Shown here one piece after another: positions 1-27,793 of a DNA stretch of 27,793 nucleotides (position 1 is its first letter; every line of letters starts with the position of its first letter). Location: IMG/VR virus record IMGVR_UViG_3300042934_000249, positions 1 to 27,793 of that record, one strand, 5' to 3'. A program made the translations under genes and the position numbers. This stretch comes from a virus. The notes beneath the pieces were generated by a model, which was not told the origin of the DNA, made no database searches, and saw only the letters and a list, made by a program, of their open reading frames with translations.

Positions 1-322
1 GCTTCGACACCTCACCCGCAACCGTCAACGTGATACCGCGACCGTCCGGGACCAACTTCGCCTCAAGCAGATCCAGAAGAACCTGCACCTGATCCGCCGA
101 CTCCCCAACAATGTGCCCGGTATAGCGCGGGTTCTTACGCACCCGCGGACCCGTAACCCCGGTCTGCGCGTTCTCACCCTGCGCCGGATGCCACACAATG
201 TACGGCGCCGCCGGCTTCGTCGTACTCCCCGGCACCACGGCAACACTGATGAACGTCTTAGACGCGAACGCGGTGATCTCCTGCGTCTTCGCCTTGAGAG
301 CGTCCGTATGCTTCTTAGACAT
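1..322 (-). CDS. Tail terminator protein (partial, 3' end outside window)
   Basis: The reading frame opens with ATG at 320-322 and runs off the left edge of the window without a stop, giving 107 visible codons. The protein starts MSKKHTDALKAK and contains PYIVWHPAQGE, GPRVRKNPRYTGHIVGES and a helical stretch QVQVLLDLLEAKLVPDG. This layout of a pseudo-dimer-like beta fold with a V(W)HPA..G motif resembles actinophage tail terminators, which cap the tail tube at the head-proximal end. It directly follows the HK97 gp10-like gene, whose stop at 323 touches this start, and that is the usual order of connector then terminator. The family call rests on pattern and position only. Confidence 0.75.
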   Translation of the reverse strand, partial: MSKKHTDALKAKTQEITAFASKTFISVAVVPGSTTKPAAPYIVWHPAQGENAQTGVTGPRVRKNPRYTGHIVGESADQVQVLLDLLEAKLVPDGRGITLTVAGEVSK

Positions 323-748
323 TCAGAGACCCGCTTTCTTGTGCGCGTCGTCAACAGCACGCTCGATGCCGCGGATGAAGTCGGCTTCCTCTTCGTGGAG
401 GGTCGTGACGAGCTCGCCACCGGGTGTCAGCGCGTTCGGAGAGTTGGGCGCACCGAACTCCACAAGATTGCCGAGACGCCCGGGGTCCTTGTCCTTGTTG
501 TAGCCAATCTCCGACTGGACAACCTCGGCACCGAACCCCTTGAAATGCTTCACATCAAAGTCGATCGCAGCCGCCGCCTGCTTGAAATGCCGACGCCGGC
601 CAACCTTCCGCGCCGCACCCCGCTTGATACGCACCGACGTGAACTTGATCGCAGACTCAAGGAACGGCCCAATGTTCTTCGGAACCGACTCAAGATCCGC
701 GGCCAGACGATCCAGGTCGTCGAAGTTGAAGGTGATCCCGTCAGCCAC
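323..748 (-). CDS. HK97 gp10-like head-tail connector / tail completion protein
   Basis: This 141-aa protein begins MADGITFNFDDLDRLAADLE from a GTG codon that overlaps the last codons of the upstream 172-aa gene. The pattern of an N-terminal helix (DLDRLAADLESVPKN), a basic middle (RIKRGAARKVGRRRHF) and a C-terminal beta part with NLVEFGAPNS and a final helix is typical of HK97 gp10-type proteins. These join the connector to the tail or help complete the tail. Its place between connector genes and the tail terminator supports the role. No transmembrane or catalytic motif is visible. Confidence 0.8.
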   Translation of the reverse strand: MADGITFNFDDLDRLAADLESVPKNIGPFLESAIKFTSVRIKRGAARKVGRRRHFKQAAAAIDFDVKHFKGFGAEVVQSEIGYNKDKDPGRLGNLVEFGAPNSPNALTPGGELVTTLHEEEADFIRGIERAVDDAHKKAGL

Positions 749-1259
749 GACCCGTGTACCGCTCTACCAGAACCAAACCAACCCGCACCGCATCCTGACC
801 AAGCCACTGTGAGAGAAACAGATCCTTCTCATACTTCGTGGACGATGCAGTCGCTGAGCGCGCGTACGACACCCAGTGCGCCAGAGATGCCTTGCCGGGT
901 CCGATGGCAGCCCTAGCGAGGAACGTGCGGATCGCCGTGTCTGCGTCAGCGCCCTCGAGACCGGCCTCAGTAACGAGTCTGTAGACCCGCGCGTAGTCTG
1001 AGTCCAGAGCGGCGCGGAACGCGTACACCGCGTGCTGCCCACCCATCGCTTCAACCTCCGCGGCAGTAAGCACGTGCTCGCCCGGCGACAGTCGCATAGC
1101 CGCCGCCGCCATGCCAGTGCGATACGCGTCCACTGACGCGCCCAGCATGGCGGCTACGGCACGCCCACCTTGTAGCGCCCTCTCACCTTTGCGGCGCATC
1201 CTCTCGGGACTTTTCCGGTTGCGGCTAACCCAGGCCGGGCGGCGATGACGGATCGACAT
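741..1259 (-). CDS. Unrecognised 172-aa protein inside the head-tail gene block
   Basis: I do not recognise this protein. It opens MSIRHRRPAWVS from ATG 1257-1259, with GGAAGG eight bases upstream as ribosome binding site. A longer in-frame GTG at 1320-1322 exists but has poor codon use. The N-terminus is strongly basic. Residues around RLSPGEHVLTAAEVEAMGG resemble the 'PGE-hydrophobic-TA-EV-GG' segment seen in some tape-measure or minor tail proteins, but no further similarity is evident. The C-terminal half is helical. It overlaps the GTG of the next gene by 8 bp. Third codon positions ending in T or A (GGT, GTT, GCT, ACT) are commoner than in flanking head genes, which suggests separate acquisition. 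Confidence 0.6.
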   Translation of the reverse strand: MSIRHRRPAWVSRNRKSPERMRRKGERALQGGRAVAAMLGASVDAYRTGMAAAAMRLSPGEHVLTAAEVEAMGGQHAVYAFRAALDSDYARVYRLVTEAGLEGADADTAIRTFLARAAIGPGKASLAHWVSYARSATASSTKYEKDLFLSQWLGQDAVRVGLVLVERYTGRG

Positions 1260-1273
1260 GTACTGTGCCTTCC

Positions 1274-1396
1274 ATGAATCTTGACGAGTACGTCGCGACA
1301 GCCATAAGTCAGGCTCCGCCACTTACGGCAACCCAAATGGAACGAATAGGCGCGCTGTTCGCCGGGACCGCTCAGGACACCGACTCGACGGGGTAA
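1274..1396 (+). CDS. Small plus-strand protein, possible moron-like gene
   Basis: This is the only credible gene on the plus strand. ATG 1274-1276 opens a 40-aa frame ending TAA 1394-1396. The peptide starts MNLDEYVATAISQAPPLT and continues Q-M-E-R-I-G-A-L-F, matching the 'hhxxAPPLTxxQxxxhxxLh' pattern common in short actinobacterial and actinophage proteins of unknown function. Its start lies 14 bp from the divergent start of the 172-aa gene, and its tail overlaps the 3' end of the DUF6093 gene antisense by 25 bp. No good Shine-Dalgarno is seen. TACTGT at 1261-1266 could be a -10 giving a leaderless message, but no -35 is evident. Codons such as ATA, CTT, AGT and AAT differ from the neighbours. 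Confidence 0.5.
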   Translation: MNLDEYVATAISQAPPLTATQMERIGALFAGTAQDTDSTG

Positions 1397-1770
1397 CGGT
1401 GCGCGGTAACCTGCCCCGCCTGCGCCTCACCCTTTGTGCGGAACACCCGCCCAACAAGCGAGGCGTCCGCAGTGGATGCAGTGACCCGCCACAGCACGTT
1501 GACAACCACGTTCGGGGTCGCGCCGACCGCAACATGAATCTGGACGTCCTGAACGGCCGGGACTTGTGATCCCTGTTCCCGCTCGGACACCGTCAGAGTC
1601 GGATACTTCACCCGACCCGGAACCGCCGCGTAAACCGACACCTCTGTATCGGTGTACAGCCCATCAGCATCCGGCCCAGTACGCGTGATCGTGTACGCCT
1701 TGAACGTCTCCGTGAACCGCGCCTCAGCCTGCGCGCGACCCCTACCCAGCGCCCCACTCAGGATGCTCAC
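1372..1770 (-). CDS. Head-tail connector / stopper protein (DUF6093-like)
   Basis: This 132-aa protein starts MSILSGALGRGRAQAEARF from a GTG that shares GTGA with the stop of the upstream gene (1767-1769). An in-frame GTG 18 bases earlier is less likely. It shows the features of DUF6093 proteins of actinophages: a basic N-terminal helix followed by a beta-rich body with YTITRTGPDADGLYT and a C-terminal barrel with LVGRVFRTKGEAQAGQ. Proteins at this position form a ring below the portal and adaptor that closes the filled head. Family and position agree; the exact role (stopper or adaptor) is inferred. Confidence 0.75.
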   Translation of the reverse strand: MSILSGALGRGRAQAEARFTETFKAYTITRTGPDADGLYTDTEVSVYAAVPGRVKYPTLTVSEREQGSQVPAVQDVQIHVAVGATPNVVVNVLWRVTASTADASLVGRVFRTKGEAQAGQVTAHRYPVESVS

Positions 1771-2324
1771 CGCGTGTCCACCACCCACGCCGAACGCCCG
1801 TAACGGGTCGTCAGGTACTCCCGCACGTGCGCCGGCATCGTCATACCTGCCGCCGCCCCACCATCCGCGAACGCGAACCGGAAGTCATCAATAGCTACAG
1901 AACTAAGCCCCCCGGCACCGAGCCCCAACCCGGCCTCGACCGTCACCAAAGCGCTCGAAACAAGAACACAGTTGATGCTCTTCAAGTCGGGAGGAACCAC
2001 GCTCAGCCCGTGCGAGAACGTGACATCAACAGGCTCGTCACAGTCAACGGTGATCGTGTCCTCACGGAGCGTGTACTCCACCGCCTCCCCATCACGCTCC
2101 ACAGCGTCAACAGAGACGATGAAGTCCTGGGGCAGGTCCACCCGGCCCCCAGTCGGGTACGCAACGTACGTCGACTGGGAGACCGGGTAGACCTGACTGC
2201 GCATTACACCACGCATGAGGGCCGCAGCGTCGTCCAGCAACGCCTCAACCATCTCTTCCTCCTGAACCGTGAAGGTACGCATCAGACGCGCCCCCAGGTC
2301 AGAGGCGGTGGCGAATGCGACCAT
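1767..2324 (-). CDS. Head-tail connector (adaptor) protein
   Basis: This 185-aa protein follows the capsid gene by three bases and overlaps the next gene by 4 bp. The N-terminal third is a helical bundle (SDLGARLMRTF, EEMVEALLDDAAALMRGVM), followed by a small beta domain (VDLPQDFIVSVDAVERDG, VTFSHG) and a C-terminal helix (MPAHVREYLTTRYGR). That fold order is typical of gp15/gp6-type adaptors, which dock to the portal. SHG-x-PPDLK is a common motif where the chain returns to the helical bundle. Position directly after the major capsid gene fits. No shorter start has a better ribosome site. Confidence 0.8.
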   Translation of the reverse strand: MVAFATASDLGARLMRTFTVQEEEMVEALLDDAAALMRGVMRSQVYPVSQSTYVAYPTGGRVDLPQDFIVSVDAVERDGEAVEYTLREDTITVDCDEPVDVTFSHGLSVVPPDLKSINCVLVSSALVTVEAGLGLGAGGLSSVAIDDFRFAFADGGAAAGMTMPAHVREYLTTRYGRSAWVVDTR

Positions 2325-2327
2325 GGC

Positions 2328-3521
2328 TCAGACCGCCAGGCCGCGGTACACGCCGTGCGCGAGCGGGTTGCCGTACTTCAGGCCGATCTCGCCATAGATC
2401 TGCGACTTGATCGACGCGCCCGTGCGAGCCAGCTCCTCCTCGAAGAGAACACCCTTGCCGGGGATCTCCATGAAGACCGGGTCGACCTGCTCGAGCGACA
2501 CAACCGCGATCGTGTCAGGAGCAAGCGCCCGCTCGATGACGACGTTCAGCGTGCCGAAGTCGGTCTCGATGGTCTGCACGTTCACGCCACCCACGTTGCG
2601 GGTGCCAGCGAACAGGTCGGTCTTGCCGAACGCGTCAGCGAATGCCGACGAGATCGCGCGCTTCTGACGCGAGGAAACGAACAGTGTCGCCGTGTCCTGC
2701 TCCGAGATGCCACCGTTGTCGTAGATGCCCTGCATGAAACCGGAGAACCCGTCCCACGTCAGAGTCGTCGCCGCCTCGATGACACTGACCGTGGACGTTC
2801 CGAGCGTGATCGCCGAACCGCCGAGGGTGGCGGAGATCTTGAACGAAACAGTGGTCGAGATCGACACCACGTAGTAGACGCGGTCGGTGCGGAGACCGGT
2901 CCCGCCTGCGTTGGTGATGACGATCTTGTCGCCGTTCGAGAACGCGTGCGTCGCGGTGACAGTGTCCGTCGCCGTGGTACCCGAAACCTCGCCGGTAGCG
3001 ATGCGGTTCGTGGTCACGACAGACAGAAGCCCACCGGTCTGACGAGCGGTCGCGTTCGTAGCGGGGTTCGCCTCGATGCCGTGCCAGAACGAGTAGTTGA
3101 CGTCGCGCGCGATCGTCTTGAGCGCGTTGCTGACCTGGTGACCGTGCTCGTCCGCAACCGGGTTCGCCCCGCCGTCAGCGGAAGTCCACGGCGCAGCCTC
3201 AACGGTCTTGTACTGACCGACCGCGGCCTGCTTCGTGTACGAGGTGCTGACCGACTCGTGGAAGATCTGCACCACGTTGTCGATGTTCGAGCGCGAACGC
3301 TCCTCCGACGTGGGCGCGTCGGCACCCTCGAGACGCGACTTGATCTCCGGGTCACGGAGATCCTCGGTCTGCCACTCGAAACGAGTCGAAGAGGTCGACT
3401 TGCCGCCGCCAATACCGCCCGAGAGCGACAGAAGCGGGGTGTCAGTGGGGGTGATGGCGATCAGTTCGCCGTGATAGTTCGGGAGATTGAACGTCGTCCC
3501 GAGACCAGAGACAGTAGCCAT
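2328..3521 (-). CDS. Major capsid protein (SU10 / DUF5309-like, HK97 fold) with inserted beta domain
   Basis: This 397-aa protein builds the icosahedral shell. The N-arm (MATVSGLGTTFNLPNYHGEL, then TDTPLL), the early RFEWQTEDLRDP, the long helix VGQYKTVEAAPW and the C-terminal segment (VSLEQVDPVFMEIPGKG, GEIGLKYGNP) match the SU10-like branch of HK97-fold capsids. Residues about 172-256 are a Thr/Ser/Val-rich beta segment (HAFSNGDKIVITN, VYYVVS, LGGSAITLG) breaking the core between GGLLSVV and TWDGFSGFMQGIYD. It looks like a surface insertion domain. AAAGG upstream of ATG 3519-3521 serves as ribosome site. The scaffold gene ends three bases upstream, and connector genes follow. Confidence 0.93.
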   Translation of the reverse strand: MATVSGLGTTFNLPNYHGELIAITPTDTPLLSLSGGIGGGKSTSSTRFEWQTEDLRDPEIKSRLEGADAPTSEERSRSNIDNVVQIFHESVSTSYTKQAAVGQYKTVEAAPWTSADGGANPVADEHGHQVSNALKTIARDVNYSFWHGIEANPATNATARQTGGLLSVVTTNRIATGEVSGTTATDTVTATHAFSNGDKIVITNAGGTGLRTDRVYYVVSISTTVSFKISATLGGSAITLGTSTVSVIEAATTLTWDGFSGFMQGIYDNGGISEQDTATLFVSSRQKRAISSAFADAFGKTDLFAGTRNVGGVNVQTIETDFGTLNVVIERALAPDTIAVVSLEQVDPVFMEIPGKGVLFEEELARTGASIKSQIYGEIGLKYGNPLAHGVYRGLAV

Positions 3522-3524
3522 GGT

Positions 3525-4148
3525 CTAGCCTTTCTGCGCAGCCTTCTGCGTCTTGAGAGTTGCCGCGAGCGCAAAGTTGCGCGCCGCGGTTGCAGCCTTG
3601 ATCGCGTCGTCGATGTCATCAGCAGCCGGCTTGGCGGGAGCCTTAGCCCCACCGTCACCGCCGCCCTGGAACCGGCCCTGCTGAGCCGCAAGGTGCGGCT
3701 TCTTCGCAAGGAGCTCATTGACTGCGTCCGCGAGAGTGTCAGAGTCGACATTCCCGTCGTCATCAACCTCGAAAGACCCGGGGTCAACGATCGAGGGATA
3801 CGCAAGGATGTCGGTCGGATCGGCGAGCTTGCCCGTCGCAGCAGCGCGAAGGTTGGCCTTCACAACCCGAAGGTTGGCGGCACTGGTCGCTTCGGCACGC
3901 GCCTCAGCCTTTGCGGCCTCCAGCGCCTGCTCCTCAGCGGGCTTATCTCGCAACGCCAGTTCGGCACGTACACGCTCGAGCTCGGTCTTCGCATCGCGCG
4001 CTTCGGCCTTCGCCGCCGCACGTTCCGCCTTCATCCGATCGAGCGCCTGCTTACCGGCGTCCCCAAGTGCACCCTCACCCGAATCGAGCTCGTGTGCACT
4101 ATCCTGCGTTTCGTCATCCACCGTTGCGGTGGTCTCCTGCTCTGACAT
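3525..4148 (-). CDS. Capsid scaffolding protein
   Basis: This 207-aa protein is acidic at the N-terminus, then mostly a long charged Ala/Glu/Arg/Lys coiled coil (about residues 32-95, with KAERAAAKAEARDAKTELER). It ends in a Gly/Ala/Lys linker and a short C-terminal helix (DDIDDAIKAATAARNFALA). Scaffold proteins guide capsid assembly and leave or are cleaved before packaging; they typically sit just upstream of the capsid gene, as here. GAGGAG lies 9 bases before the ATG. The sequence itself is low-complexity, so the call depends on architecture and location. No protease domain is visible, so this is not a protease-scaffold fusion. Confidence 0.88.
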   Translation of the reverse strand: MSEQETTATVDDETQDSAHELDSGEGALGDAGKQALDRMKAERAAAKAEARDAKTELERVRAELALRDKPAEEQALEAAKAEARAEATSAANLRVVKANLRAAATGKLADPTDILAYPSIVDPGSFEVDDDGNVDSDTLADAVNELLAKKPHLAAQQGRFQGGGDGGAKAPAKPAADDIDDAIKAATAARNFALAATLKTQKAAQKG

Positions 4149-4175
4149 GAGAAATTGCTCCTCGGTTGAGTTGGT

Positions 4176-4190
4176 GCAGCGTTGCGCTGC
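4176..4190 (-). repeat. Hairpin copy 1, CAGCGCAACGCTG type, in scaffold leader
   Basis: A perfect 6-bp stem with a 3-base loop lies in the 74-bp gap between the MuF-like gene and the scaffold start. The same 13-base core, CAGCGCAACGCTG on the minus strand, occurs at 8895-8907 just before the small terminase gene. Two identical hairpins in leaders of two head genes suggest a shared RNA signal, such as processing or translation control. No run of T follows, so a classic terminator is not supported. Confidence 0.5.
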
Positions 4191-4222
4191 GGCCTTCCGC
4201 CCAAAAGGAGCGGGAAGAATTT

Positions 4223-5242
4223 TCAGTACAGGTACCCGTACCGGTTGAGAAGTTCCGCGATGCGTTCCGGATCGGTCGACATGCGCATGATCTGCTCAGG
4301 CATCAGGCGGAGCGTCTTCGTCCGCCGATACCTGTCCGAACCGCTCCGGTAAAGGTCATCGTTGGAGCGAGCCCACGCTGAACGCGCCGTCGTGCCCTCC
4401 GGGGTCGCATAAACCACGAGCGGCGAACCGTCAGCCGTCCGACCGATCTGAACCGGACGTAGCGACGCGCGGGAGTACGACCCGTCAGGACGTTTCGTGG
4501 AGGTGAGCGCACCACGGCGGGCGTTGACCACCTTGACGGGGTCAGCGCCGGCCCTGATTGCCTCGGCGCCAGCCTTCGTGAACACCCGCTCCTGCTCCGC
4601 AGAAGATAGCGACTCGAAATAGTCGGACGGAGACGAGAAGAACCCATCCGGTGTCTCGTTCTCGTACAACGGCATCGACGTACACCGGCAACCCGGATGC
4701 CTCTTGAAGTCAGTCCGGTACCCCTTGACGCCCGCGAGGATCGCACACCTCGAACACGCCCCCGGGTTCACCACCCGGATGCTGAACAGCGACCCACGCC
4801 CGACAGCGGCCGTCTTATCGGCCATCCGTCCCGCGTCGCGGACCAGCGTCGCAGCCATCACGTGCATCAGCGCCGCACCAGTCCTGAACGCTTCCCCAAC
4901 GCCACTGCCACGGCCAATCAGCCGCTTCGTGGTGGTGACCGCCGCATACAGTTCCGGGGCCACAGAACGGCCCTCACGAGTCACCCCGCCGAACGCCTCC
5001 GGAACCACCTCCGGTCCACCGGACCCCAACGCACGCGTGGTGAACCCCGACGCCATCCGCGCCGCGTTCACCTGGCCCGCCGAAACGGCAACCTCCAACT
5101 CGGGTGCAATCGCAGACCAGCCGGCCTCAAGCGACCCAGCCGACATGCGACCCCACAACAGAGACGCCTGTGCGGCCGTGCGCTCAGACTCCGCTACGAG
5201 ACGATCCTGATGGCGAGAAGCAACCTCAAGCAGCGTCGCCAT
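4223..5242 (-). CDS. MuF-like minor head (capsid maturation) protein
   Basis: This 339-aa protein overlaps the end of the portal gene by 17 bp. The N-terminal half is helical. The centre carries the MuF-like signature: GACSRCAILAGVKGYRTDF followed by RHPGCRCTSMPLY, with Cys163, Cys166, His182, Cys185 and Cys187 placed to bind a metal. MuF-like proteins sit inside or at the head vertex in few copies, and some are ejected with the DNA. Beyond residue about 195 there is an extra C-terminal region (SSPSDYFESLSSAEQERVFTKAGAEAIR, later RRTKTLRLMPEQIMRM) that could be a separate domain; no toxin catalytic motif was recognised in it. Location after portal is standard. Confidence 0.88.
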   Translation of the reverse strand: MATLLEVASRHQDRLVAESERTAAQASLLWGRMSAGSLEAGWSAIAPELEVAVSAGQVNAARMASGFTTRALGSGGPEVVPEAFGGVTREGRSVAPELYAAVTTTKRLIGRGSGVGEAFRTGAALMHVMAATLVRDAGRMADKTAAVGRGSLFSIRVVNPGACSRCAILAGVKGYRTDFKRHPGCRCTSMPLYENETPDGFFSSPSDYFESLSSAEQERVFTKAGAEAIRAGADPVKVVNARRGALTSTKRPDGSYSRASLRPVQIGRTADGSPLVVYATPEGTTARSAWARSNDDLYRSGSDRYRRTKTLRLMPEQIMRMSTDPERIAELLNRYGYLY

Positions 5243-6707
5243 CAGCGGTATCCGCCTCTAGCTCAGCCTGCAACGCCTCCTGAACACCAACACCCATCGC
5301 GACATCGGATTCTTCCTTCAGCATCCGCTTGATCCGAGCCATGTCATACGGGTCAATACCGTCCCGCTCCATGATCCACTCCAGCGGATACCCGGTCTGC
5401 CGCTTCTTCAGAAGCGCGTCCGCAAGCTGCGACTCCGAGCGGATCTCAGGGTTCTTCCACACGATCGTGGACATGCGAACCTCATCCGCAAGAGAGTTCT
5501 CCCCCTTCGCGAGAGCGATCAGACGAAAGATCTCCTGAATACCAGGGTTCGCATACGTCTGGAACTCGTATTCCTTGTTGACAAGACCAAGCTCCGACTT
5601 CTCCAGCCCGTCACCGCCTACATTCGACATACCCACCTTGGAAATGAGGTACGTCGGAGGGGTACGGGTCTGAGAGAAGATGTGCCCGACCAGAATGTCG
5701 ATCACATCGGTGAAAACATCCAGCTTCGCCGCATCCCACTGGTCAACCTTCGCGTGCTCGCCAGAGAACACAGCAAAACGCGTCTCGTTGAGTTCCTTCA
5801 TCGTCAACGGCTGCTCGAGGAACGTGCCGTCCGGCTGAGGAATGCGCCGCATCGGCGGCTGCGCGCCCAGAAGCACACGCGCCGGCATAGACGCATAGTC
5901 AGCCGCGAAGAACAGATAAGCCCACAGCAGGTTCACCGCGTTCTGCTTCGGGATCACCGCCTCAATCTCAGAGACCGGCTCACCACGCAGCATCGGACGG
6001 TTCGGAATCTCCACAATGGGCACAACACCCATGGGGTTCCGCTGCGGGTTCGGCTCGCCAGGAACCTCACGCAGCTCCCACGCGCCCCAAGAACTCGACG
6101 ACAGCGCAGCCATCTGCACCGACTGGGGCTCATTCCCCATCGCCGCGGCAGCCGAACGGGGACGAACGAACTTCCACAACTGGTCGGGTGTATACAGGTT
6201 CGCGTACTCGTTGGTCTCATCAACCCACGTCTTCAGCGCAGCCTTCCGCTTACGCGGATTCATCCAGTCGTACTCGATCTCGACATTCGACGGGTGCTCC
6301 CAGGTCACCTCGGCGTCATCGCCCCACACCATCACGTAAGAACGCTTGGCGTTGAACGACGTAAGGAACCCCTGAGACGACTGCGCGTCCATCTGGTTCC
6401 TCAGCCAGTGATCCCACAGGCCAGACGCGCGGCGCTGCGTGGCGGCATCCCGAACCATCGGGTCTTCGCCACGCAGCTTCACGCCCAGAACCTTCGTGCG
6501 CTCCCCGATGGCGTTTGTCACAGACGCGCACCAGTTGTCAGAGAACTCCGAATAGCGGGCACCGTTCGCCTTCAGCCACTCATCCGTGGCAAACGTAAGC
6601 TTCTGGTGACCCGCGTAGTACTGCTCGAACATATCGATCTGTGGCCTACGGGCGACAAGCCGCTTGTTGATTTTGTTGACAAGCGCAAGGGCTTCTTTCG
6701 AGTCCAT
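5226..6707 (-). CDS. Portal protein (SPP1 gp6-like)
   Basis: This 493-aa protein forms the dodecameric ring through which DNA enters the head. The start is ATG 6705-6707, preceded by AGGGGTTTC; an in-frame TTG 21 bases earlier is less likely. The N-terminus (ALALVNKINKR, FEQYYAGHQKLTF), the clip/stem region (NWCASVTNAIGERTKVLGV), IEAVIPKQNAVNLLWAYLFFAADYASMPARVLLG and the late segment (DVIDILVGHIFSQTRTPPTYLISK) are in the order and spacing of actinophage portals of the gp6 family. The usual acidic C-terminal tail is present (LQAELEADTADGDAA). It lies between large terminase and MuF-like genes. Confidence 0.93.
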   Translation of the reverse strand: MDSKEALALVNKINKRLVARRPQIDMFEQYYAGHQKLTFATDEWLKANGARYSEFSDNWCASVTNAIGERTKVLGVKLRGEDPMVRDAATQRRASGLWDHWLRNQMDAQSSQGFLTSFNAKRSYVMVWGDDAEVTWEHPSNVEIEYDWMNPRKRKAALKTWVDETNEYANLYTPDQLWKFVRPRSAAAAMGNEPQSVQMAALSSSSWGAWELREVPGEPNPQRNPMGVVPIVEIPNRPMLRGEPVSEIEAVIPKQNAVNLLWAYLFFAADYASMPARVLLGAQPPMRRIPQPDGTFLEQPLTMKELNETRFAVFSGEHAKVDQWDAAKLDVFTDVIDILVGHIFSQTRTPPTYLISKVGMSNVGGDGLEKSELGLVNKEYEFQTYANPGIQEIFRLIALAKGENSLADEVRMSTIVWKNPEIRSESQLADALLKKRQTGYPLEWIMERDGIDPYDMARIKRMLKEESDVAMGVGVQEALQAELEADTADGDAA

Positions 6708-6724
6708 GAAACCCCTATCGAAAG

Positions 6725-8419
6725 TCAAAGAATCCAGGTGTACTCCGTGTCGGGAGTCGTGAACAGTTCAGCCGCGATGGCGTCCATCGTTGCTTCGTGC
6801 GCCAGGGTCGAAGACATCGCCTGGTCGATCTTTTGGTGGTCGGCGCCATGAGGCTTCCCGAGGACGTACCGCTGCATCGTTTTCGCGATCATCACCGCGT
6901 TGGTGACATGCGTGCGCGTGACCGTGTCGCCGTCGTGCCGAAAGGATGCATTCGGGTTTCGGATAACGGAACGGAACTGCTCAAGCGAAGCGTGCATGGG
7001 TGTCAGGCGAGCACACGACCAAGGCAGGAACACCTTCGCCCCGTACTTCGCCGCCCACTCCGCCAACTCCGTGCGCCAGGAATCGTCATCGTCGATCGCG
7101 GTCGCATCAATCGCACCCGCCGCTGACCCCGCAGGGTCAATGTAGGCGCGCACGATTCGGTAGTTCGACGCGAGATAGTCAACCGCCGCCCGCACTTCTC
7201 CACGCGGAATGTACCCGTTGAAGAGAGCAGGGTCCCAAACGGTCGGTCGATCCTCACCGCCGACGCTGTAAGTCGGCGTGAACTGATACTGATCCGCCGT
7301 CTCGAGTCGAATGCCCGTCCAGTCATTGTTGTTCGACAGGTCCATACCCATCGCAACAGCCGTACGGGGAGACACTTCGACGGGTGCACTCTTCGACACC
7401 CACTCTTCCTCGGTCACCCACTTGCCATCGCCCGCAACAAGCCGGTTCCCGAAGAACCGTTCCGCGTCGGCCGGGTCGTTCTTCATCATCTCGGCGGCTT
7501 CGCCCTCGATCATGTCGACGTTGACCCACGGCGCGCCCGCATAGTTGAACTGGAAGATCTTCCGACGATCCGCCTTGCTCTTGAAGCTCAGGTTGGCGGG
7601 CGGCTTCCGGAAGTCGCGGTGTACGTCCTTCGCGTCGGACTCATACGTCCGTTGCGCCACCGAATCCGCGGCCGGGTCCCATGCGTTCGTAGTCTCAATC
7701 GCACGCCCACCCATACCGGCGAGACCCTGACGCTGCTTCTTCGCCAGGTTGTGCCCGCCGTTGGACTTAGTCCACAGCCCCGTCTCGTCCTGCACCACGA
7801 ACGTGACACGCTGACCAAGACGCGAGTTCCCCTTAGATGTAACGACATCGATGCGCCCATCGCCCGGCAGGCGAATGAACTCCTCGCCCGTCTTAGGGAT
7901 GAGATCCGCCAGAGGCCCGAGCTCGATCATGGGCCGCAAAGCGTCATAGGTGTTCGCGGTCTGATCCTCCGACGTCGCCGTGATCTGAATCAACGGCGTC
8001 GCCCACGGGCGCCCCATCGGAGCCCCCTCCGGATACCGGTACACCCACCCGCAGAAACACCCATGCTCAGCGCAGTCGTAAACCTCGCCACCCTGGGCCC
8101 AACCAGCGAACAACGCCGGCCCGACACCCTCCACACAAACAAACGCGGAGATGAGCGGCGACTTACCCCACTTCTGCGCACGAACGAGCTGCGAACGACG
8201 GAAGGTGAACGCCGAACCAAGCGGGTTAGCAGGAAGATCAGGATCGAACTCCGCGGCCGGGTCGAACTTCGCGGCACCACGCACCAGATAGTGCGACCCA
8301 ACGAACATGAACTGCTCATCCGCAAGCTTGAACGGAAGTCCCCGGTGCGCCCTATCCGGCACCACACAGTGCCGCTCAATCCACTTAGGGACCACCAACA
8401 GCGGACGGTCAGCGCCCAT
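6725..8419 (-). CDS. terL: Terminase large subunit (ATPase and nuclease)
   Basis: This 564-aa motor protein pumps DNA into the procapsid and cuts it. The ATPase half has an adenine-side stretch (GLPFKLADEQ), a deviant Walker A at residues 81-91 (AQKWGKSPLIS), a Walker B ending in D211-E212 (VTFVVQDE) and the coupling motif ITATSEDQTANTYDAL near 146. The nuclease half has the RNase H-like acidic residues in MGMDLSNNND (D360) and AYIDPAG (D428), with a late acidic helix near D532. Length is normal for the family. It overlaps the small terminase gene by 11 bp, as is common. Confidence 0.95.
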   Translation of the reverse strand: MGADRPLLVVPKWIERHCVVPDRAHRGLPFKLADEQFMFVGSHYLVRGAAKFDPAAEFDPDLPANPLGSAFTFRRSQLVRAQKWGKSPLISAFVCVEGVGPALFAGWAQGGEVYDCAEHGCFCGWVYRYPEGAPMGRPWATPLIQITATSEDQTANTYDALRPMIELGPLADLIPKTGEEFIRLPGDGRIDVVTSKGNSRLGQRVTFVVQDETGLWTKSNGGHNLAKKQRQGLAGMGGRAIETTNAWDPAADSVAQRTYESDAKDVHRDFRKPPANLSFKSKADRRKIFQFNYAGAPWVNVDMIEGEAAEMMKNDPADAERFFGNRLVAGDGKWVTEEEWVSKSAPVEVSPRTAVAMGMDLSNNNDWTGIRLETADQYQFTPTYSVGGEDRPTVWDPALFNGYIPRGEVRAAVDYLASNYRIVRAYIDPAGSAAGAIDATAIDDDDSWRTELAEWAAKYGAKVFLPWSCARLTPMHASLEQFRSVIRNPNASFRHDGDTVTRTHVTNAVMIAKTMQRYVLGKPHGADHQKIDQAMSSTLAHEATMDAIAAELFTTPDTEYTWIL

Positions 8420-8888
8420 TAGCGAGCGCCGCCCAACGCTCCTCCGCGTCAGAACCCAAATCCTCGTCAGCGGCTACCGCAGACGACTGGCGCTTCTTCG
8501 CCAACTCATCCTCACCGAACTTCCACCGCAGAGAGTGCATCCCCGGCAGCGACAAACCAATCTCAGCGCCCATCCGAAGCACAGCCGTCTTCAAACCAGC
8601 CGAAGCACCCGACTCAACAGACTCGAGAAACGCGCGCACATACGCAGCAACCTCATACTTCAGCCCGAGCCGATCCCACATGAAAGCCTGCGGCTTACAC
8701 CACAACTCCGACCACAACGCCAACTCAGCCTCAGACACCTCACCAAGAGGCAGATCCGGAACAACGCCCGAGAACCCCTCCACCGGCAGAACCTGCCACG
8801 CCGCATCATCCTTACGATCCCGACGCAGAGCATTCGGGTCCGGAGCCGGCCCACTATTACCGTGACCACCAGAAGGCATAGCACTCAC
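8409..8888 (-). CDS. terS: Terminase small subunit
   Basis: This 159-aa protein opens from GTG 8886-8888 with GAGGG just upstream; ATG 8877-8879 is an alternative start nine bases later. The N-terminal 'GNSGPAPDPNALRRDRKD' segment, the LPLGEVSEAELALWSELW..PQA..W and the helix YEVAAYVRAFLE are the pattern of actinophage P27-type small terminases. These bind the packaging site and hand DNA to the large subunit. The C-terminal part contains a helical region (ELAKKRQSS) expected to contact the large subunit. It sits directly upstream of terL, as usual. Confidence 0.85.
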   Translation of the reverse strand: MSAMPSGGHGNSGPAPDPNALRRDRKDDAAWQVLPVEGFSGVVPDLPLGEVSEAELALWSELWCKPQAFMWDRLGLKYEVAAYVRAFLESVESGASAGLKTAVLRMGAEIGLSLPGMHSLRWKFGEDELAKKRQSSAVAADEDLGSDAEERWAALANGR

Positions 8889-8894
8889 ATCCCT

Positions 8895-8907
8895 CAGCGT
8901 TGCGCTG
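8895..8907 (-). repeat. Hairpin copy 2, CAGCGCAACGCTG type, in small terminase leader
   Basis: A 5-bp stem with 3-base loop ends 7 bases before the GTG start of the small terminase gene, and its 13 bases are identical to the core at 4177-4189 upstream of the scaffold gene. So close to the ribosome site it could affect initiation. It could also be part of a packaging-site region, which often lies near terS. Neither role is shown by sequence alone. Confidence 0.5.
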
Positions 8908-8990
8908 GACCCCCTTGCGGAGCCATCGGATCAATCGAACATAGGTGCGGGGCGGAACATCTTTGACCCGCCAAACCTGACAGCGCCCTC

Positions 8991-9010
8991 TCCGGCGGTC
9001 CTCTGCCGGA
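8991..9010. other. Hairpin in gap between HNH gene and small terminase
   Basis: TCCGGC (8991-8996) pairs with GCCGGA (9005-9010) across an 8-base loop. It lies in the 174-bp gap (8889-9062) downstream of the HNH gene and upstream of the small terminase. Without a T run on either side it is only a weak terminator candidate. The gap otherwise holds the repeat hairpin and a poor promoter-like pair (TATGTT at 8944-8949 on the minus strand, no clear -35). Confidence 0.35.
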
Positions 9011-9062
9011 GGGTCGAAGGGGGACCCTGCCCACCCCTTGTGAGCGTCAGTCGAACATCTGT

Positions 9063-9572
9063 TCAGGCAGTCCGGTACGTAGCCAGGATCTCGTGAGCCC
9101 AAGCGACCAGATCATCGACCCGTTGGCCCGAAGGCTGGGAACTGGACCAGAGTTCGAGGTTGCCTGGCCTGTTGTCGTGCCGTACGCCGTTGATGTGATG
9201 GACAGTCTCGGTGCCCAGTAGCCGACGCCCAAGCATGCGTTCCATCACGTACCGGTGCTCGAGCATTCGGCGCCCACGAACAGTGAGCATGACGTATCCA
9301 TCCCTGCCCCGCTTGGGGGTGCCGTCTCCTGTACGGGGCGCAGCTTCTCCGGGGTCTCCGTGCTTGTACAGACGTTGGATGTGCAGGGCGCAGAGTCCGC
9401 GGGCGCGCTCCTTGCGGAGGCATCCCTCTACGCTGCAATCGTCCTTCTCGCGAACGATCAGGGCCACGCTGCCCGTGCGTTGGACCCGGTCATAGTGCAA
9501 GCGACACATGCGCTTGACTGTTGCTCGTCGGGCACACTCGTCTACGGTGCAGATAGACTGAAGATCAGCCAT
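9063..9572 (-). CDS. HNH homing-type endonuclease (HNH_3-like), copy 1
   Basis: The start chosen is ATG 9570-9572 with GGAG seven bases upstream, giving 169 aa. The N-terminal half holds two Cys/His zinc units (CTVDECARRATVKRMCRLHYDR and CSVEGCLRKERARGLCALHIQR type). The C-terminal half has EHRYVMERMLGR, then TVHHINGVRHDNRPGNLELW, the HNH catalytic core with paired histidines and the N...N...L pattern. The end reads QPSGQRVDDLVAWA. Such genes are usually mobile. It separates the gp74-type HNH gene from the small terminase, where the two are normally adjacent. A close relative of its catalytic domain is at 10899-11312. Confidence 0.88.
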   Translation of the reverse strand: MADLQSICTVDECARRATVKRMCRLHYDRVQRTGSVALIVREKDDCSVEGCLRKERARGLCALHIQRLYKHGDPGEAAPRTGDGTPKRGRDGYVMLTVRGRRMLEHRYVMERMLGRRLLGTETVHHINGVRHDNRPGNLELWSSSQPSGQRVDDLVAWAHEILATYRTA

Positions 9573-9604
9573 TGAATCTCCTACGCAACTAGGGGTTCTG
9601 GTTA

Positions 9605-9637
9605 GGCCCGGCGAGTGTTGACGCACTCGTTCGGGCC
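9605..9637. terminator. Strong interrupted hairpin, possible terminator
   Basis: GGCCCG (9605-9610) pairs with CGGGCC (9632-9637) and CGAGTG (9612-9617) with CACTCG (9624-9629), a 12-bp stem with a small bulge and a 6-base loop. It lies between the stop of the gp74-type HNH gene and the start of HNH copy 1. On the minus-strand transcript no U run follows (CUAACCAG), so it would be a stem-only actinobacterial-type terminator or an RNA processing signal. Confidence 0.4.
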
Positions 9638-9666
9638 GTTTCCATTCTCTCGCAAGTCTCCGACAT

Positions 9667-10014
9667 TCAGGCGGTGAATCCGCCTGGCTGATTCCTGGCA
9701 GTCTCGATGGAGTGACAGCGATGGTCTAGGCCACGCCCATACTGGGGGTCGTTGGGATTGAGGCCGAGTTCTACAAGCTCGCGCCTGCTGAGGGGGTAGT
9801 GGTCGGCCACAGTCGAGAACTGCACACCACAGAGAACGCACATAGGGTCGCGAGCTAGAACCGCGTCCCTAAACGCTTGGTGTCCACGTGTGTTGTAACC
9901 CCGGTCCCGTGCTGTACCCCTAGCCCTGTCTGCTGCACGCCTGTGCTGTGCGCAGCGTGACCCCTCGGTGGTGGGGTAGATAGCTGGGCATCCTGAGACG
10001 GAGCACACGCGCAT
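9667..10014 (-). CDS. HNH endonuclease, terminase-associated type
   Basis: This 115-aa protein starts at ATG 10012-10014 with GAGGT upstream. The N-terminus has C-S-V-S-G-C and CAQHRR, and the core has RDPMCVLCG, VADHYPLSRRELVELGL and GLDHRCHSIETARNQPGGF. That is the compact HNH form (HK97 gp74-like) found next to terminase genes, which assists packaging-site cleavage by the terminase in phages where it has been studied. Here it stands two genes upstream of terS because HNH copy 1 lies between. Zinc-binding Cys pairs are intact and the catalytic His is present. Confidence 0.87.
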   Translation of the reverse strand: MRVCSVSGCPAIYPTTEGSRCAQHRRAADRARGTARDRGYNTRGHQAFRDAVLARDPMCVLCGVQFSTVADHYPLSRRELVELGLNPNDPQYGRGLDHRCHSIETARNQPGGFTA

Positions 10015-10044
10015 GGTGTACCTCGATGTCGAAGGGAATCGTTG

Positions 10045-10118
10045 CGGTACTGACCGGACTTGAACCGGCGACCTCTGCCGTGACAGGGCAGCGCTCTAAC
10101 CAACTGAGCTACAGAACC
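10045..10118 (-). tRNA. tRNA-Asp (anticodon GUC)
   Basis: The minus strand folds as a 74-base tRNA without encoded CCA. The D arm is GCTCAGTTGGTTAGAGC, the anticodon stem CTGCC/GGCAG surrounds loop CTGTCAC with anticodon GTC, and the T arm GCCGG/CCGGT surrounds TTCAAGT. The discriminator is G73, as expected for Asp. The acceptor stem GGTTCTG/CAGTACC pairs except for a T-T mismatch at position 4:69. It lies alone between a ParB-like gene and an HNH gene. Confidence 0.92.
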
Positions 10119-10265
10119 AAGCGCCCGTTTCCTTGCACCGATGGGCTTCGGCTCGCTACCCGGTGATCAACCCGGCCACTTCGCACTATTGGTGCGCATT
10201 AACGAGGCAAGTGTTTCGGTGTGGTTTGCGTCGTCACCGCGACGAGATAGAAACGCCTCCAGCAG

Positions 10266-10520
10266 TCAGGCCCGGATGACCGGGATCATCTTCACGTCTG
10301 CAAGCCATGCGGCGGTCAGCCGGTGATGCCCGTCCCAGACGCGTCCATCGTTTCCGAGGAGAATCGGCTCGAGGATGCCGTTCTGCTTGACGCTTTCGAC
10401 CAGTGCGGCAATCTTCTCCGCGTGGCACTCCTCGAGGTAGTCGAACTCTTTGTCCCAACCTCGCTCGTCGCCATCTTTGTACTCGGCGAGGATCGTCTCA
10501 CGGGACATGTACTCAGTCAT
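10266..10520 (-). CDS. ParB-like nuclease-fold protein
   Basis: The chosen start, ATG 10518-10520, has GGAAG six bases upstream; an ATG two codons earlier is possible. The 84-aa product is a stand-alone ParB/sulfiredoxin-fold domain: LVESVKQNGILEPILLG, then GRVWDGHHRLTAAWLA and VKMIPV. The G-x-x-x-WDGHHRL motif is the nucleotide-binding signature that corresponds to GxxR in ParB, with His-His in place of GERR-like residues. Such short proteins in phages have unknown targets; possibilities include CTP-dependent DNA binding or nicking. Its 5' end overlaps the upstream 82-aa gene. Confidence 0.78.
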   Translation of the reverse strand: MTEYMSRETILAEYKDGDERGWDKEFDYLEECHAEKIAALVESVKQNGILEPILLGNDGRVWDGHHRLTAAWLADVKMIPVIRA

Positions 10521-10761
10521 CGTCATCTTCCGGGACTGTTGCTGATTGGCGGTCTTCAGTGAGCGCCACGTCCAACAGGCCGCGTTTCATCACCCAGGAC
10601 ATTTCGGGGGACGACAACACACCAACCGTGGATTGCCCGTCCTGTTCCATCTCCGGTGAGAGTCGGTGGCTGATGAGTACCCAGGCTTCTACATACGAGT
10701 CGGGTTCAACTTTCTCGTAGTAGGTGCGGACTGCCGCACACAGGTCGTCGTATGCGCTCAT
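10513..10761 (-). CDS. Hypothetical protein, 82 aa
   Basis: No family is recognised. The protein starts MSAYDDLCAAVRTYYEKVEPDSYVEAWVLI and ends in an acidic tail (VPEDDDD). The middle, MEQDGQSTVGVLSSPEMSWVMKRGLLDVA, has the amphipathic character of a small folded domain. It shares ATGA with the 41-aa gene upstream and overlaps the ParB-like gene downstream, so the three are likely co-translated. Confidence 0.7.
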   Translation of the reverse strand: MSAYDDLCAAVRTYYEKVEPDSYVEAWVLISHRLSPEMEQDGQSTVGVLSSPEMSWVMKRGLLDVALTEDRQSATVPEDDDD

Positions 10762-10883
10762 CTCGCGTAGTCCCAGAAGAACCTTGTGCCGTCACCCACG
10801 CATTTGTGTGGGCCGGCGTGACCAGCGGGGAGGTAGCAGTCGACAGTGTCGTAGTCGAGTACCAACGTCATCGTGCAGGTCAC
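10758..10883 (-). CDS. Small Cys/His protein, 41 aa
   Basis: A short frame from GTG 10881-10883 to TGA 10758-10760 lies in the gap after HNH copy 2. GAGGG six bases before GTG favours this start over ATG 10869-10871. The peptide contains C-Y-L-P-A-G-H-A-G-P-H-K-C, the 'CxLPxGHxGPH' metal-binding-like motif frequent in small actinobacterial proteins, and ends FFWDYAR. The stop overlaps the next start as ATGA. Function unknown. Confidence 0.65.
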   Translation of the reverse strand: MTCTMTLVLDYDTVDCYLPAGHAGPHKCVGDGTRFFWDYAR

Positions 10884-10898
10884 TTTGAGCCCTCACCC

Positions 10899-11312
10899 TC
10901 ACATTGCTTCCGCGGCCTTCGCAATCGCATCCGCGTGATGCTTGGCCATGTACTTGATGAGATCTCGGACTCTCTGACCGGCAGGCTGAGGGCGCCACCA
11001 GAGTTCCAGGTTCTCGAGTCGGTTGTCATTCCGAACGCCGTTGATGTGGTGCACGTTCTCGCCCTTGACGAGTCGGCGCCCGAGGTGGGTCTCCATGACG
11101 AGCCTGTGCTCAGGGAGTTGCCCGTGCGGTGTCGGGACGATCACGTACCCGTCAGCGTTGATGAACTTGCGTTCGTAATCCGCCGCAACCACGAGGGTGT
11201 CAGCCCACTCCTCGTAGGTTCCATCCTTGGCGGTCGCGACGACGCAGACGCTGCACAGTCCCCTGGGCAGACGCCCATTCTTCGGGGGCTTCGTACAGCG
11301 TTTGCAGACCAC
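10899..11312 (-). CDS. HNH homing-type endonuclease (HNH_3-like), copy 2
   Basis: This 137-aa protein starts from GTG 11310-11312 with GGGGG upstream. It has an N-terminal Cys cluster (CKRCTKPP, GLCSVC) and the catalytic domain LPEHRLVMETHLGRRL, ENVHHINGVRNDNRLENLELW, QPAGQRVRDLI. The catalytic half is about as similar to copy 1 at 9063-9572 as sister genes would be, while the N-terminal DNA-binding parts differ. About 98 bp without any gene lies upstream (11313-11410). It is probably a mobile nuclease gene inserted between small hypothetical genes. Confidence 0.88.
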   Translation of the reverse strand: MVCKRCTKPPKNGRLPRGLCSVCVVATAKDGTYEEWADTLVVAADYERKFINADGYVIVPTPHGQLPEHRLVMETHLGRRLVKGENVHHINGVRNDNRLENLELWWRPQPAGQRVRDLIKYMAKHHADAIAKAAEAM

Positions 11313-11410
11313 GCCATTCGCCCCCTGTATGGGTAAACCCGGATGCTTGAGGTACGCCTCGAACGACGGCCTAGGGCCTTGAGGGAGCCACCCGGCGTGG
11401 TCTGCAAGAT

Positions 11411-11530
11411 TTAGTTGTGAGGCTCAGCCTCTGAGGGCGGGTCGGCCTGCTCACTCACGAGACGCCCGATCCGGGAGTCGATGTACTCAGCCCGAAGGTT
11501 GCAGCACTCGTCCGTGTCACACCGGCACAT
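11411..11530 (-). CDS. Small Cys-rich protein, 39 aa
   Basis: The frame runs from ATG 11528-11530 to TAA 11411-11413. The peptide begins M-C-R-C-D-T-D-E-C-C, four cysteines within ten residues, then a helical stretch (LRAEYIDSRIGRLVSEQ) and an acidic tail. The start overlaps the stop of the gene upstream as TGATG, which is the coupling style of this genome. A zinc- or cluster-binding role is likely but unproven. No homologue is recognised. Confidence 0.6.
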   Translation of the reverse strand: MCRCDTDECCNLRAEYIDSRIGRLVSEQADPPSEAEPHN

Positions 11531-11712
11531 CAGTCAGCCACCGGATACAGGTCCACGTACTGTCCGTGGTGTGGGAGCCACTGCCAACGGTGGAAGATCC
11601 CGTTGCGTCGGACGAGCCAGTACTGTCCGTCGTGCGACACGGCTTTCCGGCGCCCATCCCACGTGACTGTTCCGTCAGGCCACGACTCGACACACAGAAT
11701 TCGGTCGTTCAT
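11530..11712 (-). CDS. Hypothetical protein, 60 aa
   Basis: ATG 11710-11712 overlaps the TGA of the DUF7455 gene, and GGAG lies eight bases before it, so this start is preferred over GTG 11725-11727. The peptide (MNDRILCVESWPDGTVTWDG, then HDGQYWLVRRNGIFHRWQW) is rich in Trp and Tyr and looks like a small beta-sheet protein. No family is recognised. Confidence 0.65.
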   Translation of the reverse strand: MNDRILCVESWPDGTVTWDGRRKAVSHDGQYWLVRRNGIFHRWQWLPHHGQYVDLYPVAD

Positions 11713-11879
11713 GCTTCCATCTCCCACGTGTGGTCGATGACAGTCATGGACTGTTCACGCAGAGCGGTTTCGTGTTTCCGGAAGAAGTGGTTGCAGTAGG
11801 TGAGCTCGATCATGTCGATCCAGCACGACCAGTAGGCTTGCACGCCGCAGTGATCGCAGCGCCTTGAGGTGTCGACCAT
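11709..11879 (-). CDS. DUF7455-like zinc protein
   Basis: The 56-aa protein starts MVDTSRRCDHCGVQAYWSCW, continues L-T-Y-C-N-H-F-F-R-K-H and ends V-I-D-H-T-W-E-M-E-A. Cys8, Cys11, Cys29 and His36 form a probable zinc site, and the order C-x-x-C, L-x-x-C-x-H-h-x-x-x-H, then a short final strand is that of DUF7455, common in actinobacteria and their phages. Function is unknown. The start at ATG 11877-11879 has only a weak ribosome site (CGGGCGG); longer upstream frames would run through the large inverted repeat and are unlikely. Confidence 0.75.
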   Translation of the reverse strand: MVDTSRRCDHCGVQAYWSCWIDMIELTYCNHFFRKHETALREQSMTVIDHTWEMEA

Positions 11880-11908
11880 GACGCACCGCCCGTCACTCGG
11901 GGGTTGGT

Positions 11909-11970
11909 GAGCGTGGGCGCGTATCAGAGTTAGCGGCTTTCGCGCTTTCTCTAATACGGCGCCCACGCTC
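11909..11970 (-). other. 62-nt long imperfect hairpin between phosphoesterase and DUF7455 genes
   Basis: The outer arms are a perfect 12-bp inverted repeat, GAGCGTGGGCGC (11909-11920) and GCGCCCACGCTC (11959-11970). Inside them GTAT/ATAC, AGAG/CTCT and AGCG/CGCT also pair, separated by one bulged G, one C-A mismatch and two T-T mismatches, leaving a 7-base loop. About 24 base pairs form in all. There is no T run on either side. It sits in a 189-bp gap without a gene. Possible roles are an RNA element, a stem-only terminator, or a cruciform site. Confidence 0.65.
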
Positions 11971-11983
11971 GGGAAGTTCCCGA
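11969..11983. promoter_or_regulatory. 15-bp palindrome, operator-like
   Basis: TCGGGAA, one base, then TTCCCGA is a perfect odd-length inverted repeat that abuts the 62-nt hairpin. Its form suits a dimeric DNA-binding protein. No matching copy was noticed elsewhere. It could also be incidental to the repeat-rich gap. Confidence 0.3.
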
Positions 11984-12068
11984 CCTGTCGCCCTCGTCCG
12001 CACAGTGCACTTATCAGGCTCGATAGCCCGTTCAATCGTTCGTTGCGGGATTGACAGGTGGAAGTTGG

Positions 12069-13217
12069 TTACGGTTCGACGAACTCGAGCGCGTACACGC
12101 CTGAGTCCTTGACCGTGAAGGTGGTGATCGACGGCTTCGAGTGCTCGCCGGTCTTGTTCTCGAACCATGCCGAGCCTGCATCGAACATCGAACACGACAC
12201 GATCGCCCGACCACGTGATTCCCGGTAACCGGGCTGGTGGAAGTGACCGTGGCACACGATCCGTGCGTCAGCCATCGGAGACCGTGTAGACGCCGCCTGA
12301 TTCGCAACCCACTGCGGGATGCGGTCATACGTGCCTGCGTGGTGTCCGTGAGTGAACGCGACCACAGTCCCGACGACGTCCACATACGTCACGACGTCGT
12401 ACTTCGACGGCGGGTAGTGGAACGTCAGGTTGAACCGGTCGGGGGCGAGAAGCGCGAACGCTTCCTCCACCGTCTTGGCGATACCAATGCCGTGGTCCCC
12501 GTAGCCGACCTTCCCCATCGCGTTCCGAACTTCGCCGTGGTTCGACGGGACCGCAGCCACATGCGTTTCACCCGCATACGGGGCAAGGGTCAGGATCGCC
12601 TCAGTGAGACGACGCTGCCACGCCTGCAACTGCTCCGGGAACTCCAGGGTGTTCGTTGCGATCTGGTTCGGCGCCGACGATGTGATGCCCTCAACGGGGT
12701 CACCGTTGTCCGCGATAACCAGCACACTCGGACGCTGCTGCTTGACCTTCCAAGCCACCTTCGCAAGAGCCTGCTTGTACCGGTTCTCGAGGTCGTCGGG
12801 TCCGGTCGAGTCCGGGCCGTCCTTGCCGAGCTGACCGTCTGCGAGGCAGACAACCATCGGGAGGCCGGGGGTTTTCGCAGGCTTCATCGGCTTCGCGGGA
12901 CGGATCAGTGACGCAAGCCACTCCGCACCCGGCGATTCCTCCGCGGCGGTGATCCGCTCGAACTGGAAGAAAAACGAGTAGGTGTCTTCGCGGTCATGAT
13001 GGGTCTTCGTCCACTGTGACGTCTTACCTACGATGCGGAAGACATCAGGGTCGATGCCCGCCAGCTTCAGGAGTTCCCGTTCGTCTGAGACCATGCCGCG
13101 AACGGCGCCGGTGGCCGCTTCGCCCTTGCCCGTCTCGTAGTCCAGTTCAGAGTGCTTCTGGTACTTCGTAGGCGGTGTCGGCAACGGGGCGTCGTTGAGG
13201 CGGTCTGTGAGGCTCAT
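12069..13217 (-). CDS. Calcineurin-like metallophosphoesterase
   Basis: ATG 13215-13217 overlaps the stop of the upstream gene (ATGA) and gives 382 aa. The phosphoesterase motifs are in order: VVCLADGQLGK (D127), VIADNGDPVEG (G172-D173), PSNHGEVRN (N226-H227), FTHGHHAG (H290, H292) and CHGHFHQPG (H324-H327 region). The family cleaves phosphodiesters or phosphomonoesters with two metal ions; SbcD/Mre11-type nucleases belong to it, but the substrate here is not evident. The first 110 residues are an extra N-terminal region with a DRL...PP.KY motif shared with the upstream 77-aa protein. In some phages this protein works near replication or repair genes. Confidence 0.85.
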   Translation of the reverse strand: MSLTDRLNDAPLPTPPTKYQKHSELDYETGKGEAATGAVRGMVSDERELLKLAGIDPDVFRIVGKTSQWTKTHHDREDTYSFFFQFERITAAEESPGAEWLASLIRPAKPMKPAKTPGLPMVVCLADGQLGKDGPDSTGPDDLENRYKQALAKVAWKVKQQRPSVLVIADNGDPVEGITSSAPNQIATNTLEFPEQLQAWQRRLTEAILTLAPYAGETHVAAVPSNHGEVRNAMGKVGYGDHGIGIAKTVEEAFALLAPDRFNLTFHYPPSKYDVVTYVDVVGTVVAFTHGHHAGTYDRIPQWVANQAASTRSPMADARIVCHGHFHQPGYRESRGRAIVSCSMFDAGSAWFENKTGEHSKPSITTFTVKDSGVYALEFVEP

Positions 13218-13447
13218 GCGAGACCCCGCTTCACACGCCACGCACGGAACGCCGTGTCCGACATGTCCGGGGCACCCTCAGAAACAAGTTCCTTCAACAG
13301 GGCCACATGACCCCACTCAGGGTTCGATACGGCGTTCAGGATGACTGCCTGCTCACCCTCGGGGCGAGACTCCAACCACACATCCATGACGGATCGGCCG
13401 GGGCGGTACTTCGCTGGCGGTGCAGCGAGACGATCGATGAGTCCCAT
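13214..13447 (-). CDS. Small protein preceding the phosphoesterase, 77 aa
   Basis: ATG 13445-13447 has GGGAG five bases upstream and is preferred over an earlier in-frame GTG. The N-terminus, MGLIDRLAAPPAKYRPGRS, resembles the start of the phosphoesterase (MSLTDRLNDA..PPTKY). The rest (LNAVSNPEWGHVALLKELVSEG, MSDTAFRAWRVKRGLA) has the look of a small helix-turn-helix domain. It is the first gene of the transcript from the promoter at 13709-13737 and is coupled to the phosphoesterase by ATGA. It may regulate or partner that enzyme. Confidence 0.75.
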   Translation of the reverse strand: MGLIDRLAAPPAKYRPGRSVMDVWLESRPEGEQAVILNAVSNPEWGHVALLKELVSEGAPDMSDTAFRAWRVKRGLA

Positions 13448-13674
13448 GGTCGCTCCCAATGGGTTGGGTGCACACTCCCCCGGAAAGCGCGGGGCGCGTA
13501 CACAGGGAAAGTGAAAGGCCCGACCGCACCGTTACGTGGCTTCGGGTTGTGACGGTCACGCGCTTAGCGACGGCGCGACTTTGGGACCGTGTTTGGGTAT
13601 GGTGGCCGGCTCCTGGGCGCGGCCTTCCTCAACCGAACTACGGGGTCGCCGCTGCCGGGAGGAATGCGAAAGGC

Positions 13675-13697
13675 CGCTTTCCGGGCATGCGAAAGCG
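13675..13697 (-). other. 5'-leader hairpin of the 13.7-kb promoter transcript
   Basis: CGCTTTC (13691-13697 on the minus strand) pairs with GAAAGCG (13675-13681) across a 9-base loop, about five bases after the predicted start of transcription. The leader from about 13702 to the start codon at 13447 is about 255 nt and has no convincing gene. A 16-codon frame starting with the ATG at 13686-13688 is possible as a leader peptide but lacks a good ribosome site. The 13448-13742 stretch otherwise holds only the promoter and a small palindrome GTGACGGTCAC at 13549-13559. Confidence 0.45.
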
Positions 13698-13708
13698 ACC
13701 TACGTCAG

Positions 13709-13737
13709 ATTATACACACACGAACGGTCGTGCGCAA
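13709..13737 (-). promoter_or_regulatory. Sigma-70-like promoter for the phosphoesterase transcript
   Basis: On the minus strand TTGCGC (13732-13737) and TATAAT (13709-13714) are separated by exactly 17 bases. The -10 is a perfect consensus, rare in this G+C-rich window. Transcription would start near 13702 and run leftward into the 77-aa gene and the phosphoesterase. It lies in the gap just after the stop of the 55-aa zinc protein gene. Confidence 0.75.
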
Positions 13738-13742
13738 GGCTC

Positions 13743-13910
13743 CTAAACGGTGCGTTTTACGGGGACGCCATGCTCCGCGAGGTAGGCCGCCGCTTCACTG
13801 CACGTCATCAGCCCACGACCGGCCCAGATGACGCCGCACCGCTCACACCGAGTGCCTCCGGCGTCCTCGATTGCCGCAGGGAAGACGTGCGCCTCAATCT
13901 GCGATGTCAT
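13743..13910 (-). CDS. Small zinc-finger-like protein, 55 aa
   Basis: The frame runs from ATG 13908-13910, overlapping the upstream TGA as ATGA, to TAG 13743-13745. The peptide has G-T-R-C-E-R-C-G-V-I-W as one zinc knuckle and a single later Cys (L-M-T-C-S-E-A-A-A-Y-L). Residues C-S-E-A-A-A-Y-L-A-E-H-G are typical of a short HTH-like helix. It is the last gene before the 13.7-kb promoter. Function unknown. Confidence 0.65.
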   Translation of the reverse strand: MTSQIEAHVFPAAIEDAGGTRCERCGVIWAGRGLMTCSEAAAYLAEHGVPVKRTV

Positions 13911-14536
13911 GTGTCGATCCTCTCACTAGTCACTTGTTCGAGTTCGTAGGCGAGTTCTCGTGCTCCCCACCTCTTGTCGCAGGCACGGCAATGAGCAGTG
14001 GACTCGTCAATCAGGTTCACTTCCGGGTTGCGGGGTGATTCGACGACAAGGGGGCGCGGGTATCGTTCCCCATCCCTCCACCACTCCGACGCCCCACATG
14101 TGGGGCACGGGTCGGGGAGGTCTTTCTGTCGGGGTGGTTCAATCTCCCTGCGAATCGCAGCCGCCCAGTTGGTGAGGAGACGAACCCGCCCGGCGATGCT
14201 TCCCGCCTCGCGTTCCGTCTGCGTCCATGTCACGTACCATGCCCGCAACGTCCGCCCCGGATCACCCTTGTGCACCGTAGCTTTCGCGTCATGCGCCCAG
14301 TCGGTGATCTGCGAGCTGATCCGCATGAACAACTGGAGTGCGCCGGAGTTGATCGGTACCCGCTGGTTCGGAAGCGACTTGGACCCTTCCCGGGACAGGG
14401 AGAAACGGATCTCGTTCTCCAACCGGTCCAACAGGGGCGTGTCGAACACGACACACGTGAACCGGGAATCCTGAATCGTGTGATGCAGCACGGCCGGTTT
14501 CGTCAAAGCGTCAACCGCGTCCAACAGTTCGGTCAT
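13907..14536 (-). CDS. Actinophage protein with C-terminal zinc ribbon (DUF7341-like)
   Basis: This 209-aa protein starts MTELLDAVDALTKPAVLHHT. The N-terminal two-thirds is helical (LLDRLENEIRFSL, INSGALQLFMRISSQITDWAHDA, LRAWYVTWTQTE). The C-terminal part is a zinc ribbon, CPTCGASEWW and CRACDKRWGARELA. Similar proteins, given as DUF7341 in actinophages, occur near WhiB or replication genes and have no assigned function; this identification is from memory of the pattern. It overlaps both neighbours by 4 bp. A nucleic-acid role is plausible. Confidence 0.68.
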   Translation of the reverse strand: MTELLDAVDALTKPAVLHHTIQDSRFTCVVFDTPLLDRLENEIRFSLSREGSKSLPNQRVPINSGALQLFMRISSQITDWAHDAKATVHKGDPGRTLRAWYVTWTQTEREAGSIAGRVRLLTNWAAAIRREIEPPRQKDLPDPCPTCGASEWWRDGERYPRPLVVESPRNPEVNLIDESTAHCRACDKRWGARELAYELEQVTSERIDT

Positions 14537-14862
14537 CGGGTTCCTGCTTCCTCAAGACTGTGGGCGAGCTCAACGTCTTCCGCGGGCACGAAACAAAACC
14601 CCGGACGCACCCCCGACATGCGCCACTCCGACCCCGGATGCACACACTCCGAAGCCACAGGGTGACGATCAACCGGGGGGAACACGACAGCAACCCGACC
14701 CGCATGGTCTGCGCACGCGAACATGTTGTGCACCGGGTTGTCGTATAGGTAATGGGTGGTTGCGGGGGCGCCACACATGTGGACAGCCCACGACGTGACG
14801 AACCCGCAGTGCCCCTTCGCCGACGTGGGCAGGACAGGACCGAGCGTTCCCGGGCGGGTCAT
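14533..14862 (-). CDS. Hypothetical zinc-binding protein, 109 aa
   Basis: The protein starts MTRPGTLGPVLPTSAKGHC. The segment CGAPATTHYLYDNP followed by MFACADHAG gives a Cys/His set that could bind zinc, a pattern common in small actinobacterial proteins. The C-terminal third (VHPGSEWRMSGVRPGFCFVP) has no known match. It overlaps the methyltransferase gene upstream and the zinc-ribbon gene downstream by ATGA, so it is translated with them. Confidence 0.7.
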   Translation of the reverse strand: MTRPGTLGPVLPTSAKGHCGFVTSWAVHMCGAPATTHYLYDNPVHNMFACADHAGRVAVVFPPVDRHPVASECVHPGSEWRMSGVRPGFCFVPAEDVELAHSLEEAGTR

Positions 14863-15611
14863 GCGCGTGCTCCTTCACGGGCGAGGTGATGCGTCATGAT
14901 TCGTCGCCCGATGTGCTCGAAGATGGGTGGGACGACGGCGTTCCCGAGGGCGTGGAGAGGGTTGTAGACCAGCCGGCGGGGAACCCCATGAGCCACTCGA
15001 CCCACCTCGGGTTCAGGTAGCCAATCCCCTCCCCCGTGTTGCCCACCGCTTCCTCGAGGTTCAAGTTCGAGCGGCCAGGGCGTTGCGGGTTCGTCCTGAT
15101 CCCCGCCATTACCGCCCGAGGGGTAGGCCACGAGGTAGACCCTTTCGCGAATGTGCGGTGCGCCGAACTGGTTCGCGGATAGAGTCGACCACTCCGCATC
15201 GAACCCGAGGGCGTGAAGGTCGGCGAGGACGGACCCCCAAGCCCATCCATCTCGAACGAGAGCTGCGACATTCTCCACCACGACGTAGCGGGGTCGTACT
15301 GTCCGAATGACGTCGGCCATTGCGGGCCACATCCAGCGCTCATCTTCCATGCCTCTCTGTAGTCCGCCCTGGCTGAATGGCTGGCATGGGAACCCGCCGG
15401 CGACAACGTCAACGGGTTCCCGGTCAGACCACCATGCGGGCGTGGTGACGACGTCGTCGTGAATCGCTGCATGCGGCCAATGGCGAGCGAGAACCTGCCG
15501 GCACCACTGGTCACGTTCGACGAGGCCGACGATGTTCATGCCCGCGCGTTGCAGACCGAGCTCTATCCCCCCGATGCCGGCGAACAGGCCGACCACATTG
15601 AGCGGCCTCAT
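14859..15611 (-). CDS. DNA (cytosine-5) methyltransferase
   Basis: This 250-aa enzyme transfers a methyl group from S-adenosylmethionine to carbon 5 of cytosine. The motifs are in order: FAGIGG at 10-15 (motif I), GGFPCQPFSQGG at 72-83 with nucleophile Cys76 (motif IV), ENV at 113-115 (motif VI), RERVYLVA at 155-162 (motif VIII) and LGNAVVP at 222-228 (motif X). The target-recognition region between VIII and X is short, so the recognised site is probably short. No restriction nuclease is adjacent. The phage probably uses it to mask its own DNA from host restriction or to feed a later modification. Coupled by ATGA on both sides. Confidence 0.94.
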   Translation of the reverse strand: MRPLNVVGLFAGIGGIELGLQRAGMNIVGLVERDQWCRQVLARHWPHAAIHDDVVTTPAWWSDREPVDVVAGGFPCQPFSQGGLQRGMEDERWMWPAMADVIRTVRPRYVVVENVAALVRDGWAWGSVLADLHALGFDAEWSTLSANQFGAPHIRERVYLVAYPSGGNGGDQDEPATPWPLELEPRGSGGQHGGGDWLPEPEVGRVAHGVPRRLVYNPLHALGNAVVPPIFEHIGRRIMTHHLAREGARA

Positions 15612-15694
15612 CGTGGCCTCCAGGCGTGGACAGCAGCCTCATGGATCTTCCGGTCTTCGTAGGACTCGGGGCGGTAACCGCAGCCGCATCTCAT
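15608..15694 (-). CDS. Very small CxC...H...H protein, 28 aa
   Basis: ATG 15692-15694 has AAGGAG six bases upstream, a strong ribosome site, and overlaps the stop of the gene before it. The peptide has C-G-C-G-Y-R-P-E-S-Y-E-D then H-E-A-A-V-H, a C2H2-like arrangement in a minimal length. It ends ATGA onto the methyltransferase. A zinc-finger micro-protein is likely; whether it acts with the methyltransferase is unknown. Confidence 0.6.
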   Translation of the reverse strand: MRCGCGYRPESYEDRKIHEAAVHAWRPR

Positions 15695-15852
15695 CCGGTT
15701 CTCCTTGCGTTGGGGCAGTCGGGTCGTCCCCCTGTGAACGGGTTCCGACAGTTGCCGCACACATGCGCGGGTGGTTCGGGTGGAGGGTTCAACACCGCGT
15801 CCAACCAGACGCGCTCCGCTTTCGTGGGACGAGACCAATGCTTCTTAGGCAT
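15691..15852 (-). CDS. Small Cys-rich protein, 53 aa
   Basis: ATG 15850-15852 begins MPKKHWSRPTKAERVWLDAVL and the tail holds H-V-C-G-N-C-R-N-P-F-T-G-G-R-P-D-C-P-N, a possible zinc knuckle. An upstream in-frame extension would run into the SSB gene and has no credible start. Coupled by ATGA to the 28-aa gene. No family is recognised. Confidence 0.62.
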   Translation of the reverse strand: MPKKHWSRPTKAERVWLDAVLNPPPEPPAHVCGNCRNPFTGGRPDCPNARRTG

Positions 15853-15862
15853 CACGCACCGC

Positions 15863-16321
15863 CTAAAACGGGGTGTCGTCGCCGAAGCTGCCGGGAGTGC
15901 CCCAGGCGTCCGCCGCCGCGGTAGGCGCGCTCTCCCGCGGTGCACCTCCGTCGCCGCCCGCAGCGCGGGTGACCTGAGCAGTCGCGTATCGCAGCGACGG
16001 GCCAATCTCGTCAACCTCGAGCTCGATCGCGGTGCGGTTGTTGCCCTCGCGGTCCTGATAACTGCGCTGCTTCAGGCGTCCGGTCGCGACCACCCGCATG
16101 CCCTTCGTCAGCGAGCCGGCCACGTTCTCCGCGAACTCCTTCCAAACCGACGCGCGGAGGAACAGTGCCTCCCCGCCCACGTACTCGTTCTTCTGCCGGT
16201 CGAAGTTGCGGGGTGTTGACGCGATGGTGAAGTTCGCGACCGCGAGGCCGTTCTGCGTGTACCGCAGCTCGGGATCAGCCGTCAGGTTCCCGACTACGGT
16301 GATGATCGTTTCGCCAGCCAT
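15863..16321 (-). CDS. ssb: Single-stranded DNA-binding protein
   Basis: The start at ATG 16319-16321 gives 152 aa; it overlaps the stop of the gene upstream. The OB-fold is clear: [73 protein letters not shown] and [18 protein letters not shown] Gly/Ala-rich linker leads to the acidic tip SFGDDTPF, which in bacterial SSBs recruits repair and replication partners, so this protein should form tetramers and work with host or phage partners. Length is close to normal for the family. Confidence 0.95.
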
Positions 16322-16560
16322 CAGTTGCTCTTCTCTTCGGGGTTCTCGGTGGTCAGGTCGTAGCCGTTGAAATCGTTGGCGATAAGCCATGCGAGGGGCT
16401 TCTCACCGGGGCAGTCGGGGCGGAGCGGGATGACATCGGGAAGCCACAGGCGCATTCCCTCTCCCCATTCGGGCTCGTTGGGCATGGCCTCGTTGATCGC
16501 CTGGATACCCTCTGCGAACGCCAGGGCGTCTCGGGTCTGTGACGGGATGAGCGCGGTCAT
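16321..16560 (-). CDS. Hypothetical protein, 79 aa
   Basis: ATG 16558-16560 follows GGAG by six bases and overlaps the RusA stop (ATGA). The protein reads [20 protein letters not shown], then a Pro/Trp-rich centre ([20 protein letters not shown]) and an acidic tail. No domain is recognised. Its place between RusA and SSB suggests a link to recombination. Confidence 0.7.
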
Positions 16561-16967
16561 TGGTTGCTCCATTCGGTGACGTCGATTCCGACGCCGGTAG
16601 GGTCTCCGGGGGTTGGGTAACGCTTCGTCGCGACAAGGGTCACGACGAGGGAATCGTCGGCAAGTAGTCCGCCATCGGTGAGACCGTCTAGGACGGCCCT
16701 CGAGAGCTTGTCGATATCCCCGACGCGCCCCGCAGGTGTGCTCCAACGGGGTTTCTGGGGGCGTGGGAGGACAAACGAAAGGGTCACGATGACTGGACAG
16801 TCGAACGTGACCCCAAGGTCCGCATGAGTGGCGATCACATGCCGCCACGGTTTCAGGCGGGCAGCGTTCGCATCCCGCAACCACGCACGCCCCTTCGCCT
16901 GCGACACAGTCTTGGAGCCCTGCGGGACAGGGACACCCTCGATGAAGAACGAAACCGTGTCAGTCAT
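16557..16967 (-). CDS. RusA-like Holliday junction resolvase
   Basis: This 136-aa protein is of normal length for RusA. It has the N-terminal strand FFIEGVPVPQGSKT, then VGDIDKLSRAVLDGLTDGGLLADDSLV. Asp84, Asp86, Lys87, Asp94 and Asp104-Asp105 match the metal-binding and catalytic residues of the family, which cuts four-way junctions as a dimer. Such junctions arise in phage recombination and replication, fitting the nearby SSB and the ERF gene further upstream. Coupled to the HTH gene by ATGA. Confidence 0.9.
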   Translation of the reverse strand: MTDTVSFFIEGVPVPQGSKTVSQAKGRAWLRDANAARLKPWRHVIATHADLGVTFDCPVIVTLSFVLPRPQKPRWSTPAGRVGDIDKLSRAVLDGLTDGGLLADDSLVVTLVATKRYPTPGDPTGVGIDVTEWSNQ

Positions 16968-17884
16968 GCGGCCAATGTCCCGTTCCTGTGGTGGGTGGAG
17001 TTCGCCAGATAGATCGGCAACCCGAGCTCGGCACGGATACGTTCAACGGTCTTCACGTTGCAGCCGATGTGGTTCGCGATCTTCTTGCCAGACCAGCGGC
17101 GTTCGTTGAGGATGCTGATGACTTCGCGGCGTTGTTCCGGGTTGAGGTCGGGTTGTTCCCCAGCGAGGGCGTACTCCACGGTGGATGCCCACAGTTCTTC
17201 GACGGTAGGCAGTTCGGGTTCCGCGCCCGGGTCGTCAATCGTGTCGTCATCCCATGCGAGGGGTGACGCCCAACCGTGCTTCTGTGCGATGCGACGGGAC
17301 CGGGCGTAGGACTGCTTCTCGACGGGCGTGTTGAGGGGTGGGAGGGTGTTCCACATTTCGTCGTACAGGCGGGCGATGAGGTCGCGGGTGGTTGTGGTGA
17401 CGGTGGTGGAGCGGGTGATGTTCAGCGCCCACGTTTTCGCATGGCCGGCGCGTGCGCTGATGGCCCAGAACGTCCACCCGACAGCGACAAGGGCGCGGAG
17501 GCGGCGTGTGGTTCCGGTGGCGTCGGTCTTGCGGGGTTCGGGTGCCCGGTGTCGCATCTTCGGGTGGGTGCCGAGGAGTGCGTCAGCGGTCTCCCGCTCC
17601 ACCCGCACGGTCACACCGCGCATGATGCGGGAGATGGTGGGAACGGACACGCCCGACACCGCTTCGATATCGGCATACGTCCAGTCCTCACGCATGAGCT
17701 GCATGATCCTGGGGACGGTGATGATCGCGTTGACGTATTCCTGGGTTCGGCCGGCGCGGGCTCGTGCCTCACGGTCGCGTTCCTGCTTCGCGCGGTGCGC
17801 CCTGCATGAGGCGCAACGGCAGCGGTGTTTCTGGTAGCAGGTGCCTGTGGCTCCGTGCTTGTGGTCGGGGTCGCAGATGCCCAT
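16964..17884 (-). CDS. DNA-binding protein with three helix-turn-helix segments
   Basis: ATG 17882-17884 has GGAG seven bases upstream; a longer frame is rejected. The 306-aa protein has an N-terminal Cys cluster (GTCYQKHRCRCASCR, C16/C22/C24/C27), then HTH-like segments at about 69-91 (YADIEAVSGVSVPTISRIMRG), 128-155 (LVAVGWTFWAISARAGHAKTW) and 262-288 (RRWSGKKIANHIGCNVKTVERI). The first part resembles actinophage HTH proteins with a GTxxGYxxHxCRC start. It is probably a transcription regulator or replication-site binder. A strong RNA hairpin lies 22 bases before its start. Downstream it is coupled to RusA. Confidence 0.8.
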   Translation of the reverse strand: MGICDPDHKHGATGTCYQKHRCRCASCRAHRAKQERDREARARAGRTQEYVNAIITVPRIMQLMREDWTYADIEAVSGVSVPTISRIMRGVTVRVERETADALLGTHPKMRHRAPEPRKTDATGTTRRLRALVAVGWTFWAISARAGHAKTWALNITRSTTVTTTTRDLIARLYDEMWNTLPPLNTPVEKQSYARSRRIAQKHGWASPLAWDDDTIDDPGAEPELPTVEELWASTVEYALAGEQPDLNPEQRREVISILNERRWSGKKIANHIGCNVKTVERIRAELGLPIYLANSTHHRNGTLAA

Positions 17885-17905
17885 GTGGGTCTCCTGGTAT
17901 GCAGT

Positions 17906-17934
17906 GAGGGCCACACCATTACGGTGCGACCCTC
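17906..17934 (-). promoter_or_regulatory. RNA hairpin upstream of the three-HTH gene
   Basis: Read on the minus strand, GAGGGTCGCACC and GGTGTGGCCCTC form a 12-bp stem with a 5-base loop GTAAT, including two G-U pairs. The wobble pairs would be A-C mismatches on the other strand, so the structure is meant for the minus-strand transcript. It ends 22 bases before the start codon and no U run follows. It may attenuate transcription or control translation of the DNA-binding protein. Confidence 0.55.
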
Positions 17935-17956
17935 GAAAATGGATGAAGATGTCCAG

Positions 17957-18328
17957 TTATCGGACGTTCGCTATCTCCAGCAGCACGTCAGCGTGGCAGG
18001 GCTGATCCAGCGGGCACCAGCACGCGAGGTCACGGCCACCGAGTTCGGTACGCAGGAGTGCGAGCGTTTCGGTGTCGTACTCGTGGGCGCCGAACGGGCC
18101 GGTCTGGAGCTCGAACGCCTCGACTGCCCATGCCCGCGCCTCGGACGCGTCCGCGCTTACGCCCAGAACATGACTGCCCCGAACGATGTAGGCCATGGTC
18201 CCGTCGATGAGACGGTCCCTGGTGATGCGGTACGGGTTGCCCCATTTCGACGGCCGCGACACGATCACCGCATCCGGGTTGTCAGCCCGCCACGGGCGCT
18301 GGCGGGACATCTGAATCCGCTTAGGCAT
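17957..18328 (-). CDS. DUF4326 protein
   Basis: ATG 18326-18328 gives 123 aa starting MPKRIQMSRQRPWRADNPDA. The family marks are VSRPSKWGNPYRIT near the start and LGGRDLACWCPLDQPCHADVLLEIA at the end, with Cys-Trp-Cys and Pro-Cys-His likely in an active or metal site. DUF4326 is widespread in bacteria and phages and its function is unknown; a nucleotide-binding role has been suggested from the fold but is not shown here. It overlaps the small Cys-rich gene upstream by 8 bp. Confidence 0.82.
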   Translation of the reverse strand: MPKRIQMSRQRPWRADNPDAVIVSRPSKWGNPYRITRDRLIDGTMAYIVRGSHVLGVSADASEARAWAVEAFELQTGPFGAHEYDTETLALLRTELGGRDLACWCPLDQPCHADVLLEIANVR

Positions 18329-18461
18329 CTCGGTTCCGTTCGTTGTGGTCACAGTCGGTGCAGGTACACGACACCCGCCTGCAACCGTCATGCCCCGGGG
18401 TGGATGGGTGCTGGCAGTACCCGGACATGGTCATAGGGACACGGTCACGGGATGAGGTCAT
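18321..18461 (-). CDS. Small Cys/His-rich protein, 46 aa
   Basis: ATG 18459-18461 shares ATGA with the 36-aa gene upstream. The peptide includes Y-C-Q-H-P-S-T-P-G-H-D-G-C-R-R-V-S-C-T-C-T-D-C-D-H, at least five cysteines and three histidines, so a zinc site is likely. The 'CQHPSTPGHDGCRR..CxCxDC' order is common in small actinophage proteins. Later starts at ATG 18432-18434 or 18426-18428 are possible. Function unknown. Confidence 0.62.
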   Translation of the reverse strand: MTSSRDRVPMTMSGYCQHPSTPGHDGCRRVSCTCTDCDHNERNRDA

Positions 18462-18568
18462 CGGCCAGCGTCCTGGTACCAGCCACATCCGGGGCAGAAG
18501 TAGAACTTGCCTTCGTCGTCTTCGCGTGGGTCCATCTCGGACCCACATCCGTCTTCAGGGCAGATCAT
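18458..18568 (-). CDS. Mini zinc-ribbon protein, 36 aa
   Basis: A complete zinc ribbon is encoded: M-I-C-P-E-D-G-C-G-S then F-Y-F-C-P-G-C-G-W-Y. Both Cys pairs are intact with an acidic loop (DPREDDEGK) between. ATG 18566-18568 overlaps the upstream stop and the TGA overlaps the next ATG, so it is part of a coupled series. Its function is not known. Confidence 0.68.
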   Translation of the reverse strand: MICPEDGCGSEMDPREDDEGKFYFCPGCGWYQDAGR

Positions 18569-18804
18569 TCCTGCGCCTTTCCGGGTGCGGGCCTAGCGCG
18601 ATGTACGGTTCCGTCTAGATCGACAGCGATGACCACGCCCTCCTCCGTCTCATACGGAATCGTCGGCGCGGTCAAGCGCTCGTGCTCGGAGATCAGTGCG
18701 CGGAGAGCGCGAGCGACCTCGAAGTTCCGCGGTGGATGCGCCCACGCAGCGTGCGGTTCGTCGTACGCCGCCAATGCGGCGCGCGCGTCGTCGATAGCGC
18801 TCAT
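18565..18804 (-). CDS. Hypothetical protein with MSxIDxAR...LRALIxEHER domain
   Basis: ATG 18802-18804 gives 79 aa. The N-terminal half, MSAIDDARAALAAYDEPH to VARALRALISEHERLTAP, matches the N-terminus of the 127-aa protein at 26469-26852 (MSTIDNARVAADALEAEW, AALRALIAEHERVLAHP). The second half (EGVVIAVDLDGTVHRARP) differs. It looks like a short coiled-coil or helical adaptor. Function unknown. Coupled to the 79-aa gene upstream by ATGA. Confidence 0.72.
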   Translation of the reverse strand: MSAIDDARAALAAYDEPHAAWAHPPRNFEVARALRALISEHERLTAPTIPYETEEGVVIAVDLDGTVHRARPAPGKAQE

Positions 18805-19040
18805 TTCTGCACCTTTCGGTAGTACCGGTTGAAGTTGGTTTCGTTGATCCACCTGACCGGGACACGCCCAGACGGCCCCGGTTGTGCGTCGACACGCGCC
18901 CACCCCAAATAGTTCGGGGTGTTACGGCGGGGTCTTGCGTCTACAATCCGCACCGGGGTATCGAACCGCACCCACACGCCGTCGTACTGTTCGAGCAGGT
19001 GTCCGCGGGCCGTCAACACCGCATCAGACAAACGCCTCAC
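18801..19040 (-). CDS. Hypothetical protein, 79 aa
   Basis: GTG 19038-19040 overlaps the stop of the gene upstream (GTGA), so it is preferred over an earlier GTG/ATG frame. The peptide starts MRRLSDAVLTARGHLLEQYDG and has a basic C-terminal part (RWINETNFNRYYRKVQK). VWVRFDTPVRIVDARPRRN looks like a small beta barrel. No family is recognised. Confidence 0.65.
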   Translation of the reverse strand: MRRLSDAVLTARGHLLEQYDGVWVRFDTPVRIVDARPRRNTPNYLGWARVDAQPGPSGRVPVRWINETNFNRYYRKVQK

Positions 19041-19408
19041 GACGTCGCCTCCGCAGTTTCGACCGGCTCCCATGGGCCTGCCTTACGGCGGCGAACGATG
19101 TGGTCGTCCGGGTTCCAGAAGTCCGGGTCATGACCGTCGAGCGCCTTCACACATGCGTCGAACGTGTCGGACAGTTCTTCGTCCTGCGGGCCGAACGGCC
19201 ACGCATGAAGCCCTGCCCCGTCCTGGATCGCGTACTCCCACTCGTCGGTGATCGGCCCCTGTCGGCGGAAGCGCGCCACGAACCGATCACGAAAGTCCTC
19301 GATCAGCGACGGCTCGTTCTCGTCCTCGATGTTCCATGCGGCGAGCAAATCGTTCGCGAAGTCCCATAGGGCTTCGTCTGTCAGCGCCTCGCGCTCGTAG
19401 TCACTCAC
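19037..19408 (-). CDS. Hypothetical protein with DEWEY...VRRR.AG.WE domain
   Basis: This 123-aa protein starts at GTG 19406-19408 (GTGA overlap). The first half is acidic and helical (ALWDFANDLLAAWNIEDENEPSLIEDF). The second half has TDEWEYAIQDG and HIVRRRKAGPWEPVE, which match the C-terminal half of the 26469-26852 protein (ADEWEYGVRED, TLVRRRSAGEWEEV). The module recurs in actinophage proteins of unknown function. It probably folds by itself. Confidence 0.72.
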   Translation of the reverse strand: MSDYEREALTDEALWDFANDLLAAWNIEDENEPSLIEDFRDRFVARFRRQGPITDEWEYAIQDGAGLHAWPFGPQDEELSDTFDACVKALDGHDPDFWNPDDHIVRRRKAGPWEPVETAEATS

Positions 19409-19743
19409 GACTCCGCCCCCTTCAAACCCTTGAGGCGTTCGACTTCAGCCCAGTACGCCTTGATCCCCACCTCGGAGAACACATGCTTCTCGGGTTCCAG
19501 TTGCCGGCGAATCCTCGCTGCACGCTCCCGGGCCTCGAGTACACGGCGGGCGTTACGGATCACATGCACCGGCATGAGCCAGTCCGACGACTCCCGGTAA
19601 TGCAGGGTCGCTGCCTCCACAGCCACATCCAGGTCTACGCGGGCCAAATCCCCAGCCCACACCTTCGCCACAGACGGCGACACCTTCCGGCCATCCCTAG
19701 CTGATGCCAGGGTCAAGAGCTGGAACGCTTCCGGCTCGTTCAT
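19405..19743 (-). CDS. Probable helicase loader (SPP1 gp39-like)
   Basis: ATG 19741-19743 is preceded by GGAGGAAACG, a very good ribosome site, although the frame overlaps the upstream gene by 47 bp. The 112-aa protein has KVSPSVAKVWAGDLARVDLDVAVEAATLHYRESSDWLMPVHVIRNARRV, the pattern 'W...L..h....A..A...h...s...hP...h' of loaders that bring the replicative helicase to the origin complex, and ends in a basic coiled coil (RERAARIRRQLEPE). Its place just after a replisome-organizer-like gene supports the pairing. No phage helicase is seen in this window. Confidence 0.55.
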   Translation of the reverse strand: MNEPEAFQLLTLASARDGRKVSPSVAKVWAGDLARVDLDVAVEAATLHYRESSDWLMPVHVIRNARRVLEARERAARIRRQLEPEKHVFSEVGIKAYWAEVERLKGLKGAES

Positions 19744-20470
19744 CGTTTCCTCCGTAGTACTTGTAGAACTCAGCGGCGTTCTCATCGGCTCGAGCGAGCT
19801 TCGTCGCGCTAGGGACGCGCTCGTTGCGGAGCCAGTAACGCCACGCAGCAAGCCAGTCCTTCTTGGTCGCGGTTCGTCCCGCAGCCGCACGCCAGTAGTC
19901 CACGAACTGTTTCGTCGCCCGATCCACATCAATGGCCGGAACTTCCTTCGCCGCCCACTGCCTCATCTCGGCTTTCAGCACGAATGGATCAGGGATGCGG
20001 GTGGCCCGCTTTTGCGGGCTCTCTCTTCCGTTAGGAAGAGGGTCGGGAGGGGAAAGGGACTGGGATGGGGCAAGGGGAACTTCTGGCGAAGTTCCCGCTT
20101 CGTTCGGCGATTGTTCGCCCGAACCATCCGTCTCTTTGGGGACACCCTTCTTCGCCGCGCGAACCTTCTTCATCCGCTCCCGAGCGGCAAGTCTTTCCGC
20201 CTCCACCTCGGCTTTACTCGGCTGGTAGTCTGCCCAGTCGCGGAACTGCCACCCACCTTCAGCCGGTTCCCAGAGCCCTGCATCGTGTAGGTCTTGGGCT
20301 AGGGCAGGTGTGCCACCGAGGCGAGGGAGGGTCTTGGATGGCACGTACCCATCGGTGAGGTACTTGGCGCACCACGAGCCGGCGAGCGACCATAGCCCCA
20401 CAGCCGCTAGCGACAGGTCCATCACCTTCGGGTGCCCGTGGAACCCGTCATCTACCTTGAACCAAGGCAT
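19697..20470 (-). CDS. Replisome organizer / replication initiation protein
   Basis: This 257-aa protein begins MPWFKVDDGFHGHPKVMDLS, the typical N-terminal winged-helix domain of phage replication initiators (AVGLWSLAGSWCAKYLTDGYVPSKTLPRLGG, then LHDAGLWEPAEGGWQFRDWADYQPSKAEVEAER). A Ser/Pro-rich linker at about 110-150 leads to a C-terminal helical domain (RQWAAKEVPAIDVDRATKQFVDYWRAAAGRTATKKDWLAAWRYWLRNE), as in DnaT/gp38-like proteins. Such proteins bind and melt the origin, which is often inside the gene; the linker DNA is a place to look for repeats. It partners the following loader. Confidence 0.83.
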   Translation of the reverse strand: MPWFKVDDGFHGHPKVMDLSLAAVGLWSLAGSWCAKYLTDGYVPSKTLPRLGGTPALAQDLHDAGLWEPAEGGWQFRDWADYQPSKAEVEAERLAARERMKKVRAAKKGVPKETDGSGEQSPNEAGTSPEVPLAPSQSLSPPDPLPNGRESPQKRATRIPDPFVLKAEMRQWAAKEVPAIDVDRATKQFVDYWRAAAGRTATKKDWLAAWRYWLRNERVPSATKLARADENAAEFYKYYGGNDERAGSVPALDPGIS

Positions 20471-20864
20471 CCAGCACCACCCTCATCGCTCTCATAGCCG
20501 TGACCGGTTCGGCCTCGAAGCACTCTGTCCATCCACCGTGGTGCCGCAAGTACGGCACGGACTGTTCCTTCGACTTGAAGGCCGGCCGAGCCACAATCGC
20601 TAGCAGATCGTGGGAGTCACGCTCGAGATCAAGCGCGAATCGGGTCGGACTGCGCACGATCAAGTTCAAGTCGGCGCCCGCAGAGACGAACTGGCGCCAT
20701 CGAGTAGGGCGGGACGTTATTCCGACCTTGACTATCGACGTCGCCCAGTCAGCCGGCCAGGATACGAGATAGGTGTACAGCTCACCCCGCGGCAGAGCCT
20801 CCTGGTAGGGACGGAGCGATCCGTCGTTGGGGAACGTCATGTATAGACGCGCGTCACGTGGCAT
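20448..20864 (-). CDS. Possible GIY-YIG-type nuclease-fold protein
   Basis: ATG 20862-20864 has AGGGAGGG upstream and gives 138 aa. The segment GELYTYLVSWPADWATSIVKVGITSRPTRWRQFVSAG has the strand-strand-KVGIT-x-x-P-x-x-R pattern of GIY-YIG and T5orf172-like proteins, where the Arg follows KVGIT. The second strand reads LVSWP instead of a clear YIG, so this is a divergent member, if at all. A Glu in LERDSHDLLAIV could be the catalytic acid. The end overlaps the replisome gene by 23 bp. Confidence 0.5.
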   Translation of the reverse strand: MPRDARLYMTFPNDGSLRPYQEALPRGELYTYLVSWPADWATSIVKVGITSRPTRWRQFVSAGADLNLIVRSPTRFALDLERDSHDLLAIVARPAFKSKEQSVPYLRHHGGWTECFEAEPVTAMRAMRVVLDALVQGR

Positions 20865-20872
20865 GACCCTCC

Positions 20873-21226
20873 CTAGTCGTCTGTTGCGGCGGGGAACGTC
20901 ACGGTAGGGCTGTTCGCCACCCACTCCGCGTGGCGGGCGGCGAATTCCTCTTCGGTCTCGTCCCACACGCGTTCCCCGTACGGGGTCGTGAAGAACGCGC
21001 CACCGTCACGGTCATAATCGAGGTAGCCCTTCGCTTCACCCTCGGCAACGATCGCGTTGTACCGGAGTTTGAAGTCCTCGAACTGGCGAAGCTGCGCTTC
21101 CGTGAGTGGCAGGAGGTGGCCCTTGCGGACGGGGCCGAACATGCTCTCGATGTAGGCCGACTGCTGGGCCCAGGTGTCCGCGAGTTTCTTCGTCCACACG
21201 TCCGGGAGGAAGTTGGGTTGTGCCAT
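20873..21226 (-). CDS. Hypothetical protein, 117 aa
   Basis: ATG 21224-21226 is preceded by AGGAGCAAGACCG. The protein has a helical N-terminal half (FLPDVWTKKLADTWAQQSAYIESMFGPVRKG, LTEAQLRQFEDFKLRYNAIVAEGEAK) and a charged C-terminus (DYDRDGGAFFTTPYGERVWDETEEEF). No family is recognised. It stands between a small HTH-like gene and the GIY-YIG-like gene. Confidence 0.72.
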   Translation of the reverse strand: MAQPNFLPDVWTKKLADTWAQQSAYIESMFGPVRKGHLLPLTEAQLRQFEDFKLRYNAIVAEGEAKGYLDYDRDGGAFFTTPYGERVWDETEEEFAARHAEWVANSPTVTFPAATDD

Positions 21227-21237
21227 CGGTCTTGCTC

Positions 21238-21456
21238 CTAGTCGTCTTTTGCTGGGGTGACGGGGTAATGCAGTAACGCGAACCGGATCACGGCAAGGTC
21301 AACGGAACACACCTCGTTGATCTCTTCGACGGTCCATCCGTGTTGGATCCACAACGCGCGGATTGCGACGTCCCTTTGTGGGCGGGATGGGCCTCGCGCG
21401 TACTCGATGAGGGTTTCTACCCACATGTCGTCGCGCGAATATGACTCTGACGACAT
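21238..21456 (-). CDS. Hypothetical small protein, HTH-like, 72 aa
   Basis: ATG 21454-21456 with GGGAGG upstream. RDVAIRALWIQHGWTVEEINEVCSVDLAVIRFALLHYP has the spacing of a small helix-turn-helix (WTVEEI, four residues, DLAVIRFAL), so DNA binding is possible. The N-terminus is acidic and polar. No family is named. Confidence 0.65.
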   Translation of the reverse strand: MSSESYSRDDMWVETLIEYARGPSRPQRDVAIRALWIQHGWTVEEINEVCSVDLAVIRFALLHYPVTPAKDD

Positions 21457-21468
21457 AACTGGCCTCCC

Positions 21469-21858
21469 TCAGCGTTCGGTTTCGTGGGTGCGGGTGTTCT
21501 CGTCAACGAGGTAGTAGCGTTCCCCGTCCAGGTACTCGACAACGGTGTTCAGCGCCCGCGTCAGGGTCGCCTCGTTCGTCGCGGCCTTCTCAACCCGTAG
21601 CCCGCGTTCGATGAGGTCGAGGCGGACGATGGCGTGTGCGTCTTCCGCGGCGCCGTTGCAGGGTGTGCAGACCGCTACGAGGTTGGCTGGGTGGTTGAGT
21701 ACCCTCGACCCACCTGACCCACGGTTGGCCCTGTGGTGGGCTGTCTGCGCTTCCCCGAGGCAACCGGGAAGGGCGAGAAGACAGAAGCCGCCATCCCGGG
21801 AGATGACGGCTCGCTTCACAGCGACGGTGGGGTGTGGCGACCCGGTGCGTTTGTTCAC
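21469..21858 (-). CDS. HNH endonuclease
   Basis: GTG 21856-21858 overlaps the upstream stop (GTGA) and gives 129 aa beginning MNKRTGSPHPTVAVKRAVISRDGG. The HNH core is FCLLALPGCLGEAQTAHHRANRGSGG and later NHPANLVAVCTPCNGAAEDAHA, with Cys pairs C-x-x-C-type, the His-His pair and the Asn/His late motif. A C-terminal helical tail follows. It is unlike the two HNH_3 copies and the terminase-associated HNH. It may be a homing or recombination nuclease. ERF lies three genes upstream. Confidence 0.85.
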   Translation of the reverse strand: MNKRTGSPHPTVAVKRAVISRDGGFCLLALPGCLGEAQTAHHRANRGSGGSRVLNHPANLVAVCTPCNGAAEDAHAIVRLDLIERGLRVEKAATNEATLTRALNTVVEYLDGERYYLVDENTRTHETER

Positions 21859-22127
21859 AGCGGCAGGGTCCTGACGACCCGCTCGAACTGTGTCCATCCG
21901 AACCGGTGCCCGCAACCCGCACACGTGATGTAGTGCCCGTTCGCCACCATCCGCGCCTTGCCAACGCACGGGTCGCAGAGAAGGGAGGACTGACCACAGC
22001 AACGCATCACACACGACCACTCGGCGGTCTTGTCACAGCCCTGAGCGGACTGGCACCCCGGCTCCTCGTCGAGGATGGTTTCGTCGAGGATGATCGTGTC
22101 TACCCGGGGTGCGTCAAGAACAGTCAC
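21855..22127 (-). CDS. Hypothetical zinc-ribbon protein, 90 aa
   Basis: GTG 22125-22127 overlaps the upstream stop (GTGA) and is favoured over a GTG three codons earlier. After an acidic start, CQSAQGCDKTAEWSCVMRCCGQSSLLCDPC and ITCAGCGHRFGWTQFERV form two Cys-rich units, the second a clear zinc knuckle. Cys content is very high. No known family. Coupled to the HNH gene. Confidence 0.7.
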   Translation of the reverse strand: MTVLDAPRVDTIILDETILDEEPGCQSAQGCDKTAEWSCVMRCCGQSSLLCDPCVGKARMVANGHYITCAGCGHRFGWTQFERVVRTLPL

Positions 22128-22402
22128 GATGCCCACCGCTTCCAGGACGGGAACGTGGTCGTCGGCGGTGTTGTCGTTACCCCGTGGCGTTCCATGGCTT
22201 CACGGAGCCGTCGTGCACCCTCGGTGGATGCTTCGTGCACGGCGGTGTCCATCGCTTCCCACAGGAACGCGTAGAAGTGGATGAGTCCTTCACTGGGGTA
22301 GTCGCGTTCGTGCTGCGGTTCCCAGGTGTCGGTCCACTTGGTTTTCCATACCCCGTACATGCGGCATCCGCAGGGGCAGAGGCGAACGAATGGTCTGTTC
22401 AT
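22124..22402 (-). CDS. Hypothetical protein, 92 aa
   Basis: ATG 22400-22402 follows GAGGAG by five bases and overlaps the ERF stop as TGATG. An N-terminal L-C-P-C-G-C-R-M-Y-G motif suggests a metal site. A helical centre (LIHFYAFLWEAMDTAVHEASTEGARRLREAMERHG) follows. No family is recognised. It is directly downstream of the ERF gene and may act with it. Confidence 0.68.
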   Translation of the reverse strand: MNRPFVRLCPCGCRMYGVWKTKWTDTWEPQHERDYPSEGLIHFYAFLWEAMDTAVHEASTEGARRLREAMERHGVTTTPPTTTFPSWKRWAS

Positions 22403-23019
22403 CACGACTCCTCAGGGATTCCCGTTGTTGCCCAGTGGTCGGTGGCGGAGGGTCCGAGCTCGGCCCGCTTCGCAGCCAGAGCCGACTTCACACGGTCGAT
22501 ACCGTCGATGCCGAACGCCTTCGCCTTCGCCTCAATCTCGTCCAACCGTTCCGCGGTGGTTGCGGCGGTTACCGCTTGGATGGCGGCGGTGATCTTCTCC
22601 TGCGACTGCGCGGCCCGCTGTCGTGGCGCAGCGCCAGGCCCCTTCGACGCGGCGTTTCCGTCGTCGTCCTCGTCGGGTGTGATACCCGTCACGGCTGAGA
22701 GGCAGTAGCGGCGTCCGTAGGTGTGCCACGACCCGAGTTCCTGCGCCTTAGCGCCGTCCGGGAGGGGCCACACACCGTTGAGCGATTCGCCCGACACGTG
22801 CCGCAGTTCCCACCGCAGCACAGGCCCGTCTTCAGTGACGTCGGGCAGGCACACCCATGCGAGTCCGTGCTTCGCGAGCACCGGGAACACAGCCTTGGTG
22901 ACGTCGGGCAGGGTCGCGTACTTCGACTTGAACGCCGGGTTGGTGCCACCCTTGGACACATCAGGCAGTTCCGCCTGGAACGCGACGAGCGCCGCGGTGA
23001 GGCTCTTGTGGTCAGTCAT
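22402..23019 (-). CDS. erf: ERF-family single-strand annealing protein
   Basis: This 205-aa protein pairs complementary single strands in phage recombination. The ERF signature is clear: LVAFQAELPDVSKGGTNPAFKSKYATLPDVTKAVFPVLAKHGLAWVCLP, then LRWELRHVSGESL, QELGSWHTYGRRYCLSAVTGITPDEDDDGN. A linker and a C-terminal helical region (LDEIEAKAKAFGIDGIDRVKSALAAKRAEL) follow. GGAG lies five bases before ATG 23017-23019. Partners nearby are SSB and RusA, together a full annealing and junction-cutting set. No exonuclease of the lambda type is seen. Confidence 0.92.
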   Translation of the reverse strand: MTDHKSLTAALVAFQAELPDVSKGGTNPAFKSKYATLPDVTKAVFPVLAKHGLAWVCLPDVTEDGPVLRWELRHVSGESLNGVWPLPDGAKAQELGSWHTYGRRYCLSAVTGITPDEDDDGNAASKGPGAAPRQRAAQSQEKITAAIQAVTAATTAERLDEIEAKAKAFGIDGIDRVKSALAAKRAELGPSATDHWATTGIPEES

Positions 23020-23021
23020 GG

Positions 23022-23369
23022 CTACTCCGAAAAGTCGTAGAGGCAGTGGTCACAGACACGCGACTTGTCGATTACGACGCGCCCGTCACGGGGACAATCG
23101 GCGGTGATCTTCGGGTCTGCGGCGAACAGGGGGTGGAACACGGAACGGTCACCGCGGCGGAGTTCTTCGACAGCTTCCGCCTCAGTGAGCGTGTCCCACT
23201 CGGCGAGCCGGTTGAGTACCCATTCGGCGCCGGCCGTGAACGCTGTACGGACGGCGGGACCGTAGAACGCATACGTCTTGGTGGTCTTCCAGTCCTCGAA
23301 CGCCCACGCAATGTCGGGGTGTTTGAAGGTGCGGTCTACCTCGTCGGTGACCATCGCGTTCCAACTCAC
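23022..23369 (-). CDS. Hypothetical protein, 115 aa
   Basis: GTG 23367-23369 overlaps the upstream stop (GTGA). The protein starts MSWNAMVTDEVDRTFKHPD and is helical up to about residue 70 (AVRTAFTAGAEWVLNRLAE, LTEAEAVEELRRG). The end has CPRDGRVVIDKSRVCDHCLYDF, a zinc-knuckle-like tail. No family is named. Confidence 0.7.
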   Translation of the reverse strand: MSWNAMVTDEVDRTFKHPDIAWAFEDWKTTKTYAFYGPAVRTAFTAGAEWVLNRLAEWDTLTEAEAVEELRRGDRSVFHPLFAADPKITADCPRDGRVVIDKSRVCDHCLYDFSE

Positions 23370-23833
23370 TGGTCCCCCTCGGTGTGGGTGAAGTATTCGC
23401 GGAGTGCGTCAGTCGTCTCACGCGACAGGTGAATGTTGCGGTACGGGTCGTCCGGGTACTGGTAGGTGATGTAGGTGGGGGTTTCGATGACCGTCACCCC
23501 GTTGGACGCGAGAAATCTTCGGTTCACCGGGTCCGCTCCCTCTGTGAGCCGGGAGAGACGTGCGAGGACGCGCCGGGCGTGCTTGATGTGCTCGACCGTC
23601 GCACCGTGCGCGTAGGGCGACACGTCCCCCTTCCCGAGCCGGTGCGCCCAGTAGCCAGCCGGGTACTTGCCGCGACGGAACGCGAGGAGGATCGGGTTCG
23701 GCTCGTTGTGCTGGGTGTAAACCCGGGTGACGATGCTTCCGATGCTTTCGCCCTCACCATCGAGCACGGGGGCGACCGTGACAGACTGCCCGGGACGCCA
23801 CGGCAGGTCGCTGGATTTCCGGCTTGAGAACAT
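23366..23833 (-). CDS. Hypothetical protein, 155 aa
   Basis: ATG 23831-23833 shares TGATG with the small membrane protein gene upstream. The protein begins MFSSRKSSDLPWRPGQSVTVAPV and has a beta-rich N-terminal half (IVTRVYTQHNEPNPILLAFRRGKYPAGYW), a helical middle (ATVEHIKHARRVLARLSRL) and a last part (GVTVIETPTYITYQYPDDPY). No known domain is recognised. Confidence 0.68.
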   Translation of the reverse strand: MFSSRKSSDLPWRPGQSVTVAPVLDGEGESIGSIVTRVYTQHNEPNPILLAFRRGKYPAGYWAHRLGKGDVSPYAHGATVEHIKHARRVLARLSRLTEGADPVNRRFLASNGVTVIETPTYITYQYPDDPYRNIHLSRETTDALREYFTHTEGDQ

Positions 23834-23934
23834 CACAGGGTTACCTCCACGATGATTTGGATGATGACCACGGCGACGAACAGCCACCACAAGGTCACGA
23901 GAATGTTCGGGCCAATATCAACAGGACGGTTCAC
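23833..23934 (-). CDS. Small single-pass membrane protein, 33 aa
   Basis: GTG 23932-23934 overlaps the upstream stop (GTGA) and TGA 23833-23835 overlaps the next ATG. The peptide is a single hydrophobic helix, with ILVTLWWLFVAVVIIQIIVE as its core, preceded by a short polar start. Such micro-proteins may act in membrane anchoring, superinfection exclusion or lysis timing; no evidence favours one. Confidence 0.58.
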   Translation of the reverse strand: MNRPVDIGPNILVTLWWLFVAVVIIQIIVEVTL

Positions 23935-24068
23935 GACGACTCGACGTCCAGGATCAGTTCGCCGCCACCGTCCGGGCCGTCATCCCAGCACGCGGGACAC
24001 CAGATGCCGCGCTTCGTGCGCACGCCCCGGTATCCGCACACGTTGCAGGTTGCGTTCGCCTCGGGCAT
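23931..24068 (-). CDS. Small zinc-ribbon protein, 45 aa
   Basis: ATG 24066-24068 overlaps the stop of the coiled-coil gene. The sequence has T-C-N-V-C-G-Y-R-G then W-C-P-A-C-W-D-D-G, two intact CxxC pairs and an acidic tail (LILDVESS). It is a complete zinc ribbon of minimal size. Function unknown; it belongs to the same class of Cys-rich micro-proteins as the 36-aa protein at 18458-18568. Confidence 0.66.
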   Translation of the reverse strand: MPEANATCNVCGYRGVRTKRGIWCPACWDDGPDGGGELILDVESS

Positions 24069-24319
24069 CACTGGCTCCCGTCCGGTCGGTGTCCCCCGTC
24101 GTCTGCGATGGTCAACTCCCGCAACACCCGCTCCGTCAACGCAACCCGCGCAACCGTCGCGTCAAAGTGGCGTTGCGCGGTGTCACGGTTCGTGGTCGCA
24201 ACATGCAAGGCTGTCTCGGCACGTTCAACGTCGGTGTTGAACCGGGTGAGGTATCGGGCTGCTTCTTCCCGTTGTTCGATGGCTTGCGTGAGGAGTTCGT
24301 CAGCATCAGCAGCGTTCAT
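24068..24319 (-). CDS. Coiled-coil hypothetical protein, 83 aa
   Basis: ATG 24317-24319 overlaps the upstream stop (ATGA). Nearly the whole protein is one charged helix (LLTQAIEQREEAARYLTRFNT, ERAETALHVATTNRDTAQRHF, RVALTERVLRELT) with heptad-like spacing, so it probably forms a dimer. No functional motif. It follows the candidate oxygenase. Confidence 0.68.
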   Translation of the reverse strand: MNAADADELLTQAIEQREEAARYLTRFNTDVERAETALHVATTNRDTAQRHFDATVARVALTERVLRELTIADDGGHRPDGSQ

Positions 24320-24987
24320 GACGCGTCTCCGCCCGCTCGCGCAGGATCGTTCCGAACCGCCGTGCGCGAATGCATCGGCCAGTCGTAGTCGAACATGTAG
24401 TTGTGGCTGTTCCCGATGAGGTTGTAACGGGAGTTGGAGAACGACACCTTGAGGAAGGACCGTTCGCCGCCCGGCGCCGGAATCTCCGGGGAGGCATGGA
24501 TCACGTACGGGTCAAGGCGCATGATGAGGTTGTCCCCGTAGGTGACGACGGTCTCGGGTCGGATCTGCGACTCGAACTGGGCGATCGACACGAGATGGTC
24601 GGGGCTGACGTCGTCAAACTCCTGTTCCGCGAACAGTGTCGGGAATCGGTCAGTCCAGACGTAGTTGATGTCGTCCGTGCCGAATCCGTCTGCGTGCCAG
24701 CCTGGGCGATTGAGGGGGTTGCCGGGTGTCGCGTAGCCGCGTCGGGCCGTCAGGTAGACGTAGTCCCACTCGTTCCCGTAGACACGCTCCTCCCGGTTGA
24801 TTGCCTCCCAGACCATGTCGCGGGCGAAGGCGAGACGTTCGGGGAGGCGGACCGGGCGGAGCGGACTGTTCCTGAACCGCGGCATCCGGACGGGCAGGTA
24901 CATATAGTGCATGTACTCGTGGAAGTCAGGGTCGAAGTGCCCAACGAGTTCCGGGGCGGAACCGTACGTGCGCTGCGTAACAATCAT
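24316..24987 (-). CDS. Candidate 2-oxoglutarate/Fe(II)-dependent oxygenase
   Basis: No named phage family was recognised, but the residues fit the double-stranded beta-helix oxygenases. PGWHADGF gives the HxD pair (H98, D100), YVIHASPE gives the distal His (H164) and GERSFLKVSFS puts Arg176 twelve residues after it, where 2-oxoglutarate is bound in the family. VVTYGDNLIMRLDP before the distal His has the strand-turn pattern expected. Total length of 223 aa is normal for a minimal enzyme. The gene is coupled by ATGA to the membrane-protein gene behind the Dam methyltransferase, so a role in DNA or nucleotide hydroxylation is a reasonable guess. Protein or small-molecule hydroxylation cannot be excluded. 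Confidence 0.55.
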   Translation of the reverse strand: MIVTQRTYGSAPELVGHFDPDFHEYMHYMYLPVRMPRFRNSPLRPVRLPERLAFARDMVWEAINREERVYGNEWDYVYLTARRGYATPGNPLNRPGWHADGFGTDDINYVWTDRFPTLFAEQEFDDVSPDHLVSIAQFESQIRPETVVTYGDNLIMRLDPYVIHASPEIPAPGGERSFLKVSFSNSRYNLIGNSHNYMFDYDWPMHSRTAVRNDPARAGGDAS

Positions 24988-25148
24988 CGGTTTCTCCGGT
25001 TCGGTGAGAACAGCACGGTCAGTGCCGCGTGGGTTATGAGGGCTACGGTGAGCCCGCAGAGGATCGCTAGCCGGGCGATGTGGTTCCGTTCACGGCGCAT
25101 CCACGGGGGGCGACCGTTCACGTACGCCCACCGGTCACGACGACTCAT
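24984..25148 (-). CDS. Small membrane protein, 54 aa (or tail of a fused Dam ORF)
   Basis: ATG 25146-25148 overlaps the stop of the +1 frame of the Dam gene (ATGA), the coupling used throughout this genome. The peptide MSRRDRWAYVNGRPPWMRRERN has a basic N-terminus and then a membrane helix (IARLAILCGLTVALITHAA), a positive-inside arrangement, and ends in NRRNR. The same frame is open back to the Dam start at 25685, so as sequenced this could also be the C-terminus of a 233-aa fusion. The independent-gene reading is preferred because of the overlap and the Dam-like continuation in the other frame. Confidence 0.6.
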   Translation of the reverse strand: MSRRDRWAYVNGRPPWMRRERNHIARLAILCGLTVALITHAALTVLFSPNRRNR

Positions 25149-25685
25149 GGCCGAACCCACCTGCCCGTCACGAGGTCGAAATGTTCCGGCTCGCGCAGCT
25201 TCACGTAAGTGCCCGCAAGCGAGGTTGACGCGAGCGTCCGATCGGGCTCCGGCACCATAAGCGACCAGGACGGACGGCGCTCCACTATTGGCGTCCGCGC
25301 GCGTCCCGTCCGCATAGTGGAAGTGGAGTCGTCCGGCGAGGAATAGAACGCTCGTTGCTTTGCCCCACACCTCGCGAACGAATCCGGCAGTCTCGGTCCG
25401 CGCAAAGATGAGGGCGATACCGTCACCATGCTCCGCAAGCCGAGCAAGCCACTTCCACGCAGCGAACGAGTACGGGGGGTTCAGCCAGACGTGCCCGTCC
25501 CAGTCGGCGGATAGACCATCCTCCGGGAGCTCGATGTGACGCCCAGCAGTCGGCCACGGTCGTGGGGACGGTGCTGCGCACGGGTCAAGGTCGAACGGTC
25601 CCAGCTTCTCTACGAGGTCAGGCGGTGTGAGCCACGTGGTCGTCTTGGCTCGCGCGGACTGATGCGATCCCATCGCTCTGCTCAT
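25145..25685 (-). CDS. dam: DNA N6-adenine methyltransferase (Dam-like), apparent +1 frameshift
   Basis: The N-terminal 140 residues are a Dam-type enzyme: TTTWLTPPDLVEKLGPFDLDPCA, VWLNPPYS (the catalytic NPPY), ALIFARTETAGF and FLAGRLHFHYADG, then PSVLVAYG. After AYG the same frame turns into an Arg-rich stretch, while the +1 frame continues with PDRTLASTSLAGTYVKL and stops at 25145-25147. A one-base insertion near 25250-25262 (GGT-G-CCG) would explain this. The stop of the shifted frame overlaps the next gene by ATGA. Sequencing error, real mutation or programmed shifting cannot be told apart here. GGGGAG upstream of ATG 25683-25685 is a good ribosome site. Confidence 0.75.
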
Positions 25686-25709
25686 GGCTCTCCCCTTTTC
25701 GTTTGTGTG

Positions 25710-25753
25710 TTGTGGGGTTCGGTACCCTCAAATGGCCGACCCGAACCCCACAA
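25710..25753. terminator. 13-bp inverted repeat upstream of dam
   Basis: TTGTGGGGTTCGG (25710-25722) and CCGAACCCCACAA (25741-25753) are perfectly complementary around an 18-base loop. The hairpin fills the gap between the stop of the 66-aa gene (25758) and the dam ribosome site. No U run follows on the minus strand (CACACAAACG). It may be a stem-only terminator or an RNA control element for dam. Confidence 0.5.
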
Positions 25754-25757
25754 GCGG

Positions 25758-25958
25758 TTACGCGGCGATGCGTGCCGCGAGAACAGAACCCGGTGTGGAC
25801 TCCCCCGGGAAGGTGATGCCGGCGATGCGGTCGATGTTGTCGGCGTTCAGCACCGCCACGATCGCGTCGAGTTTCGGCGTCTTCGGGTGACGTGCCTGCA
25901 TGTCGCGCGCCTTGTCGAGTGCGCGGCGGACGATGGGGTTGTGGTCGGTCTTGTTCAT
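25758..25958 (-). CDS. Hypothetical protein, 66 aa
   Basis: ATG 25956-25958 has AAGGAGAGAGCA directly upstream, the strongest ribosome site in the window; longer frames are rejected. The peptide starts MNKTDHNPIVRRALDKARDMQARHPK and has an amphipathic helix, then LDAIVAVLNADNIDRIAGITFPGE. No family is recognised. It is isolated between a 436-bp gap upstream and a strong hairpin downstream, so it may be its own transcript and well expressed. Confidence 0.72.
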   Translation of the reverse strand: MNKTDHNPIVRRALDKARDMQARHPKTPKLDAIVAVLNADNIDRIAGITFPGESTPGSVLAARIAA

Positions 25959-26394
25959 TGCTCTCTCCTTGGTTGGGTTGGTTGGTGTCCTGCCGCGACT
26001 TGTACGCGGGTGTGTGCCATGCATCTCAGGACCCGACCCCTTCATCGCCCGACCGTTCAACGGTTCGTTAGGCGATCCCTCAAAGTCGATGTATCAGGCG
26101 CCAGCTACGGCGCTCAAACTTGGTGTTCCCCTTCGACAGAGAACGTTGAGTAAGCAACCGGACTCACGATCCGATCCGCCCGGTGGACATACACCGGAAC
26201 CTCACAACCGCTGCGCCTATCCACCCCGTTCGGTGGCCTCACTCACGCTTGGCTGCTATCTGTATGGAGTTCGCCGCGTCTGGCTTTCAGCCGCTCGGTG
26301 GGCGGGATAGACGCGGAGGTACTGCATCCGGGCACGCCGGATAGTGCTAGGCAGCGATCTGTGAGCGCCTGCCGAGCGGGTGGAGCGAGTCGGG
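25959..26394. other. 436-bp stretch without a convincing gene, several small hairpins
   Basis: No coding frame on either strand has a credible start and codon use. It holds a 6+1+6 palindrome ACCGTT-C-AACGGT at 26052-26064, hairpins GCGCC/GGCGC at 26099-26114, CCGGTG/CACCGG at 26180-26197 and CCACC/GGTGG at 26221-26236. A weak promoter-like pair on the minus strand (TTGAGC near 26112-26117 and ATACAT 17 bases on) is not convincing. No tRNA was found. It could be a control region or small RNA locus. Confidence 0.4.
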
Positions 26395-26472
26395 TTACTC
26401 GAGCTCTGGGATCTCCGTGGGGAGTACGGGGTCTTCTGTGAGGATGTCCGGAACAGGACGAGACGGGATCAC
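26395..26472 (-). CDS. Possible 25-aa micro-ORF
   Basis: GTG 26470-26472 overlaps the stop of the 127-aa gene (GTGA) and the frame ends TAA 26395-26397. The peptide begins M-I-P-S-R-P-V-P-D-I-L-T-E-D-P and ends acidic. It fits the overlap style of this genome, but it is very short, has no recognisable motif, and may be chance. Confidence 0.32.
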   Translation of the reverse strand: MIPSRPVPDILTEDPVLPTEIPELE

Positions 26473-26852
26473 GGGGTCACCTCTTCCCACTCGCCGGCAC
26501 TGCGACGGCGAACCAACGTGAAGTCGTCAGCGCTGGCCTGGACCTCGCGGGCCACCGCCTCCGAGTGGTACTTGAGAACCTGCCCGAAGTAGCTCGTGGC
26601 GGCATCCTCCCTAACCCCGTACTCCCACTCGTCGGCGGTCGGGTCGGCAGGGTAATCCGCAAGGTCGATGACGACTGAGGCGTTCACGTCGACCGTGGTG
26701 AGCAGGGGGTGAGCCAGAACGCGCTCGTGCTCAGCGATCAGGGCGCGGAGAGCTGCAACCGCCGCCGTCTCTACGTCGGCCACATGTTCCGCACCACGCC
26801 ACTCGGCTTCGAGTGCATCCGCGGCGACGCGGGCATTGTCGATCGTGCTCAT
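26469..26852 (-). CDS. Two-module hypothetical protein, 127 aa
   Basis: ATG 26850-26852 overlaps the stop of the 40-aa gene (ATGA). The N-terminal half (MSTIDNARVAADALEAEW; AALRALIAEHERVLAHP) matches the 79-aa protein at 18565-18804. The C-terminal half (ADEWEYGVRED; TLVRRRSAGEWEEV) matches the end of the 123-aa protein at 19037-19408. Here both lie in one chain, while at 18.6-19.4 kb they are in separate genes one gene apart. This suggests that the modules work together. No function is known. Confidence 0.75.
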   Translation of the reverse strand: MSTIDNARVAADALEAEWRGAEHVADVETAAVAALRALIAEHERVLAHPLLTTVDVNASVVIDLADYPADPTADEWEYGVREDAATSYFGQVLKYHSEAVAREVQASADDFTLVRRRSAGEWEEVTP

Positions 26853-26971
26853 CGTCCTGCCTCCCAGTCGGAGCCGGCATTGAACGCCGCCTGAAGGTCC
26901 ACCACGGCCAGCTCGGACAACGGCCCCATGGTGGCGAGGAGTTGACCAAACGCAAACTCACGATCAGACAT
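26849..26971 (-). CDS. Small hypothetical protein, 40 aa
   Basis: ATG 26969-26971 shares TGATG with the gene upstream and TGA 26849-26851 shares ATGA with the next. The peptide starts MSDREFAFGQLLATMGPLSE and continues with a helix L-A-V-V-D-L-Q-A-A-F-N-A-G. Both overlaps and steady codon use argue for a real gene. No domain is recognised. Confidence 0.6.
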   Translation of the reverse strand: MSDREFAFGQLLATMGPLSELAVVDLQAAFNAGSDWEAGR

Positions 26972-27198
26972 CACACACCCCCCTTGAGTTCCTGCACCCA
27001 CGCAGCGAACCCGCGCGGATCAGCCGTCACGATCCCGGAACCCTCATGCACCCACAGGTGCGCTGTGCCCGATTCCCACGACGGGGACCAGTAGCCGTGC
27101 TTCTCCAGAGCCTTGGCCTGGACTTCGACGGACGCGAAGTTCTCGCCCTCGAACTCGCGGTCGTACTCCCAGTCCCAGGAGTCATTCCAGGAAGTCAT
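26971..27198 (-). CDS. Hypothetical Trp-rich protein, 75 aa
   Basis: ATG 27196-27198 (TGATG) or GTG 27199-27201 begins this protein; the ATG is preferred. The peptide MTSWNDSWDWEYDREFEGEN is acidic and Trp-rich; later parts include YWSPSWESGTAHLWVHEG and a final helix FAAWVQELKGG. No family is recognised. It is in the coupled series that starts at the right-end promoter. Confidence 0.65.
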   Translation of the reverse strand: MTSWNDSWDWEYDREFEGENFASVEVQAKALEKHGYWSPSWESGTAHLWVHEGSGIVTADPRGFAAWVQELKGGV

Positions 27199-27404
27199 CA
27201 CACACCCCCCATGTGGTCAACGTCCGACTCGTACCTGGGCCGGCCCTGTACGGCTTCGTGCTGCCGGTGCTCAACCAGCAAATCCACCGCAAGCAACCCA
27301 GCCCCGATACTGAGCGGCACCCACCCATCCACACCGAACATCACAAGGACGGCACCGAAGAAGAACAGGAACCCGCCCACCAGAGCATTCAGCGCCCGTA
27401 ACAT
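27198..27404 (-). CDS. Small membrane protein, 68 aa
   Basis: ATG 27402-27404 overlaps the HTH gene stop (TGATG). Two hydrophobic helices are seen, about residues 5-24 (LNALVGGFLFFFGAVLVMFG) and 29-45 (VPLSIGAGLLAVDLLVE), with a polar C-terminus (RQHEAVQGRPRYESDVD). A membrane role such as exclusion of other phages is possible but not shown. Confidence 0.7.
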   Translation of the reverse strand: MLRALNALVGGFLFFFGAVLVMFGVDGWVPLSIGAGLLAVDLLVEHRQHEAVQGRPRYESDVDHMGGV

Positions 27405-27586
27405 CAGACACGCTCCGGGAGGTCGTCGAAGTAGCGGTCCAGCTCGTCCCGGTCAAAGAGGACTGTCGACCCGCGCTTCTTCGCGGCGAGGCGGTTGTTG
27501 CGGACCTCGGCACGCAGCACCCAGTCGGAGATTCCGAGGTACTGGGCGGCTTCCGCGACGGTGAATCCGCGCTTCTCAACGACCAT
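27404..27586 (-). CDS. Excisionase-like helix-turn-helix protein
   Basis: ATG 27584-27586 has GGAGG nine bases upstream. The 60-aa protein is a winged HTH of the MerR/excisionase type: GFTVAEAAQYLGISDWVLRAEVRNNRLAAKKRGSTVLFDRDELDRYF. Helix residues around AEAAQYLG and WVLRAEVR are recognition-helix candidates, and the wing is KKRGSTVLF. It could be the excisionase of a temperate phage or a promoter regulator; no integrase is present in the window, so excisionase is not proven. It overlaps the first gene by 11 bp. Confidence 0.82.
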   Translation of the reverse strand: MVVEKRGFTVAEAAQYLGISDWVLRAEVRNNRLAAKKRGSTVLFDRDELDRYFDDLPERV

Positions 27587-27752
27587 CGAAGATCACCTCC
27601 GCACCCAGGGCACGGGTCGCACGGGCGATCTCCACAGCGGTCAGAGAGTCACGGTCTACCGTGAGGTGTCCGCGGGCGATACCGTTATCGTCAGCGAACC
27701 GGCCGAGGACTGCGTGTACAATCAGCCCGGCGATGTGCGATGGTGTGTCCAT
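27576..27752 (-). CDS. Hypothetical protein, first gene of the right-end transcript, 58 aa
   Basis: ATG 27750-27752 is preferred because it sits seven bases after a good -10 (TACGGT), which would give a leaderless message; a longer frame from GTG near 27785 would read through the promoter. The peptide MDTPSHIAGLIVHAVLGRF continues with D-D-N-G-I-A-R-G-H and ends V-I-F-D-G-R. It has no recognised family. The start codon lies inside one of the two operators, so repression would block both start of transcription and use of the gene. Confidence 0.62.
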   Translation of the reverse strand: MDTPSHIAGLIVHAVLGRFADDNGIARGHLTVDRDSLTAVEIARATRALGAEVIFDGR

Positions 27753-27760
27753 GTGGACAC
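27745..27760. promoter_or_regulatory. Operator-like palindrome O1
   Basis: GTGTCCA-TG-TGGACAC has 7-bp arms and a 2-base centre. It overlaps the start codon of the first gene and touches the -10 element. It differs from O2 only at one central base. Centre-to-centre spacing to O2 is 25 bp. Confidence 0.7.
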
Positions 27761-27787
27761 CGTAGCAAGGTGTCCACGTGGACACAA
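27759..27787 (-). promoter_or_regulatory. Repressible leaderless promoter at the right end
   Basis: On the minus strand TTGTGT (27782-27787) and TACGGT (27759-27764) are exactly 17 bases apart. The start point would fall near 27752, which is the A of the ATG. O2 covers most of the -35 and spacer, and O1 covers the end of the -10 and the start region. This is the arrangement of a repressor-controlled early promoter. Confidence 0.62.
27770..27785. promoter_or_regulatory. Operator-like palindrome O2
   Basis: GTGTCCACGTGGACAC is a perfect 16-bp palindrome covering the -35 and spacer of the right-end promoter. With O1 it forms a pair of near-identical sites suited to a dimeric repressor. The repressor gene is not in this window. 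Confidence 0.72.
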
Positions 27788-27793
27788 GCGCTT

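Follow-up and report, generated by a model that had tools for sequence, protein, structure and literature searches.

The gene at positions 24316-24987 of the window (the whole 27,793-bp stretch of viral DNA analysed here) probably encodes a phage Fe(II)/2-oxoglutarate (2OG) oxygenase of an uncharacterised family, often accompanied by a DUF7352 protein, that acts on a nucleic-acid or protein substrate other than methylated phage DNA. We put the probability of this reading at roughly 0.7. The assignment of the product to the Fe(II)/2OG-type double-stranded beta-helix (DSBH) proteins, with an intact and invariant active site, is well supported computationally by residue conservation and by the predicted fold. 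It is improbable that methylated phage DNA is the substrate. The family-wide pairing with DUF7352 is a better lead to function than the Dam methyltransferase gene that adjoins the oxygenase gene in the window.

Layout of the window

Head and packaging genes occupy the left part of the window, and replication and early genes the right part. The features referred to below are as follows.

2328-3521, major head protein
3525-4148, scaffold
4223-5242, protease
5226-6728, portal
6725-8419, terminase
10044-10118, minus strand, tRNA-Asp (GTC), between the packaging and replication genes
14859..15611, minus strand, C5-cytosine DNA methyltransferase, 250 aa, ~8.7 kb from the oxygenase gene
24068..24319, minus strand, small protein of 83 aa, directly downstream of the oxygenase gene, as read from the junction sequence
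24316..24987, minus strand, Fe(II)/2-oxoglutarate oxygenase-like protein of PHROG 1843, 223 aa, with the putative triad H98/D100/H164 and R176 as putative 2OG-anchoring residue
24984..25685, minus strand, phage Dam-type N6-adenine methyltransferase

Since the best named matches of the SSB and the C5-methyltransferase of the window are in Microbacterium phages, an actinobacterial host is likely.

The original prediction had placed the oxygenase in a coupled series with Dam and had pointed to a C5-methyltransferase elsewhere in the window, and both observations hold. Dam exceeds the cut-off of PF05869 (E=1.3e-8; 35.1 bits against 28.1; domain at residues 16-142), while the cut-off of NCBIfam TIGR01712 is not reached (20.4 against 97.05). 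ATGA overlaps lie on both sides of the oxygenase gene, one joining the Dam stop to the oxygenase start and the other joining the oxygenase stop to the start of the 83-aa ORF. The C5-methyltransferase is real (PF00145, E=1.2e-39), and it is context only, outside the proposed system. This enzyme is short; its Pfam match covers the first half of the model only and a GNAVVP motif lies near its end, which suggests a minimal target-recognition region.

Phage homologues of Dam align to residues 1-181 only. The rest is a C-terminal extension of about 52 residues (about residues 182-233, about 24984-25142) with a hydrophobic stretch inside that is possibly membrane-spanning. An internal ATG precedes the extension, which may be a small membrane protein that has become fused to Dam. 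The 83-aa downstream protein is probably alpha-helical; it had no PHROG or PADLOC match, and none was found near the relatives of the oxygenase. On the plus strand, an ORF of 296 aa (24370-25260) lies opposite the oxygenase and Dam genes and gives BLAST matches to antisense frames of relatives. It was set aside as a gene, the most plausible reading being a shadow ORF in GC-rich coding DNA. Elsewhere in the window, a DUF4326 protein (17957-18391, minus strand) is 51% identical to L020:7033-7485 on the closest oxygenase-bearing contig, L020, where it lies <1 kb from the oxygenase gene. A relative of it is also found near the oxygenase gene in L107.

Active-site conservation of the oxygenase

The 223-aa protein gave a full-length match to the PHROG 1843 profile (E=1.3e-24; protein residues 4-213, profile 3-210 of 222). 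PHROGs lists this family under "unknown function"; its fold, active site and partner gene are added here. Pfam, NCBIfam and PADLOC contained no family for the protein, and sequence searches of the PDB with the protein itself and with an 80-row profile returned nothing useful. By tblastn, the oxygenase was found in 48 phage records, nearly all of them naming it a hypothetical protein. Profile-guided scans located it at 80 IMG/VR loci (111 confirmed) and on 15 GTDB contigs. These homologues are spread over phages of Microbacterium, Rhizobiales, Bacteroidota, Acinetobacter and others. The named hosts are, by their general physiology, aerobes or facultative anaerobes, consistent with an O2-dependent enzyme.

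The predicted HxD motif (H98-A99-D100), distal His (H164) and Arg (R176) were all located in the product at these positions and in this order. As proof of an oxygenase, the bare motif is insufficient: the pattern HxD/E...H...R, with loose spacing, was also present in 45% of 20,000 shuffles of the sequence. It is conservation and fold, rather than the motif, that support the assignment. H98, D100, H164 and R176 were 100% conserved in 93 diverse homologues, and R94, T117, K180, N193, N196, R212 and N213 were invariant as well (93 sequences; 80-row alignment). The patterns used to scan the viral contigs included D100 in one alternative and excluded both H164 and R176; therefore, the invariance of the latter two is no artefact of the search.

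Some members of the family differ in length or name. Two near-identical ones, L045:7995-9029 and L046:7995-9035, carry a C-terminal extension of ~130 aa, for which L045 gave no Pfam match. Another, L269:2489-3154 of Erythrobacter phage XM05_57, bears the annotation 'DNA endonuclease V', which is probably wrong; the same name is attached to some cyanophage proteins among the fold matches.

Predicted fold and enzyme class

The check put forward with the original prediction, a structure model followed by a structure search, was carried out with AlphaFold2 and Foldseek, and the proposed enzyme class stood. The model, built on the 80-row alignment, was a confidently predicted jelly-roll (mean pLDDT 91, pTM 0.88). 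In it, H98 lies on strand 97-99 with D100 on or beside it, H164 lies on strand 163-165, and R176 lies on strand 174-184, where the 2OG-anchoring Arg is expected (~10-14 residues past the distal His, on a late strand). As modelled, this placement is the canonical DSBH arrangement. Most PDB matches were Fe(II)/2OG oxygenases (AlkB, HrmJ, ColD, GriE, SptF, FtmOx1 and EFE), with E values of 1.5e-4 to 1e-3 but low TM values of 0.3-0.45. At this level of similarity, the model makes the superfamily clear, and the subfamily and substrate are not identifiable from it.

Structures that are not labelled as oxygenases, DUF4867 and YjgK, were also among the PDB matches, and they would fit a DSBH or cupin protein that lacks oxygenase activity and has, for example, a structural or sugar-binding role in the phage. 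In a scaffold with no catalytic function, there would be no need for the metal and 2OG ligands to be invariant across very divergent members, and we regard this explanation as highly unlikely. Fe(II)/2OG/O2 chemistry is what we infer for PHROG 1843, with high confidence.

Among viral models, close matches (TM about 0.8) were found in jumbo-phage and Orpheovirus proteins, so that, at the level of predicted structures, the fold extends beyond phages to a giant virus of eukaryotes. The Orpheovirus protein (BFVD A0A2I2L347, 470 aa) has the same predicted fold (TM 0.80, 22% identity) joined to another region.

Comparison with known families did not place the protein in any of them. No significant match was obtained by hhalign against E. 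coli AlkB, YbiX or TauD. In the PKHD/P4H-type proteins (E. coli YbiX, PiuC type), the HxD, the distal His and the Arg are spaced almost identically and fall in register, and hhalign set H98/D100/H164/R176 exactly on GFHVDG...H...R of YbiX, but this alignment was insignificant (E=0.08, probability 0.7%) and the oxygenase family has no Pfam match. The top PDB fold match was 3rzm (E=1.5e-4), an AlkB entry judging by its title; yet the TM was about 0.3, no AlkB Pfam match was found, and the hhalign comparison with E. coli AlkB (E=0.36) left the active site unaligned. PHROG 61, described as a widespread, EGLN3-like marine phage '2OG-Fe(II) oxygenase' (PMC12774648), is also a phage-encoded 2OG oxygenase but a different PHROG, and the window protein does not match it.

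Relation to DNA methylation

The original prediction went further and suggested that the enzyme might be TET/JBP-like. Such an enzyme would hydroxylate 5mC made by the C5-methyltransferase, or 6mA made by Dam, and so shield the phage DNA from restriction. The enzyme class is right for this, Dam overlaps the gene and a C5-methyltransferase is encoded in the same window. Moreover, PMC12730594, citing Burke et al. 2021, describes phages that combine C5-methyltransferase, TET and glycosyltransferases. The oxygenase shares with phage TET/JBP dioxygenases the superfamily and the HxD...H...R logic. However, no match to the Tet_JBP or AlkB Pfam models was found at E<=1 in 80 family members, and no glycosyltransferases were among the listed families adjacent to the oxygenase.

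The genomes of relatives also argue against a link to methylation. Fifty whole virus records that carry the oxygenase were searched with PF05869 and PF00145 and compared with 50 control phages picked by the SSB of the window, none with a detected oxygenase. Dam was present in 1 of the 50 records. C5-methyltransferases (over cut-off) were present in 10/50 relatives against 24/50 controls, the controls being smaller on average; this difference (Fisher p=0.006) runs in the direction opposite to that expected of a DNA base oxygenase. Dam was beside the oxygenase gene in none of the relatives examined, actinophages included. The idea that Dam or another window neighbour is conserved near the relatives was rejected. 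Nor are the two methyltransferases an uncommon set in actinophages, as had been thought, since relatives of the window's Dam occur in 266 phage records and those of its C5-methyltransferase in 1,593, many of them of Mycobacterium and Gordonia phages.

Because of the missing Tet_JBP match, the lack of a methyltransferase association and the absence of Dam beside the gene in relatives, the Dam overlap is in all likelihood incidental and a matter of local operon packing. Hydroxylation of methylated phage bases by a TET/JBP-like enzyme has little probability left.

The DUF7352 partner gene

When the neighbours of the oxygenase were clustered into families, one family recurred, the ~95-aa DUF7352 (PF24043). 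Of 92 unique loci, 36 had it directly upstream of the oxygenase, usually with an overlap at the start of the oxygenase gene. On the oxygenase tree, DUF7352 adjacency required 14 changes against 28.6 with shuffled labels; the trait is clustered, yet spread over several branches. In the reverse direction, a search of viral contigs from DUF7352 alone found the oxygenase in 72 of 75 loci, with a search profile that was built from oxygenase-linked copies and with some near-duplicates among the loci. Two of the three exceptions (L147 and L154) stop 61-70 bases past DUF7352, and in the third (L187, 75,087 bp) the oxygenase lies about 2.6 kb from DUF7352, beyond the 2.5-kb flank. The annotated phages included 12 records with the oxygenase-linked DUF7352 subtype, of which 10 carried the oxygenase.

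There is a second, more divergent DUF7352 subtype, without the KTG and MQEL motifs and with no adjacent oxygenase. Two copies of it are the following.

L188:3995-4264, Janthinobacterium phage Donnerlittchen gp42
L076:7331-7597

Comparison of the two subtypes could pinpoint the residues that contact the oxygenase. For DUF7352, the model was a compact beta protein of seven strands (pLDDT 93). A structure search in the PDB gave no match with E<0.001, and a literature search found no paper on DUF7352.

In view of this near-obligate genetic linkage, DUF7352 can be read as an accessory or specificity subunit; for the linked clades, we give an accessory role about even odds. The partner is not universally needed because the window and the actinophage relatives of its oxygenase have no adjacent copy, and none was present anywhere in the 27.8-kb window fragment.

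The linkage could also mean that the oxygenase is a protein hydroxylase. It would then modify a host or phage protein, for instance RNA polymerase, the ribosome or DUF7352, and DUF7352 would serve as its substrate or adaptor. The alignment to YbiX, of the PKHD/P4H type, which is in register but insignificant, would agree with this. On the other hand, the compact and confident beta fold of DUF7352 offers no obvious flexible substrate peptide, and the actinophage members, the window included, lack a nearby DUF7352. We consider a protein side chain a possible substrate, at a tentative level.

Genomic context of the relatives and possible substrates

Genes of RNA repair adjoin the oxygenase in several phages. 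In Musetta, a Microbacterium phage, PNK and RNA ligase genes lie directly downstream; in DSS3_VP1, RNA ligase 2 lies just upstream, with NAMPT also in the context; and in L085, a T4-type (Rnl1-type) RNA ligase gene precedes the DUF7352-oxygenase pair. The gene next to the oxygenase in Erythrobacter phage XM05 is named polynucleotide kinase, a name that the families searched do not confirm. ATP-dependent DNA ligases are encoded near the oxygenase in L056, L067 and L081. RtcB was detected in 5/50 relatives and 0/50 controls. All five belong to the 8 IMG/VR records that are nearest to the window protein, and two of them are near-duplicates by oxygenase sequence.

These neighbours, together with the several invariant basic residues of the oxygenase, would fit an enzyme that modifies or demethylates RNA or tRNA within phage RNA-repair or counter-nuclease modules. 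RNA-repair neighbours are found at a minority of loci, however, and RNA ligases, present in 11/50 relatives, occur mostly in large phages, where ligases are common. The RtcB and ligase context therefore hints at RNA metabolism, confounded by phage size and relatedness. An RNA-directed role is a tentative proposal that we hold no more firmly than that of a protein hydroxylase.

A small-molecule or nucleotide oxygenase, that is, an auxiliary metabolic enzyme acting for example on a nucleotide or an NAD-related compound, has also to be weighed. GriE and FtmOx1 were among the best PDB matches, and NAD genes are direct neighbours of the oxygenase at three loci (NAMPT in L027; NMNAT-NUDIX in L032 and L053). 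Nevertheless, the neighbour sets are heterogeneous with no conserved metabolic pathway partner, and clustering of neighbour families gave no common metabolic neighbour beyond DUF7352. We regard this role as rather unlikely.

In our preferred reading of a phage Fe(II)/2OG oxygenase acting on something other than methylated phage DNA, Fe(II) would be held by H98/D100/H164 and 2OG by R176, probably with K180. O2 would be used for hydroxylation, or for hydroxylation and demethylation, of a substrate held by the further invariant polar residues R94, T117, N193, N196, R208, R212 and N213. The substrate would most likely be either a nucleic acid, with 5mC and 6mA of phage DNA excepted and RNA as a first guess, or a protein side chain; each of the two is put forward as a possibility only. 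In the window, the oxygenase would be expressed with Dam from a tightly overlapping early/middle-gene operon, in which Dam would be incidental to the chemistry. A large part of the family would act with the dedicated ~95-aa, beta-strand-rich DUF7352, whose most likely role is that of accessory or specificity subunit.

A more far-reaching version of this scheme is speculative. PHROG 1843 and the linked DUF7352 subtype might form an undescribed two-component oxygenase, with DUF7352 as an obligate specificity factor or activator. This enzyme might oxidise host or phage RNA (or a translation protein) for counter-defence or takeover, with the actinophage enzymes standing alone. We consider this full scheme doubtful.

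Significance

The case of Dam illustrates that a gene overlap in one genome should not be taken as a functional link. Many phage genomes encode small oxygenases of unknown purpose. PHROG 1843 combines an unusually conserved active site with presumably aerobic or facultative hosts and a range that extends from T7-like to jumbo phages. The protein of the window is a new member of this unnamed phage 2OG oxygenase family, and its interest lies less in the window copy than in the pairing with DUF7352. The oxygenase and its near-obligate partner make up a concrete, testable two-gene system.
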